Origin: a virus
Length of the DNA stretch: 62,103 nt
Reading direction: 5' to 3' (one strand)
Virus record (IMG/VR): IMGVR_UViG_3300034104_002314
Coordinates: 1-62,103 of that record
The notes beneath the pieces were generated by a model. That model saw only the letters and a list, made by a program, of their open reading frames with translations. It did not search any database and was not told where the DNA came from. This document shows positions 1-62,103 of the stretch, in pieces; within the stretch, counting starts at the first letter, position 1; the number at the start of each line of letters is the position of its first letter. The position numbers were made by a program, and so were the translations under genes.

Positions 1-1
1 T

Positions 2-628
2 TGGGATCATTATGTATCTCCAGGACACACTCCTGATGGATGTGCTGGTTTAGTTCTTAACGGAGCTTATGTAGATACTAAATTCCAAAACTGTACATTC
101 CAAATCACTGACTTCTATGAAGTAGAACCAGTTAGATTGTATGTATCTGAAATGGACTTAAATGGTGATCCATGTTTGTTCAACGGAGTATGTGTAGTTA
201 AAGAATGTGAAGGAAGACAAGTAATGGGATTAGGTGAGTCAGTTGCAAGAGATGTTATTTTATCTGAGCAATACAGACAAAACTTCTTCCACTCAGACTT
301 CCGTATCCGTGAGATTACACAAGGATACAGTGTGTTTGATTTTATTAACCGTAACACTTTGTATACAAGATACTTTATCCAACACAATGTACCACGTTTC
401 AATAACCCAACTAGTACATTTGATAATGACCAATACTTGTTAGAAGTTATTACTTGTGAGGATATTCCTGCATTTGAAACTTTTGTTAATGATTGGTTAG
501 GTAATGGTTGTGGTAATGGTTGTACAGGTCTTGAAGTAGAAGGATGTGTTGAACCAGTTTGTGAACCAGTTTATAACTTCCCAGTTTTAACAACAAACTT
601 CAATCCTGACGTAACACAGTTCTGTTAA
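2..628 (+). CDS. Probable major capsid protein, C-terminal part (5' end outside window)
   Basis: The frame is open from base 2 with no need for a start, so this is the last 208 residues of a longer gene cut by the window edge. The visible part is a mixed alpha/beta sequence (VEPVRLYVSEMDLNGDPC, then FFHSDFRIREITQGYSVFD) ending in a glycine/cysteine-rich tail with CGNGC and a final Cys. It is followed directly by a strong terminator and then by the small cysteine-rich and fibre genes that usually come after the capsid gene in crAss-like phages. The capsid assignment is therefore mainly positional, supported by general resemblance to crAss-like capsid C-termini. No catalytic motif is visible. 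An alternative is a capsid-decorating or other head protein. Confidence 0.55.
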   Translation, partial: WDHYVSPGHTPDGCAGLVLNGAYVDTKFQNCTFQITDFYEVEPVRLYVSEMDLNGDPCLFNGVCVVKECEGRQVMGLGESVARDVILSEQYRQNFFHSDFRIREITQGYSVFDFINRNTLYTRYFIQHNVPRFNNPTSTFDNDQYLLEVITCEDIPAFETFVNDWLGNGCGNGCTGLEVEGCVEPVCEPVYNFPVLTTNFNPDVTQFC

Positions 629-652
629 GAATAGTATTTAAACTATAAACAT

Positions 653-689
653 AAAGGGGGAGCCGAGTGTAATACTCCTCCCCTTTTTT
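653..689 (+). terminator. Rho-independent terminator after the capsid gene
   Basis: AAAGGG plus GGAG (653-662) pairs with CTCC (675-678) and CCCTTT (681-686), with a two-base bulge at 679-680 and a 12-base loop. A run of T follows (684-689). It lies 25 bases after the capsid stop and 12 bases before the next start, so it can uncouple capsid mRNA level from the downstream genes. Confidence 0.75.
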
Positions 690-701
690 ATTATAAACAT
701 C

Positions 702-1244
702 ATGGCAAATCATGTATTAAGCTTGGAAGTACCTACAGTTATGAACTCATGTATCATGAAGTTATTTGATACAAGTGTTTATACTAATCTACTTCCCGTA
801 ACTTGTCCAACATTAAATATCACTGTACCAGGATTTGGATATTCAGTGCAGATTGATACAACTGAAAACTTTGCAGAGACAATAACTGCATGTGACCTTC
901 AGTTGCAAACAGTAGATTGTGGAACAATAAACTATGATATACCGGACGGGATATACATTATAAAGTATAGTGTATCTCCTAATGATCAGGTATATGTAGA
1001 ATATAACCACATGAGAATTACACAAGCTTTAATAAAATACAATAAAGTTTTGTGTGATGTTGATGCTGCAGCATGTGATCCGCCAGCAGCAATCAAAAAG
1101 AAATTAGAAGCTTTAAGATTAATTAATATGTATCTTCAAGCTGCAAAAGCAAAAGTAGAATATTGTCATGAGCCACAGAAAGGAATGAGCTTATACAATT
1201 ATGCACTTAAGCTTTTAAATAAATTAACTTGTACAAATTGTTAA
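702..1244 (+). CDS. Hypothetical virion-region protein, 180 aa
   Basis: Function not recognised. The first ~115 residues look beta-rich (alternating hydrophobic stretches such as YIIKYSVSPNDQVYVEYNH). The last ~60 residues look helical (KKKLEALRLINMYLQAAKAKVEY). Cysteines are spaced through it and it ends CTNC, like its cysteine-rich neighbours. There is no signal peptide or membrane segment. It lies between the capsid terminator and the 63-aa zinc-ribbon-like gene, so a small head or connector component is the likeliest role. This is inference from position only. Confidence 0.6.
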   Translation: MANHVLSLEVPTVMNSCIMKLFDTSVYTNLLPVTCPTLNITVPGFGYSVQIDTTENFAETITACDLQLQTVDCGTINYDIPDGIYIIKYSVSPNDQVYVEYNHMRITQALIKYNKVLCDVDAAACDPPAAIKKKLEALRLINMYLQAAKAKVEYCHEPQKGMSLYNYALKLLNKLTCTNC

Positions 1245-1264
1245 ACCAATAAAAAACCAACAAA

Positions 1265-1456
1265 ATGAGTAGTTGTCCTAATTGTGGTGCTAAGTTAAGT
1301 TGTGGATGTCAGAAGAGAACACTTCCAAATGGAAAACAAGGTTGCAGTAGTTGTGCTACCAAAGTAGCTAAAACTGTTGCTCCTGCAAAACCTACTGTAA
1401 ACACAAACACTTGGGGACCAAATAGATATTTAAACTTGAAAAAATTTACTAAGTAA
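1265..1456 (+). CDS. Small cysteine-rich zinc-ribbon-like protein, 63 aa
   Basis: The protein opens MSSCPNCGAKLSCGC and has a second pair at CSSC, giving CxxC...CxC...CxxC, a pattern suited to binding one zinc ion. A basic, proline/alanine-rich tail follows (KTVAPAKPTVN) and ends in KKFTK. Short proteins with this SCPNCGAKLSCGCQ opening occur among crAss-like structural genes, to my knowledge without an assigned function. The gene ends one base before the next start (TAAA ATG), so it is probably co-translated with the 600-aa repeat protein. Confidence 0.6.
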   Translation: MSSCPNCGAKLSCGCQKRTLPNGKQGCSSCATKVAKTVAPAKPTVNTNTWGPNRYLNLKKFTK

Positions 1457-1457
1457 A

Positions 1458-3260
1458 ATGAGTACTCCTAAATTTCCTAGGGATGTAATAAGGTTCACAA
1501 GTTGTTGTGATGAAAATGACTTTCTAGAATTTATCTATGATGGTACAACAAACTATGGAACTTTAGTAGTACCTACAAATTTATATCCAGGATTTATAAA
1601 TACATGTTATAAAGTTACTATTTACTCTTCCTTAAACTGGAATACATTAACTCCAGCACCTTCTGTTGCAGCTTACTTTAATATAATAACAGAAGAACCG
1701 GAACCTGATTGTACTCAATATGAACTTTGTCCAAATTGTGCAATAAAGTGTTATATATTAGTTAATTGTGAAGGTGAAATATTCTTTTCAACTAATGAGC
1801 TTTTATATGATTACTTAAATGAGTATGTAGTAATTTCAGTAGATGGTGAACTATCAACTTGGTTTGTATTAGAGAATACAGGACCATGTAATGATCCCTT
1901 TAATAATTTTGGAATTGATGATACACTTCCAGAAAAATGTCCATGTAAATGTTATGATGTAGTTGGTAGTGCTAAATCTATTCTTAGATACTTAGACTGT
2001 GATGGTATATTACGTGAAGTAGTTGGTGGAGCTCTGCAGTTTTGTTCACAAATATATCCTATAGTAAAAGGTAATGTAAAAATAACAGATCATGGTAACT
2101 GTATTGATGGAGTATGTCCTACAGAATGTTATGCATTAACAAACTGTGATACTCAGGAAGTTATATATTCCAGACTTCAAAGTTTATCTCAATATGTAGA
2201 TACAAATACTGTAGTACAAATTGCAGGTTATGATGGATGCTGGTCAGTAGATGAGTCAAAAGAAGTGTGTGATTGTCCTGTTGATGTTATAGTACTTAGA
2301 GAGTATAAATCATGTCCTGACTGTTTACCTATAGTAGCCTACAAACTTACAAGTTGTGAGAATGAGAATGATATTAAATATACTTATCAAGACTTATCAG
2401 AATTTGTTGGACAGTATGTTAAAATAGAAGACTGTGGTTGTTTCCTTGTGGAACTTATAGATTTTCAACCAACTAGTGAAACTACTGTAGTTGTAGTAAC
2501 TTCATTTAACACATGTACTGAGTGTTTGACTCAATATTATATACTAGAAGACTGCAACGGTTTGCTTGATCCAATATATACAGGAACAGATCTTTCTGGA
2601 TATCTTGATGACATAGTTAATGTAAAAGGATGTGAAGGTTGTTGGAGTATAACAGAAGTTGAGATACCAATAAACCCAGTACCAGTTACAATTACAAATA
2701 CATATATAGGATGTCCTGAATGTGCGCCACCTCCACCATGTCTTTGTAATAGAATGACAAACTATAGTACAGAACAAAAAACATATACATATATTGATTG
2801 TAATAGTCAAGAACAAACGATTGTATTGGCTGCTGGACAGTCTACTGGAAAAATATGTTTACAGGGTTGGACTTTAGATTATCCTGAAACTGATAATCTA
2901 GAAATATTTGGAGAGTGCTCAGAAAGTAATACACCAGGTGTTTATGTATGTCCTATAGTAACTCCTAAAAGAAAAATAAAACCGGGATATTCTGTACCAA
3001 CATGTGATATAGATAAGTGGGAAAAGATAACATGTAGAGCATCAGAGATATTATATAAAGAAGTTATGAGGCTTAGATATGGTATGAGCAACTGTTGTCC
3101 TGAAGATGATGAGAAGTGGTTAATTAAAAAAGAGCTAATAGATTTAGCTGCTTTAGTTGATCCTGATTATATATGTAAACCAGTTCAGTCTTGTGGTTGT
3201 CCACCTAGCTCATGCGGGTGTGGATGTAATACTACACTTAAGACTTGTAATTCTCAATAA
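1458..3260 (+). CDS. Cysteine-rich repeat structural protein, 600 aa (probable fibre or appendage)
   Basis: At least four copies of a ~65-residue module are visible, starting near residues 98, 224, 295 and 360. The pattern is Y-x-L-x-x-C, then a Y..L..YV stretch, then GCxGCW-type residues (GCEGCWSITEV in the last copy), closing with CxxC (CPDC, CTEC, CPEC). Two other segments of a different type, near residues 165-220 and 430-485, share a Y-x-DC start (YLDCDG, YIDCNS). The C-terminus is very rich in Cys (CGCPPSSCGCGCN). Such repeats fit a disulfide- or metal-stabilised rod on the virion surface. The gene sits in a run of fibre-like genes. Which appendage it forms cannot be told from sequence. 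No enzyme motif was seen. Confidence 0.6.
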   Translation: MSTPKFPRDVIRFTSCCDENDFLEFIYDGTTNYGTLVVPTNLYPGFINTCYKVTIYSSLNWNTLTPAPSVAAYFNIITEEPEPDCTQYELCPNCAIKCYILVNCEGEIFFSTNELLYDYLNEYVVISVDGELSTWFVLENTGPCNDPFNNFGIDDTLPEKCPCKCYDVVGSAKSILRYLDCDGILREVVGGALQFCSQIYPIVKGNVKITDHGNCIDGVCPTECYALTNCDTQEVIYSRLQSLSQYVDTNTVVQIAGYDGCWSVDESKEVCDCPVDVIVLREYKSCPDCLPIVAYKLTSCENENDIKYTYQDLSEFVGQYVKIEDCGCFLVELIDFQPTSETTVVVVTSFNTCTECLTQYYILEDCNGLLDPIYTGTDLSGYLDDIVNVKGCEGCWSITEVEIPINPVPVTITNTYIGCPECAPPPPCLCNRMTNYSTEQKTYTYIDCNSQEQTIVLAAGQSTGKICLQGWTLDYPETDNLEIFGECSESNTPGVYVCPIVTPKRKIKPGYSVPTCDIDKWEKITCRASEILYKEVMRLRYGMSNCCPEDDEKWLIKKELIDLAALVDPDYICKPVQSCGCPPSSCGCGCNTTLKTCNSQ

Positions 3261-3278
3261 TAATTAGTATATTATAAT

Positions 3279-5033
3279 ATGAAACCATTAAATTTAGATA
3301 ATAGACCGTGTAGCCCAATATCAAGTAATTGTGTGATATGGCAGGGTCCAGATATTCCATGCATTAAATTATGTACAGGAGACACTGTATCTGATGTAGT
3401 ATTTAAACTAGCTACAGAACTATGTACTATAATGGACACACTTAAAATTACAAACTATGATTTATCATGTTTTAATTTAACAGCTTGTCCACCGGATGAT
3501 TTTCAAAAACTTATCCAGTTAATAATAGACAAAGTTTGTGCACTTGAAAATATTAATAATTCTGAATCAACTTCTACAGGAACTCCAAGAAGTGCAAGAG
3601 CTACATGTCCTGATTGTGTTGTAACTGTTGCTCCACCATTTGTGATGGGTACACAAACTACCATGCAATTAGTAGAGTATGTGAATGCAATTGGTGATAA
3701 AATTACATCTATTATTAATGAGATTTTAAACTTGCAAGTTCAGATTGATGGTTTAAATATTAGAGTTACAACAATTGAAAGTACAGTTCCTCCAGTATAC
3801 ACATTACCAAGTATTAGTACAGGATGTTTGCAATCCTATATTGTTGGTAATCCGGCTACAGCAGGAATTGATATTGTATTGAATGCCTTATTAAATGATG
3901 CTAATGTTGGGTACTGTGCTCTTAAAGGTGCTACAGGAGAACCAGCTGAAATTTCAGCAGCAGTTCAATCTCAACTTTTATGTATTACTGATTTAACTCA
4001 ACCATTAGCAGCACTTCCTACTATAACAACATTTAGTGCTTACTATGCTGGAACATGGGTTCAAGATGGAGATTTAAGTACAGCTGCTAATGCAATAAAT
4101 AATATATGGATTACACTATGTGACCTTTATACTTATGTATCTAACTTTAATGTTAATATTAATGTTCAGGATACAAATACAGTTAACTTAACATTTTCTT
4201 CTGGAGTGTTATCAGCAGATGTGCAAGATACAGGTTGGGTTAAACTTGTTGGTTTTGATACTTACATGAATGATACAGCTGGAACACAATATGAATATCC
4301 ACAAGTAAGAAGAATAGGAAATCTTTTACACTTTAAAGGTAATGTTGTAGTTCCACTGGCTGAAACAACAAGTGCACTAAGACCATGGTTATATACCACT
4401 ACGGTTAATAACTATGAAGAAGATCCTTCTACGGGTAATGCTACAACAATTGTAACACCATATCAAGGAACAGGTGGTGTAATTCTTAATTCATTTGGTT
4501 CTATTCAATTTAATAGAAATGGAGCAGGTAATGCTGAGTCTGTTATACCCACTGCAGTAATTCCTGCAGGTTATCAATTAGATGGTGGATATTCACATCC
4601 TTCAGGTTTTGTTCATGCTAGACGTGATATAAAAATTGGTGCAAATACAAGCACTATGCTTTCATCATTATTTAGAGTTAGTATATCCCAGACAGGTATA
4701 CTAAGTTTTAGTTTAGTTAAAAATTCTGAGGAAAGTTTTATCAACACAAGTAATGATGCATTTGACACATCACATTTAAACTATATTATTTCACATGTAG
4801 TTTCTGGAGAAAGTGTTCCACAGTTTAAAACAGGAACTAACATTGTTCACTCATTAGCTGGTGGAGGAACTTCAGATTTAAATCTTGACTTTCCAGCAGC
4901 ATATACATACCCATTTACTTGTAATGCAAATGATGAAACTGAAGTTGGTGGGTTTGTTTTATCCATCACAGGACTATCTGCATTTATAAGTCCATGTGGT
5001 ACATTAATACCAACACCTACACCATGTCCTTAA
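3279..5033 (+). CDS. Fibre-like virion protein with conserved N-terminal attachment domain, 584 aa
   Basis: The N-terminal ~95 residues contain SSNCVIWQGPDIPCIKLCTG and then DTVSDVV with a following Cys. The next gene repeats the same pattern (QCVIYTG...ILCDEE, DTVAEAIENI). This shared part is probably the piece that docks on the particle. Residues ~130-175 are helical with heptad-like spacing (IGDKITSIINEILNLQVQI), suggesting a trimeric coiled coil. The remaining ~400 residues are Thr/Gly/Asn-rich and beta-like, as expected for a fibre shaft and tip. The gene follows the 600-aa repeat protein by 18 bases and precedes the 256-aa fibre gene by 12 bases. Whether it is a head or tail fibre is not resolved. 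Confidence 0.6.
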   Translation: MKPLNLDNRPCSPISSNCVIWQGPDIPCIKLCTGDTVSDVVFKLATELCTIMDTLKITNYDLSCFNLTACPPDDFQKLIQLIIDKVCALENINNSESTSTGTPRSARATCPDCVVTVAPPFVMGTQTTMQLVEYVNAIGDKITSIINEILNLQVQIDGLNIRVTTIESTVPPVYTLPSISTGCLQSYIVGNPATAGIDIVLNALLNDANVGYCALKGATGEPAEISAAVQSQLLCITDLTQPLAALPTITTFSAYYAGTWVQDGDLSTAANAINNIWITLCDLYTYVSNFNVNINVQDTNTVNLTFSSGVLSADVQDTGWVKLVGFDTYMNDTAGTQYEYPQVRRIGNLLHFKGNVVVPLAETTSALRPWLYTTTVNNYEEDPSTGNATTIVTPYQGTGGVILNSFGSIQFNRNGAGNAESVIPTAVIPAGYQLDGGYSHPSGFVHARRDIKIGANTSTMLSSLFRVSISQTGILSFSLVKNSEESFINTSNDAFDTSHLNYIISHVVSGESVPQFKTGTNIVHSLAGGGTSDLNLDFPAAYTYPFTCNANDETEVGGFVLSITGLSAFISPCGTLIPTPTPCP

Positions 5034-5045
5034 AAATATAAAATA

Positions 5046-5816
5046 ATGGCAACTACAAATACAACAAATAAATGTAAGAAATGCGGATGTGAGGATAGCT
5101 TTATGCCAAGTCCTGCACCATGCCCAACACCACAAGGATGTCCTAATCCAGAACCATGTTCTGAAGTTGTGGATGCTCAGTGTGTAATATACACTGGTGA
5201 TAATATTTTATGTGATGAAGAAATTATAGTTACTACAAATGATACTGTAGCTGAAGCTATAGAAAATATAGTAGATCATTTTTGTAATGAAACATCACAA
5301 ATAATTCCTATTACATCATTTAGAGCTGTTACAGGTGCTCCTCAAAATATTAATTCTTTATCCTCTACCCTAGCAAATTCTTTTATTGGTAATGGAGCTA
5401 CAGTAACTAATCTAACTGTTAACTATCAATTAGTAAACAATGTTACAACATCCCAATATGCTTCATTAACAGGAGAGTGGACATGTCCACAAACAGGTAA
5501 GTATGATATTAATTATAACATTTATTTAAGTGCACCAAATTCAGTGACTGGTCCTGGACAAACGGGTTGGGGTGAATTTGGAGGAAGTATACAAATAGGT
5601 GTAACAACAACTAATGGTCTTACAACATATGCGGCTGATATAATTTCTTTACCAGAAAAGGTACCGTTTTTAAGAGTATATGGTACAGGAGTATTGCAAG
5701 GTGTTCAACTTACTGCAGGTACTGTACTTGTATTAAAAGTATTAAATCTATCAGGTATTAATTATACATCAGTATCAGGTGATAATATTGATTGGTCAAT
5801 AAGAAGAGTTGGCTAA
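5046..5816 (+). CDS. Fibre-like protein with C-terminal C1q/TNF-like domain, 256 aa
   Basis: Residues ~8-45 are Cys/Pro-rich (CKKCGCED, then PSPAPCPTPQGCPNPEPC). Residues ~45-90 match the attachment domain of the preceding gene (QCVIYTG, ILCDEE, DTVAEA, ending in HFC). Residues ~110-256 resemble a C1q/TNF-type jelly roll: WTCPQTGKYDINYNIYLSA corresponds to the family's F-x-x-P-x-x-G-x-Y-x-F strand, followed by beta strands to the terminal DWSIRRVG. Such domains form trimeric tips that bind surface glycans or proteins, so a role in host adsorption is inferred. A terminator follows 42 bases after the stop. Confidence 0.6.
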   Translation: MATTNTTNKCKKCGCEDSFMPSPAPCPTPQGCPNPEPCSEVVDAQCVIYTGDNILCDEEIIVTTNDTVAEAIENIVDHFCNETSQIIPITSFRAVTGAPQNINSLSSTLANSFIGNGATVTNLTVNYQLVNNVTTSQYASLTGEWTCPQTGKYDINYNIYLSAPNSVTGPGQTGWGEFGGSIQIGVTTTNGLTTYAADIISLPEKVPFLRVYGTGVLQGVQLTAGTVLVLKVLNLSGINYTSVSGDNIDWSIRRVG

Positions 5817-5858
5817 AAGAAGTTACAGGTTGTTGGTTTCTGTGACAACAAGGCAATG

Positions 5859-5887
5859 ACCCTCACACTTGTGGGGGTTTTGTTTTT
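5859..5887 (+). terminator. Rho-independent terminator after the fibre genes
   Basis: ACCCTCAC (5859-5866) pairs with GTGGGGGT (5871-5878) with one T-G wobble and an ACTT loop, followed by TTTTGTTTTTT. A smaller hairpin (TGTTG 5831-5835 with CAACA 5846-5850) sits just upstream. This separates the fibre cluster from the tail module. Confidence 0.8.
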
Positions 5888-5891
5888 TAGT

Positions 5892-5899
5892 TACATTTG
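5892..5899 (+). promoter_or_regulatory. Candidate Bacteroidota-type -7 promoter element
   Basis: TACATTTG matches the TAnnTTTG -7 consensus of Bacteroidota primary-sigma promoters. A TTG at 5869-5871 lies 20 bases upstream, an acceptable -33 spacing, though it falls within the terminator hairpin. It sits between that terminator and the tail module start at 5938. An eight-base match in AT-rich DNA is weak evidence, and late genes might use another polymerase. Confidence 0.35.
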
Positions 5900-5937
5900 C
5901 TAGTCTCATTTATTTTTAGTATATTAATAGTAATAGC

Positions 5938-6519
5938 ATGAAGGAATTTAAAAAACCAGATGTTAAGGCTCCAAGGTATAGACCACAAGCTTATAACATT
6001 TTAAACAAAGAGTTCTTTGACTTATTTAGAAAGAAGTATCCAAGGTACAGTAATCTGGATAATAATAGTTTAAAAAAGATTGCCAAAACTTTTAACAAGT
6101 TAATCTATCAAACTATTATTGACACTAGAGATGGTGTACAATTACCTGAGTCATTAGGTTGGATATTTATTGGATCTTGTGATCAGAGTAAAAAAAATAA
6201 CATAGACTTTTCTAAGTCTACAAAATATGGAGTAACTGTTACTAACAGAAACTGGGAAACAGACGGTAAGTTAGCTAAGATATTTTATACAAGCTTGGCT
6301 CCTAAACACAAAATAAGAAACAGAGAATTTTGGAGTTTTAGAGCATGCAGAGAATTTAAAAGATCTGTAGCAAAAACTTATCCTGAAAACTGGAATATGT
6401 ATGTAAGGTTGGATCCTCTTTCTAAATTAGAAACTATATATAAAAAGGCTAATTATAAGGAGTACATGAAAAATGAAACTGCTAAGGCTCTTAAAACATA
6501 TAATGAATTTGACATATGA
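5938..6519 (+). CDS. Tail-module protein, possibly HU/IHF-like, 193 aa
   Basis: First gene after the terminator/promoter gap. Residues ~45-85 (SLKKIAKTFNKLIYQTIID, then DGVQLPESLGWIFIG) resemble the HU/IHF layout: an amphipathic helix, then a G-x-x-x-L-P-x-x-L-G-x-I beta turn. Proteins with an IHF-like fold are known in the tail gene cluster of crAss-like phages, where they were first taken for DNA-bending proteins. The rest is basic (many Lys/Arg) and helical. Its stop overlaps the next start (ATGA, 6516-6519), so the two are translationally coupled. An adaptor or ring subunit at the neck or tail is the best inference. The fold call is tentative. Confidence 0.5.
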   Translation: MKEFKKPDVKAPRYRPQAYNILNKEFFDLFRKKYPRYSNLDNNSLKKIAKTFNKLIYQTIIDTRDGVQLPESLGWIFIGSCDQSKKNNIDFSKSTKYGVTVTNRNWETDGKLAKIFYTSLAPKHKIRNREFWSFRACREFKRSVAKTYPENWNMYVRLDPLSKLETIYKKANYKEYMKNETAKALKTYNEFDI

Positions 6520-7181
6520 CAACTATAGGTGAAGCAATATCAAGAGTAAGAAATGCAGTAAAAGCTGTAAAAGAAGATCCATTCTTAACTGATAGGCAAA
6601 TATATTTTGCTTTACAAAAGTATTCTCAAGCACTAATTAAGAGAGAAGACAATCAGTTTAGACTTATGAAAATAAGTTCTATCTTCAAAGTGCTTCCCTA
6701 TATTGAACTTATTGATGTAGATAAAGTAGAAGCTGGTTGTGTTGGTGTATACTCTGAGTGTTACATAAAAAGATCCAAGGATAAATTACCAACAATACTA
6801 AATGGTGTGTTTGGTCCTATTATCCGTACTACATCTTCTATAGATGGATCTATAGAAATGTTTAGAACAGATCCTGGTACTTGGGTTTCTATGACTAAGA
6901 CAACTACATTTAAATATAACAAGAGACCATACTTCTGGTATCTTAATGGATATGTATATTGTCCTAATATAGACTGGGATGCTATCAAGATGGAGGCTAT
7001 ATTTGAAGGTGAAGTAGATATATGTGATCCTAAAGTAGAATGTATGGTAAAACAAGATCAAGCACTTTCATTACCAGAATATTTATTTGCTGAAGTAGAA
7101 CAACTTGTTATTAAAGAATTAACCATGCTGATGTCAGTACCTGTAGACTCTACAGATGATGGGCAAAATATACTTAGATAA
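6516..7181 (+). CDS. Tail/neck adaptor-like ring protein, 221 aa
   Basis: The layout suggests a helical N-terminus (EAISRVRNAVKAVKEDPFLT, DRQIYFALQKYSQALIKRE), a beta-rich middle with FKYNKRPYFWYLNGYVYCP, and a C-terminal helix (LPEYLFAEVEQLVIKELTML). Helical bundle plus beta domain is the arrangement of P22 gp4/T7 gp11-type tail tube or adaptor proteins, and the position just before the nozzle gene agrees. It overlaps both neighbours by a few bases (ATGA at 6516, TAATG at 7181). Direct similarity to named proteins cannot be shown here, so the role is inferred from layout and context. Confidence 0.5.
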   Translation: MTTIGEAISRVRNAVKAVKEDPFLTDRQIYFALQKYSQALIKREDNQFRLMKISSIFKVLPYIELIDVDKVEAGCVGVYSECYIKRSKDKLPTILNGVFGPIIRTTSSIDGSIEMFRTDPGTWVSMTKTTTFKYNKRPYFWYLNGYVYCPNIDWDAIKMEAIFEGEVDICDPKVECMVKQDQALSLPEYLFAEVEQLVIKELTMLMSVPVDSTDDGQNILR

Positions 7182-8224
7182 TGGATTTTAATTATACACT
7201 CCGTTACAGGACATTTGATCAACTACTGGAAGATGTTACAGTAGACATGCATACATTTGCTCTAGAAAATATGATAGAGCCTCAGACTTTGATTAAGTTA
7301 GTTAAAAAACTTAACTATGATTTAGGTCTAAGGATAAATCAAACTAGAGAAGTTGTACTAGAAGTTTGTCATGGTAGAGTAAAACTTCCAGATGACTTTT
7401 ATGTATTTAACTTTGCTTTGCTTTGCGGAGAGTTTGATCTTGCAACAAGCTATGGTGGACCAGCAGGAGGAACTAACATACAGGAAGTTCCATATAAAGA
7501 GTTTCCATCCACAGTAAATCAATGTGCTCCAGAGAGTGTAAACTGTAGAACATGTAATGCTAATCCATGTAATCATACAGCAGCTTGTGATCTTAATCAT
7601 CCTATAGTGGATCCAATACCAACTGCATATGATCCTAACAATCCTTATGGTGATACATGTATACCACCAAGAGTATTTATGAACTGTAAAGGAGAAAAAT
7701 ATGAGTTAGTTCAAATAATGAGCAGAACAGAAACAAGAACATACAGAAGACTGATTCCATTAAAAATGAAAACTAGTCAAAGTATAGAATGTGACTGTCC
7801 AAACCTATATATGAACAGTACATTTGAAGGATGGATAAAAGATGGTTTTCTTTTTACAAACTTTCAAACCGGGAATGTATACCTTAATTACCAAGGAGCA
7901 CTAGAAGATGAGGCTGGTAACTTACTTGTTCCAGATCATGATCTTCTTAATGAATACTATGAGTATGCATTAAAGCAAAGAATACTTGAGAACTTATTCA
8001 TGAATGGAGAAGATGTTTCTCAAAGAATGAGTATGATTGAGCAAAGACTAAGAGCTGCAAGAAATCAAGCACTTAGTTTAGTTAACACACCAAACTTTAA
8101 AGAAATGGAAAAGCTATGGTGGACAAATAGAAGAGCCCAATACAATAAGTACTATGATATGTTTAAAAGTTATAGTCCTAATGCAGCTTTTTATAGATAT
8201 TACGGAAACACTAGAGTTATATAA
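7181..8224 (+). CDS. Tail ring/tube protein, 347 aa
   Basis: The N-terminal third is helical (FDQLLEDVTVDMHTFALEN, then IEPQTLIKLVKKLNYDLGL), followed by a strand-turn CHGRVKLPDDFYVFNFALLC. A LPDDF motif is common in phage neck and tube proteins. Residues ~105-165 form a Cys-rich insertion (CAPESVNCRTCNANPCNHT). The C-terminal ~110 residues are helical and charged (EYYEYALKQRILENLFM; RRAQYNKYYDMFKSY). It is coupled to the upstream gene by a TAATG overlap and is 2 bases from the nozzle gene. Proteins of this shape occupy the same place in crAss-like genomes. Exact ring identity is unknown. Confidence 0.55.
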   Translation: MDFNYTLRYRTFDQLLEDVTVDMHTFALENMIEPQTLIKLVKKLNYDLGLRINQTREVVLEVCHGRVKLPDDFYVFNFALLCGEFDLATSYGGPAGGTNIQEVPYKEFPSTVNQCAPESVNCRTCNANPCNHTAACDLNHPIVDPIPTAYDPNNPYGDTCIPPRVFMNCKGEKYELVQIMSRTETRTYRRLIPLKMKTSQSIECDCPNLYMNSTFEGWIKDGFLFTNFQTGNVYLNYQGALEDEAGNLLVPDHDLLNEYYEYALKQRILENLFMNGEDVSQRMSMIEQRLRAARNQALSLVNTPNFKEMEKLWWTNRRAQYNKYYDMFKSYSPNAAFYRYYGNTRVI

Positions 8225-8226
8225 CT

Positions 8227-11200
8227 ATGGCAAAGATTCAAGATACGTCACAAACTAAACCTAGTAGTTTTGTAAAAGGTTTAAATAAAGATTCAGATCC
8301 TACATATATTCAAGAGGGTATGTGGACACATGCCCGAAATGTTGTAAATAATACTGTAGAAGGTGAATTAGGTTCATTATCTAATCAACCATCAAATTTT
8401 AAATGTCCTTCTGCTTTTCCTCCAGGGATTACAATGCCACAGTTTGCATCATTATTTAAAAAAATTACATCAAGATATGTTATAGGTGCAATACATTTAT
8501 TTTCTGATAAGTGGATTATATTTACTGCTGGACATAACTCTACCGGTCAACCTGCAATGTCAGAAATAGGATTACTTGAAGAAGAAAGGTGCATATATAG
8601 ACCTATTGTACAAGATGCTTGTTTAGGTTTTGATAAAAGATATTTAATATCTGGTGCTGCTAGATTAGTACAAGATTGTTCCTGGCAAGTATATTGGGCT
8701 GATGGATTGAATCCTGACAGATACTTGAATATTGGTGATCCCCAAACTTGGCCAACAGAAGATTTTATATGGGCATTAAATTCTTATGTTCCTGCACCAA
8801 ACTCTCCTACTACATCAATTACTCAAGTAATATATGATGCTAATGTAAATTATTATGTTAATGCAAATGGAGAACAAATACTTTGGCCGGGTGTACAGTG
8901 GGTAGAAAATTGTACAGAACCTGTTGATTCAGATGGTGATGGTGAGCCAGATCCATCATGTGTTTTCTGTACACAGTTTAATTCTTTAGATTGTATTCAT
9001 ACAAGACTAGCCAGAATAATAAAAACTCCATGTCTTAAGGTTAGACTTGGTGATTCAGGTGGTACCCTTAGAAATGGAACCTATTTTGCTACACTAGCAT
9101 ACAGTATTAATGGTGTAAAAGTATCAGATTATTTTTCACCAAGTAATAGCCAACCTATATGGTATGATAATGATCTTCAAGGATCATTGGTTATTGAAGT
9201 AGAAGCAGATACTGAAAACTTTGATGAGTTTATACTAGTGATTGTACAAAATATAAATCAAGGTACTGTAGCCAGACAAATTGGTATATACTCAACTAAA
9301 ACCAAAAGGATAGAGTTAGATCAAATAAAAGAAGATCTTATTTCAGTACCAGTTCAGTTCCTACCAGTAGTAACTCCAATAGTAGAAAAGTCAAATCAAA
9401 TTGGAGAAGTAAATGATTATCTACTAAGAGTAGGTACCACATCTAAATTTGATTTTAACTACCAACCTTTGGCAAATCTTATTCAAACTAGATGGGCCTC
9501 TGTTAAATATCCTGCAGATTATTATGTTAAGGGAGGAAACAAAGGTAGTTACATGAGAGATGAAGTATATGCTTTTTTTATACGCTGGGTATATGATACT
9601 GGAGACAAATCTGCTTCATATCATATTCCAGGAAGAGTTGAAAGAGATTATAAAATAAATGGTATTAACTATCCAGAAACTACGGATTGGTTAGATAGAA
9701 ATACTCTTGCCCAAAGTGATAGATTATTTGAAGTATATAATACAGCTGGTGCATTCTCAACACATCCTTTAATAGGAACTACAACTGATGATGGGGGAAC
9801 TGTTATTGCAGTAGGAGATATGGGTTATTGGGAGTCTGAGGAAAAGTATCCAGATAACAAACCTGATGTATGGAATGCAAGTGCAAATTGTTGGACTGCT
9901 GTTCCTATTGATCCTGTGTCAGGTTTACCTATATCAGATCCATCTTATGATTTATGTGGTCAACACATAAGGCATCATAAGTTTCCAGATAACTATTTAA
10001 ATGCTGATACTCTTCATTTTGAAAGTAGTGCTAATTACACCACCTTTGGTAGTAATCTCAATATAAGAATAATGGGAGTCTTTTTTGAAAACATAATTTA
10101 TCCAAAAGATAATTATGGAGAAGACATACCTGGTATTGTAGGTTATGAAATATTAAGAGGATCTAGAGAAGGTAACAAGAGTATTGTTGCTAAAGGTATG
10201 ATTAATAACTTTAGAAGTTATGAAATAAGAGGTAATGCTAAAAGAAACAAAACAGGTCTTTATGCTAACTATCCTTTTAATACAATCAAACCTTCTACTA
10301 ATTTAGGTGGTACGTGTATTTTTGGACCTTCATTATTACCTTGTCACAATAGAGGCTTTAATGATCCTTATATAAAACTTCAAGATCCAAATGATCCTGA
10401 CAAAGTTTTTGATCAAGTAGTTCCCAAAGAGATAGTATCTTTTCACTCTCCTGATACAATGTTCAGAACACCATTCTTATCATTTACAGAACTAAAAATT
10501 TATGGTCATTTACTTGGTGTATCAGATCAACAATTTAAAGAACCTGATAGACATCCAAAATGGAAATTAATATCAGATGAAGCTAAAACTATAATGTATG
10601 TCTTAGGTATTGCTGAAGCTGCTTATTCATTTCAAGGAAAGTATATTGTCAATGAACCACCAGCACAACCTGCAACTACTAATGCTCTTGCTTCAGTTGG
10701 AGCACCTGCAGCTCTTGCTGCTTATCAGGGTGCTGTTGAAGTTTATGAACAAGCAATGATAACATACTTTGCAACTGGTTTAGCACTTGTTGATAGTGTA
10801 GCAATGGCTTTTTCAGGTATCAGGCCTTTTTATGAATTTTTTATTTTTTCTGCTTATGACGCAGCTGTTGGAACTGCAGCAGCAGCAGGTATAGTTACAC
10901 CAAGCCCAACTGAATATACAAGAGAACTTCCTAAATGGGCTTATCTTGATCCCGTATCAAGAGCACTTGGTGGACTTAATCAGTTTTTATTTTACTTTAG
11001 TGAGGGTGTAGATATTGCTTTAAGAGGAATATATGCTGCAGTAAAATGGGATCAGTATGCATTACAAATGATTGCACATGGTTTCTATGGAGGCTTTGGT
11101 GCAAATAAAATTACAGATACTGTTAGATTTAGAATTGAAGATAGTACATATTTAAGAGATAACATTCTTGAATTACCAAGATATCAACTAAACAACCAAA

Positions 11201-13845
11201 CATACAATTATAGTATAAATAATCTTAAAAGATCTGACACAGCAGTATTAAGAACAAACTGTGGAGTTCAACAAAATAATCCAGATAAAGGTCCTGCATA
11301 TATAACAGCAAATAACCAAAGTATATACTTAGATCAAAGTCTTCAAACTCTTGGAACTTTGAATTCAGGTTTTGCAGAATTCCCTACTACAGCAGCATTA
11401 AACTCTATTCCAAGTTATACTGAATTTGACAGACCATTTTCAATGAGAATTGCAAGTCATTATGCTGCGGTAAAAGTAAGACTGGGTAATCAGTATGGTC
11501 AGTTACAATCTACATATCAAAGTATAAAACAAATAGTAATTACACCTTGTGAACAAAAGATTGGAATAGCAGGTAATATCTTTAATCAATATACAACAAG
11601 TGGTATATGTTATGATGAACAAGTAAAACAACGTAAACTTACAACAACACCATTATTATTTGGTGGAGACATTTTTATAAATAGATATACAGAAAAGAAT
11701 TCTATGTTCTTTTTTTATGATTGGTTATATGGACAACCTGATGGATTTGAATATAACTATGCCATAAGAAACATGATTCCTTTTGCAAGATTTTATGCAA
11801 ACTCACAAAGATTTGATTCATCTGATTTATTAGGCTTTTCTGGATCTGGGGATACAGCAGTTCCTCAAGCAACAGGAACAAGTCCCACTGACTTTTATAA
11901 CTTAGATAATGAAAATTACAGTCTAGGTACGGATGATCCAAAACCTTATCCAGGAATATTCAGACCAAAGAACTCTTATTTTTATCTAGCTAATTCTTCC
12001 GTAAGAGATTTCTTTGTAGAATCTGAAGTACTTGTAGACTTTAGGATTGACGGAGACTATGAATGGGAAAAGAGTTATAACCCATATAAGTATACAGACT
12101 TAGTATCCATGTTTAATATGGATCCTCAGATAATCACTAGAGGTAATGAATATAGATATGATTACTCTTTAAGTATCTCCAAACTATTTACTAATTACTT
12201 TTCATATGGTACTTTACAAAGTAGGTACTATGATCCTAAAGTAGCTTCACTTTGTTACACATATAATCCAAATAGAATTATATATTCCTTACAACAAGCT
12301 GATACAAGTTACAGAGGAGACAACTGGTCAATATTCTTAGCTAATAATTATAAAGACTTTATTAGTGAGGTCAGTGGTATTAAACAAGTAAATAAGAGTG
12401 GTTTATTTATTACATTTAAAAATGATAGCCCATTAATGTTCCAAGGAGTTGATCAATTACAAACTGATCTTGGTACTAAACTTACTATAGGTGACGGAGG
12501 TTTATTTAGCCAACCAGGCCAATCTGTAACTAATGCAGATAAAACTTATGAGTATGGTTCATCACAGAATAGACTTTCTGTAATATCATCTCCTGCAGGT
12601 ATTTATTATATATCCCAAAACCAAGGTAAAATATTTAGTTATGGTGATGGTATAAAAGAAATATCACAGAATGGTTTAAAATGGTGGTTTAATAATTTCC
12701 TACCATATAAGCTAACTATTGACTTCCCAGATTATCCATGGAATGACAATCCTGTAGCAGGTATTGGTTGTCAAACATTATATGATAATGAAAACTCTGT
12801 ACTATACTTTACCAAAAGAGATTATAAATTAAAAGATATTTTCAAAGGAAGGGTGGAATATGTGCCTCTTAATACTGAACCAAAAAAACCTTTTAGTTTT
12901 GGAACATTGTACAGAAGGCAAGGTGACTTTTTCCTATTAGATGGTCAATCTAAGTATCTACTTGGTGATCCTTTCTTGTTTGATGATGCTTCTTGGACAG
13001 TAAGCTTTGATCCTAAAAATGAATTCTTTATTTCATTTCATGATTGGCATCCTGATTTAACTATACCTACTAAAGTAAATTATCTTACAACCAAAACTGT
13101 AAAAGAAACATTCAATGGTACTCAACAGTTAATGGCCAACATATGGAAACATGATACTAATCCGGGTGGATCATGTGGTACTTATTGTAACTTCTATGGT
13201 GTGGACTATCCATTTGAAATAGAGATACCGGTTACAACAGGTCAAACAGTAACTACAATTAAATCTGTAGAGTATATACTAGAGTGTTATAAAAGATCTG
13301 AGTATAACTGTTTTGACCAGTATCATGTACTTGATTTTAATTTTGACAGAGCTTTAATATATAATTCAGAACAAGTTTCTGGATACTTAAACCTAAACTT
13401 ATTTCCAAAAAACAATGTAGCTTTAAGTTTACAATATCCAAGACCTAATCCATCTTTATCTGTAGATCCAACATATTTACCAGTTCCAGGATATGATATA
13501 TTATTTTCTAAAGAAGAAAATAAATATAGACTTAACCAATTCTGGGATATAACAAAAGATAGAGCTGAGTTTCCAATTGGTTCAGGTTATCCTCCACAAG
13601 GACAACTTATTCCTGGAACAACTCAACTTTTAGGCAACTATGATGAAAGACAAATATGGGAAACAGGACCTAGTGGATATAGAAGAATTCTTAATCAAGC
13701 TAACTTAGATTATGTAAAACCACTTTTACAAAGAAAGAAGTTCAGACATTATTTAAATTTCCTAAGTTTGTCAAGAATGGTATCAGGTAATGTGAATATG
13801 ATATTTAAAATATCTAATATTAAAAACCAAGTATCTTTAAGGTAA
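8227..13845 (+). CDS. Tail nozzle/muzzle protein (T7 gp12 / P22 gp10-like role), 1872 aa
   Basis: The N-terminus (FVKGLNKDSDPTYIQEGM, then ARNVVNNTVEG, GELGSLSNQP) is the opening typical of phage tail nozzle/tube B proteins, which begin with a segment preceding a beta-propeller. The body is long, beta-rich and aromatic, with many Tyr, Asn and Gly residues. A more helical, Ala-rich island lies near residues ~790-900 (AALAAYQGAVEVYEQAMITY). It ends with basic helices (LQRKKFRHYLNFLSLSRMV). Size and position after the ring genes match the muzzle protein of crAss001, which closes the tail channel. The stop and the next start overlap as TAATG. A tail-spike role was considered less likely because of the N-terminus. 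Confidence 0.65.
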   Translation: MAKIQDTSQTKPSSFVKGLNKDSDPTYIQEGMWTHARNVVNNTVEGELGSLSNQPSNFKCPSAFPPGITMPQFASLFKKITSRYVIGAIHLFSDKWIIFTAGHNSTGQPAMSEIGLLEEERCIYRPIVQDACLGFDKRYLISGAARLVQDCSWQVYWADGLNPDRYLNIGDPQTWPTEDFIWALNSYVPAPNSPTTSITQVIYDANVNYYVNANGEQILWPGVQWVENCTEPVDSDGDGEPDPSCVFCTQFNSLDCIHTRLARIIKTPCLKVRLGDSGGTLRNGTYFATLAYSINGVKVSDYFSPSNSQPIWYDNDLQGSLVIEVEADTENFDEFILVIVQNINQGTVARQIGIYSTKTKRIELDQIKEDLISVPVQFLPVVTPIVEKSNQIGEVNDYLLRVGTTSKFDFNYQPLANLIQTRWASVKYPADYYVKGGNKGSYMRDEVYAFFIRWVYDTGDKSASYHIPGRVERDYKINGINYPETTDWLDRNTLAQSDRLFEVYNTAGAFSTHPLIGTTTDDGGTVIAVGDMGYWESEEKYPDNKPDVWNASANCWTAVPIDPVSGLPISDPSYDLCGQHIRHHKFPDNYLNADTLHFESSANYTTFGSNLNIRIMGVFFENIIYPKDNYGEDIPGIVGYEILRGSREGNKSIVAKGMINNFRSYEIRGNAKRNKTGLYANYPFNTIKPSTNLGGTCIFGPSLLPCHNRGFNDPYIKLQDPNDPDKVFDQVVPKEIVSFHSPDTMFRTPFLSFTELKIYGHLLGVSDQQFKEPDRHPKWKLISDEAKTIMYVLGIAEAAYSFQGKYIVNEPPAQPATTNALASVGAPAALAAYQGAVEVYEQAMITYFATGLALVDSVAMAFSGIRPFYEFFIFSAYDAAVGTAAAAGIVTPSPTEYTRELPKWAYLDPVSRALGGLNQFLFYFSEGVDIALRGIYAAVKWDQYALQMIAHGFYGGFGANKITDTVRFRIEDSTYLRDNILELPRYQLNNQTYNYSINNLKRSDTAVLRTNCGVQQNNPDKGPAYITANNQSIYLDQSLQTLGTLNSGFAEFPTTAALNSIPSYTEFDRPFSMRIASHYAAVKVRLGNQYGQLQSTYQSIKQIVITPCEQKIGIAGNIFNQYTTSGICYDEQVKQRKLTTTPLLFGGDIFINRYTEKNSMFFFYDWLYGQPDGFEYNYAIRNMIPFARFYANSQRFDSSDLLGFSGSGDTAVPQATGTSPTDFYNLDNENYSLGTDDPKPYPGIFRPKNSYFYLANSSVRDFFVESEVLVDFRIDGDYEWEKSYNPYKYTDLVSMFNMDPQIITRGNEYRYDYSLSISKLFTNYFSYGTLQSRYYDPKVASLCYTYNPNRIIYSLQQADTSYRGDNWSIFLANNYKDFISEVSGIKQVNKSGLFITFKNDSPLMFQGVDQLQTDLGTKLTIGDGGLFSQPGQSVTNADKTYEYGSSQNRLSVISSPAGIYYISQNQGKIFSYGDGIKEISQNGLKWWFNNFLPYKLTIDFPDYPWNDNPVAGIGCQTLYDNENSVLYFTKRDYKLKDIFKGRVEYVPLNTEPKKPFSFGTLYRRQGDFFLLDGQSKYLLGDPFLFDDASWTVSFDPKNEFFISFHDWHPDLTIPTKVNYLTTKTVKETFNGTQQLMANIWKHDTNPGGSCGTYCNFYGVDYPFEIEIPVTTGQTVTTIKSVEYILECYKRSEYNCFDQYHVLDFNFDRALIYNSEQVSGYLNLNLFPKNNVALSLQYPRPNPSLSVDPTYLPVPGYDILFSKEENKYRLNQFWDITKDRAEFPIGSGYPPQGQLIPGTTQLLGNYDERQIWETGPSGYRRILNQANLDYVKPLLQRKKFRHYLNFLSLSRMVSGNVNMIFKISNIKNQVSLR

Positions 13846-14396
13846 TGAAATATAAAGTAGCTAAATCTAAAATCCCAAATGCAGATAAAGGTTTATTTGC
13901 AAAGAACCCAATTAAGCAAGGTGAAAGAATAGGTCTTGCACATAAACAAGGTCAACCTGTAGGTACACTGGGTAATATGCATAATCACTCTGATGAGCCA
14001 AATATGCATAGTGTTAAAGTTGGTGATAAAAGATATGTGTATGCCAAAAGGGATATTAAACCTGGGGAAGAACTGACTACTAATTATAGAATGCAATCTG
14101 AGTTAGAACAACCTGAAGACTTTATGCGTAAGGGGGGTAGAACAAGAGGATTAGTGCAAATGCCTAAGCCAAGTAAGAAAGGTTTAGCATCTAAGAAGTA
14201 TTCTAGAAGTCTTGAAGCAACAAACAGACTGTTTACAGAAAACAGATTGTTTAAAAAACCTAAGTCTAAAAAGAATAAAGTATTTGATCCTAATGCAAGA
14301 TACTACCAAGGTGGAGGTTATGTAGACCTGGAATTAGATGCTGCTGAAATACAAAAATATATTGACGGTGGTTATGTAGTAGAAGCACTTGATTAA
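13845..14396 (+). CDS. SET-domain protein (putative protein-lysine methyltransferase), 183 aa
   Basis: Residues 5-82 form a compact SET domain: SKIPNADKGLFAKNPIKQGE (8-27), then the cofactor-binding NHSDEPN (47-53), then YAKRDIKPGEEL (66-77) and the NY with the putative catalytic Tyr81. SET enzymes transfer methyl from S-adenosylmethionine to lysine. No pre- or post-SET cysteine cluster is present. Residues ~85-150 are basic (KPSKKGLASKKYSRS). The C-terminus (YYQGGGYVDLELDAAEIQKY, then DGGYVVEALD) resembles the tail of the next gene, implying the protein may belong to the virion. It overlaps the nozzle gene by TAATG. The target is unknown; a host or phage protein modified during assembly or entry is possible. 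Confidence 0.75.
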   Translation: MKYKVAKSKIPNADKGLFAKNPIKQGERIGLAHKQGQPVGTLGNMHNHSDEPNMHSVKVGDKRYVYAKRDIKPGEELTTNYRMQSELEQPEDFMRKGGRTRGLVQMPKPSKKGLASKKYSRSLEATNRLFTENRLFKKPKSKKNKVFDPNARYYQGGGYVDLELDAAEIQKYIDGGYVVEALD

Positions 14397-14410
14397 ACTT
14401 ATTAAGTTTA
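14394..14410 (+). other. AT-rich hairpin starting at the SET gene stop codon
   Basis: TAAACTT (14394-14400) pairs perfectly with AAGTTTA (14404-14410) with a three-base loop. The TAA is the stop of the SET gene. A closely similar hairpin starts at the stop of the 742-aa gene (21287-21312). No long T run follows, so an attenuator or mRNA-processing site is as likely as a terminator. Confidence 0.45.
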
Positions 14411-14442
14411 GTCATTAATATAAAATTTATTATATTTAATAT

Positions 14443-17400
14443 ATGAAGAAAAAAGTAAGAATTTACAAAGCTCCAGATGGTAAAGGAAAATTTGTAAACA
14501 AAACTGCAAAGTTTTTACATAAAGCACAAGAAGGTGGTCAACAAGATCAACAAGCACAGATAGCTGATTATGTTTATAAAACATTAGCTAACACTGATGA
14601 GCTTGATATGGAGATGATGAAAGATACTCTCATAGGTGAGTTAGTATCTGCTAAAATTCCTATGGATCAAGCTGAGCAAATGGTAGAAAACATTGCTGCT
14701 AATTTTGAAAGTCAAGAACCAGTTCAAGAACAGGAAGAAGAAATGGATGTCTATGATGAAGGTCTGGCAGAATTACAGCGTCAACAAGAAGAAGCTGAGG
14801 AAGAGAGATTAGCAGGCTTATCTGAAGATTATGGTTATTATGATGATACAGCTGCAGATGGTGAGGATGATGAAGATGATGATGACGATGATATACCTGA
14901 AGAAGCTTACATGCAACAAGGAGGTGATATAATTCCTGAAGATAATGCTGTAAGCTTTACTGGATACTATCCTTTTCAATATAACAGAGACAAACAAACT
15001 TCTTATCAACAAGGTGGTATTACAAAAAGAAAGTACATAGGTCAAGTAATGAAGTTACTTAAGAAACAAGCTGGAGGTGAAGAAGAGAAACCTTCTGCTG
15101 GTTTTGATCCTACTGATACCATGGATAACAAAAAGAAAAATAAAAAGGACAACTTTGTTGCAGCTCTTGCCAATTCTGCTCAAGAAGCTAAAATGAAAGA
15201 GCAAGCTGAAGCTATGTGGGAACAACAGCAACAGCAAATGATGCAGCAACAAACTCCTATGCAACAACAACAGTTTGCTCAGAACGGTGCTGAAATAGGT
15301 GGTGGAGATATTATATATGGAGCAACAGAAGAGGAAAAAGAAGAATGGAGAAGGAATAATGGGCCAAACTATTATCCAGAAATGTCAATAAGCCAAGCAA
15401 GAAGTATGAGTCCAAGAGGTTTTAGTAGAAACCAAATGAGATCATTTGCAGGTATGGTGCCACAGGGTGGATTCTTTCCAATGGGTATGAATATTATGAC
15501 ATATCCTCAAATGGTAATGCCGGAACAAAAACCTATACATGTTCAAGGCACCCTTCCAGGTATGAAGTTAGATGTAAGAAAATCACATTGGCTTACAGGA
15601 AGACCTTCTCAATATTCTATTGAGTTTGGTGGTGACTTTGCTATACCTGGATTTAACATGATGCCGGGTAAAGGTTATGGTAGTAAATCTACTCAAAGAA
15701 AAACTATAGAAGGTGTGTCTAGATTAGTAAATAAAAAAGCTGATCCTGGTAAAAACAATACTACAGTTTTAAATAATAATCCTGAGTATGATAAAGATGG
15801 TAACGGTGTTCCTGATAATGTTCAGAGTAATATAATACCATCAACTCCTGGTATACCTTCTGCATATGATAGAAACGCAAATAACATGTTGGATGTAACT
15901 GAAGTTAAAACAAATCTTCCAGCTGTAAATAAAAATCCTAATAAAGATGCCGTAGGTAAAGGAGCTAAAGTACCTACTAAAACTCAAACTAAAAAAACAG
16001 TTACAGCTACCAAATCAAAACAGGCTGGTCAAAATAAACCTGCAGCATCTTCAGCTAAAGTAACTAATAAAGGAAAAGCAACTGTTACTAGTTCTGATCT
16101 AATCAACAAACAAAAAAAATCAGGTTGGTCAAATAGTGTAACTGGACCAGGAGCAGGATCTTCAACATATGATTTTGTACCAAACTGGGTGAAAAGTGTT
16201 GTTGATAATAATCAGGCTAGAGATGCTGAAAATGAAAAACTTTTAGACTATTTTTTAAACAGTAAATCACCATTACTAAAACAACAAAGTGGAGGTTTTG
16301 TAGATAGTTCAAATCCAGATTTATATAAGTTTGTATATGGTGGAGATGATGTTATCACACAACAAGATATGAACTATTCTGATTCTAGAAATACAGGTAG
16401 CCCTTTCTTTGCTCATGGTGGTTTAGTTCATTATCAAAAAAAGGGTGAAGTAACAGAATATGATAAGGATGGTAATGGTGTACCTGATCTTGTTGAAAGA
16501 ACACCTGGTAAAAATCCTGAAGAGAAAAAAGAAGAAAAGAAAAAAGATGAGCCTAAAAAACCCGAGTTTCAAGCTATCACATCTAAAGAAGATTATGATA
16601 AGAGACTGGCTGAGGAAAGAAAAAAATGGCAAGAAGATTATACAAAACAAAATCAATCTTCAGATGATGTTGGAGGATATGACCCGTATGGAGGATATGT
16701 TCGTAGAAGTTATAGACCAAATGCTTTTGGTAGATATTTCCCAGCCAACACAGTAAGAAGATTAGGTACATGGTCTCAACAACAAGGGATGCCTTATGAT
16801 CCTAGAACAGGTGCAGGATACTTTGGAGGCTTTGGACCCAACACTAATCTTACAAAAATTGATGTAAGAAAATCTGGATGGTTATCTGGTAGACCTAAGA
16901 AGTACACTATGTACTTTAATAATTACAATGTTGATCCCAAACTAGCTGCATTTTTAGAAAGTACAAGTGGTGCTAAACCAGGTACTCAACCCTCTTCAAC
17001 ACCTAGCTATCCAAATACCTCTCCAACATCTAGTAATTCAGACACCCCTTCAAATAAAGAAACTCCTGAAAGAGAGTTTATCTTGCGGTTTAATCAAAAA
17101 AATCCTGAAACCAAAAATGAAGAAGCTAATTATGGACCTTCTGCTGAAGAAACTGCTGCAAGAGATGCTGCTACTGAAGCTAACAAAGGTGTTATAAGAA
17201 ATTTCTCTGAGGTTGAGGGTGTACAAGATGATCCATTTGGTATTGGTATGGGTGGTCCAAGTGAAGAGCCTTCAGACTTTGAAGAGTCAACACAAACATA
17301 TGATTCTCCTGAAGCTGCTAATGAATATGTTCAAGGTGAATGGGGAGATATAATGACAGATGTTTCAGAAGTTTTAGGTCCTGAGTCTCAACAAGAATTT

Positions 17401-19056
17401 GATCAATTCTTAGCAACCAATCCTAGTAAAGGGGCAATAGATGCTAAGATTGAAGACTTTATGCGTCAGAGAAATCAGGCAATAGGTAAAGATGCAGAAT
17501 CAGTTGAAAGAAATACTTTAACAGCAGATACTGAAGAAGAGATTATGAATCAAGAAGCAATGCGTAGAAATCCCATGTTCATGGGAAATTCCGGTGCTCC
17601 TGCTGCAAATCCAAACTTTGGTGCAACTCCTGAAATTGCAACTGGTAATGACTATCAACTGTCTGACAGAGAACAAGCACAGATAGACTACATGATGCAG
17701 AATAGAAGATCTGCTCCTGTAGATTTTCAACCTTATGTTTCTAGAAAGCCATCTGAAAATCTTGCTAATCTAGCCTATACTGATAGTTTACCTGCATTAC
17801 CAGCAACTCCTTTAGAAGCAGGTAATTATGAAGATATGCTTTTAAGTGGCTTTCCGCAATATACAGATGCCTTTGAAGGTGCTGCTTCTAATGATGAGCA
17901 ATATCTTCCAGGAACAATGGATGACATGAGTGAAGGTTCTGTAAGAAATAGAGAGATTGCTGCTAAACAAAAATATAATCAACAACAAGCTGCTATAAGA
18001 CAACAACAATTATTACAACAACAAGCTTCATCTGGTGCTGGAAACTCTAAAACTAATTCCGCTACAAGTAATGATGCACCAAAAGAAAAAGCATTTAATT
18101 CTAATAGACAAGCTAAACAGTCTGGTAACTGGACTGATGACTGGGATATTAAAGGTGTGATAAATAAAAACAAAAATCAATTGGAAACTTTAAAAGACTC
18201 ACCAATTGGTACTAAAACATCATATGCAATTGAAAAAAAATGGGAAAACTTATCTAATGCACAAAGAAAAAAATATAAAAACTTTAATAACTTTTTAAAA
18301 ACAGAAGGTTATGATAAATTTTATAATGCAGTAAATTCAAAACAATTCGGTGGTAATGCAAACTTAAATAGATTTGTCTATGGTGATGAAGTTACTAAAA
18401 CTTCAACAGGAACAGACAGCCCGGTATCAAATACAAACAATCCAATAAATCCTTTTCTCCGTTATGATTCTGCTGGCAAACTTGTCATACCAGGTTTTGG
18501 TGAACCTGAAGAGAACAAAAACCAAGACTTAAAGACTACATTAAACTACTATGAAGGATACGGTCAAGGTGATGAGTTTAGTGCTGCTCCTGCTGGTAGT
18601 GCATCTACTATGGATGAATCAGGAAATGAAATTGTTATGTCCCCAGATGAAGCCAGAAAAAAAATTGCTGAAAATGAATTTGCGGTAGACTTCAAAAACA
18701 AAGATACTTATGAAGTAGATGCACAAGGTATGCTATTATCAGGTAATGCTGGTGCTAGAGGTATACTTGACTTTTTTGAAAGAAGGGATGAAAAAAGAAG
18801 AAATAAAAACTTTAATGATAGATTTACTGCAGACAATCTTTATGCTTCTGATCCTAGTAGAGATCGTGGTGACTATGATACTAATACTGGTTTATACAGA
18901 CCTAATGAACAAGGTCAGATATGGAATAGCAGATCTAAACAATTAGGTGGTTTTATGCAAGAAGGTGGATATGCAGAGGGTGATGTAGTTGACATGACTC
19001 CAGAAGAACTGGAAGAATTTATTGCCAATGGTGGTGAAGTAGAAATTATAAGTTAA
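14443..19056 (+). CDS. Large low-complexity virion (cargo) protein, 1537 aa
   Basis: The sequence is rich in Gln, Glu, Asn and Lys, with acidic runs (DGEDDEDDDDDDIPEE near residue 145) and Gln/Met runs (QQQQQMMQQQ near 265). It has no hydrophobic core of an enzyme. Internal repeats are visible: DVRKSHWLTGRP (from ~377) and DVRKSGWLSGRP (from ~807); EYDKDGNGVPD at ~448 and ~672, an Asp-rich calcium-loop-like motif; and YKFVYGGDDV and NRFVYGDEV later on. Gly-Gly segments recur (QQGGDI, QQSGGF, FAHGGL). The end (GGYAEGDVVDMTPEELEEF, then NGGEVEIIS) resembles that of the SET protein. A flexible internal or ejected protein is inferred. It is 5 bases from the next gene. Confidence 0.6.
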   Translation: MKKKVRIYKAPDGKGKFVNKTAKFLHKAQEGGQQDQQAQIADYVYKTLANTDELDMEMMKDTLIGELVSAKIPMDQAEQMVENIAANFESQEPVQEQEEEMDVYDEGLAELQRQQEEAEEERLAGLSEDYGYYDDTAADGEDDEDDDDDDIPEEAYMQQGGDIIPEDNAVSFTGYYPFQYNRDKQTSYQQGGITKRKYIGQVMKLLKKQAGGEEEKPSAGFDPTDTMDNKKKNKKDNFVAALANSAQEAKMKEQAEAMWEQQQQQMMQQQTPMQQQQFAQNGAEIGGGDIIYGATEEEKEEWRRNNGPNYYPEMSISQARSMSPRGFSRNQMRSFAGMVPQGGFFPMGMNIMTYPQMVMPEQKPIHVQGTLPGMKLDVRKSHWLTGRPSQYSIEFGGDFAIPGFNMMPGKGYGSKSTQRKTIEGVSRLVNKKADPGKNNTTVLNNNPEYDKDGNGVPDNVQSNIIPSTPGIPSAYDRNANNMLDVTEVKTNLPAVNKNPNKDAVGKGAKVPTKTQTKKTVTATKSKQAGQNKPAASSAKVTNKGKATVTSSDLINKQKKSGWSNSVTGPGAGSSTYDFVPNWVKSVVDNNQARDAENEKLLDYFLNSKSPLLKQQSGGFVDSSNPDLYKFVYGGDDVITQQDMNYSDSRNTGSPFFAHGGLVHYQKKGEVTEYDKDGNGVPDLVERTPGKNPEEKKEEKKKDEPKKPEFQAITSKEDYDKRLAEERKKWQEDYTKQNQSSDDVGGYDPYGGYVRRSYRPNAFGRYFPANTVRRLGTWSQQQGMPYDPRTGAGYFGGFGPNTNLTKIDVRKSGWLSGRPKKYTMYFNNYNVDPKLAAFLESTSGAKPGTQPSSTPSYPNTSPTSSNSDTPSNKETPEREFILRFNQKNPETKNEEANYGPSAEETAARDAATEANKGVIRNFSEVEGVQDDPFGIGMGGPSEEPSDFEESTQTYDSPEAANEYVQGEWGDIMTDVSEVLGPESQQEFDQFLATNPSKGAIDAKIEDFMRQRNQAIGKDAESVERNTLTADTEEEIMNQEAMRRNPMFMGNSGAPAANPNFGATPEIATGNDYQLSDREQAQIDYMMQNRRSAPVDFQPYVSRKPSENLANLAYTDSLPALPATPLEAGNYEDMLLSGFPQYTDAFEGAASNDEQYLPGTMDDMSEGSVRNREIAAKQKYNQQQAAIRQQQLLQQQASSGAGNSKTNSATSNDAPKEKAFNSNRQAKQSGNWTDDWDIKGVINKNKNQLETLKDSPIGTKTSYAIEKKWENLSNAQRKKYKNFNNFLKTEGYDKFYNAVNSKQFGGNANLNRFVYGDEVTKTSTGTDSPVSNTNNPINPFLRYDSAGKLVIPGFGEPEENKNQDLKTTLNYYEGYGQGDEFSAAPAGSASTMDESGNEIVMSPDEARKKIAENEFAVDFKNKDTYEVDAQGMLLSGNAGARGILDFFERRDEKRRNKNFNDRFTADNLYASDPSRDRGDYDTNTGLYRPNEQGQIWNSRSKQLGGFMQEGGYAEGDVVDMTPEELEEFIANGGEVEIIS

Positions 19057-19061
19057 ATATA

Positions 19062-21290
19062 ATGAAAGTTAGAATTAAAAAAGTACCACAAGCCAGAACA
19101 GGTTATCAAGTACGTGGAGCTTTAGCCAATGATGTGCCAGCAATGGGTGGTGCAGACTATGATGGCTATGCATCAAAAGAAACTAAATTTAATAGAACAC
19201 TCAAAGCTGTACCAAGAGAAGAAGCTAATCTTGAAGCAGAGGGTAATGAAACAGTAATGATGAATACAGGTAACATACCTGCATTTTATACTATTAAAGG
19301 ACCAAGACATGCTCAAGGAGGTGTTCCATTAAATTTACCAGATGATAGCTTTATCTACAGTGATTTTAGAGAAATGAAAATAAAAGATCCTGATCTGTTG
19401 GCTAAGTTTGGTAAATCTGTAAAAGGAAAAACTGCATATACTCCTGCTCAGTTATCTAAACAGTATGATATAAATAAGTACAGACAGATATTGCAGAATC
19501 CAGATTCAGATGCTATAGACAGGAAGACTGCAGAGATAATGATCCGTAATTATAACATGAAGTTAGGAGCATTAGCTTTAGCACAAGAAGCTAAGAAAGG
19601 ATTTCCTCAAGGTATCCCTGCTGTAGCTAAACCATTTATGGAAGCTAATAAACTTTCTGAGGCAGATTTTATACCACAGGAAGAAGAAGCAACAGAACCT
19701 GGAATGGAAGCAGAAGGTGAAGAGATGATGGCAGAAGAAGGACAAGCTCCTGAAACAATGCCTGATGGATCTCCAGTAGCTATGCCACAAGGAGAACCTA
19801 TGCCAGAACAAGGCATGATGCAATATGGTGGATATCCAATGACCATGTATGGTATGCAAATGGGTGGTTATGCAATGCCATTCTACAATGACCCTAATCA
19901 AATGGCTTACGGTGGTGTACCAAGATTTGATAATGGTGGTAAAATTACTGGTGAAGCTTTAAAGAAGAAAGCAGCGGGTAAAAAAGCAACAACTGTTAAA
20001 GAAGTAGGAAAAGATTATGAAGACATTGGTGGTGGTAAATATGCTAAAGGTACATACTCAAAATCTGCAGGAGAAAAAAAACAATATAATAAATATACTG
20101 GAAAAGTTCAAAAACAAACACCACAACAAGTGGAAGCTTATTTAGATGGTGTTTGTAATAGAATGAAAAATGGTGATTTGCAAAATTACACTGCAGAAGA
20201 ACTAGCTGGTGAATTTTTTGATAAGTCTTATATAGAGAGAATGAGAGCCTGTGAAACAAAAACAGGTGAAGAAAAAGAAGATATTGATGTAGTTCAACTT
20301 GAAGAATCAACACCTGTTAATGAACAAGAATGTGAGTGTACATATCCAGATGGTAGTACTGAACGTATGCCTAAGAATGCTGATGGTACATGCCCTCCTT
20401 GTAAAAAAGAAGTTGAAGAGGAAGGAGAATACTATGAAGAACCAATGGTTGAACAAGATGGTTATGCTCCTTGGTGGTTACAAGATACTGTAAATACTAT
20501 GGGTGCATTTGGAGATTTAGCAAGTATTAAAAAATATATGCCGTGGGCTGCTAATGTTGATCTTGAAGAACCAAGACCTACATTCCTAGATCCTACAAGA
20601 GAGTTAGCTGCTCAATCTGAACAAGCTAATATTGCCGCTCAAGCTTCAGGAGCTTTTGCAGGCAATGCTCAACAGATGGGTGCTAGACTAGCAAATATAC
20701 AAGGGCAGGGTGCAGCAAGCGCAGCAAATACTTTATCTAACATTAATAACCAGAATGTTGGTATAGCAAATCAATTTGAAGGACAACAAGTTGGAATTAG
20801 AAATCAAGAACAACTTATGAACCAGCAAATTGCTAATGACTTATATGATAAGAATGTTATTGCTAACCAACAGTTTGACAATGCTAAAAGACAAGCTGCA
20901 CAAAATCTTAGACAACAGTATAATACTGCTGTTACTAATAGATGGAAAACAGATGCAATGAATCAATTGTATCCTGACTATGCTGTTGATCCTTCTACCG
21001 GTGGTCAAATGTACTTTAATCCTACACCAAAAACACCAAATCCAACTAGACCTGAACAGAGTGATATTGAGTATGTAAGAAGTCTAGAAGAAGCTAATAT
21101 AGACAAAGATATAATTGGTAGAATGGTATCAGCACGTATGAGAGGCTCGGGTGGTGGTGGAGGAAATGACGGACCGGATCCTAATATTGCAGCACAGATG
21201 TATGGTAATAGACAAAGAGGTGGATATGTAGGATATCTTCAGAATGGTGGTTATGTCTATGCAGATACAATCTTTCCTTTTATTATGTAA
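19062..21290 (+). CDS. Conserved crAss-like virion protein, 742 aa
   Basis: Residues ~53-125 carry the recognisable core: EEANLEAEGNETVMMN, then IKGPRHAQGGVPLNLPDDSF, then SDFREMKIKDPDLLAKFGKS. This block recurs in proteins at the same place in crAss-like genomes and has no known enzyme activity. A Glu/Met/Gly-rich linker follows (~205-300), then a Cys-containing segment (CECTYPDGSTERMP, CPPCKKE). A long Gln/Asn/Ala-rich helical region spans ~510-640 (AANTLSNINNQNVGIANQFE). The C-terminus is RGGYVGYLQNGGYVYADTI. A packaged or tail-lumen protein is the likely role. The HNH endonuclease gene follows after 59 bases. Confidence 0.6.
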   Translation: MKVRIKKVPQARTGYQVRGALANDVPAMGGADYDGYASKETKFNRTLKAVPREEANLEAEGNETVMMNTGNIPAFYTIKGPRHAQGGVPLNLPDDSFIYSDFREMKIKDPDLLAKFGKSVKGKTAYTPAQLSKQYDINKYRQILQNPDSDAIDRKTAEIMIRNYNMKLGALALAQEAKKGFPQGIPAVAKPFMEANKLSEADFIPQEEEATEPGMEAEGEEMMAEEGQAPETMPDGSPVAMPQGEPMPEQGMMQYGGYPMTMYGMQMGGYAMPFYNDPNQMAYGGVPRFDNGGKITGEALKKKAAGKKATTVKEVGKDYEDIGGGKYAKGTYSKSAGEKKQYNKYTGKVQKQTPQQVEAYLDGVCNRMKNGDLQNYTAEELAGEFFDKSYIERMRACETKTGEEKEDIDVVQLEESTPVNEQECECTYPDGSTERMPKNADGTCPPCKKEVEEEGEYYEEPMVEQDGYAPWWLQDTVNTMGAFGDLASIKKYMPWAANVDLEEPRPTFLDPTRELAAQSEQANIAAQASGAFAGNAQQMGARLANIQGQGAASAANTLSNINNQNVGIANQFEGQQVGIRNQEQLMNQQIANDLYDKNVIANQQFDNAKRQAAQNLRQQYNTAVTNRWKTDAMNQLYPDYAVDPSTGGQMYFNPTPKTPNPTRPEQSDIEYVRSLEEANIDKDIIGRMVSARMRGSGGGGGNDGPDPNIAAQMYGNRQRGGYVGYLQNGGYVYADTIFPFIM

Positions 21291-21312
21291 ACTTAAGAAG
21301 TTTACTAAACTT
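21287..21312 (+). other. Two mutually exclusive hairpins at the 742-aa gene stop codon
   Basis: GTAAACTT (21287-21294) pairs with AAGTTTAC (21298-21305) as a perfect 8-bp stem with an AAG loop. The second arm can instead pair as AAGTTT (21298-21303) with AAACTT (21307-21312). The stop TAA is inside the first stem. The arrangement mirrors the hairpin at 14394-14410. No clear T run follows. Confidence 0.45.
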
Positions 21313-21349
21313 ATAAAATTTTAATAGTTTTACACAAAGATAAAATACT

Positions 21350-21844
21350 ATGGCAAAATTACTCTTTTTGGGAAATGATACATATACAGAAGTAGATGAT
21401 GAAGATTATTATTGGTTAAGTCAGTGGAACTGGAATGCTGTAGCAATTAAAAATAGATTATATGTAAAAAGAAGTAAAAAGAAAGCACTTCTTAAATCTG
21501 GTGTAAAGTATGAAATTTTTTTACACAGAGTGATAATGAAATGTACAGATCCTGGTTTAGTTGTAGATCACATAGATAATAATCCTTTAAACAACAAAAA
21601 AAATAATCTAAGGATATGCACTAAAGCACAAAATAATAGAAATACATCTTCACACAAAGACAGTAGTTCAAAATACCTAGGTGTTACATATGATAAAGCA
21701 AGAAAAAAATGGAACGCACAACTAATGGTAAATGGCAAAAGAGTACTAACAAAAAGATATCCTACTGAAATTGAAGCAGCAAAGGCTTATGATGCAGCAG
21801 CAATAGAACATGTAGGTCAATATGCAAATTTAAATTTTAAATAA
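21350..21844 (+). CDS. HNH homing endonuclease with C-terminal AP2 domain, 164 aa
   Basis: The HNH_3-type site is plain: LHRVIM with His59, VVDHIDNN with Asp73-His74, then LNNKKNNLRICTKAQNNRN with the conserved Asn residues (82, 86, 95). The AP2 DNA-binding domain fills residues ~105-164 (SKYLGVTYDKARKKWNAQL, then TEIEAAKAYDAAAI and a closing YANLNF). This pair is the standard build of free-standing phage homing endonucleases, which cut alleles lacking the gene and promote their own copying. It sits alone between two virion genes, 59 bases after one and 2 bases before the next, with no intron core recognised around it. It is a selfish insertion rather than part of virion assembly. Confidence 0.9.
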   Translation: MAKLLFLGNDTYTEVDDEDYYWLSQWNWNAVAIKNRLYVKRSKKKALLKSGVKYEIFLHRVIMKCTDPGLVVDHIDNNPLNNKKNNLRICTKAQNNRNTSSHKDSSSKYLGVTYDKARKKWNAQLMVNGKRVLTKRYPTEIEAAKAYDAAAIEHVGQYANLNFK

Positions 21845-21846
21845 AT

Positions 21847-24800
21847 ATGGCAACTTATTTACAGAATGTGACTGATTATGTGCCGGAGTTGCAACCCTTC
21901 CAGCCTGATTTAAATTTCTATTCTAATGTACTACAGACTAAACAGTCTCAGTATGATAGTAACTGGAAAGCTCTTAATAAAATGTATGGACAGTATTTTT
22001 ATGCTGACCTTACAAGAGATGGTAACATAAAGAAAAAGGATGAGCTTCTAAAGAACATGGAGTTTAATCTAAAGAGAGTATCACAACTTGATTTATCTTT
22101 AGAACAAAATGTTAATCAAGCTACACAGATCTTCAAACCTTTCTATGAGGACAAAAACCTTATGAAAGATATGGCTTGGACTAAAACATATAACTCTCAA
22201 GTAGGTAAAGCACAGGCTCTACAAGGTTCAGCAGATGCAGAAAGAAGAAAGCAATTCTGGGATGCTGGTCTTAAAGAACTTCAATATAAAAAAGAAGAAT
22301 TTAAAAATGCTGATGATGCAACAGCAATGTCCTTTGGTAATGTGGCATATACACCCTATGTGAACTCTGTTGAGCTTGCACAAAAAATTGCAAAGGATGC
22401 AGGACTATCCATTGAAACAGTAGATTTTAGTCCTGATGGTAAGTGGATCATCACTCAAAAGAATGGTGAAAAACTAAGAGAGCCACTAAGTAAATTGTTT
22501 GAAGCAAGGCTTGGATCTGATCCTTCAGTACAAGCTGTATATAGAACACAAGCATATGTAAACCGTAAAGACTATGCCTATTCTAATGCTGCACAGTTTA
22601 ATGGAGATCAGAATGCTGCAGAGATGAAATATCTTGAGACTAGTTTTAATATTCTTAAAGATCAAAATGCACAGAGGTATAGAGCTGTTCAAGACAGAAG
22701 TAAGAGTTATGATGGTAAGATAAAAGAAATAGAAAAATCTATTGCTGACAAAACTGCATCACCAGGTGCTGAGAAACTATTAAATGAATACAAGCAAGCT
22801 AAGGATATTAATGATAAGATTCTTGAAAGAGTTGAAAAACAAAATACTGAGTTTAACGAAACCTCTTCTAGTACACCATCAACTTCTACAGGATTTATTA
22901 ATCCTTATGGTGATGTAAATTCATTAAGATGGAAAGTAGATGCTGGTATGGCCAGCATGCTTATGTCCAAAGATCTTAATGAAGCTGCAGAAATATTTGC
23001 GTATAAAGATGCTAAGACTAATATTAAAGAAAACCCATATAAGGTTCTTGAAGTTAAACATGCCCAATCAATGCAACAAATACATGCTAGAGGTTCTTAT
23101 AGTGTAAGAGCTGCTAGTATAAAAGCAAAAGGAGCAACTGATGCAGCCAGAATAAGAAATGCTGGTGAGATGGAAGCTGTTAAAATGGGAGAACTTGCTA
23201 AAAAAGGTCTTGTTACACCAAAAGAAGTTCCTGTATATGATAAAAATGGACAAGTAAAATTAGATCCTAATGGTAAACCACTTACTGAATTTGTTTGGGC
23301 TAAAACTGAAAATGAATACCAAGTAAAAAATGTAACCAATAATACTGGTGAGATAGATATTTTTGACTATGCTAAAAAACAAAATGAAGGAGTAGGTGGA
23401 CTTTTTTCAGCTGTAAATGCTCAGCTATCAGAATGGCTTAAGAATGGTGGTAAGTTAGGAGTTATTACAGAAGATGAGGCCGTTGGTATGTTAAATGATG
23501 AAAGAGTTCTTGGTAATAAACGTAAAGATACAAAAGGTAGATATATTGATCCTACTGCTGGTATGTTTAATAAAGATTTTACTGTAGTTGATTGGATGCA
23601 AGATTCAGGTGCAATGACAGAATATAAAGGTGTGAAAGTTGCAGATCCGGAACTTAGAAGATTTAAAGCACCAGTGGTAACAGCAGAAAATATAGGTAAA
23701 CTTACTAAAGAGGATATATATAATATTGGTAAAGCACAACAACACTCTGACAGATCAGGTCTAGGTTTTGTTAAACAAGATGTGACAAAAGTTCCCTTTA
23801 ATGAGGCTAACTATTATAAGACAACTATAGATAGAATAGAATCCTTTATAGCTGATAACTATGATGTTCCTTACATAGAATCAACAGCAACACAGATAAA
23901 AGAAGTGTTGTATCCAGCAAAAGTTGCTGCTGCACAAAACTATAATTTTGAAGACTGGAAGTATAAAGTAAAAGAAGCTGCTATTAAAGAGGATCCAGGA
24001 GCTGAAATGTTATTTGATGAAAATAATGAATTACTTCCAATTGAAGCTCTAAGACAAGTTGCTTCTAAAGCAGTATATGATGAGTATCAACAAGGTACAC
24101 AATCTAAACAAGGTTTCTTTGAGTCAGTTGCAAATACAATAGGTTTCTATGTAAAAGGTAGTGAGTTAAATCCTGAAACTGCAAAGTATTGGAAAAGTTG
24201 GGGTGAACTATTTACAGGTGCTGATCAAGCACCAAGTACATGGCTTGGTGAAAAATATGCAAAATATAGTCCTTACTTAAGAGGACCTGGTTCTTTAGCA
24301 AGACCTGGTGAGGATAATAAAGACTATGATTATGTAGTACTTAAAGATAAACTTGAAGAAACGCATGCTAAGGTTTTTGCAAACATGACTAGTTCAAAAT
24401 GGTTTGTTGACAATGATCTAGGTACTATACCTGGTGTTGCAGCACTTGGTGCAGGTGGTACAGGAATCACATCAACAATATCAGCAATTCAAGTACTACC
24501 ACAAGCTGCAGGAACTAAAGGTTTTACAGCTTGGCATAGTTTTGCAGAAGACTTTAGAAGAATTGGAAACTTTGATGGTACTCAAAATGCTATTTTGTTT
24601 GGTGATGCAGCAGGAATATCTGGAATAGAAAAAACAGCAATTGCTGACTCAGATGTAGCAGTAGCACAAACTGGAAAAGGAAGAGCTCTTATAGAGGCAA
24701 TGATTAGTGCACTTAATGATCCTAATACTGATTATAAACCATTTACACTAGAAGCATCAGGCATGGCTCTTTCTGATCCAACAAAAGCTGCTATGATCAT

Positions 24801-25254
24801 AAGACCAGATGCAAAATGGTTAGAACAATTTAAATCAACAGGTAAAGATGAAGACAATAATCTACTTACTACTGATGATTACAATGCTATTCTACAAAAT
24901 GGTATATCAGTAATATCTAATAGAGGTAATTTTAATAATCCAGCAATGGGTTCAACATACAAAACTCCATTAGAAAACATAGTTGATTATAATGGTTTTT
25001 ATGAAGAATCTATACCTGGTGCAGGAACATTTAGAATTGATAAAGGTCAAGGTCCTGCTGGAAACTATAGAGTAAGCACCAAATTTGAAATATGGGATCC
25101 ATCAACATCAAAGTTTAATGAGAATATAGTTTATGATGATCTTTTACCAAAAGATAGAAATCTTGAATTATACAGAGCAAGTGAGTTGCAACTACTTCAA
25201 GAAGCAAGATTGCATAACAAGATGTTGTATAATGGTAACTATAATTTATACTAA
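21847..25254 (+). CDS. Large virion protein upstream of the polymerase genes, 1135 aa
   Basis: The protein begins with a Pro/Tyr-rich segment (YVPELQPFQPDLNFYSNVLQ) and then long charged helices (~45-350; RRKQFWDAGLKELQYKKEEF; LLNEYKQAKDINDKILERVE). The C-terminal half is more mixed and Gly-rich, with GAGGTGITSTISAIQ (near 870) and a beta-like ending. No signal peptide, HExxH, nuclease or other catalytic motif was found. Position immediately before the giant genes matches the packaged cargo proteins of crAss-like phages that accompany the virion RNA polymerase into the cell. It is 5 bases from the 2178-aa gene. Function beyond a probable internal virion protein is unknown. Confidence 0.55.
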   Translation: MATYLQNVTDYVPELQPFQPDLNFYSNVLQTKQSQYDSNWKALNKMYGQYFYADLTRDGNIKKKDELLKNMEFNLKRVSQLDLSLEQNVNQATQIFKPFYEDKNLMKDMAWTKTYNSQVGKAQALQGSADAERRKQFWDAGLKELQYKKEEFKNADDATAMSFGNVAYTPYVNSVELAQKIAKDAGLSIETVDFSPDGKWIITQKNGEKLREPLSKLFEARLGSDPSVQAVYRTQAYVNRKDYAYSNAAQFNGDQNAAEMKYLETSFNILKDQNAQRYRAVQDRSKSYDGKIKEIEKSIADKTASPGAEKLLNEYKQAKDINDKILERVEKQNTEFNETSSSTPSTSTGFINPYGDVNSLRWKVDAGMASMLMSKDLNEAAEIFAYKDAKTNIKENPYKVLEVKHAQSMQQIHARGSYSVRAASIKAKGATDAARIRNAGEMEAVKMGELAKKGLVTPKEVPVYDKNGQVKLDPNGKPLTEFVWAKTENEYQVKNVTNNTGEIDIFDYAKKQNEGVGGLFSAVNAQLSEWLKNGGKLGVITEDEAVGMLNDERVLGNKRKDTKGRYIDPTAGMFNKDFTVVDWMQDSGAMTEYKGVKVADPELRRFKAPVVTAENIGKLTKEDIYNIGKAQQHSDRSGLGFVKQDVTKVPFNEANYYKTTIDRIESFIADNYDVPYIESTATQIKEVLYPAKVAAAQNYNFEDWKYKVKEAAIKEDPGAEMLFDENNELLPIEALRQVASKAVYDEYQQGTQSKQGFFESVANTIGFYVKGSELNPETAKYWKSWGELFTGADQAPSTWLGEKYAKYSPYLRGPGSLARPGEDNKDYDYVVLKDKLEETHAKVFANMTSSKWFVDNDLGTIPGVAALGAGGTGITSTISAIQVLPQAAGTKGFTAWHSFAEDFRRIGNFDGTQNAILFGDAAGISGIEKTAIADSDVAVAQTGKGRALIEAMISALNDPNTDYKPFTLEASGMALSDPTKAAMIIRPDAKWLEQFKSTGKDEDNNLLTTDDYNAILQNGISVISNRGNFNNPAMGSTYKTPLENIVDYNGFYEESIPGAGTFRIDKGQGPAGNYRVSTKFEIWDPSTSKFNENIVYDDLLPKDRNLELYRASELQLLQEARLHNKMLYNGNYNLY

Positions 25255-25259
25255 TAATT

Positions 25260-28200
25260 ATGGCAGAACAAGATATACCGTTTAATCCATTAGATCCATT
25301 AGGTCCTGAGTATGGAAGAGGTGATTTACCTACATTGGATACACAGGGGATATCTCCTTTTGAGGGAGATAGAATTGAACAACCCAAAATTAATTTTCCT
25401 AAAGATGAGTCACCAAAATACTTTCCTATATTACCCAGTACAGGCGGAACAATCCCACAAAAACAAGTAATAAAGAAAACAATTGGTCAACCCCCTGGGC
25501 CTGCTGGGCCTCCAAGAGGAACCTCTTCTAGAGATATACTGATGAGTCTAAGTGCTAGATCCAAAGCTAATATGAGCAGTAATCAGTCTAAGGGTACTTA
25601 TGGTGGAACATATAATTATAATGCCGGTGCATCCGGCAATGCTTACTATAATAGATACCATGCCTACGGTCAAGAAAAGTTTGACAGAATTGGTTTTAGT
25701 CCTCTTCAAGATAATGAAGCAGTATTCAATGGTCAAACAAGTAAATGGGATGACTTTAGTAGAATGATGACACATTCATTTATGCCCCTATTTGGAAATG
25801 CATTTGTGTCAGGACCAAAAAGTATGGTTAAGATGCTTCAAGGTGATTTTACATCTGTAGATGCAGAGGGTGCAAAATTATATGAAGAAGCTGCTGCTAT
25901 TGGTCAATCTACAAAAGGAGGCTTATTTGGGTTCTTTAATAATACAGCAATGTCATCTGCATATACAGCAGGTATTATATCTGAGGTTATACTAGAGGAA
26001 CTTGCAGCTGCTGCTTTTACAGGAATTACAGGAGGAGTTGGTGGAGGTGCCCTAGTAGCTACAACGGCAAAAAATGCTTCAAGAATACCCGGCATATTTA
26101 AAACACTAAGAGGTTTTGATAAAGCTGTTGATGGTACTAAGGCTATAAGAGCTACAATGGATACACTTAATGATATAAATAATACAAGATCATACTGGAA
26201 CAAATTTAAATCTGCTGTAAACACACCTCTTGGAAAATTTATTAATCCATTAGATAACACAGTTGATGCTATAGAAAGTATAGTAAGAAATGAAGATAAT
26301 CTTACAGGGCTTGCTAGAACATTGTATGGTGTAAATAAAACAGCAGGTGGTTTGTATAGAGATGTCAGAGGATTAAATATGGCTCTTTCAGAAGCAAGGC
26401 TTGAAGGAGGTTTTGTTCAGAATGAAGTATATGATAAACTATACTCAGACTTTTATCAAGATAATCAAAGAAGACCAACCAATGAAGAGCAAAGACTTCT
26501 TTATAAACAAGCTAAAGAAGCTGGTGTAGAAGCATTAGGTTGGAATGCAGCCATTATACATGCCTCTAATAAAATAATGTTTCCAAATATTCTTGGACCA
26601 AGAGGTGGTATAAATAGTTTTATAAAAGCTAAAACTAGAGATATACTTGACTTAAAAGCTGGTAAAATTATATTTGAAAATGCTGGTAAAAAAGCTGCTA
26701 AAGAAGCTGTGAAAGGAATGAAGGGTTCTTTTAGATATGTAGAGAACTCATTAATGAACTCTATTAAGGGTATTGCTAAAGATCCTGTAAAAGCAATTCC
26801 CAAAGTTCTTGGTTATGCTAAGGCAAATTTTTCTGAAGGTATCCAAGAAAACTTACAAGAAGTAATTTCTGAAACAACAAAGAACTACTATGTAGATTCA
26901 TTTAAAGATCCTTCTTTAGCAAACTATAATTATGCAAGAAGTCTTTTCAATACTTCACTCAGAGGTCAGTTTTCAGCAAAAGGTTTTGAAACCTTTGCTT
27001 CTGGTTTTGTAATGGGTATGTTTGGTGCACCATTAAATCATGTTGTACCTTTATTAAGTTATGGTAAGGCTAGACTGTTTAATAATGAGAAATACCAAGA
27101 GTATGTGAGTGCTAAACAAAAAGTTGGTACTCAAATGGTTAATCATTTAAATGAGTTAGGTGCAGATCCATCTGAGTTTTTTAACTCTAAGATAACTAAC
27201 CTTGCTGTGCAGAATAAAGCTGGACACATAATTAAAAACGGTAATACAAAAGAAGTAAATGATGCTAAGTCAGAATCATTTATCAATCAGTTAACTACTG
27301 CTTTTGAAACTAATACACTTGACTTTTTTAAAGATCATTTAAGTTCATTTAAACAATACACTCCTGAGGAGTTTGAAGAGGCACTAGGACTTGAAAAAGG
27401 AACAGGTGCTGAGTATCAGGCAAGAATAGATGATATTCTTAAACATGCTGATAACATGCAAACTACTTACAAGAATCTAAACCAAAAGTATCCAGATCAA
27501 ATTAATCTAGATGATTACAAAAAAGGTAGTGATGACTATAACAGAGCTGCTATATACAAGTCAGCTTTAGCTGAGGGTAAAAGAAATGCGGTATTCTTTA
27601 AGCACACATATGATGACACTATGTCAAGGATGTATGATATATCAAATACCTTGTTAGCTGAGAAACCATTAAAGAATATGTCTGCTTCAGAAATGCAAGC
27701 AATATTTGAACCATCTAGAATGAAGTCTGAGATGGAGATGATGAGATATGAGATTGAGACACTAAGACAATCTGGTAAGGCTGAGGATTCTGCAAAAGCT
27801 GATAAGATAGAAGGTAAGATAGGTGCTATGGAGAATTTCCTCAAAGCACTTAATTACAGAAGTAAACACTATGCTGCAGATCCAAGCAAAATTAAATCTG
27901 ATTTTATTGATACTCTTACTGATGAACAGAAAGAGCAAATAAATGAAGAAGAATTGGATGCATTACTTGACAGAGAACTTGAGGCTCAGAACATGGTTAG
28001 AAGATCTGATGAGTCTGATCTTAAAGTTGATAACCTATTTGAGAGAGCTTATAAAGACTATCTTAAAGCAGTTGCCGGTGTTACTGATGATACTTATTTT
28101 GATGAGGCAGCGGACAGTGCTTTTGAAAAGATACTTGATTATTATAATCTAGAAAAAGAATCTAGAGATATGGCCAAGTATGTTAACTTGCTTAATAATC

Positions 28201-31200
28201 CTGGAGACTTTGCAGATTTAGTTGAAAGACACTTTGAGTGGAAAAAACAACTATGGGAAAATAGAAAAGATTACTATAGGGATCAAGTTCAAGCTAGTAT
28301 GAATGCATTTGCAGATAATGCTTTGCTGAATCAGTTAGCTGATGAGAACTTTTATGTAAGCTTGGATGACTTTGCAAGATGGCAAGAGACTGGTCAAGTG
28401 CCTGATGAATTTTTTAATGATCAGAAAAATATAGTTGTAAGAGAAGGTACATCAGAGTATGATAGATTTTCTGCAATATTTGATGCAGCATACCTAGCAA
28501 GACAAGCTGGAGTACTAGATGAGAATCTTAACTATGATGAGGAACTTAAGAAAGAACTTGAAGAACTTGATGCACAAAAGAATGAAGAATTAAATGCTCT
28601 TCCTAAAACAGAAGTGATGACTGAACTTGATCCTGTTGAAGCTAGTAAGGGTTCTAAAGTTACCGCTAAAGATATAGAAGATCAAGTACAAAACACTGAG
28701 TATATAGATATCACATTCAAAACAAAAGAAGGTAAAGATGAGATCACTCTATATAGAACAGAAGATGGTGATTTTATTAATGAGGTTACAGGTGATGTTG
28801 TTGATCTTGTTGCAATGAAGTTAGATATTCTTGAGAATAAAAGATATAGAAATGATCTCCAACCAGATCCAACACAAGCTCAAGAAATTGAGAATGTTTA
28901 CAAGAATAAAAAGGCTGATATTATAAACAAGTATGCTGAGAAAAAGGCTGTACAAGCTGAGGAAGAAGAAACATCTGTTGAAAAACCTGAGGCTAAAAAA
29001 GCTGAACCAGTTACTTATAGTGCTACTGATGATTTTAGTAGTTTAGATAAAACTTTACAAGATCAATTACAAGAAGCTTTTGTTAAAAATGTTCCAGAGG
29101 CAGAAGAGTTTGATGATGAACAGTTCTTTAATGAGCTCAGAGCATTTACTAGAACTAGTGGTATTGCTAGAAGAATAATTGATGAATACAATAAAAAATC
29201 TAAACTTACTGCAGCTACTGAAGTAACAGGAGTTCCAGAAAAACTAGTAATAAAGTTATCTGGTAAAGAAGTAGATCTTACTGATCAACCGGAGTCTGTA
29301 ATTAAAAAGAACAGACAGTTACTTATGATGCAGATTAATAATATGCAGAATAAGGATAAGAGAACACCTGATGAAAACTTGATGCTAGCAGAAGCTAAGG
29401 CTGATAAAGCTAAGATAGATAGATATCTTAAATCAAGAACTACTCAAGAGATATCAGAAAAAATGCAAGAGACAATCAATAGATTACAACTTGTATTTGA
29501 TGCTCAGTCTAAGTTGGAAAAAATCAATGAGGCATATTATGTAGATAATCAGTTAATGAAAAGAGTTACCCGGGCAATTGAAGAGCTTGGTGTAACTGAG
29601 TATTCTTATTCTGATGAAACCAAAGTATTAGCTTCTGTAAATCAGACACTTGTAAAAGGTAAATCTGTAGAAGATTTTATTGCAGATCTAAGAACTAAAA
29701 AACCTAGTGGCTTTAGTGAGTATACTTACAATGAACTAGCTAAAGAACTTAAAGCATTTCTTAATGAAACTTCTGTTAGTAATGAAGCTAGTATAAAAGC
29801 TAAGAAAGCTGATATAGAAAAAGAAAGAGAAGAAAAAGTAAATGAGTTTCTTAGAAATATAAAAAATAATAGAGGAGAAAAAAGATTTGATGATCCTAAT
29901 CTTCAAGATGAGTTAGAAATTAAACAACATTCTAGAAATGTAGCTAAAGCTTTAGCTGACGGACAAACTATTACTTTTGAGTTTCTTAAAGCTAATTTAG
30001 GAGCAAAATTTACTACAAATAGTTCTAATGTAGTAACAGTTACTACAAATAGAGGTACGGGTAATATTGAGCTATCAGAAGAAGGTACCGTTAGATATAT
30101 TGCTATAGATAAAAATAACAATATTACTTATGACTTTGAGGATAGAGGAAAAGAAATAAATCTTAAACAAGCTAGAGCAATAAGTAAAGCAGAAGCAGAT
30201 TATCAAAAAGAATTAAAAAATATCAATGCTAAATATGATGCAGAACTAGCTGCTTTAGAACAACCTGTTGAAGCTAAAATTAATATTCCAAAAGATCAGG
30301 AATTACTTCAACTTAATCTAGATGCACTAAGAGAAGATCTTAAAGTAGAACAAGGTGAGTTTGGTAATCCTGAAAGAGCTCAACAAATAAAAGATCAAAT
30401 TGCTAAGCTTGAAAAACAAATTGTAAAACCATCAGGAAAATCTGCAGAGGATATTAGAAATGAAGTTATGGCAATTGTCAAGGAGAAAACATATGAAGCT
30501 TCTAGGATTGCTGGTAACTATGTGGATAACCAAATCAAAAACATATTTGACCCTAAGATAGGTAAAGCTGTGTTTGATGAGAATAGTATTACTAGGATTG
30601 CGTTTAATAACTTATTTGGTCCAGAAGGTATTGTTACAGATCTTAAAGCCAAGTTTGACAGAAATGAGATTGCAGTATACACTAAAGATATCAGAGTCTT
30701 TGACAAGGATGCAGGTATAGCTGGTGAGATAGATATCATCATAGTAGATAGAGATGGTAATGTGAAGATAGTTGATGTTAAAACAGGTGAGGCTAGTAAA
30801 TGGAATAACTTCCAAGACAAGAAAAAGTTTGGATACCAGAAACAAAAAGACTACATCCTACAGCAAACATCCTATGCTAACTTGTTATTCAACATGACAG
30901 GTCTTAATGCTTCCATAGGTATATTCCCAATTGAAATAACTAAAGATGATGAGACAGGTAAAGTATTAACTGCACAGTCTCCAAAAGTTTCTTCAGGTTT
31001 ACTTCCAGGTGCATATGAAATTCCATTAGATAAGTCTTTATACCAAGCAGAAATTGACTCTATTATACCTAGAAAAGGTGTGGCCGTTGATTCTAAAGAA
31101 TCTGCAGAGGCTGCTAATCTTGAAAGTATTCCAAGACAAGATGGTGATGATGCTCCTTCACCAGCAGTTAAAGCTCAAGAGACTCTTGAAGAAAAACCTA

Positions 31201-31796
31201 TTGGTGTTGGAAAAGGTAATGCTGATCTGGCTGCACAACTTGCAATGAAGATCAGACTTGCTAAATCTAAAGATTCTATTAAAGCAGCACAAGCTAGCTT
31301 AAATAAAGCTGTTAACAAACTTAGTGCGGCAGAAGTTGTTGAATTATCTAATCAGTTGCAGGAAAAACTTGATTCATTATCTGAAGGAATTTTACAATTA
31401 AATAAAGAAAATCTTAAAGAAAATGACAAACTTATTGTAAAAAACCCTATATTTATAAAAGGGGCTAAGTGGGCTATTTTTGGAAACACTCTAGTCATAA
31501 CTGATGTAAGTGACACAGGAGTTACTGTAAGAAAAGCTAGAGGTAAAAAGACAGAAACCCTTACATTTGCACAAGTAAATGCATTAACAACTTTAAAAGA
31601 TAGTCTTGAAGACATGAAACCTACAACAGAAAAACCTTTAACTAAAAAAGAACAAGATATAGTTGCTAAGTCTAAAGCAAACATTGATGACTTTGTAAAA
31701 GACTTTAATAGATTAGATGCTATTGAAGCTGAGGCAGACTCAATGAGTATTGAAGACTTAGAAGAAAGATTATTTAACCAAAATATTTGTGAGTAA
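25260..31796 (+). CDS. Giant virion protein with PD-(D/E)XK nuclease domain, 2178 aa
   Basis: Residues ~1735-1915 form a RecB/Cas4-like PD-(D/E)XK domain: GIAGEIDIIIVDRDG with Asp1825, then VKIVDVKTGEASKW with Asp1839 and Lys1841, then a helix with QKDYILQQTSYANLL. The expected order, acidic residue, D-x-K, then Q-x-x-x-Y, is present, so the domain is probably active. Upstream are a Pro/Gly-rich N-terminus, a small-residue hydrophobic stretch near 240-275 (ILEELAAAAFTGITGGVGGG), and very long charged helices (~450-1700, Lys/Glu-rich). The stop overlaps the polymerase start as TAATG, so translation is coupled. The protein is likely packaged and delivered with the polymerase. The substrate, host DNA or phage DNA ends, is unknown. 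Confidence 0.65.
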   Translation: MAEQDIPFNPLDPLGPEYGRGDLPTLDTQGISPFEGDRIEQPKINFPKDESPKYFPILPSTGGTIPQKQVIKKTIGQPPGPAGPPRGTSSRDILMSLSARSKANMSSNQSKGTYGGTYNYNAGASGNAYYNRYHAYGQEKFDRIGFSPLQDNEAVFNGQTSKWDDFSRMMTHSFMPLFGNAFVSGPKSMVKMLQGDFTSVDAEGAKLYEEAAAIGQSTKGGLFGFFNNTAMSSAYTAGIISEVILEELAAAAFTGITGGVGGGALVATTAKNASRIPGIFKTLRGFDKAVDGTKAIRATMDTLNDINNTRSYWNKFKSAVNTPLGKFINPLDNTVDAIESIVRNEDNLTGLARTLYGVNKTAGGLYRDVRGLNMALSEARLEGGFVQNEVYDKLYSDFYQDNQRRPTNEEQRLLYKQAKEAGVEALGWNAAIIHASNKIMFPNILGPRGGINSFIKAKTRDILDLKAGKIIFENAGKKAAKEAVKGMKGSFRYVENSLMNSIKGIAKDPVKAIPKVLGYAKANFSEGIQENLQEVISETTKNYYVDSFKDPSLANYNYARSLFNTSLRGQFSAKGFETFASGFVMGMFGAPLNHVVPLLSYGKARLFNNEKYQEYVSAKQKVGTQMVNHLNELGADPSEFFNSKITNLAVQNKAGHIIKNGNTKEVNDAKSESFINQLTTAFETNTLDFFKDHLSSFKQYTPEEFEEALGLEKGTGAEYQARIDDILKHADNMQTTYKNLNQKYPDQINLDDYKKGSDDYNRAAIYKSALAEGKRNAVFFKHTYDDTMSRMYDISNTLLAEKPLKNMSASEMQAIFEPSRMKSEMEMMRYEIETLRQSGKAEDSAKADKIEGKIGAMENFLKALNYRSKHYAADPSKIKSDFIDTLTDEQKEQINEEELDALLDRELEAQNMVRRSDESDLKVDNLFERAYKDYLKAVAGVTDDTYFDEAADSAFEKILDYYNLEKESRDMAKYVNLLNNPGDFADLVERHFEWKKQLWENRKDYYRDQVQASMNAFADNALLNQLADENFYVSLDDFARWQETGQVPDEFFNDQKNIVVREGTSEYDRFSAIFDAAYLARQAGVLDENLNYDEELKKELEELDAQKNEELNALPKTEVMTELDPVEASKGSKVTAKDIEDQVQNTEYIDITFKTKEGKDEITLYRTEDGDFINEVTGDVVDLVAMKLDILENKRYRNDLQPDPTQAQEIENVYKNKKADIINKYAEKKAVQAEEEETSVEKPEAKKAEPVTYSATDDFSSLDKTLQDQLQEAFVKNVPEAEEFDDEQFFNELRAFTRTSGIARRIIDEYNKKSKLTAATEVTGVPEKLVIKLSGKEVDLTDQPESVIKKNRQLLMMQINNMQNKDKRTPDENLMLAEAKADKAKIDRYLKSRTTQEISEKMQETINRLQLVFDAQSKLEKINEAYYVDNQLMKRVTRAIEELGVTEYSYSDETKVLASVNQTLVKGKSVEDFIADLRTKKPSGFSEYTYNELAKELKAFLNETSVSNEASIKAKKADIEKEREEKVNEFLRNIKNNRGEKRFDDPNLQDELEIKQHSRNVAKALADGQTITFEFLKANLGAKFTTNSSNVVTVTTNRGTGNIELSEEGTVRYIAIDKNNNITYDFEDRGKEINLKQARAISKAEADYQKELKNINAKYDAELAALEQPVEAKINIPKDQELLQLNLDALREDLKVEQGEFGNPERAQQIKDQIAKLEKQIVKPSGKSAEDIRNEVMAIVKEKTYEASRIAGNYVDNQIKNIFDPKIGKAVFDENSITRIAFNNLFGPEGIVTDLKAKFDRNEIAVYTKDIRVFDKDAGIAGEIDIIIVDRDGNVKIVDVKTGEASKWNNFQDKKKFGYQKQKDYILQQTSYANLLFNMTGLNASIGIFPIEITKDDETGKVLTAQSPKVSSGLLPGAYEIPLDKSLYQAEIDSIIPRKGVAVDSKESAEAANLESIPRQDGDDAPSPAVKAQETLEEKPIGVGKGNADLAAQLAMKIRLAKSKDSIKAAQASLNKAVNKLSAAEVVELSNQLQEKLDSLSEGILQLNKENLKENDKLIVKNPIFIKGAKWAIFGNTLVITDVSDTGVTVRKARGKKTETLTFAQVNALTTLKDSLEDMKPTTEKPLTKKEQDIVAKSKANIDDFVKDFNRLDAIEAEADSMSIEDLEERLFNQNICE

Positions 31797-34700
31797 TGGC
31801 TATTACATGTACACTGGGAAACCAGCAGTTGGAGGTATTATATGCTGTAGTTTATAAAAACATGCAAAATGTTCCAGAGGGAACACCATTTGATGTTAGA
31901 ACTTTAATGTCTAGACTATATGAGCAACTTAAAGAAAGACAGGGTGAAGGTCCTGCTGTTGAGTATGTTCAAGCAATCCCATATCTTGCTGGTATATTAA
32001 GTTATAGACTAGATGATGTTGAGATAAGTCCAGAGACTGATCTTAGAAATCTAGCTAGAACCTTGATGAACCCAGAGACAGGCTATGCAGAAACTCTTAA
32101 ACTTGTTGGTGGAGGTCTAACACCAGAACAACTTAGTATTATAGCTGAGGCAGAAGAAGAGGTTAGTGAAGATGAAGAACCTGCACCGGTTAAACCAAGA
32201 CCAGAGTTTAAAGATACTAATGACTATAAAGCAGATGATGCTTTTACTTCTACATTTGAAGAGTATCTTACAGTAAACCCTAATGAAAAACCTGAAAGCT
32301 TTGCAGAACAAATAGATCCAGATAAATCATATATCTATGCTACTCTTAGAAAGATAAATGATGAAATGAAAAGAGATCTAGATAGAGATCTTAATACTGA
32401 TTTTGTTTTCCAGGGTAAAACTTTGAAACTAAAAACAATATTATTATCTAAGCTTTCAGTAAATGATAGAACTGAATATAGTAACAACTTTGTTAAAAGA
32501 GCTAATAGTATTCAAAATCCGGATCCTAAAGTAAAAAAACCAAATGAGATTGTTGCTTTAGTAGTTACTGATGAGAAAGGAAACTATATTTACTTTGATA
32601 ATAATGGTAATGTATCCACTAAAGAAAAAGGTGGTAGAGTAGTTTACCAAATGATGCGTGATGCTAGAAAAGAAGGTAACAAATATAGAGTTACTGATAT
32701 CTATGGTAGAACAGATCAAATTCAAACTCCTGAACAGATTGCTGAGAACATGATGAACTTCATGGGTTATAAAGACAAAGCTGCATTTGAAGAGGGTGAA
32801 AAAATTTCATTTACAGACTTTGTAAAAGATCTTGCTGAAGAACAACAAAAACAATTCAAAGCTCTATATGAGTTAAGAAACTCTATTGTAGAAGGAGGTA
32901 AATCAAAGTTACTTAGATTAAGTAGTATCTCAAGTGGTGTTAGAATCAAAACAGATCCTAACCAAAAAGTAACCTTGCAAAACCTTGCTGGACAATTTCC
33001 TATGAATAGTAATGAGATATTAAGCAGTATGCTTGTACTCAATACTCCGTCAAAAGGATTTGAAGCTGGTGCTGCAGTAGTTAACATTGAAGGTGAAACT
33101 TATAAGGTAGATAGATCAGATATAACAGAAGACTTGGCAAGAAAGATAGCTAAAGCTCTTACGTCTAGCTTATCTGATGAAGATAAAAATAAATACTATT
33201 CTCAGTTCTTTATAGACAAAGGTTTCTTTGGTACTAAAAGACACTATGCGGCATTTAAAAAAGGGCAGTTCTTGTTTACATATGACACATATACTGAACA
33301 AGAAATGAAATTAGATAAAGCCAAAGCTCAGTCTAATCAAAGAAATGCAATTGATCTAAAATCACCTACAGCTGAAGAAGATATCTATAAAATACTTATG
33401 TCAGGTAAATCTAGTACTAGTGGTACAAGGTTTCCGGCCAAGATCAGATATGATGATACAGCACTAGATCAAGAAGTATATCTTGACTTTCAAGATGGCA
33501 AACTGGTGCCTGCTAACTACTTAGATTTTTTAACTACTCTTCCTGCTCAGATATTTATAAATGGTGCTAAGGTTGTACCTTTTTATAACTCATATATGAG
33601 ATTTAGAGTTCCAACAGAACTTAGTGAAAAGATTGATACTGCTGCTGAAAAAGTTAAAGAGAATGCTGAAAAGAAATCCGCTATAAGAACTAACAAAGAT
33701 GCTCTTGCTGATGCTATCAAAGCTTCATCTACAAAAAGCATAATTACCACAACTATGGGTATGACTGCTTCAGGTATTACACCTGACGGAAAACCTTATG
33801 CTAATTTTAAAATTGCTAATCCTATCAAAGAAGGTCAAGCTGTTAAGATATATCTAGAGCAGAAACAGGAGTCTGAGAACTTTAAATTTCCAAAGCATGG
33901 GCAGAAAGTTCTTCTTGAAGTTGCTACTATAACTGTAGATAATAAAGTTATACCAGATGTAGTACAAGTATTTGATTATACAGGAGATAAGAAGGGTGTA
34001 TTACTTGGGCAAGCAGCTGAGACTGACTATGCAAATGATGAGGCTGAAAGAGATTACACTGCAGAACCAGGAGATATAGTTGAAGAAAAAGTAGAACCAA
34101 AAACTTCAGTTGAGGAACAAATTAATAAAGTAATAAACAACCCTAATGTTTCTCAACCTTCAGATAAAGGTAGCGGTATTAGTGGTTTATTTAGTCTTGA
34201 TAGAAAGACTGCTTTACCACAAGGTGTTACAGCTAAAAAAATAGATGATGATAAAAAATGGTGGAGTAAATCCCCACTAAATAAATTTATTGAGTTAGAT
34301 CACTTAGCAAACATAGTAAACTCTGATGCCTATGCTAGATTTATAGTTGACGGTAATACTCTTGCTAATGGAGGCAAACTAGCTAGGATAGAATTATACA
34401 AGTCAGGTTCATTTGCTGATGTATATCATGAAGCATGGCATGGATTCTCTCAGTTATATTTAACCAGAGATGAAAAGATTAAGCTCTATAATGAAGTTAT
34501 TGCTAATGATCCTAAGTTAAAGAATGCTTCCTTCTTTGAGATAGAAGAGAAACTTGCAGAAGACTTTAGAACATATGCACTAAACCAAAAAACTAAGAAA
34601 GGGTCTCCAGTTAGAAATACACTATTTAGAAAAATCTGGAACTTCCTTAAAGAACTATTTGGCATACCTGGAGTACAAGATATGTCTCCTAACCTAGTAG

Positions 34701-37700
34701 AACAGAATAATACAGTTACTGAACTGTTTAACAAGCTCTACATGGCTAGTGAGAACCCAAGTTTATTAAATAGCTATACTCCACTTGTAGATAATGTAAT
34801 GTTTGATATACTTAATAGAGGTATCAATAATGTCAATCAACCTAAGGAGGATTCATTAAACAAACAAGATGCAGTAGTAGTTTCTGAGTCTATAGATTCT
34901 GTCATATCAGAAGTAGTTGATGAGGTAAATAATGACCCATCCAATAACTATGGTAAATCTGCTACTCTAAAGCTCCTAACTAAATCTCAGAATAAAGTCC
35001 AGTTATATCAGCTTGTAAGACAAAGATTTCAAGAAAGACTTAAAAACATACAAGATAGTTTAACATATAAACCAGAAAAACCTTTTAATAGTTTCCAAGA
35101 TGTTGATGCATTAGAAAAAAATGCTGCAGCTATTATTAGAGACAAAGATGGTAATCATCAATATGTGTTCTTAAGATCTCAGATTGATGATTATAATAAC
35201 TTAGAGTTAGATACAAAAGCGGGAACCAGACAGAAGGGTGATTTATATAAAGAAACCATAGAGATAATCTCAGATTTCTATAAGCACAATGCTGTTAATA
35301 ATGCTAACAATGAACCAGCTGATATATTAGTAGTTACTGACATTGAAGAAGCTAGGAACCAATATGATAACTATGTCAAAGGTAAAGATGAAACTATTAC
35401 TGAGTTTGTTGAAAATGAAGATGTAGTAAATACATTACCAGAAGTAACTTATGAGCAAAGTCAGGAACTAGATAATGTAAGGATTCTGCAGACTGCTTTA
35501 AACAACTGGGGTGATCCAACTAGCGGTGTTGTAAAATATCATATTGAGAACAGCAGATTTGATCTTATCAGACAAAAGATTACTGATATAGATTCTGAAA
35601 AAGATGCAACTGGTGATGCAACAGCTAGTGAAAAGTTTGAGAAAAAAGCCGGTGAAATGTCTCTATTAGAGATGGCTGACCAAGAGATAGTTTATATCCT
35701 AAAGAGTTTGTTTAAACAAACTAAGAAAGGTACTAAGTTTGTAACTACTACTAATAAATTAGGCTTCAAAGACCTAGGTAACTTTAGCCAAAACTGGAAG
35801 AATACCGTAAGAACTTTGAATGGTATTACTGATCCAAAGCAAATGTATACTGCAATTGTTGAGGCATCTAAAATATATCCTGAGTTTGAACAGTTATTAA
35901 ATAAGATACCTGACCCATCATTACCTACTACACCTGCAGAGAATGATATTATTACTTCTATGTGGCAAACATTCCAGAAACCTGCAGCTACATTGCTACA
36001 GTTAACCGGATTCAAACAAGATGATGGAAGTATCATAACTGAACTTACAAATGCTGCAGTAGATGTAGCAAATACTATTAGAGAATTTGGTAACAGATTT
36101 AAAGCTGATACTAGAGATGCATACATAGAAAGAATAGATAATCAATCTATGTTAAATGTAACAGCATTGATAAGAAACTTTTCAGATTCTAATGGTAATT
36201 TAGACCCAGATAAAGCTTTTAAGTTTTTAAATGCAATGGGCTTTTATCTTGATGACCTGAAGGTTATAAAGGATGAGCTTAATAGCATACAAGGTGTAAA
36301 AAAATATGGTGTTGATTATATATTCAATACAATAAAAGCTATAAGTTATAGTGAGAATGCTCAAACTGTAAGTAAGGCAGCTGCTGATGTTATCTCTGAG
36401 TTTAAGAAAGATCCTTTAGCTACATTGGTAAAAGGTATTCAGCCTCAAATTATTGGGTCAACATCTAGTTTTGTATATACTAAAGGTTCTAAACAGAAAA
36501 ACTTTGTTGAGAAGATAGCTGGATTACAAGTTAAGTATGGTGTTGATGCTTCTAACTTTACAGCACTTAACCCAGAAAGAAACTTAGTAAACAAACATAT
36601 AGAGCACAGCAGTGCTAGTATGATTATTAATGGTTTTAATCAAGCTACCAAGCTTGAAGACTTCTGGAAAAAAGATGAGTTAAAATATATGAGCTCATTC
36701 AATCCTGCAGTAAATCCTTTTGTTGAAGACTTACAAATTACTAAATCCTTATTTGATTTAAGTAAGCCTGAGAAAGCAAGAAGAACAAGCAGATCTCTTG
36801 ACTTAATACTTGACATGGGTACTCAAATTGCTGAGTTCACTGTTGAAGATGAAGATGGTAATAAAATTACTAAGTCTATTGGTACTAATACTACTGCATT
36901 AGATCAGTATAGTAAATTCCTACAAGAGTTTCATACGTTCTTTAAAGGAGGTTTGCAAGAGTTCCTAAGAGCTGGATCTAAGTCTACTTCTATGGCTTTG
37001 AGAATAGAGGGTGGTATTATGTCTGAGATTGGTGACAGAAAAGATCCAAGATACTATGTTGATTTAGATAAGTTTCTACCAGAAGGTAATGGTGAATCAT
37101 TTGCATTTGACAATATTATTCTACCTTATATATCTGCAGAGACTGAAAGAATCAACAGATTTAAGAACTCTTCTATAGCCAAAAACTATACTGGGTATAA
37201 CAGGGAGTTTAAGAATGGTAAAATGTATGGAGAGTCATATGTATATTTTGATTCCATACTTGATAAAGATTTACAAGATGATATTTTAGCTGTGGTTAAT
37301 AAACCTGGTATGAAGTTAAAGGACTATGTTAAAAATGATCCTAAACTTTATGACAGAATAAAACAAAGAGTAAATAAATACTTCAATAATGGTGCGGAAG
37401 AAGTTTATCAATACTTACAGAAAGCTAAGTATATAGATAAAACTGTCATAGATAGATTAAATATACCTACTGTATCTACAGCGGACAGAGAAAGAATACT
37501 TGCTAAAGCTTATATGTATAATGCATGGATTCATAACTTTGAAGTTTCTCAAGTTATCTTTGGAGATATTGCACAATTCAATCATAAGAAAGAGGAGTTT
37601 CATAAAAGAACTTCAGGAGCTATTTCCGGTGGTCCAAAAATTAGAACTGACAAAGCATTTAGAGATTTCATAAATGATGTCAACAGTAAAGAAACTGGAT

Positions 37701-40700
37701 TTACATGGGATAGAAATGCTTATGCTAAAACTCTAGGTAGTCCTGACTATATTAAGTTTACTTACAATGGTACTGTTAATACTGCTATTATGCAAGATGC
37801 AGATAGAGATAGTATTTATAAACCAATGATTGAAAAAGCTATCAGAGAGGATTATGAAAAAAGATATGCTGGTAAACCTAATGCTGCAGAGGAAGTAGAG
37901 AAAAGGGTTAAGATTGAAGCTGATAAGTACTTGAAAATGACTGAGGCTGATGGTCAAGGTTATATTACAATTGATGCATACCGTACACTTAAGAAGGGTA
38001 TGAATAAGTGGAGTGATCAGCAAGAAGCCCTTTATCAAAAAGTAGTATCTGGTCAAGAAATCACAGCAGCAGATGTTGTAAATTTTTTCCCAGTATTCAA
38101 GTTACAGAACTATGGTAACTTGGCAGGTACAGTGTTGCCAGTAACAGCAATGCATAAGTTTGCTCTTATGCCTTTAATACCATCTGTAATTAAAGGATCT
38201 GACTTAGAGACTCTACATCATGAAATGTTGAGAAACAATATTCAGTATGCAACATTTGCCAGTGGATCTAAAGTTGGTGGTGTTACTGCTGACGGGAAAC
38301 CAGATAACATTTTTGCTGACAAAGAGCAAAAGATTATAAAGGATAAGTTAACTCTTACTCCTAATACTGTATATGTAGAGTATCTTAAAGAATCAGCTAG
38401 TGTTCCAGATTATTCTAAAGGTAAAGTTGTATTCTCTACTCAGTTGAGAAAGCTATTACTTAATGGTTTGTACCAAGATGGTAAGATTATAAATACTGAG
38501 TATGAACCTGTTGCTAACAGATATAAGACCGCAGTAGATAACTATACTAATCTATTAAAGCTTGAGCTCCTTGATGAGATCAACTTTAAGAAAGTGGGTG
38601 ATACTTATAAAGGTAACATTGAAAACTTACTTAAATTAATCCAAAGAGAGCTAAGAAGAAAAGACATGCCTGAGCATTTAGTTGAGGCTATTGGTCTTAA
38701 TGAAGATGGTACCTTAAAGAATGACTTGTCAATACATCTTGATGCCCAGACAATTGAGAAGACCATAATGTCAATTGTAGAGAAAAGATTTGTTAAGCAA
38801 AAACTTTATGGTGAAGCACTAGTTCAAGTATCAAGCACACTTACTAGAGGTATGTGGTCTAGTGGTATTAAGTTTACTGAAGGTACTGAAGCTGAGAGAG
38901 AAAAATTACTAGGTAGTAATACTCTTCCTTTCTATGAGCCCGGAAAAGATGGTAATACAAATGCCATGAAAGTTTCCATTGGTCTTCAAGGTGAGTTCAA
39001 TAACTTACTTAATAAAGAATGGAAGGGTGAGAAGATAGGTACTATCCAAAGACTTAATGAACTTATCAAAGATGAAGAGTGGCTTAATACTGATGATAAC
39101 AGAAAGTCAATTACATTAAGTGCTGTTAGGATTCCAGTTCAGGGTCTTAACTCTATGGAGTTTATGGAAGTTTATCACTTCATGGATCCTAGTGCTGATA
39201 ACATGATCTTTGTTCCATCTGAACTTGTTGCTAAGTCTGGTGGTGACTTTGACGTTGATAAGTTAACTACATTCTTTCCACACATAGCTTCTGATGGTAC
39301 GTATGTTACTAGTAAAGAAAGCACTGGAGACTTTATCAATAAGATAAATACAGAAAGAGAAAAGACCAATAAAAGTTTTGCTGGTCAGATTAAAGCACAG
39401 AAGAAAGCTGCAGAGAATGAGTTACTTGAGTCAATTAAAGGGGTACTTGAGTTACCAGATAACTACGTAAACCTTGTGAGACCAAATGATACATATATCT
39501 TACAGGATATTTCTGAAGAACTTGAGAACATAGTAAGTGACTATAATAGATTTGTAGGTGGTGATAAAGATGCAAAACAAATTACTCCATCAATTACACT
39601 TCATCCACTATACAATGTACATAAGCATGGTGTAAACATGGAAGGTAAAGATGTACTTGGTATTGCAGCTAATGAAAATGCTATTAGTCCAGTCTTTGAT
39701 TCTGTTGGTGCGGCAATGCCTGCAAGTTATTATCAAACTCAATTTAGTAAAAAACTAGGAAGGGATATTGAACTTAAATCTGCTCCTAAGTTAGCAATGA
39801 GATTGTTTTTACCACATAATAAAACAGATGATGGTAGAATATCACTTTCAAAAATCTATGATGTTGAAGGGGTGAACAGTGTGGCTGAATTATTTTCACA
39901 AGCTATTAATGGTACTGTGGATGTTGAGAAAAATCCGTGGATATTCTTTATTCAAGGTAACATGGAAGTTGCTACAACACTGTTCTATTTATTTAAAGCA
40001 GGGGTTCCAGTAAGAGATGCTATCTTCTTTGTTTCCAATCCTTTAGTTAGAGATTATGTTAACAATCAGAAAAGGTTAAAAAGTGCTTATGGTGAGTTTA
40101 CTGGAGATGCTCCAAAAAGTCCAAACTTTGTTAAGTATAACTCAGCTGTTTTAACACTAAGTAATATCATACCTGATATGATTGAGAATGGTCTAAAAGA
40201 TTATAATGGTGAAATGTTTATTACCACTCAGTCAAGATATGAAAAACCTCAAGTACAAAGAATAACAACTGAAGTATTTAAAGAGGAACTAAGAAAAGGT
40301 AATATACCTGTAGATGATATAATGACTCTTGAAAAAGTTAAGGGCAGTCCACTCACAAAAATACTTTATACCAAACCTCAAATTACAGGAAAGACTTATT
40401 TTAAGACTGTAACTAACTATGTAAACAAACCAAATGTTCTTAAAAATGGAACATTTAGTTTAGCTGACATGGAGAAACTGGTAAAAGAACCTGGTCAAGA
40501 AAGCTCTAACTTAGCTGTGTCCATGTTCCTACATTTTCTGGAAATAGAAAAACAACTTAAGGGTCTTGGTGCTCTCAAGAGAAGTTCAAAACCGGATACT
40601 CAGACATTTAAAAGCCCACAAGAAATTTTATATAGAGATGTAAATATTGATCTTCTTACTGAAAATTCCAAAGTGGATAGTAATTTAATGACCTTATTAC

Positions 40701-42445
40701 AGACTGATTCAGTTTTAAGCTCATTGTTTGATAAGAGTATTATCATGTCTATGCTTAACCCATTATTTAAGTTAAGGGATAATACTAAACTCAATGACTT
40801 TATACTTTCTAAAATAAGACTCAATGCTGATATTATTAAAAATAATTTTGGTCAAGGTAAAGAAGGAGCTTCTAGATTCATAGATGAGTATAAAAATGGA
40901 ATGATTAATTTTATCTATCAGAATTACATGTCTAATATTATAGACTCTAATGGTAAGATAACAAATACCCCAGATGACTATAGAGGATATAAAGTTACTA
41001 CTAATAACTCCCAGGAGAAAGATGTAGTTATAAATAAAGATTCAGAAGGAAAAATAACAAGTATATCTGTTAACTACAACCTAATTGAATCTGACTATGA
41101 TAATAATCTATATCTTGGTAAGAATAATGCAGTAGATAACTCTTACTTTAAGAGAGGGTTAAAAACATTTAGACAAGCTGATGCCTTATTCCCGGATAAA
41201 ACAAGCTTTTTAAAATATGTTTTAGAAAGAGAATATTTAAGAGAAACTTATAAAGATATTATTCCAGCTCAATCTCTAGAAACATATCTTGCAGATAAAG
41301 CTCTTATGCATACATTTAATAGAGCTGTAATTATGCGGGATAATGAACATTCATACACTGATAAAGTGATGAACATTGTTAAAAACTTTCCTTCATTAAA
41401 GACACAGTTTCCTATACTAGAACAAATATCAAGAGTACCAAGTAAGACTGGAGATAATATATTAACTCTTAATGACCGTAGAATACTTTCTGCAGCTGAG
41501 TCTGAAATATATGTTCAGAATATAAAACAACTTGCTGATCCTAATATAAGAAAAGTAGAAGACCCTTTCACTAACAAAGCAATTAGTGATGTCTTTGGTT
41601 TATTCCCACAGATAATGGTATACCAGCATGGTGTAGGTAAATCTAAATATGGATTTAACATGGCTCTTCCTGTAGATAAGTACAACACTATAATGAAGTA
41701 TGCATCTAAAGTGTTCTCAGATAACTACATGAATGCTAAAACATTTGAAATTATCTTTGATAGACTTACAGCAGTTAAGACTCCATTTAAGTCTTATATG
41801 ATTGATGCTACTAAGTTTGAAGAATTTGCTCCGGCTAAACCTGTTGAAGTTACTGAAGAAGAACTACTAGAATCTGATCCAGAAGAAGAACAAGCACCCG
41901 TTGTTAAACCTGAAATTAAAACAGAAGAAATTGAGGAAAGTATAGTACCAGAAATAGTTACACTTGACAGTTTGTCTAAAAACTCTACATTTCAAAACAT
42001 GACAATTGAATTTGTTAATGAGATTGTGACTGATAAAGCTATACCAGTTGCAATGCGTAATATAAATAAAGGTGAAAAGATACTGATTGTATCTGAACTA
42101 ATGAAACAGAAATACAATGAGAAAGCCTGGTTATCACCTGCTCAACAAAGGGATGGATCTTTTGCAACACCATTAAGAGAAAATTCATTTAATAGTTTTA
42201 ATGAATTTCTAACCTTTGCACTTTTACATGAAGCTGCTCATAATTATATTTTAAAATTAGAGACAGAAACTATTGGAGAGTATGAGGATAGAATTAATCA
42301 AGAAGCATTATCTAAACTTTCATTATTAGTAACTCAACCAAAAGTTGAGGAAGATTTAACTACCTTTACGGAGACAAAAGATACTGAGGAGGATGACTCT
42401 GATGATATAGATAATAATTGTAGCAATCCATTTTTAGGAGAATAA
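31796..42445 (+). CDS. Giant virion RNA polymerase with two zincin motifs, 3549 aa
   Basis: The catalytic metal loop is SGGDFDVDKL with Asp2484, Asp2486 and Asp2488. It is preceded by VRIPVQGLNSMEFMEVYHF and FVPSELVAKSG, the R-x-P-x-Q-x-x-x-S context of the second double-psi barrel in crAss-like (phi14:2 gp66) and YonO-type single-chain polymerases. Further upstream, LHHEMLRNNIQYATFASGSK ends in Lys2159, the probable conserved barrel lysine. An HExxH zincin site lies at HEAWH (878-882) with a candidate third ligand Glu922, and a second at HEAAH (3478-3482). The polymerase would enter with the genome and transcribe early genes. Zincin substrates are unknown; processing of this giant chain is one option. 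At 3549 aa it is much longer than phi14:2 gp66 (about 2,200 aa). Confidence 0.8.
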   Translation: MAITCTLGNQQLEVLYAVVYKNMQNVPEGTPFDVRTLMSRLYEQLKERQGEGPAVEYVQAIPYLAGILSYRLDDVEISPETDLRNLARTLMNPETGYAETLKLVGGGLTPEQLSIIAEAEEEVSEDEEPAPVKPRPEFKDTNDYKADDAFTSTFEEYLTVNPNEKPESFAEQIDPDKSYIYATLRKINDEMKRDLDRDLNTDFVFQGKTLKLKTILLSKLSVNDRTEYSNNFVKRANSIQNPDPKVKKPNEIVALVVTDEKGNYIYFDNNGNVSTKEKGGRVVYQMMRDARKEGNKYRVTDIYGRTDQIQTPEQIAENMMNFMGYKDKAAFEEGEKISFTDFVKDLAEEQQKQFKALYELRNSIVEGGKSKLLRLSSISSGVRIKTDPNQKVTLQNLAGQFPMNSNEILSSMLVLNTPSKGFEAGAAVVNIEGETYKVDRSDITEDLARKIAKALTSSLSDEDKNKYYSQFFIDKGFFGTKRHYAAFKKGQFLFTYDTYTEQEMKLDKAKAQSNQRNAIDLKSPTAEEDIYKILMSGKSSTSGTRFPAKIRYDDTALDQEVYLDFQDGKLVPANYLDFLTTLPAQIFINGAKVVPFYNSYMRFRVPTELSEKIDTAAEKVKENAEKKSAIRTNKDALADAIKASSTKSIITTTMGMTASGITPDGKPYANFKIANPIKEGQAVKIYLEQKQESENFKFPKHGQKVLLEVATITVDNKVIPDVVQVFDYTGDKKGVLLGQAAETDYANDEAERDYTAEPGDIVEEKVEPKTSVEEQINKVINNPNVSQPSDKGSGISGLFSLDRKTALPQGVTAKKIDDDKKWWSKSPLNKFIELDHLANIVNSDAYARFIVDGNTLANGGKLARIELYKSGSFADVYHEAWHGFSQLYLTRDEKIKLYNEVIANDPKLKNASFFEIEEKLAEDFRTYALNQKTKKGSPVRNTLFRKIWNFLKELFGIPGVQDMSPNLVEQNNTVTELFNKLYMASENPSLLNSYTPLVDNVMFDILNRGINNVNQPKEDSLNKQDAVVVSESIDSVISEVVDEVNNDPSNNYGKSATLKLLTKSQNKVQLYQLVRQRFQERLKNIQDSLTYKPEKPFNSFQDVDALEKNAAAIIRDKDGNHQYVFLRSQIDDYNNLELDTKAGTRQKGDLYKETIEIISDFYKHNAVNNANNEPADILVVTDIEEARNQYDNYVKGKDETITEFVENEDVVNTLPEVTYEQSQELDNVRILQTALNNWGDPTSGVVKYHIENSRFDLIRQKITDIDSEKDATGDATASEKFEKKAGEMSLLEMADQEIVYILKSLFKQTKKGTKFVTTTNKLGFKDLGNFSQNWKNTVRTLNGITDPKQMYTAIVEASKIYPEFEQLLNKIPDPSLPTTPAENDIITSMWQTFQKPAATLLQLTGFKQDDGSIITELTNAAVDVANTIREFGNRFKADTRDAYIERIDNQSMLNVTALIRNFSDSNGNLDPDKAFKFLNAMGFYLDDLKVIKDELNSIQGVKKYGVDYIFNTIKAISYSENAQTVSKAAADVISEFKKDPLATLVKGIQPQIIGSTSSFVYTKGSKQKNFVEKIAGLQVKYGVDASNFTALNPERNLVNKHIEHSSASMIINGFNQATKLEDFWKKDELKYMSSFNPAVNPFVEDLQITKSLFDLSKPEKARRTSRSLDLILDMGTQIAEFTVEDEDGNKITKSIGTNTTALDQYSKFLQEFHTFFKGGLQEFLRAGSKSTSMALRIEGGIMSEIGDRKDPRYYVDLDKFLPEGNGESFAFDNIILPYISAETERINRFKNSSIAKNYTGYNREFKNGKMYGESYVYFDSILDKDLQDDILAVVNKPGMKLKDYVKNDPKLYDRIKQRVNKYFNNGAEEVYQYLQKAKYIDKTVIDRLNIPTVSTADRERILAKAYMYNAWIHNFEVSQVIFGDIAQFNHKKEEFHKRTSGAISGGPKIRTDKAFRDFINDVNSKETGFTWDRNAYAKTLGSPDYIKFTYNGTVNTAIMQDADRDSIYKPMIEKAIREDYEKRYAGKPNAAEEVEKRVKIEADKYLKMTEADGQGYITIDAYRTLKKGMNKWSDQQEALYQKVVSGQEITAADVVNFFPVFKLQNYGNLAGTVLPVTAMHKFALMPLIPSVIKGSDLETLHHEMLRNNIQYATFASGSKVGGVTADGKPDNIFADKEQKIIKDKLTLTPNTVYVEYLKESASVPDYSKGKVVFSTQLRKLLLNGLYQDGKIINTEYEPVANRYKTAVDNYTNLLKLELLDEINFKKVGDTYKGNIENLLKLIQRELRRKDMPEHLVEAIGLNEDGTLKNDLSIHLDAQTIEKTIMSIVEKRFVKQKLYGEALVQVSSTLTRGMWSSGIKFTEGTEAEREKLLGSNTLPFYEPGKDGNTNAMKVSIGLQGEFNNLLNKEWKGEKIGTIQRLNELIKDEEWLNTDDNRKSITLSAVRIPVQGLNSMEFMEVYHFMDPSADNMIFVPSELVAKSGGDFDVDKLTTFFPHIASDGTYVTSKESTGDFINKINTEREKTNKSFAGQIKAQKKAAENELLESIKGVLELPDNYVNLVRPNDTYILQDISEELENIVSDYNRFVGGDKDAKQITPSITLHPLYNVHKHGVNMEGKDVLGIAANENAISPVFDSVGAAMPASYYQTQFSKKLGRDIELKSAPKLAMRLFLPHNKTDDGRISLSKIYDVEGVNSVAELFSQAINGTVDVEKNPWIFFIQGNMEVATTLFYLFKAGVPVRDAIFFVSNPLVRDYVNNQKRLKSAYGEFTGDAPKSPNFVKYNSAVLTLSNIIPDMIENGLKDYNGEMFITTQSRYEKPQVQRITTEVFKEELRKGNIPVDDIMTLEKVKGSPLTKILYTKPQITGKTYFKTVTNYVNKPNVLKNGTFSLADMEKLVKEPGQESSNLAVSMFLHFLEIEKQLKGLGALKRSSKPDTQTFKSPQEILYRDVNIDLLTENSKVDSNLMTLLQTDSVLSSLFDKSIIMSMLNPLFKLRDNTKLNDFILSKIRLNADIIKNNFGQGKEGASRFIDEYKNGMINFIYQNYMSNIIDSNGKITNTPDDYRGYKVTTNNSQEKDVVINKDSEGKITSISVNYNLIESDYDNNLYLGKNNAVDNSYFKRGLKTFRQADALFPDKTSFLKYVLEREYLRETYKDIIPAQSLETYLADKALMHTFNRAVIMRDNEHSYTDKVMNIVKNFPSLKTQFPILEQISRVPSKTGDNILTLNDRRILSAAESEIYVQNIKQLADPNIRKVEDPFTNKAISDVFGLFPQIMVYQHGVGKSKYGFNMALPVDKYNTIMKYASKVFSDNYMNAKTFEIIFDRLTAVKTPFKSYMIDATKFEEFAPAKPVEVTEEELLESDPEEEQAPVVKPEIKTEEIEESIVPEIVTLDSLSKNSTFQNMTIEFVNEIVTDKAIPVAMRNINKGEKILIVSELMKQKYNEKAWLSPAQQRDGSFATPLRENSFNSFNEFLTFALLHEAAHNYILKLETETIGEYEDRINQEALSKLSLLVTQPKVEEDLTTFTETKDTEEDDSDDIDNNCSNPFLGE

Positions 42446-42455
42446 TTTATATGAT

Positions 42456-45400
42456 ATGGCAAGATCTGCATGTACAAACAAGAATTTAAGATTTAAGTCC
42501 TCTGAAGCTTCAACCAAAGCTAACATGAGATCATTAGGAATTGTAGATAAATATCTCAATATCCAGGACTATAAAAAGTTCCTGGATTATAACTCTAAGT
42601 GGTCAAAGTATGCTAATGAAAAATATGGTATTGAAGGTCGGTTATTTACTTCAGAGTTTGGTGGAACCAGAGCTTTACCTAACAAAGAAATGTTTCATCA
42701 GATAGATGCTTTCAAAGGTATTTTTTATAAAGAGAATGCATATCTTAGACCAGATTATTTACCAGAAAGATCTAAACCAGATATTGTTCCATTTGAATTT
42801 AATAAAGAAGATGTAAGTCAGGAGAGAGCAGAAAGAGTTCTCAACTCTCTTGGTGAAAAGTTAATGCTAACTCTAGGAGTTCCTTACCAATATATCACAG
42901 AACAAGAGGCTATTGATACTCTTGCCGGAACAAGTACACCATATAAAAATCAACCAGGGTTTTACTATGGTAATATGGTATATTTAGTTAAAGGTAAAGC
43001 AAACATGAACACAATGATTCATGAGTTTGGTCATCCGTTAATTAAAGGTATTGCAATCCAAAACAATAAGTTATTTAATAATCTATATAATAAAGCCAAG
43101 CTTACAGCTACCGGCCAAAGTATTATTGAGCAAGTGAAGGCTCTATATCCTAATTTACAGTTTGAGTCTGATAGATTTATGGAAGAGGTTCTTGTTAGGT
43201 CTCTTGAGAGAGATGCTGAGAATAAAATTAATAAGCTTCAGCAACAGGATCCAGAGTTCAATAACTTTATCAGCATGCTTGTATATGCTATAAAAGAACT
43301 CTTCAGAAAAATATCCAAAGTTATTTCTGTAAAAGAACTTAAGTCAGATACAACTATAGACCAGCTTACAGACATGTTATTATTTGAGGACATTAAGATA
43401 GCTAATCTTAAGTTTGATGAGACAGACTATGCTGAAATGAAGAATGAGTTTGATGATTTAGTTGATGCACTTCAGAATGTAAGCACTAAAAACTTGCAGA
43501 ATGCTATCAATGAAACATATGCTGAGGCTAAGTATCAAATTCAAGTATTAAAAAGCTCTGGGAAACTAAAGAAAGAACTTGTTGGTGAAGGTGGTCTTGC
43601 TATACTCAGTAATCTTAAAGGTTTCCTAGCTAGATATCAGAATGTTGATGTAAAAGATATTCCTGTTGAAGATGTGGCAGAAGCATTACAAGCTCAACAA
43701 GAAGAATTTAGAGTAAGAGCCACTGCACTTGTTGAAAGTTTGTCCCAGGTAAAGGTGTTTACCACTAAGATAGAGAATATCTTAAATGAAATGGAAGATA
43801 ACAACAGCTACCTTACTGATGATGGTATATCAAAAGTCTCATACTTTAATGACTTCTTAGCTAGACAGGATAGATTTCTAAAAGCAATAAAGAAAACAGT
43901 AGGTTTATCTAGAACCAATGAGTTTGTTAAAGAAGTATCTGATATATCTGATATAGTTTCTGTTGCCAGAGATAAAGTTAAAGAACTTAGAAAAGAATAT
44001 GCTCTTCAGTTTATGCAAGATAACACTGCATTTATGCAAGATGAACTTGAACAAAGACTGAAAGAAAGAATAAACACTTATCTTAAATTAGATAAAATAC
44101 CACAAGCACAGATAGATGAACTCATAGAAAAGATTATATCTAATCCTGATGGTAAGACACTGACTGTAAAAGAACTAGGTCCTGGAATTAATCCGGCCAG
44201 AGGTGCTGAACTTGTTAGAGAAGTAGGTGAATATTATCAAAAAAGACTTACTAGAGATTCATTAAATAGTTGGATTGAAGGTACTGCAGAAGACATTGGC
44301 TTTCTTGAGTCCATGTTAAATCCTTATATGTCTATTGATGATCCTCTTGGTAGCTTTGTTAGATACATGAAGACCAAGTTATCTGATGCCGAGCAAGTTA
44401 GTCTAAGAGAAGAAACAGATATGCTTGAAACTCTTATACCATTAATGCAGGCAGCTGGTTTAAACCCAACTAATATTGAAAGATCTGGTGAGGCTTTGCT
44501 TTCTATTGATAAAGTAGGAAGCACAAATGAAAAAGGAGAGTTTGAAGAGTTTGAGGTCTACAAAATTAAAAGCAAGTTTGGTAATGGTTGGAGAGCTGAC
44601 AGAGACAGATTTGAATATGAATTTCAACAAGCACAAGAAAAAGGTGACAAAGTTGCAATGAAAGATGTTCTTACCAGAAAATGGGAGTGGGAAAAGAAAT
44701 ATATGCATCAGGAAAAAGTTCCTGAGTACTATGCTGTACAGGAAATCTGGAAGCAAGAAAATAAGATAAGAAATCCATTTACAAAAGAAATGGAAACTAT
44801 ACCAGCTACTATAGCTACTGAGGCTTATCTTGAAAGACAAAAAGCTCTTGGTGAAATGATTGTATATAAAAGCCGTGACTTTACAACCATGGATGATATA
44901 TACACCTTTACTGAGGCTGATGAAGCACAGAAAAGATATAATGAGTTGTTTCAAATATATGACAGCAAAGGTCAACCTAAGACTGGTGAAGAGCTTCAGA
45001 AAGTTTTAGTTAGGTTAGAATATAGAAGACAGTCTAGTAAGTTCTATGAGTACATTCCTAATGAAGAGAAAGTACAAACTGACTTGGATGCTTTTGTTCA
45101 GGATCTAGCGGCCAGAAAAATTACAATGGAATCCAATCCTGAAGAGTTTCAGAAGGCTTTAGAAAAGTTTGAAGAAAGAAACTTTAGAATTGCATACACT
45201 CCAGATTATTATGAGAGTAGAGATCAGATAATGACTGAGATAAAAACTCTTACAAGTAAAAGTAAAAAGTCTGCTATTGCTACTGAACTAGCTGATCTTT
45301 ACCGTCAAAGATTTGCATTATCTAATTTGGTTACTGATAGAAATGGTCAGACAAATGCTTTGGAATATAAGCCTGAGCAGTTTAAACTAATGAAAGATAT

Positions 45401-48287
45401 TGAAGAAAGGATAACTGAATTAGAAGGTAAGATAGATACAAAGTCTGGTTTACTTGCTGAGGAAGCTGATAGAGTAAAAACTTATGAAGAAAGACTTGCT
45501 GCTGGATATGATTTATCTGATACAGAACAGACTGATTATGATGAACTTACAGCAAGAAGAAATGAACTAGGTTTATCAGAAGCAGAGTTTAAAAAACTTA
45601 AACAGTTGTTTGCAGACTTAAGAGGTTTGACTCAAAAAACTCCTACTGAATATTACTACATAGCATTTAATAACATGCTAGGTGATACAGAAGTTCCTCA
45701 CATAACATTAGAAAATGCTGATGATTGGATAAACTCTGAAGATTTATATACAGCAATGGAGCTTAATCCAGAATTTGCAGAGTGGTTTGAGAATAACCAT
45801 TACAAAAAGAAAGTATGGAATAATAGTACTAAACAAAAAGAAGATAAATGGTTTAGAACTAGAATGTGGACTTCAGTAAAACCTGTAGATGAAAAACATT
45901 ATAAGAAAACTACTTTAGTACACCCCGTTACTAAACAACCATTAGTAATTAATGGAGTTCCGGGACCTAAGTATTCATACCAAAGAGTCAAAGAACAATT
46001 CTTTACAGTACCTTTTGATTCTGAGGCCAAGAAAAAATATGTTGGTACTATTATAGATAATGATGGTAACTACCTTCCTAAAGAATACAAACCAGGTGAT
46101 CCTAACAGTGCTTATGATGACAAGTACATGGATAAAGAATATGCTCAAGCTATTACTAATCCTGCTATGAAAAGTTTACTTGATAAAGTAACTGAGTACA
46201 TGTTAAAAATGCAGGAGAATAGACCAGGTTCAGCTAAGCTCTATCTTGACTTACCAAGAAGAAGAAAGGCTAGTAATCTAGAGTTGCTTAAGTCAGGCAA
46301 AGCTATGTCTGATGCTAAAGAAAAAGGTAGTGCTGCATGGGAAGCTGTTAAAGCTCCTTTTGCAAAAAGAAAAGATGATTATCAAAACTTTGGTATAAAC
46401 TTTAATCCTGATACATTATTAGTATCAACTGATCTAGAAGGACAACCTATAGCAAGAATACCGGTTGATGGTTTATATAAAATGGAGCTTAAAGAAGTTT
46501 CTACAGATGTATTAAGTGCTATGTTTATGTATAACTATTCACTTAACAAACAAGCAGTATTAATAAAGGAAAAAGCTAAAGGTGAAACATTAAGATCTGT
46601 TCTTAATGATCCAGACAATGCTATTAAAGATCTTAATAGAGCCAGTAAGCAGATAGCTAAAAACAAAGGAGTTCTTGCATTTTTAAATACTGGAGATAAT
46701 AGAAGAGCTGCAGCTCTGGATTATTTTATAGAAAAAACATTCTATGGTCAGAAAAACAGTGCTTGGGAGTCTGAGTATCCAGGATGGATTAAGTTTGCTA
46801 ATACTTTAATGGGTAATGCAAGTAGATCATTTATTGCATTTGACTTGGTGTCTGCAGTAAAAAACAGATTTGGTATGATAGTTCAGAACTCCATTGAAGC
46901 TGCTGCTGGTAATTTTTACAATCCAATATCATTTGCCTCAGGTAGGATGTGGGCATATCAATCAGCCATTGAGCTTGCAGGTTTTACCGGAGGAGGTATT
47001 TATAAGAAAGGAGCTAAGTCACTTAACCTACAAATGATAGATATATTTGATCCTGTCATAGGTAAAGCAGAAAAAGACTATGGTAAATCAGCTACCAGAA
47101 GTTTTATTAGAGATATGTTTGACGTAACTTGGGCATATGATGCTAGAAAACTAATGGAGGTTGAAGGTGCTTTCCAAGTTATGGGTGGTATGATGTATCA
47201 TAAGGAGATAGAACAGATACAACCAGATGATTCTGTAAAAAAGATTAAGTATATTGATGCATGGGAACTTAATGATAAAAAAGAAATAGTTCTTAAACAA
47301 GGAATCAATCCTGAATGGAGTAATAGATACATTGATCATACTGTTGCAGCTAATGAAACTTTAGAGTCTATAGCTAAAAAATACAGTATGTCTGTTGAAG
47401 AGCTTGCTGCCAAAAACAAAATTAAACCTACAGCTAAACTTGCAGAAGGACAAGAGCTTGTTATATCTAGAAACACAAAGTTTAATGATTATAAACTCAA
47501 GATCCACTATGTACAGAAAAGACTTAATGGTGCTATGGATGAATTAGATTCACCACAAGGTGAGAAATTTATCCTATATAGACTATTTACTTTCTACAAG
47601 AAGTTTGCTACCGGTATGTTCTTAAATAGATTTCAAACAGACTTATCTAAAAATAACCGCTGGGGTCATGTATATAACTGGGAAGCTGGGTCTCCTGTGA
47701 AAGGATATTATATAGCTGGTGTTCAAGCTATGTACAAAACATTAAGATCAGGTGGTGCTTACTGGAATGTAATGTCAAAAGAAGAAAAAGCTGCTTATAG
47801 GAAAATGGTTACTGAAGGTATGACACTTGCATTAATGGCAATAGCTATAACTCTTATATTTGGTTGGGATCCACAAGATGAAGATAGATTCCAGAAACTA
47901 GCCAAGAGAGAAGAAGATTACGGGTACTTTGGTTGGTTAGGTAATCACATGTTATATCAGTTGATCGCAACTAAAAGAGAGAACCAGTCTTTCATTCCGT
48001 TACCATGGGTTGGTGGACTAGAAGAATGGTATAAATATGGTGATGCTACATCAATTGCATTTGGTCCTACTATTGGTCTTTACTTAAAAATACTTGCAGA
48101 TTTAGGTTACATGGCAACAGGTAGTGAGAAAGCAGTTTACCGTCAGGAAGCTGGTCCATATCCATGGCAAGAGGAAGGTGACTATAAATTATGGAATCAC
48201 ATATTAAGCATCTATGGTATTAAAGGTAAGAACCTATCTCCTATATGGGCATTAAGAAGAGATGAACAATTCCAAAATCTTAAATAA
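42456..48287 (+). CDS. Giant virion protein with zincin and LysM domains, 1943 aa
   Basis: A third zincin site is NTMIHEFGHPLIKG (His189, Glu190, His193) with FMEEVLVRSLERDAE downstream, where Glu243 or Glu244 could be the third ligand. The middle is long charged helix (~300-1150). Near residues 1500-1560 lies a Gly/Ala-rich, partly hydrophobic region (FASGRMWAYQSAIELAGFTG). Residues ~1628-1672 are a LysM domain: HTVAANETLESIAKKYSMSV, then LAAKNKI and LAEGQELVIS, a fold that binds peptidoglycan glycans. A probable membrane helix follows near 1790-1805 (LALMAIAITLIFGW). It lies 10 bases after the polymerase gene. A cell-wall-contacting component of the ejected complex is inferred. Confidence 0.6.
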   Translation: MARSACTNKNLRFKSSEASTKANMRSLGIVDKYLNIQDYKKFLDYNSKWSKYANEKYGIEGRLFTSEFGGTRALPNKEMFHQIDAFKGIFYKENAYLRPDYLPERSKPDIVPFEFNKEDVSQERAERVLNSLGEKLMLTLGVPYQYITEQEAIDTLAGTSTPYKNQPGFYYGNMVYLVKGKANMNTMIHEFGHPLIKGIAIQNNKLFNNLYNKAKLTATGQSIIEQVKALYPNLQFESDRFMEEVLVRSLERDAENKINKLQQQDPEFNNFISMLVYAIKELFRKISKVISVKELKSDTTIDQLTDMLLFEDIKIANLKFDETDYAEMKNEFDDLVDALQNVSTKNLQNAINETYAEAKYQIQVLKSSGKLKKELVGEGGLAILSNLKGFLARYQNVDVKDIPVEDVAEALQAQQEEFRVRATALVESLSQVKVFTTKIENILNEMEDNNSYLTDDGISKVSYFNDFLARQDRFLKAIKKTVGLSRTNEFVKEVSDISDIVSVARDKVKELRKEYALQFMQDNTAFMQDELEQRLKERINTYLKLDKIPQAQIDELIEKIISNPDGKTLTVKELGPGINPARGAELVREVGEYYQKRLTRDSLNSWIEGTAEDIGFLESMLNPYMSIDDPLGSFVRYMKTKLSDAEQVSLREETDMLETLIPLMQAAGLNPTNIERSGEALLSIDKVGSTNEKGEFEEFEVYKIKSKFGNGWRADRDRFEYEFQQAQEKGDKVAMKDVLTRKWEWEKKYMHQEKVPEYYAVQEIWKQENKIRNPFTKEMETIPATIATEAYLERQKALGEMIVYKSRDFTTMDDIYTFTEADEAQKRYNELFQIYDSKGQPKTGEELQKVLVRLEYRRQSSKFYEYIPNEEKVQTDLDAFVQDLAARKITMESNPEEFQKALEKFEERNFRIAYTPDYYESRDQIMTEIKTLTSKSKKSAIATELADLYRQRFALSNLVTDRNGQTNALEYKPEQFKLMKDIEERITELEGKIDTKSGLLAEEADRVKTYEERLAAGYDLSDTEQTDYDELTARRNELGLSEAEFKKLKQLFADLRGLTQKTPTEYYYIAFNNMLGDTEVPHITLENADDWINSEDLYTAMELNPEFAEWFENNHYKKKVWNNSTKQKEDKWFRTRMWTSVKPVDEKHYKKTTLVHPVTKQPLVINGVPGPKYSYQRVKEQFFTVPFDSEAKKKYVGTIIDNDGNYLPKEYKPGDPNSAYDDKYMDKEYAQAITNPAMKSLLDKVTEYMLKMQENRPGSAKLYLDLPRRRKASNLELLKSGKAMSDAKEKGSAAWEAVKAPFAKRKDDYQNFGINFNPDTLLVSTDLEGQPIARIPVDGLYKMELKEVSTDVLSAMFMYNYSLNKQAVLIKEKAKGETLRSVLNDPDNAIKDLNRASKQIAKNKGVLAFLNTGDNRRAAALDYFIEKTFYGQKNSAWESEYPGWIKFANTLMGNASRSFIAFDLVSAVKNRFGMIVQNSIEAAAGNFYNPISFASGRMWAYQSAIELAGFTGGGIYKKGAKSLNLQMIDIFDPVIGKAEKDYGKSATRSFIRDMFDVTWAYDARKLMEVEGAFQVMGGMMYHKEIEQIQPDDSVKKIKYIDAWELNDKKEIVLKQGINPEWSNRYIDHTVAANETLESIAKKYSMSVEELAAKNKIKPTAKLAEGQELVISRNTKFNDYKLKIHYVQKRLNGAMDELDSPQGEKFILYRLFTFYKKFATGMFLNRFQTDLSKNNRWGHVYNWEAGSPVKGYYIAGVQAMYKTLRSGGAYWNVMSKEEKAAYRKMVTEGMTLALMAIAITLIFGWDPQDEDRFQKLAKREEDYGYFGWLGNHMLYQLIATKRENQSFIPLPWVGGLEEWYKYGDATSIAFGPTIGLYLKILADLGYMATGSEKAVYRQEAGPYPWQEEGDYKLWNHILSIYGIKGKNLSPIWALRRDEQFQNLK

Positions 48288-48294
48288 ATAAACA

Positions 48295-48435
48295 ATGGCA
48301 AAGGCAACAACAGCAACAGTAAAAGCATACATCAAGCCTAAAGTTTCTAGACCTGGTGTTCATGCAAAAACCAAATCATCTAAGTCTAAGAATAGTAAGC
48401 TATACAAAAAAGCTTACCGTGCTCAAGGCCGATGA
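48295..48435 (+). CDS. Small basic protein, 46 aa
   Basis: The sequence is MAKATTATVKAYIKPKVSRP, then GVHAKTKSSKSKNSKLYKK and AYRAQGR. It is about one third Lys/Arg, with no acidic residue. Very short proteins with the RPGVHAKTKSSKSKNSK..KK motif occur in other phages of Bacteroidota, to my knowledge without known function. DNA or RNA binding, for example during packaging, is a plausible guess. It is the last gene of the plus-strand block, 7 bases after the 1943-aa gene and just before the convergent hairpin. The Met-Ala start, the in-phase stop at 48433-48435 and the motif support it as a real gene despite its length. Confidence 0.7.
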   Translation: MAKATTATVKAYIKPKVSRPGVHAKTKSSKSKNSKLYKKAYRAQGR

Positions 48436-48440
48436 GAAAA

Positions 48441-48475
48441 AAAAAGGGGAGAACCTTTTACAGCTCTCCCCCTTC
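48441..48475. terminator. Convergent hairpin terminator between the two gene blocks
   Basis: GGGGAGA (48446-48452) pairs with TCTCCCC (48465-48471) around a 12-base loop. On the minus strand the stem is followed by nine T, a classical terminator. On the plus strand the following tract is CTTCATTTTC, so termination there would be weaker. The stop codon of the minus-strand zinc-finger gene (48458-48460) lies in the loop. Confidence 0.75.
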
Positions 48476-48709
48476 ATTTTCATAGAAGTCTAGGACTTCA
48501 TATTTGTCTTTAAAGTGTATTACTTTAAAAATATTTTCTTCAAAATTATATCTTACAACAGACAGTGTATCAAGTGCCTTGTGAAAAGAACATGCTTTAC
48601 ACACTATACACTTACCTTTAGCACTTTTTATTTGATATTTTCTAGTGTTATCCTTAAATTTTTCTAATGGCTTTTCTATACCACAATTAAAGCATCTAAG
48701 AGTCTCCAT
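48458..48709 (-). CDS. Small zinc-finger-like protein, 83 aa
   Basis: From the chosen start the protein reads METLRCFNCGIEKPLEKF, then IKSAKGKCIVCKACSFH. Two Cys pairs (CFNC, CIVCKAC) about 27 residues apart would bind one zinc. The C-terminal half is beta-like and charged (VRYNFEENIFKVIHFKDKY). A longer reading exists to 48802, but its extra 31 residues have no such features and would overlap the upstream gene deeply. Starting at 48709 leaves a 14-base overlap with the 64-aa gene. Its last codons form one arm of the convergent terminator. It may bind nucleic acid, but no family is recognised. Confidence 0.6.
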   Translation of the reverse strand: METLRCFNCGIEKPLEKFKDNTRKYQIKSAKGKCIVCKACSFHKALDTLSVVRYNFEENIFKVIHFKDKYEVLDFYENEGGEL

Positions 48710-48890
48710 CTTCATCATCTTCACAACAGTCACATTCTTCTGACTCTTGTTGTCCATACTCATTATCAAACCAATCTCTAGCATCTTTTTTGTTAGGTTC
48801 ATCTATATCCCCTGATGCCATGGCTTCTGCTCCCGCAAGATAAGCCTCAATCATTGCTTTCCTAAATGTCACTGGATGCATCTGTGTCAA
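48696..48890 (-). CDS. Hypothetical acidic small protein, 64 aa
   Basis: No family recognised. It starts MTQMHPVTFRKAMIEAYLAG, a predicted helix, continues with AEAMASGDIDEPNKKDARDW and ends in an acidic Cys-containing tail (ESEECDCCEDDEDGDS). The start overlaps the end of the MazG-like gene by 29 bases and its end overlaps the zinc-finger gene by 14 bases, as is usual in this compact block. The reading frame is kept between two genes that need other frames, which is the main reason to accept it. Confidence 0.5.
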   Translation of the reverse strand: MTQMHPVTFRKAMIEAYLAGAEAMASGDIDEPNKKDARDWFDNEYGQQESEECDCCEDDEDGDS

Positions 48891-49269
48891 CTTTAATAAA
48901 CTTACTCAAATCTGGTCTAAAGTATCCAGGACCTTTAAGTATTTTTCCATCTTCTCTCAATACAGGTTTACCGTCATCACCTAACTTACTCATATTACTT
49001 TCTTGTATTTCATCAAATACCTCTTCTATAATATGCTGCATACCATGTTTAAGGATTGTACCACATAAAATATACAACTGGTCTCCTAAAGCATCTGCTA
49101 TTTCTACTAATGAGTTTTTGTCACATGCATCAAGATACTCATTATTTTCTTCAGCCATGAGTTTATGTCTAAGCACTACTTCATCTGGTCCTAAATTTTG
49201 TGGCCATGTTCCATTTTCCTGTCCAAAAGCTTCATGAAACTTTTTTACAGCTTGTAATTGTTTTTCCAT
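48862..49269 (-). CDS. MazG-like nucleotide pyrophosphohydrolase, 135 aa
   Basis: The all-alpha NTP-PPase pattern is clear: HKLMAEENNEYLDAC with Glu40, Glu41 and Glu44, then EIADALGDQLYILCG with Glu56, Asp59 and Asp63 as magnesium ligands. The C-terminus contains ESNMSKLGDDGKPVLREDGK and GPGYFRPDLSKF, typical of the phage and HisE-like branch. Such enzymes hydrolyse (d)NTPs to monophosphate and pyrophosphate. In phages they may clear aberrant nucleotides or lower host alarmone. The size fits single-domain members. It starts its own unit just after the terminator of the DUF932-like gene. Confidence 0.8.
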   Translation of the reverse strand: MEKQLQAVKKFHEAFGQENGTWPQNLGPDEVVLRHKLMAEENNEYLDACDKNSLVEIADALGDQLYILCGTILKHGMQHIIEEVFDEIQESNMSKLGDDGKPVLREDGKILKGPGYFRPDLSKFIKVDTDASSDI

Positions 49270-49283
49270 AATGTAAAGATAAA

Positions 49284-49313
49284 GAAAAAAAGGGGATACA
49301 TTTCTGCATCCCC
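49284..49313 (-). terminator. Rho-independent terminator after the DUF932-like gene
   Basis: On the minus strand GGGGAT (49313-49308) pairs with ATCCCC (49297-49292) around a 10-base loop and is followed by seven T. It lies 36 bases after the DUF932-like stop and just before the MazG-like start. Confidence 0.8.
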
Positions 49314-49348
49314 GATTGATTATTAACCCTGTTTAACAAAACAGGCTC

Positions 49349-50608
49349 CTAGAAAAAGTCAGGGGTGTTATCCTCTTCTTCTTCAATTTCATTAAAGTCA
49401 AGATCAAAATTATCTTCTTCAGCAAAAGCACCATCTAAGTTTTCTTCTACTATTACTGCTTGTTTAGTGGTTTCATTAAGATCAACTATGTCAAGTCTAA
49501 CTTCTTTACCCCATACTAAATCTTCAGCTTCAGTCTCAAACTTTTGACTTATAGCTTCAGTAACTTCCTCAGTAAATGTTTTATTTACTATAGGAGCTTC
49601 AAAAGTATTACCGGCTGGATCAGTATAGTTAACTATACCTTCTGCTTCAAATTGAATATGATCTTCTTCAGTTGGTTCAAGACTTAATACATCTTCCTCA
49701 GCTTCAGTAATATCTAGGATGATTTCCTCTGACTGGTGCAAATCATCTGCACAAATAGCCTCATCTTGCACCACTTCTTCTGAATTCTCTATTTCAGCAA
49801 TCTGATCAAGAATATTAGTTTGATTTGGATCTTCATATAAAGGATCTACAACTGGAATAAGAGGTATTTGTGTAACAACTGGTTGAACTGGTTGACTAAA
49901 GTCACAAATTGTCCCTATAAAGTAATGCAAGATTCTTTGGTCTTCCATCCAAGTTTTAGGATGTGATGACTGAAGTGCATTAGTTACAAAGTTATAGAAA
50001 GCCCATAAGCTATCAGTATTCTTAAATACTTGTTGTGGTCTCTTCATTTGATCCCTAATCATACTAGCTTGCTCAGTTGTAAGAATCTCATACTCAGCAA
50101 ATAACACACCCAAAAGCTGAGACTGTTTTCTTCTATTTAGAGTAACTAATTCCATAGCAACTTTATCAGCACATAGCTGATTATAATACATATATGCATT
50201 GGTGATATAATCATCAATAGTCTGTTTTACTTCTGTATCTGCAGTACCTGTGTGTTTTCTAACCCAGCTACCTACTTCTCCAGAAATCATAACAGAACCA
50301 CTGTTGTTGATATAAGCACCAACTACACATTTAAACTTTACTTGTTTATTATAACTGTTTGTCCATGCAAACATCATTGACAACTCAGGGTCATTATTAA
50401 AATGTAATTTATAAATTCCCTGGGCAATTTGTCCATCAGCAGTACATCTGTACTCCTCTTCTACAATTCCAAACCCTGCATTAGCAAGGGCTTGATAAGC
50501 ATAATCAATAACAAACTGGTGACTAATCACCGTATAAGTGGTACCATGATTTGGTAGTGGTACACTTATTAAGTTTGTTTTTGTTGTGTTTTGTATTTTC
50601 TTTGGCAT
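49349..50608 (-). CDS. DUF932-like phage protein, 419 aa
   Basis: Residues ~1-240 resemble the DUF932 (phage/plasmid-like) family: strands such as TYTVISHQFVIDYAYQALAN, then MMFAWTNSYNKQVKFKCVVG with the family's N-S-x-x motif, SGEVGSWVRKHTG, and helices ending KTWMEDQRILHYFIGT. The last ~170 residues are acidic and low-complexity (EEVVQDEAICADDLHQSEE; EEIEEEEDNTPDFF), like the tail of the 444-aa gene. DUF932 has no assigned biochemical function. The gene directly abuts the DNA polymerase gene (start 50608, polymerase stop 50609), so they are co-transcribed and a replication-linked role is inferred. Confidence 0.55.
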   Translation of the reverse strand: MPKKIQNTTKTNLISVPLPNHGTTYTVISHQFVIDYAYQALANAGFGIVEEEYRCTADGQIAQGIYKLHFNNDPELSMMFAWTNSYNKQVKFKCVVGAYINNSGSVMISGEVGSWVRKHTGTADTEVKQTIDDYITNAYMYYNQLCADKVAMELVTLNRRKQSQLLGVLFAEYEILTTEQASMIRDQMKRPQQVFKNTDSLWAFYNFVTNALQSSHPKTWMEDQRILHYFIGTICDFSQPVQPVVTQIPLIPVVDPLYEDPNQTNILDQIAEIENSEEVVQDEAICADDLHQSEEIILDITEAEEDVLSLEPTEEDHIQFEAEGIVNYTDPAGNTFEAPIVNKTFTEEVTEAISQKFETEAEDLVWGKEVRLDIVDLNETTKQAVIVEENLDGAFAEEDNFDLDFNEIEEEEDNTPDFF

Positions 50609-52522
50609 TTAAAATAAACTTAATTGATTTACATTTGGTTCTAAACCTTCTATTTCTTTCTTAATATTCTCAAGATAGTACTTGTAATTAACCTCATACT
50701 CATCAAAATCCATATCATCTATGTGGTTAATATAAATTTGCTGAAGCCATTTACCAGCCTCAATATTTATCTCTCTACCATCAGACTTATTAATCTTCAT
50801 GATCTTAGATCCCGTATTACATACATAATATCTTAGGGTGTGTTGTAATTCTTTTTCAGTATACACACCATTCTTAATACATCTCTCTACATATTTCCAA
50901 TCACCCTTAATCTTCTTGCCTCCACAGTAATCAAAGATATTTCTGTTGGATTTAAGATAGTCTTCAGGCTGGATACCTTCTACAAAATATGCATGTAAAG
51001 CTTTAGGTATAACTAAAAAACTCTTGTTTTTATGCAGAGCCAAGTCAGCATACTCAAATCTACCTTTACATTTAGACTTACCATCCTCAGTAACAGCAAT
51101 ATAATTATTTACATCACCTAGTACTAGTTTACTGTATGTATCATGCTCTAGTTGAAGATTAGTCATCCTCTCCCATATCTTACAGATTTCCATATATTTA
51201 TCCATCTGGTCTCTTGGAATCATTGTTTCCAAACCATCTGTATTTTGCATTAGAGGAATAGATCCGGGGATACCTTCACAAATCATCTCATACAACATAG
51301 TAAGACTAAGCTGACCATTGATAGTAATCTTCATAGTAAACTCTGGGTCATATAGGAAACTATTCTCATCATTGCTGAGACCATATGTAGAATTCAAGAT
51401 AATCTTATATACATAATTTTTTGGGTCCTTTTTAGGTATGATTGTTCTTTCATCAAAGAACCATTCATACTGAGTACAGAATTCCTCTTGTGGTAAATGT
51501 GCCGGAGCCCATCTGTTTCTAATAGCTAGATTAGGATAAAAACTTGTAACATCTGAAGTCATTATAACCATATCTTCATTAGAGTTATATACCTTACTTG
51601 TTCTAGCACCATGAATACCACCCAGACCATAATCTGTTTTAACTCCCTTATATTGTACAGAATACTTAAATCCACCTTTTGTTTCTCCAGTATTGATTAC
51701 TACATCCTGGAACTTTTTCAGAAGATGCTGGAATGTTGCTGTCTCAAAACTTATGTAAGGTAGTATGATATCTTTTACAACAATCTGCTCCCTCTTAGTT
51801 CTCATCTGACGGAGATCATATTTCTTGATACCAGTTTGTTTACTAAGGAAATGTAGAAACAACTCTTTAGCTATCCTTGGCTCAGAGGCTGAGAACAAAT
51901 CTATACCATATTCCATAGTTAGTGCTCTTCTCAATTCTATCTGACCCTTACTTAAACTCATTATTTGTTTAGTAGACCGGACATCATTAATACAGTAGTT
52001 TACTATAGATGCTATTTGACCTTCTGTAACTTCAGCATAGTGTGGAATTGGCATGTCTTTTATGTTCTTCCAATCCATTGTATACTGAATCCACTTCAGG
52101 CTTGATCTTTTAGCAGCATTATCCCAGTGATTTAGTTTAAATACATCTATCTGTCTAATACTTAACTCTCTAGAACCAAATTCAGCAAACTCACCATTAT
52201 TACTTCTTTGAATAGTAGCTTGTGCTTTCTGATAAATAAATCTAGCAATAGTCTCACCATCTTGTTCCAGTAACTGTTCTTTATTCCGGAGAATATGTTC
52301 AGTAATCTGGCTGTCAAATGCAAGACCATTAAAGCTAACATGCCACTCATCAAGAGTTATATTTCTCTCAAGGAATGTTACTAGTTCTAGTATATCATTT
52401 TGTGATTTGTGACAGATAAAAACTTCTCTGTGCTCAGACTTTACATCTTCAAAGACTCCCAAAAAACAATTGGATAAAGTCTCCCAGTCCATGACCCAAT
52501 GGGTTCTATTTACATTTTTCAT
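50609..52522 (-). CDS. Family B DNA polymerase with 3'-5' exonuclease, 637 aa
   Basis: All exonuclease motifs are visible: ExoI MDWET (Asp12, Glu14), ExoII FNGLAFD (Asp70), ExoIII YCIND (Tyr176, Asp180). The polymerase motifs follow: motif A SDVTSFYPN (Asp324), motif B KIILNSTYG (Lys372-Gly380) and motif C MQNTDGLE (Asp428). GGIHGA at 301-306 precedes motif A, as in related small polymerases. Only about 45 residues separate motifs A and B, so the fingers are short. Motif C has Asn where many enzymes have the first Asp, while the essential second Asp is kept. At 637 aa it is compact. It would replicate the phage genome with the primase in the same block. Confidence 0.92.
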   Translation of the reverse strand: MKNVNRTHWVMDWETLSNCFLGVFEDVKSEHREVFICHKSQNDILELVTFLERNITLDEWHVSFNGLAFDSQITEHILRNKEQLLEQDGETIARFIYQKAQATIQRSNNGEFAEFGSRELSIRQIDVFKLNHWDNAAKRSSLKWIQYTMDWKNIKDMPIPHYAEVTEGQIASIVNYCINDVRSTKQIMSLSKGQIELRRALTMEYGIDLFSASEPRIAKELFLHFLSKQTGIKKYDLRQMRTKREQIVVKDIILPYISFETATFQHLLKKFQDVVINTGETKGGFKYSVQYKGVKTDYGLGGIHGARTSKVYNSNEDMVIMTSDVTSFYPNLAIRNRWAPAHLPQEEFCTQYEWFFDERTIIPKKDPKNYVYKIILNSTYGLSNDENSFLYDPEFTMKITINGQLSLTMLYEMICEGIPGSIPLMQNTDGLETMIPRDQMDKYMEICKIWERMTNLQLEHDTYSKLVLGDVNNYIAVTEDGKSKCKGRFEYADLALHKNKSFLVIPKALHAYFVEGIQPEDYLKSNRNIFDYCGGKKIKGDWKYVERCIKNGVYTEKELQHTLRYYVCNTGSKIMKINKSDGREINIEAGKWLQQIYINHIDDMDFDEYEVNYKYYLENIKKEIEGLEPNVNQLSLF

Positions 52523-52561
52523 ATTTTAGTTCAGTTAAGCTGTTCCCCCGTTTAATTAAAT

Positions 52562-52594
52562 AAAAAAAGAGGATGCTTGGTACACACCCTCTTT
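52562..52594 (-). terminator. Rho-independent terminator after the 116-aa gene
   Basis: On the minus strand AAAGAGG (52594-52588) pairs with CCTCTTT (52572-52566) around a 15-base loop, and the T run extends to 52562. It separates the 116-aa gene from the DNA polymerase gene. Confidence 0.7.
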
Positions 52595-52612
52595 CTAGGT
52601 TTTTGGAGTTGT

Positions 52613-52963
52613 TTAAGCTTGCTCAGCCATAAACTTCTTGTAATTAAACTTTGTATTTACTGCAAACAGTTTAATTAATTCCTCTATTGCATTTTTATCT
52701 TCTAGATAGAACTCTTGAAATACTTCAATCTTGTGTCTCTCTTGTTTCATACCTTTTGTACCAGCTACCGGTTGACCATAGTCATCTACTTTTGGTAACA
52801 TATGTAATGACACTTTTCTAATCTTAGAAATCACTACAAATACCTTAGTATCTGGATCAAAAATACATTCTACATAAGGACAAGATTCAGTAATAGGAAT
52901 CATTCTAAAAGTTTGCTTATCATTCCATGTGGATTGTACAAGCATCATTGTGTTTTCACTCAT
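52613..52963 (-). CDS. Hypothetical protein, 116 aa
   Basis: Not recognised. The N-terminal ~55 residues look beta-rich (FRMIPITESCPYVECIFD, then KVFVVISKIRKVSLHMLP), followed by a basic linker (GTKGMKQERHKI) and a C-terminal helix (NAIEELIKLFAVNTKFNYKK). No catalytic motif or membrane segment is seen. It lies 19 bases after the 190-aa gene and before a terminator, next to the DNA polymerase. A small DNA-binding accessory factor would fit the context, but the sequence does not prove it. Confidence 0.6.
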   Translation of the reverse strand: MSENTMMLVQSTWNDKQTFRMIPITESCPYVECIFDPDTKVFVVISKIRKVSLHMLPKVDDYGQPVAGTKGMKQERHKIEVFQEFYLEDKNAIEELIKLFAVNTKFNYKKFMAEQA

Positions 52964-52982
52964 TGTTAGTTGGTTTTAATTT

Positions 52983-53555
52983 TTACAAATTTACTGTTTT
53001 TTCTATACTTTCCAAGTTTGCAAGTTCTAATACTAAATTTTCCCTTTCAAAATTTGGTTTGTCACATAGCTCACCTACTGACTTTACCAGTTCAACAGGT
53101 ACATCCAGCAACTCCGCATATAACTTAAAATGAGGAATAGGAAATAAATAACTATTTACATAATAATAATTACCACTATTGCTATCAAAGAAATCCAGTA
53201 TTCTACGCTTTATTTTTATATCCATTTTGCTATACCTACCATTTATAAAATGGTCCCAATCATCACTCAAATCAGAAAAATCAAATGTGAATACACTTGT
53301 CACAGCATCAGCCTTAACATAATCACAAAGTCTAGAGTGTCTCAATAAGACATTCTTTTCAAAGTTAATATACTCAGCATCAGTGCGGCTGTGATAAACA
53401 CATATTAATTTCATATCCTCAGTGGTAAGTGTATTCCCCCAAGAAACATAAGTTTCCTTTGGTACTACACTTGTGCCCCTTTTAATGTCCAAGAGCGGAT
53501 ATAAAAATATCTTGGACTTCTGAAAGTACTTCTTATAAAGCGTGCTAATAACCAT
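52983..53555 (-). CDS. Hypothetical protein of the replication block, 190 aa
   Basis: Family not recognised by function. The opening KIFLYPLLDIKRGTSVVPKE followed by TYVSW is, as I recall, a feature shared with uncharacterised proteins of other crAss-like phages. The middle has a helical, Lys-rich segment (YSKMDIKIKRRILDFFD) and the end is helical (LVKSVGELCDKPNFERENL). No nuclease, ATPase or zinc motif is seen. It starts 3 bases after the exonuclease stop, so it is probably co-translated with it. Confidence 0.65.
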   Translation of the reverse strand: MVISTLYKKYFQKSKIFLYPLLDIKRGTSVVPKETYVSWGNTLTTEDMKLICVYHSRTDAEYINFEKNVLLRHSRLCDYVKADAVTSVFTFDFSDLSDDWDHFINGRYSKMDIKIKRRILDFFDSNSGNYYYVNSYLFPIPHFKLYAELLDVPVELVKSVGELCDKPNFERENLVLELANLESIEKTVNL

Positions 53556-53558
53556 AAA

Positions 53559-54545
53559 CTACAATTTAATATTACCTACTGCTAAGTCATATGGTAGGTC
53601 ATATCTCTTCTGTACATAGTGCCATTTTGCTATTTCCAATACAGATCTGAAGTCACCTTTCCATTGACTCATTGTTTCATGTGAGACTTGGAAAGGATAA
53701 ACTAAATTGTATTTGTCAATTACAATAAAGGTTACTTGAACTTGCCAGTCTTTACTATCTGGTTTGTCTTTCAAGAATTTATCTGAAGCTAGAATAGTAT
53801 AGATAACTGCTTGTATCCAATACTTGTAGTATTCAACAGATTCAGGAAAATCTTGTACAGACTTACCAGTTGTTTTGAGGTCATTGATAAAAATTATCCT
53901 TGCCTCGTTGTCAACAACAACATTGTCAAGTACTCCGTGTAAACCAAAAGGTAATTTGTCATGGTCAACCTTAATATACAACTCATTATAGGTTTCAATG
54001 TGGGTGTCTTCCTCATTCTTGTCTAGTGCTAATAAAGTTCTTATATCTTTATTACTCTTTAGTGTTTCTACCTGTGCTTTGCAGCCATCCAAAGTAGGTT
54101 GATCTACTATTGATTTGTCTAGACTATTCTTAAGGAATTCAAAATACTCTTTGTGTTCATCAGTGAGAATCTTGTCAAGTCTTTGCTGATCTGTCTTAAG
54201 ATTCTGATAAAGATTTGCTGTAAGTAGCTGTGTGAGTATATCTGTTGAGTAGTCTTCCAAAAGTAATGAATTATTTGCAACTGACAAGTGAATTCTAAAA
54301 ATATTATCAATAATTTTCTTTGGGTTATCACTTGGTAGTTTACCTGGCATACTAAGAAATTTATCATCATAGGTCTCAGGTTCAAACAGTAAACAGTGCA
54401 GGACACTCCCCCCTATGAGGTGAGCATCCTTACTGTCTTCTCTCTGGTTGAGCACATAATGATTGTAAAAAGCAGCGGGAGAATAAAGTAACTTATTCAA
54501 CCCACTGTAGCTAAAATAAAATTTCTTCTGATAGAATCTTTCCAT
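53559..54545 (-). CDS. RecB-like PD-(D/E)XK exonuclease, 328 aa
   Basis: The chosen start gives MERFYQKKFYFSYSGLNKLL. An upstream ATG at 54572 would overlap the preceding gene by 23 bases. Motifs in order: GGSVLHCLLFEP (~45-56), the helix-1 motif; LHGVLDNVVV with Asp207; FINDLKTTGKS with Asp222 and Lys224; then ESVEYYKYWIQAVIYTI with the Q-x-x-x-Y helix at Gln245. This is the catalytic set of the Cas4/RecB/exonuclease VIII group. It likely resects DNA ends for phage recombination or degrades host DNA. It starts 4 bases after the 444-aa gene. Confidence 0.82.
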   Translation of the reverse strand: MERFYQKKFYFSYSGLNKLLYSPAAFYNHYVLNQREDSKDAHLIGGSVLHCLLFEPETYDDKFLSMPGKLPSDNPKKIIDNIFRIHLSVANNSLLLEDYSTDILTQLLTANLYQNLKTDQQRLDKILTDEHKEYFEFLKNSLDKSIVDQPTLDGCKAQVETLKSNKDIRTLLALDKNEEDTHIETYNELYIKVDHDKLPFGLHGVLDNVVVDNEARIIFINDLKTTGKSVQDFPESVEYYKYWIQAVIYTILASDKFLKDKPDSKDWQVQVTFIVIDKYNLVYPFQVSHETMSQWKGDFRSVLEIAKWHYVQKRYDLPYDLAVGNIKL

Positions 54546-54549
54546 TTCA

Positions 54550-55884
54550 TCAGAACCATTCAAAGTCATCATCTTTAGTTTGTGTTGTTGGATTAATATC
54601 TATTTCTTCTTCAGGTTCCTGGCTTTCCTCTTCTAATGCTATTAACTCTGACTTGAGTTCATTTCTAACAATATTAGTAAATGCATCTTCTATGTCTTCA
54701 TCAGCTAGTTCTTCCTCCTGTGCAGGCTCATTGCACACATCAGCAACGCCAGCCACCCCTGGAGACAAAGTGTTAAGATCAGCAAGGTCTCCATGAAATT
54801 CAGCTATCTCTACACCACCCTCTGGAACAAAATCTGGGAGCTCTTCATAAACATAGTTAGTATTAAGTAACTGCAGAGTTTCTTCATTAACAGTTACACT
54901 TTTTACTTTGAAAAATGTACTGTTTCCTCTTCTACCAAGTTCATCAGAATAATGCTTCATAAGAACATCTATTTTATCTGTATCAAGGACATCTTTGTTA
55001 ATAAGAGCCTTCATGATATCATCTACACTGGTATCCATGTTGCTTTTACTTTTACCTAGATAACTAAGTAAAGACTTGAAATTCACATGGTTCTTAGTAT
55101 GACAGTTGTACATTTTGCCAGCATGATCCTTAAATAACATTTCAAGATACAACAAACTATCTATATAATTACAATTAGCCATAATCTCCATTGCAAGTAC
55201 ATGATTGTCTGAATCTGAGCTCTTAAACATGTCAGAAATCTGTTGGAACATAGTTGCATCTATAGTAGCAGCATCATCACCATTAATGTGTTTAATCAAC
55301 TTACTCTCATCATAAATATCCAGGGTTAAGATATCTGGAAACAAATCTGTGTGATCACTGTCTACTGAATAATATACACTAGAGTGTCTAGAAATACTAT
55401 TATAAGTGTATCTTTTTACAGCTGCTAATTCTGAATTTCTTAACTGACCAGCTGCAGAATAATCTATAATAACTACATCTTCAGTATAAAACTCTAAAGC
55501 TTGTGTAAGATTTTCTTTATAATAATCATCTATTACAAGTTCAGGGTCTAGAAGAATAGCTCTAACAGCTGAAGTTTGTATAGAATAATACCAAGCTCCA
55601 CTTGTAATCTTATCTTTAGTATTCTTACCAGCAAAGATATGTGTAGCATCATTTATATTTCTGACAGTTTTAATACCATGTTGCAAAGATAAGTCTTTTA
55701 GTTTTACTCTAGGTATATTAACCCCCGGTAGAAAATAAAGCTTATCTCCTTTTGACGGGGTGTAATCCTTATCAGTTGCAGTTACTATGTTTGTACTACT
55801 ATCAGCACAATATAAAGGTTCAACCTTTATGATTAGCTCATTGGACATTGCATCTACTTCATAAATATGTAAGTATGTTTTCAT
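54550..55884 (-). CDS. Uncharacterised protein with a shared DNH module, 444 aa
   Basis: No known enzyme recognised. Residues ~48-90 (LYFLPGVNIPRVKLKDLSL, then IKTVRNINDATHIFAGKN) have a faint BRCT-like rhythm. Residues ~219-262 contain MFKSSDSDNHVLAMEIMANC followed by LLYLEMLF, which matches a segment of the 139-aa protein at 59406-59825 (LQSEDADNHLIAFESLKN, then ELLVLYKY). The last ~85 residues are acidic and disordered-looking (EEELADEDIEDAFTN), with a short EWF end that could be a partner-binding tail. It lies between the AAA+ ATPase and the exonuclease, suggesting a role in DNA replication or repair. Confidence 0.6.
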   Translation of the reverse strand: MKTYLHIYEVDAMSNELIIKVEPLYCADSSTNIVTATDKDYTPSKGDKLYFLPGVNIPRVKLKDLSLQHGIKTVRNINDATHIFAGKNTKDKITSGAWYYSIQTSAVRAILLDPELVIDDYYKENLTQALEFYTEDVVIIDYSAAGQLRNSELAAVKRYTYNSISRHSSVYYSVDSDHTDLFPDILTLDIYDESKLIKHINGDDAATIDATMFQQISDMFKSSDSDNHVLAMEIMANCNYIDSLLYLEMLFKDHAGKMYNCHTKNHVNFKSLLSYLGKSKSNMDTSVDDIMKALINKDVLDTDKIDVLMKHYSDELGRRGNSTFFKVKSVTVNEETLQLLNTNYVYEELPDFVPEGGVEIAEFHGDLADLNTLSPGVAGVADVCNEPAQEEELADEDIEDAFTNIVRNELKSELIALEEESQEPEEEIDINPTTQTKDDDFEWF

Positions 55885-55901
55885 TCTTTTAAGTTTAATA
55901 A

Positions 55902-55919
55902 GGGGAGTTTTATCTCCCC
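55902..55919 (-). terminator. Hairpin, weak terminator after the AAA+ ATPase gene
   Basis: On the minus strand GGGGAG (55919-55914) pairs with CTCCCC (55907-55902) around ATAAAA, followed by TTATTAAA. The T tract is poor. A second hairpin (AGTTCC with GGAACT) lies at 55942-55963 with no T run. The pair sits between the ATPase stop and the 444-aa start. Confidence 0.5.
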
Positions 55920-55979
55920 CTATGTTTGTTTTAATTAAATTCTAAGTTCCTTTTGGTGGGGAACTGCTTGATGTTTGCT

Positions 55980-58234
55980 TTACTTGACAGCCATCTTCAC
56001 CACGTCCTGATTCATCATGAGCTGAGAAAACTTAACTTTGTTACCATTAACAATCTCTTTGACCATATAATATCTAAGGTCATCAGTGAATGCTTCACAG
56101 TCAGTAGTAAGTTTAGCTATCCTGTCAATGATTGGTTTACCTACTGAACCTTTGTCAGCTAAAGTAAGAGAATAGTTAATCACCCTGGTAGCAATAACAC
56201 TAGATATGTCAGCCCGGAAATCATCATCCTTGCCTACTGCATTGGTTAAGCTATTCATTACATACTGCTCATCTTTAGTCAGAATGTCTACTGGAGAAAT
56301 AATCCTATCTAGCTTATTATTAATAAACATAGTAAACATTGAACTAAAGTCTACACCAACAGAACCCTCACCAATCATTTGGATTAGAGGCAGGTCTGCT
56401 TCAAACTTCTCAATAGAACTAATAGCATTAAAGAAAGTAGTAATAGCTCTTGGATTAACTCTTTGAGTTACCAATTCTGGGTGCATCAACATGAAGTTAA
56501 TACATCTACCATCTATGTTTGCTTTCTCTGCCCACTTAGCCCATACATCAGAATCATACTTTAACTCAACAGAGATAAATCTAGTCTTCTGAGCAACATC
56601 TAGACTGGTTACATTATAATCACCATTGTCTGGATTAGTAGTCAAGATTACATGCCAGTTCTTTGGTAGCTTCCAAGATACATATTCTTGTCTGTCTAAT
56701 ATCTCCATGGTTGCTTGCATAAATCTTGCATCAGCTCTGGTATAATCATCAAGAATCAAGAAACCACCTTCACCTTTACCCTGAATCCATTCAGGAGCAG
56801 CATGTGACATTCTCTTTCCTACAACTTTATAACCTTTAGCACTTGCTGCAGATATTTGAGATTCATTAATCCATCTTGTCTGACCTTCAGCATTTGCAAT
56901 TTGAAATTCTTTTACAGGAAACCCAACCAAGTCACCCAATTCTTCTAACTGAGATAAATTAAGCTTTACAACTTCCATTTGCAATTCTTTACCCAACTGC
57001 ATGATTGCAGAAGTTTTACCACATTTTGTTATCACAAGGCTCTTTATCCTTGTTTCTATAGCTTTCACTATAGTTCAGACTATATCTTCACTATTTCTAG
57101 TGTTGGGCACTCTTGGGTATATTATATTCTATATTTCTATAGTTTCAATACCTAGTCGTTGAACCTTTCCAGACCATTTAAGTCTAGACTTGGCTGCTGA
57201 TTATCCATTAGGACATCTTTGTTATTTTCAAGCATTCACACTTACCGTTTCCAGTTATGTTGTAGCTAACAAAGCTTTAGGAACTCCCAGCAATTCACCC
57301 AATTTTTACCCTGGACCTGGGTAAAATGTATATCTTAAACCATCATAGTAATTACCTTTCTTAATTCTTATTGACATTGCAGAGTGACTAATGCCTAGAT
57401 TACTAGCTACATTAGAAACTCTTTGCCATTCTTGAACTAAAGTGTTGTTTTCATCAAATACATAAACTTTCTTTGTCTTATCTGGTTTAATAGAAGACTC
57501 CTCTAGTTTATCTTTCAATTCATAACTCCATCTATAATTCTTACAAGAAAAACCTTTTCCTGAAGCAACTCTTGAAACTTTACCTTTTGGTAGGTTTAAT
57601 TGTTTTTCTGCTTCAGCACAAGATTCATAAGATTTAAGGTAAAAACCATTTATGTTATACTGATGAACAGTTTTGGATATAGGATTCTTTATTCTTTTAG
57701 AAGCATAAGCTTCTTTTAATGTTGTAGAAATTTTAAGTAATGTTTCATTACTATGTATAACTGCAACAGGATCTTGAATAAAGTTCAAATCTGGAGTCAT
57801 AGACTGTATATAATAAGCTTCAGTTTTAACTAAAACTGCTTTACTACACTCTTCTATAACTTCAAACTCAAAACTATCCTTTCCATATTTATTAAAAGCA
57901 TTTTGCATATACTTGTTTGCATGTTTGTTTTTTAGCAAATCAGATATATGTCTTTTCAGCCTATAATAAATATTAATACTACTTCCAATATAACTGTGAT
58001 CATTACAAGTAATTCTGTAAATACCACACTTTTGGTTTAAGTCTTTGTGTAAACACTCTGAAATTAATTTCTTCATGTTACAAAGATATACATTTATTTT
58101 GAATTAAGCCCAGCATCACCCTCAATATTTACAGCTACAGGTACTTTACCTTCAGCTTGGATATGTTGGTTATTACTAACCATATGTTTAATAAAATCCT
58201 TTAACTCATTTACATTTAATTGTACTTGATTCAT
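55980..58234 (-). CDS. MoxR-type AAA+ ATPase, split by a group I intron, join(55980..57021, 58107..58234)
   Basis: Exon 1 (58234-58107) encodes 42 residues ending VNIEGDAG plus two bases. Exon 2 (57021-55980) supplies the rest. The spliced product is 389 aa with Walker A GDAGLGKT (39-46), Walker B GGFLILDD (Asp134, Asp135), sensor-1 ILTTNPDN (Asn172) and a C-terminal helical lid. RWINES and DARFMQATMEILDRQEYVSW fit the MoxR/AAA_5 group. Read without splicing, translation from the first ATG stops 4 codons into the intron, and the long second-exon frame begins with intron-encoded residues and lacks half of the P-loop. The gene follows the VWA/HExxH gene by 12 bases. MoxR ATPases act as chaperones with VWA partners, so the two probably form one machine. 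Confidence 0.88.
57306..58076 (-). CDS. Intron-encoded GIY-YIG homing endonuclease, 256 aa
   Basis: The N-terminal nuclease domain has CGIYRITCNDHSYIGSS (Gly18-Ile19-Tyr20, then Tyr29-Ile30-Gly31), Arg39 in YYRLKRH and Glu86 in KTEAYYI. Two NUMOD/IENR1-type DNA-binding repeats follow: VHQYNINGFYLKSYESCAEA with KGKVSRVASGKGFSCKNYRW, and KVYVFDENNTLVQEWQRVSN with ISHSAMSIRIKKGNYYDGLRYTF-like residues near the end. The enzyme would cut intronless alleles of the ATPase gene and so spread the intron. Its start is 30 bases inside the intron. Its last codons (Tyr-Pro-Gly-Pro-Gly-stop) contain the intron guide sequence, so coding and ribozyme functions overlap. Confidence 0.92.
   Translation of the reverse strand: MKKLISECLHKDLNQKCGIYRITCNDHSYIGSSINIYYRLKRHISDLLKNKHANKYMQNAFNKYGKDSFEFEVIEECSKAVLVKTEAYYIQSMTPDLNFIQDPVAVIHSNETLLKISTTLKEAYASKRIKNPISKTVHQYNINGFYLKSYESCAEAEKQLNLPKGKVSRVASGKGFSCKNYRWSYELKDKLEESSIKPDKTKKVYVFDENNTLVQEWQRVSNVASNLGISHSAMSIRIKKGNYYDGLRYTFYPGPG
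58081..58088 (-). promoter_or_regulatory. Candidate -7 promoter element for the intron endonuclease
   Basis: TATCTTTG on the minus strand matches the Bacteroidota TAnnTTTG consensus and lies just inside the intron, 4 bases before the endonuclease ATG. A good -33 element is not apparent, and the transcript would be nearly leaderless. If real, it would let the endonuclease be expressed apart from the spliced ATPase mRNA. Confidence 0.3.
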
Positions 58235-58246
58235 AATCTTTAATTT

Positions 58247-59431
58247 TTATAATTCTAATTTAATAACTTTACCTGGTAACTCTGTATTCATATAAGACCT
58301 TTCTGACAAAACCCATAGAGTGTTACCTCTAGGTTTTACAGAATAACCACATTCACCGTCAGTAAAATACACCAGGCTTGTATATTTTTTAGTGTTGGCA
58401 TTAAAATATTCTAGGACAGGGTCAAACTCAGTTCCACCTCTACCTTGCACAGCCATTTCAAATTTACCTTTGTAAGGTTCAATAGATCTAATAACAGTAT
58501 CACATTGCACTACAGTAATATCCACACCACATTTATAGATGTGATATATCTCACTCATGAATTCTTGTAACTCAGAATCACTCACTGAACCTGAAGTATC
58601 AATAGCTAGCAACATATGCTGTCTCATTTTTACCTTCAGACCAGGATTAGCATCAAATCTGCGGTTCTCCTTTCTTCTAATTTTCTTAGTAAATACCTTA
58701 GTACTTACTCCTGTAAATCTTCTAATATACCCCCGCCAATTAAACTTAGGCTTGACAACTTCTTCAATGATAATTACCCCCTCAATCTCTCCAGGAACAG
58801 TACCCCTCTTCTTGATGGTTTGTTCTTTAGCATCACCAAGCACTTTTTGTAATTGTTTATCAATTAACTTCTGTTCTGCCTCAGTCATGTCTTCAAACTC
58901 TTCCCAGGTAGCATGTTCATCAAGTTCACCATTTGCCATAGCATCTAGTAACTGATCCATAGGTTCATTACCACAAGTACCATTCTTTTCTTTCTCATCT
59001 TGTAGATCCTTCAGTTTGTCATAATAATATCTACAACCAGCTTTTCTATCAAGATTAAGATCAGCATAATTATCTATATCAATACCACCTTCCGGTAGCC
59101 AGTCTTTAGATATATACTGATTAATCTCCATGTCCATTGCAACATTTGCAAGTCTCTTATTACTAAACTTAAAGAAAGTAGTAAGATGTCCAAATGCAAT
59201 ATGCAATAATTCATGTTTCAATAATCCAAGTCTGTGGTTATCACTAAGAGATTCCCAGAACTCAGGATTAATAGCAAGTTGATAATTAATATTATTCTTG
59301 CTTACACCTGCAGTTGGAACTCTTCTAGCATCCCAAACTTTGTTTAGAGCAATAAGAAAGAACCCATAGAAGGGCTCTTTCAGCATCAGCTCTTTACCAA
59401 TTTTACTAAGACTCTGTTGTCTGTCCATCAT
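58247..59431 (-). CDS. VWA-like protein with metallopeptidase motif (DUF2201-like), 394 aa
   Basis: With the start at 59431 (MMDRQQSLSKIGKEL), the N-terminal part has GLLKHELLHIAFGHLTTFFK, an HExxH site at His73-His77, typical of the putative metallopeptidase half of DUF2201. The C-terminal part has a VWA MIDAS motif, LLAIDTSGSVSDSELQEFM, with GRGGTEFDPVLEYF and VYFTDGECG as the later metal-site loops. This two-part build occurs next to MoxR ATPases, and here the ATPase exon 1 starts 12 bases downstream. It overlaps the end of the 139-aa gene by 26 bases. An upstream start at 59476 is possible but adds only a hydrophobic, unlikely extension. Confidence 0.82.
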   Translation of the reverse strand: MMDRQQSLSKIGKELMLKEPFYGFFLIALNKVWDARRVPTAGVSKNNINYQLAINPEFWESLSDNHRLGLLKHELLHIAFGHLTTFFKFSNKRLANVAMDMEINQYISKDWLPEGGIDIDNYADLNLDRKAGCRYYYDKLKDLQDEKEKNGTCGNEPMDQLLDAMANGELDEHATWEEFEDMTEAEQKLIDKQLQKVLGDAKEQTIKKRGTVPGEIEGVIIIEEVVKPKFNWRGYIRRFTGVSTKVFTKKIRRKENRRFDANPGLKVKMRQHMLLAIDTSGSVSDSELQEFMSEIYHIYKCGVDITVVQCDTVIRSIEPYKGKFEMAVQGRGGTEFDPVLEYFNANTKKYTSLVYFTDGECGYSVKPRGNTLWVLSERSYMNTELPGKVIKLEL

Positions 59432-59825
59432 CTTTAAATTTAATATCAATTTCAAATTTATCTGTAGGATAGCCAATGGACTCTAACATCCTTGACATAT
59501 CTCTAATAAAGAATTCCATAAATAGCTCAACCGAAGCTTTGGAACCTCTGTGTTTTGTAATCAGACTTAGTGTTTTAGGACTACTAAGTGGTACTTCACT
59601 TACAAATGTATTTTGGAGCCTCATTGCTATTTTATTACAATTTGCTAACCAATTATCCATAGCATGTCCACCATACTTATAGAGAACTAATAGTTCTCCT
59701 ATATACTTCTCAAAATCAACATTCTTTAGAGACTCAAATGCTATAAGATGATTATCTGCATCTTCAGATTGTAACATCATAAGTAAATTCCTTGTTTCTT
59801 CTTTACTAAAAATCATTTTTGCCAT
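59406..59825 (-). CDS. Uncharacterised DNH-module protein, 139 aa
   Basis: Mostly helical. Residues ~16-60 (MMLQSEDADNHLIAFESLKN, then YIGELLVLYKYGGHAMDN) resemble residues 219-262 of the 444-aa protein, sharing the S-x-D-x-DNH-x-x-A-x-E-x-x-x-N pattern, the LL-x-L spacing and a following M-x-N. The remainder includes SKASVELFMEFFIRDMSRML-like helices. No catalytic motif is known for this pattern. The gene is next to the VWA/MoxR pair, and its start abuts the DUF6915-like gene (59825 shared). It may be a helical adaptor that binds a common partner with the 444-aa protein. Confidence 0.6.
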   Translation of the reverse strand: MAKMIFSKEETRNLLMMLQSEDADNHLIAFESLKNVDFEKYIGELLVLYKYGGHAMDNWLANCNKIAMRLQNTFVSEVPLSSPKTLSLITKHRGSKASVELFMEFFIRDMSRMLESIGYPTDKFEIDIKFKDDGQTTES

Positions 59826-60172
59826 CAGTCTTCAATTTTTAAAGTTTTTATTGCCCATTTTTCAGGCTTACCAGATTCAATCATATCAACCCATTCTTTT
59901 GCAGTAGGAATGTAATTGTTGCAATCTTCCTTGACATGCTGCTCACCAACATATCTTACATATACATCTTTACCGTCAGAGTTGGTAATTACCATACCAA
60001 ATCTTTGCTCACATTCAAATATACCTTCACTATGATGTCTAAACATTCTATGCATACTATGACCTACCCAGGCCTTAGTTTCATCAAACCACTCCTCAAT
60101 TGCTATGTAATCTTCCCATTTTCCACCAAACCTCTTCGCGGCTGACTTGGCATGCTGTATTGGATGTGCCAT
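59825..60172 (-). CDS. DUF6915-like protein, 115 aa
   Basis: The sequence opens MAHPIQHAKSAAKRFGGKWE, then DYIAIEEWFDETKAWVGHSM and HRMFRHHSEGIFECEQRFG, then ITNSDGKDVYVRYVGEQHVK. This His-rich pattern is the hallmark of the DUF6915 family found in phages, plasmids and bacteria. The conserved histidines (HRMFRHHSEG) might bind a metal, but no activity is established. The C-terminal segment contains IPTAKEWVDMIE. It overlaps both neighbours by a base or so, as part of the primase-led minus-strand unit. Confidence 0.75.
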   Translation of the reverse strand: MAHPIQHAKSAAKRFGGKWEDYIAIEEWFDETKAWVGHSMHRMFRHHSEGIFECEQRFGMVITNSDGKDVYVRYVGEQHVKEDCNNYIPTAKEWVDMIESGKPEKWAIKTLKIED

Positions 60173-60354
60173 TACATATTATATGTTATGTGATTAATAA
60201 TTTCATGTTTTGCCTCACCATAACCTTGAGCATAACCCTCATCATAAGCATCTTGATGTAAATCTTGAGCTTTTTGAAGTATCTCACTTTTTAGTTCATC
60301 TGTTAATGTTTGAGTCTCCAACTCATCTATTAACCATCTTTCAAAATCTTCCAT
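60172..60354 (-). CDS. Hypothetical small protein, 60 aa
   Basis: Not recognised. It is helical and acidic: MEDFERWLIDELETQTLTDE, then LKSEILQKAQDLHQDAYDEG and a short YAQGYGEAKHEI segment. Its start and end share single bases with the genes on either side (60354 and 60172), a layout hard to explain by chance, and this is the main support for calling it a gene. Confidence 0.5.
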   Translation of the reverse strand: MEDFERWLIDELETQTLTDELKSEILQKAQDLHQDAYDEGYAQGYGEAKHEIINHITYNM

Positions 60355-60761
60355 TAGTCTTCTTCTGCTTTATCTAGAATACTACCTTCATGATTAAATG
60401 TTTCATGATCAGTAACTCTAATGTTGTTAGTAATTTCATATTTACCTGAAGGAACACAAATGCATAACTCTCCCCAACCACCTTCATTATTCCACCAATC
60501 TTCTATATCATCAAGAAGTTTGTTTTCTGCAAATGTTTCAAGCTCCATAAAAAGATCATGATCAATATTTAACAACTTTGAATCATCTTCCCAATCTTCT
60601 ATATTATCATTTACATCTTCTGGAGTTTCACAAGGTTTTTTTGTATAACCTATCCATTCTATAGCTCCTGAGTCTCCTCCACCATCATATTTTACTTTAA
60701 CACCTGTAATACCAAAATCAGCCAACCTAAATAGGAGGCTTGTCAATTCTAATTCTGTCAT
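60354..60761 (-). CDS. DUF6878-like protein, 135 aa
   Basis: The N-terminal segment LADFGITGVKVKYDGGGDSG followed by AIEWIGY is the typical start of DUF6878-like proteins. A central acidic region (NIEDWEDDSKLLNID) and DIEDWWNNEGGWGELCI follow, then VTDHETFNHEGSILDKAEED at the end. Trp, Gly and acidic residues cluster as in that family, which has no known function. It overlaps the 63-aa gene by 4 bases (60758-60761), consistent with coupled translation. Confidence 0.55.
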   Translation of the reverse strand: MTELELTSLLFRLADFGITGVKVKYDGGGDSGAIEWIGYTKKPCETPEDVNDNIEDWEDDSKLLNIDHDLFMELETFAENKLLDDIEDWWNNEGGWGELCICVPSGKYEITNNIRVTDHETFNHEGSILDKAEED

Positions 60762-60949
60762 AATCCTGCTTTTTGAATAAAATGTTTTGCTACTTCAGGA
60801 ATGTGTTTCTTATAATAAGGCTGTTCAGACTTACACCAGTTTTTAACTTCTTCCTTTGTAGTAAATTTTTGGTACGGAAATGTTATTTCCAACTCATTGA
60901 TAAAATCTTGTACAGTCCAACCTTCCCAGATGTGCCTGTCATTACTCAT
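60758..60949 (-). CDS. Hypothetical small protein, 63 aa
   Basis: Not recognised. It reads MSNDRHIWEGWTVQDFINEL, then EITFPYQKFTTKEEVKNWC and a Lys/His-rich end (KSEQPYYKKHIPEVAKHFIQ). Probably one small helical domain. It starts one base after the stop of the 60951-61376 gene and overlaps the next gene by 4 bases, so it is part of the same operon. Confidence 0.5.
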   Translation of the reverse strand: MSNDRHIWEGWTVQDFINELEITFPYQKFTTKEEVKNWCKSEQPYYKKHIPEVAKHFIQKAGL

Positions 60950-60950
60950 A

Positions 60951-61376
60951 TTATTTGATTTTATAAAATCTACCTAGTATGTTTCCATTTAGGTATTCTT
61001 CTTTTTCAAGAACCTCTCTTAAAAACTGATACTTAGTTTCAAAATATGTAAGTTCCATTTTGGAAAAACATATCTTGACCATATATCTTTTAATTGGTAT
61101 ACCAGCTTTGTGAGCTTCTTTAAGAACTGCATTACTACTGTAGTAGTTCTGATAACTAGTTTTAGAAACAGTCTCATATTTCTTGTTTCTCTTATCTGTC
61201 ATCTTAGCAACAGCTCTTTTACCAAACTTCTTTTTTGTAGTAGAATAAAAATTCTTCTTACCTACATACCTTACAGACTTACCGTCAATAATGGCTTCCA
61301 TCTCATACACAAATCCTACAGCTCCTTCAGGAATCATATTGTTAGTAAATTCTCTACCTTGATATATCCAGCTCAT
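60951..61376 (-). CDS. Putative GIY-YIG-like endonuclease-fold protein, 141 aa
   Basis: The chosen start (MSWIYQGREFTNNMIPEG) gives an ATGA overlap with the 51-aa gene. An upstream ATG at 61403 would overlap it by 31 bases. AVGFVYEMEAIIDGKSVRYV with GKKNFYSTTKKK resembles the strand-strand Y...YxGKK opening of GIY-YIG-like phage proteins. KTSYQNYYSSNAVLKEAHKA and KMELTYFETKYQFLREVL resemble the following helix and Glu-bearing helix. The exact GIY is degenerate (GFVY), so activity is doubtful. It could be a nuclease used in phage DNA metabolism or a relic of a homing enzyme. Confidence 0.5.
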   Translation of the reverse strand: MSWIYQGREFTNNMIPEGAVGFVYEMEAIIDGKSVRYVGKKNFYSTTKKKFGKRAVAKMTDKRNKKYETVSKTSYQNYYSSNAVLKEAHKAGIPIKRYMVKICFSKMELTYFETKYQFLREVLEKEEYLNGNILGRFYKIK

Positions 61377-61528
61377 TTGTGTTTGTATCTTTTCATGTTC
61401 CAATCTGCTACAGTATTTACCATAGTAGCTAATATACTTGTTGCTTCTTGCATAGATCTTGCTTCAAAACTTAATCTAGCTTTTGTTATTTTATGTCTAA
61501 AAACATAATCATACATCGGGTCTTTCAT
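61373..61528 (-). CDS. Hypothetical small protein, 51 aa
   Basis: It reads MKDPMYDYVFRHKITKARLS, then FEARSMQEATSILATMVNTV and ADWNMKRYKHK. A strand followed by one long helix, with a basic end. Its start overlaps the primase stop as ATGA (61525-61528), and its stop overlaps the next start as ATGA (61373-61376), so the frame is locked between two coupled genes. Function unknown. Confidence 0.6.
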   Translation of the reverse strand: MKDPMYDYVFRHKITKARLSFEARSMQEATSILATMVNTVADWNMKRYKHK

Positions 61529-62103
61529 AATGCTTGTTTTAATAGTGGAAATAATACTTTTCTTACTTTATCTATACCATGTACTTTGACTGAATCTGAA
61601 AGATCTTTTTCCATTGGTAGCAATATATAGCTAAATCCATACATGTCAGAGTATCTTTGAGCAGCTTTAACACCAGGGTCATCATTGTCAAATAAGACAA
61701 CAATCTTCTGATACTTTAGCTTTAGCTCTACAATAGCTCTTTCTCCAATCATAGTATTCTCACTGTCCGGTGCTATAGCTTCAATATTACTAATACCTAG
61801 TTTATTGAATGCCATAAGATCCTTTAGTGAAGATGTGATAATAAGATATTTACAATCATACTTTAACTGATCTGTGCCCTGGATATAATTCTCAACCTTG
61901 ATGAATTTCTTCTGTGTACTCTTAGGCATGTAGATTTTATACAAACTACCATCATTCCTAAAATACCCATAAGTATGTGACTTTCTAAATGTATGTGAAG
62001 TTATACTACCATCCTGTTCAGTTTTGCTCATGGTAAAGAAAGCTAAAGGAACTACATTATATCTATCAAGCATTCCAGATCCAATCTTGAAACCCATCCA
62101 ATA
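61525..62103 (-). CDS. DnaG-type primase, C-terminal part (5' end outside window)
   Basis: The frame is open through the window edge (Tyr-Trp precede the first Met), so the N-terminal zinc-binding and core parts are missing here. The visible 192 residues include GSGMLDRYNVVPLAFF and FRNDGSLYKIYMPKS, then the Toprim fold: KYLIITSSLKDLMAFNKLGI with AIAPDSENT, followed by KIVVLFDNDDPGVKAAQRY with the D-x-D metal site. The first Toprim Glu appears replaced (LIITSSLKD). It would synthesise primers for the DNA polymerase of the same block. Helicase linkage cannot be judged from this part. Confidence 0.75.
   Translation of the reverse strand, partial: YWMGFKIGSGMLDRYNVVPLAFFTMSKTEQDGSITSHTFRKSHTYGYFRNDGSLYKIYMPKSTQKKFIKVENYIQGTDQLKYDCKYLIITSSLKDLMAFNKLGISNIEAIAPDSENTMIGERAIVELKLKYQKIVVLFDNDDPGVKAAQRYSDMYGFSYILLPMEKDLSDSVKVHGIDKVRKVLFPLLKQAL

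Follow-up and report, generated by a model that had tools for sequence, protein, structure and literature searches.

The stretch of DNA analysed here (the window, 62,103 nucleotides) makes up by itself the IMG/VR virus record IMGVR_UViG_3300034104_002314, an uncultivated contig. An ORF for tail ring protein 1 (PF24228, E 4.1e-12) precedes the muzzle ORF, and the TAA of the muzzle ORF overlaps the ATG of a SET-domain ORF by one base, in keeping with the coupling to the nozzle gene proposed in the first-pass annotation. The features of this region are as follows.

8227 to 13845, plus strand: crassvirus muzzle (nozzle) gene (PF25731, E 1.9e-27)
13845 to 14396, plus strand: SET ORF, putative cargo, 183 aa (SET, Lys-rich module, C-terminal tag)
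13845 to 14090, plus strand: mini-SET domain, residues 1-82 (Pfam, AlphaFold, Foldseek, vSET alignment, invariant residues)
14091 to 14138, plus strand: post-SET stretch MQSELEQPEDFMRKGG, ending in a GG junction; family-specific, pLDDT 51-68
14139 to 14312, plus strand: Lys-rich module, residues 99-156, ...MPKPSKKGLASKKYSRSLEATNRLF...PKSKKNKVFDPNA... (HMM; near-constant with or without SET)
14301 to 14318, plus strand: YYQGGG junction, an instance of [FYM]QxGG
14313 to 14393, plus strand: putative C-terminal cargo tag GGYVDLELDAAEIQKYIDGGYVVEALD, 27 residues (tag HMM, iE 9e-14)
14443 to 19056, plus strand: second putative cargo ORF (1537 aa), rich in Gln and Gly and bearing QxGG motifs
18940 to 19053, plus strand: tag-like C-terminus of the second ORF (FMQEGGYAEGDVVDMTPEELEEFIANGGEVEIIS)
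19062 to 21290, plus strand: third ORF, with MMQYGG and GMQMGG motifs, probable cargo

An ORF with HNH_3 and AP2 domains (21350 to 21844, plus strand) sits between cargo genes and is probably a free-standing homing endonuclease within the virion block.

A Pfam profile search with the SET ORF gave a match to PF00856 with E 1.5e-12 and 48.3 bits (cut-off 22.4). Among solved sequences, the best match of a 30-member SET profile was PBCV-1 vSET (E 2.3e-8), with profile positions 3-82 aligned. AlphaFold modelling from a 9-row alignment gave a pLDDT of 85-95 over residues 1-81, and a 30-row alignment gave a mean pLDDT of 84, with about 90 at residues 1-81 and 51-68 beyond. Foldseek with this model ranked vSET (3kma) first (TM 0.67 to the query), and the top matches were exclusively SET/PR domains with probability 1.00. 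A chance match to SET is ruled out by the profile score, the vSET profile match, the model and the structural search. By homology, the ORF encodes a SET-type fold and a minimal protein-lysine methyltransferase with predicted catalysis; the SET domain that had been proposed here, as well as its place in the virion block, is thus supported. A SAF domain match (E 1.5e-4, 16 residues) lay inside the SET core and was taken as fortuitous. A genome scan for a cellular source of the SET domain returned one weak partial match, in Paraglaciecola.

In SET enzymes, contact with SAM is made by the N-H of NHS, and the last motif supplies the catalytic tyrosine. The mini-SET domain contains a GxG-type K15-G16-L17, N47-H48-S49, P52, E76 and, at the catalytic position, Y81, and the four motifs named in the first-pass annotation (NHS, PN, GEEL and NY) were all found. 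The alignment of 30 SET relatives, which reaches down to 42% identity, showed that S8, G16, G30, H33, G43, N47, H48, P52, R63, E76, T78 and Y81 are invariant, and so are Q84, L87, E88, Q89 and P90 of the post-SET stretch with its LEQP motif. The proposed motif set therefore holds for NH, P, E76 and Y81, but not for the S of NHS (S49) and the N of PN (N53), which vary; as the variation falls on other residues, the SAM-contacting N-H and the catalytic tyrosine are left untouched. The dN/dS of the SET domain was 0.03-0.2 in the pairs tested, and the domain is under purifying selection.

Relatives of the locus were collected by scanning IMG/VR with the SET protein, which gave 15 and then 51 loci, and by a search with the muzzle C-terminus, in which the best 80 of 564 loci were kept and 55 were non-redundant; the frequencies given below hold for this sample of relatives nearest by muzzle and metagenomic contigs. 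The result showed that the one-base overlap with the muzzle opens the next ORF in 54 of the 55 non-redundant loci (from the best 80 of 564). In this slot directly after the muzzle, the same 55 loci carry SET in 10 cases, the tag in 47 and the Lys-rich module in 47. SET-less slot proteins begin with a leader instead. In crAss-like loci, the SET ORF adjoins the muzzle and is usually the first module of a longer protein of 632-1757 aa; the window's slot protein, with SET, Lys-rich module and tag, is the shortest form. The slot itself persists while its contents are swapped, the slot protein being a mosaic, and the setting of the SET ORF counts for more than the SET domain itself.

Exchange was also seen on the muzzle tree, where the presence of SET requires 8 changes, at least 7 of them forced by well-supported branches. 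SET has thus been gained or lost at least 7-8 times, indicating that it is an exchangeable module, and a single origin of SET in the slot is not supported. In addition, comparison of the window with the locus L002 gave a dS of 0.26 in the SET part and 1.37 in the adjoining Lys-rich part, a contrast that points to exchange. Pfam searches of the slot ORF family and its relatives identified further payloads, namely Amidase_2 (E 1.6e-16), Phage_lysozyme (E 3.6e-4, slightly short of its cut-off), ART-PolyVal (PF18760, E 6.6e-13), GNAT and peptidoglycan-binding (PG_binding) domains, and fusions of SET with lysozyme, amidase, ART and GNAT were present in slot relatives.

The slot protein at L021:10001-14341 combines SET, an HExxH-like motif and ART-PolyVal, and is a good candidate for a full polyvalent crassvirus effector. 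By eye and unscored, the slot ORFs of L022 and L023 contain, between GG junctions, a small module resembling HAD phosphatases (VSFDYDDTLT) at about residues 235-330 and, farther along, one resembling a Zn ribbon.

The C-terminal tag has the consensus LTxxEIxxYxxGGYxVEExD. When the tag HMM was run over 1497 ORFs of the loci, matches were confined to the slot ORF and the following ORF; in the L031 locus two tagged ORFs stand in succession. A second survey (best 80 of 564) showed that 40 of 42 complete slot ORFs are tagged, 30 of them at the exact C-terminus, and that 7 tagged ORFs lie outside the slot, all downstream of it. Among the ORFs searched, the tag thus recurs exclusively in those for cargo. 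Long slot proteins have 2-3 tag copies, the last of them C-terminal (in L023 at 584-609, 999-1024 and 1731-1757), a pattern that would fit head-to-tail fusion of tagged proteins. In most relatives, the window included, a variant of the tag, MTxEExxxFxANGGEVEYL, closes the second ORF. The resemblance between the C-termini of the SET protein and the next protein, noted at first pass, held in a shuffling comparison, in which 4 of 2000 shuffles scored as high. The second ORF of L038 and L043 terminates in the standard tag (E about 1e-11). A tblastn search for the tag in cultured phages gave no matches; in the cultivated Leptolyngbya phage Lbo-JY46, the second ORF after the muzzle ends in the variant EEIDLSPEEVAKLIELGYDFEVV, which matches the window's second ORF (iE 0.002). 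The slot is hypervariable yet recognisable, with a common tag, and effectors could therefore be found by the tag alone.

The motif [FYM]QxGG was counted against composition-preserving shuffles. The result showed 27 instances against 0.8 in 20 slot ORFs and 31 against 1.3 in 18 second ORFs, for a motif derived from the same ORF1/ORF2 sequences, which are related and not independent. In the controls, 20 muzzles had 2 instances against 1.1 in shuffles, and the window's other ORFs, with that at 19062-21290 set aside, had none. Borders of slot modules often coincide with the motif, whose role may be that of a joint, a binding site or a cleavage site. Within their loci, GG motifs were most enriched in crAss001 gp45 and phi17:2 gp41, which is suggestive only; for crAss001 gp45 the enrichment was the highest in its locus at p 0.07, and no claim is made from it.

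The genes found at the equivalent position in other crassviruses bear on the fate of the slot protein. In the Cellulophaga phage phi4:1, the depositors annotated two proteins as structural on MS/MS evidence: gp041, whose gene lies immediately downstream of the muzzle gene, and gp040, encoded next. The counterpart of gp041 in phi17:2 contains a tail lysozyme domain (PF18013, E 9e-32). SET-less slot proteins have a leader with weak similarity to the beginning of phi4:1 gp040 (40% over 62 residues, E 0.02). In crAss001, the muzzle is followed by gp45 and gp46, both virion cargo, and the resolved part of gp45 lies at the portal and within the tail (PMC10172136). The phi4:1 virion proteins and the demonstrated crAss001 gp45 cargo support a packaging reading. 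We consider it fairly probable that SET is one module of a polyvalent-type protein of the crassvirus cargo slot, and that this protein is packaged, ejected and, early in infection, methylates a protein of the host or the phage; position, tag and homologues favour a virion-carried SET protein acting at entry, and packaging in this phage, an uncultivated contig, would follow by analogy.

In the proposed mechanism, the slot protein would be translated in coupling with the muzzle, as the one-base overlap suggests, and would be packed into the tail or capsid through its near-constant Lys-rich module and C-terminal tag. It would then be ejected through the muzzle along with the DNA and other cargo, and in the first minutes of infection the SET domain would draw on host SAM for methylation of lysines in a protein of the host or the phage. 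The bacterial host has no H3; RNA polymerase, nucleoid or ribosomal proteins are plausible as targets, though any choice among them is arbitrary. The first-pass proposal that a structural protein, the polymerase or a host protein is methylated during entry may hold. A tentative extension, which we regard as rather doubtful, is a crassvirus cargo code composed of the tag, with its second-ORF variant, and [FYM]QxGG, in which the tag would direct proteins to the tail or capsid, QxGG sites would separate modules or be cut for their release, and SET would be a vSET-like entry effector reprogramming bacterial transcription or the nucleoid through lysine methylation.

Another possibility is that SET methylates the phage's own cargo or virion proteins at assembly, for example the joined Lys-rich module (KPSKKGLASKKYSRS), and thereby tunes packaging or unfolding during ejection. 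This module directly follows SET in most SET-bearing slot ORFs (e.g. 1-97 then 102-157), and its HMM matched 47 of the 55 slot ORFs and no ORF outside the slot in that survey (best 80 of 564). However, although all 10 SET ORFs carry it in near-constant form, SET-less ORFs have it almost as often (37 of 45; Fisher p 0.33; best 80 of 564), and there are other phages that have this SET subfamily but lack the module. These data imply that the module is independent of methylation, and its role as an obligate SET substrate is not supported; we regard methylation at assembly as unlikely.

The SET fold might instead be a non-catalytic docking or SAM-sensing domain, another structural module of the cargo protein. 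SET-I normally forms one wall of the substrate site of SET enzymes. The profile alignment showed that this region is about 21 residues shorter in the phage family than in vSET, and the post-SET lid is poorly modelled, so that a complete substrate groove is only presumed for the phage SET, as are the pseudoknot and the SAM pocket. However, G16, N47, H48 and Y81 are invariant across 30 divergent sequences from unrelated phage contexts and dN/dS is low, and a non-catalytic role appears improbable, more so than methylation at assembly. That SET is an ordinary, unpackaged auxiliary gene, placed after the muzzle by chance and with the tag as a structural cap, is very improbable: SET genes do occur elsewhere in phages (beside baseplate gp25 in cyanophage P-RSM6 and in non-crAss contigs), but over the 55 loci (best 80 of 564) the slot with its one-base overlap and tag persists whether SET is present or absent, and the equivalent phi4:1 genes encode virion proteins.

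Other phage SET proteins were also found, and the earlier description of the domain as unusual in phages was overstated. Two PHROG families of unassigned function (phrog_28741 and phrog_34170) match the SET ORF, the structural matches include several 'SET domain' proteins of uncultured Caudovirales, and annotated SET proteins exist in uncultured phages and many giant viruses. In cyanophage P-RSM6 (NC_020855.1, 132178-132477; L064:5956-6255), a 99-aa SET protein annotated as hypothetical adjoins the gp25 baseplate wedge gene. Members of the same SET subfamily, with the LEQP motif and 43-71% identity to the window, occur in contigs with no adjacent muzzle (L012-L014, L039-L058, L047, L061). In these contigs, SET mostly lies in the C-terminal part of proteins of about 450-744 aa, several of which start with MKxIIKES- or IIREEL-like leaders; by eye only, these look similar to T4-type sequences for capsid targeting and (I/L)xE cleavage.

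Crassviruses belong to the most abundant phages and, to our knowledge, their injected proteins beyond polymerases are largely uncharted. The locus places a SET lysine methyltransferase, with predicted activity, among the likely injected crassvirus enzymes. SET proteins annotated in phages and giant viruses, and polyvalent proteins as a class, are already known; the cargo setting and the tag of the SET protein appear to be undescribed, and a search of the openly licensed literature turned up nothing on SET in crAss-like phages or cyanophages.

Comparison with known systems showed that the other phage SET proteins (phrog_28741, phrog_34170; P-RSM6 CPXG_00131; BFVD A0A218ML49 and A0A6J5PTS6) share the SET fold and differ in genomic context; that of P-RSM6 is similarly small and its 'LGLSH' stretch resembles 'IGLAH' of the window's SET, but no tag was seen in it. 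The SET gene lies directly after the muzzle like the crAss001 gp45/gp46 and phi4:1 gp041/gp040 cargo genes, whereas crAss001 gp45 has no SET domain and no clear tag, and no sequence relation between it and the SET protein was detectable. Polyvalent proteins are mosaics in which disparate enzymatic domains are combined, and their injection along with phage DNA has been predicted (Iyer et al. 2017, PMC5512222); the main text of PMC5512222 does not mention SET domains or crAss-like phages. Slot relatives combine several disparate domains in one polypeptide, and one of them bears ART-PolyVal (PF18760), but the window protein has one enzymatic domain only. Specific to the present group are the slot coupled to the muzzle, the tag at the C-terminus and the QxGG motif. 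The nearest solved protein, by both profile and fold, is PBCV-1 vSET (A612L; PDB 1n3j, 3kma), likewise a small viral SET domain. PBCV-1 virions contain vSET, which methylates H3K27 and has been linked to the early repression of transcription in the host (PMC7019647, PMC3946773). The phage SET, 21% identical to vSET over the Foldseek alignment, differs from it in its size of about 80 residues, much shorter SET-I, LEQP post-SET motif, and Lys-rich module and tag, and it faces a bacterium without nucleosomal histones. By analogy, the phage SET protein would thus be a bacterial-virus counterpart of the virion-packaged vSET and, if this is true, particles of bacterial and of giant algal viruses alike contain SET enzymes that serve at entry.
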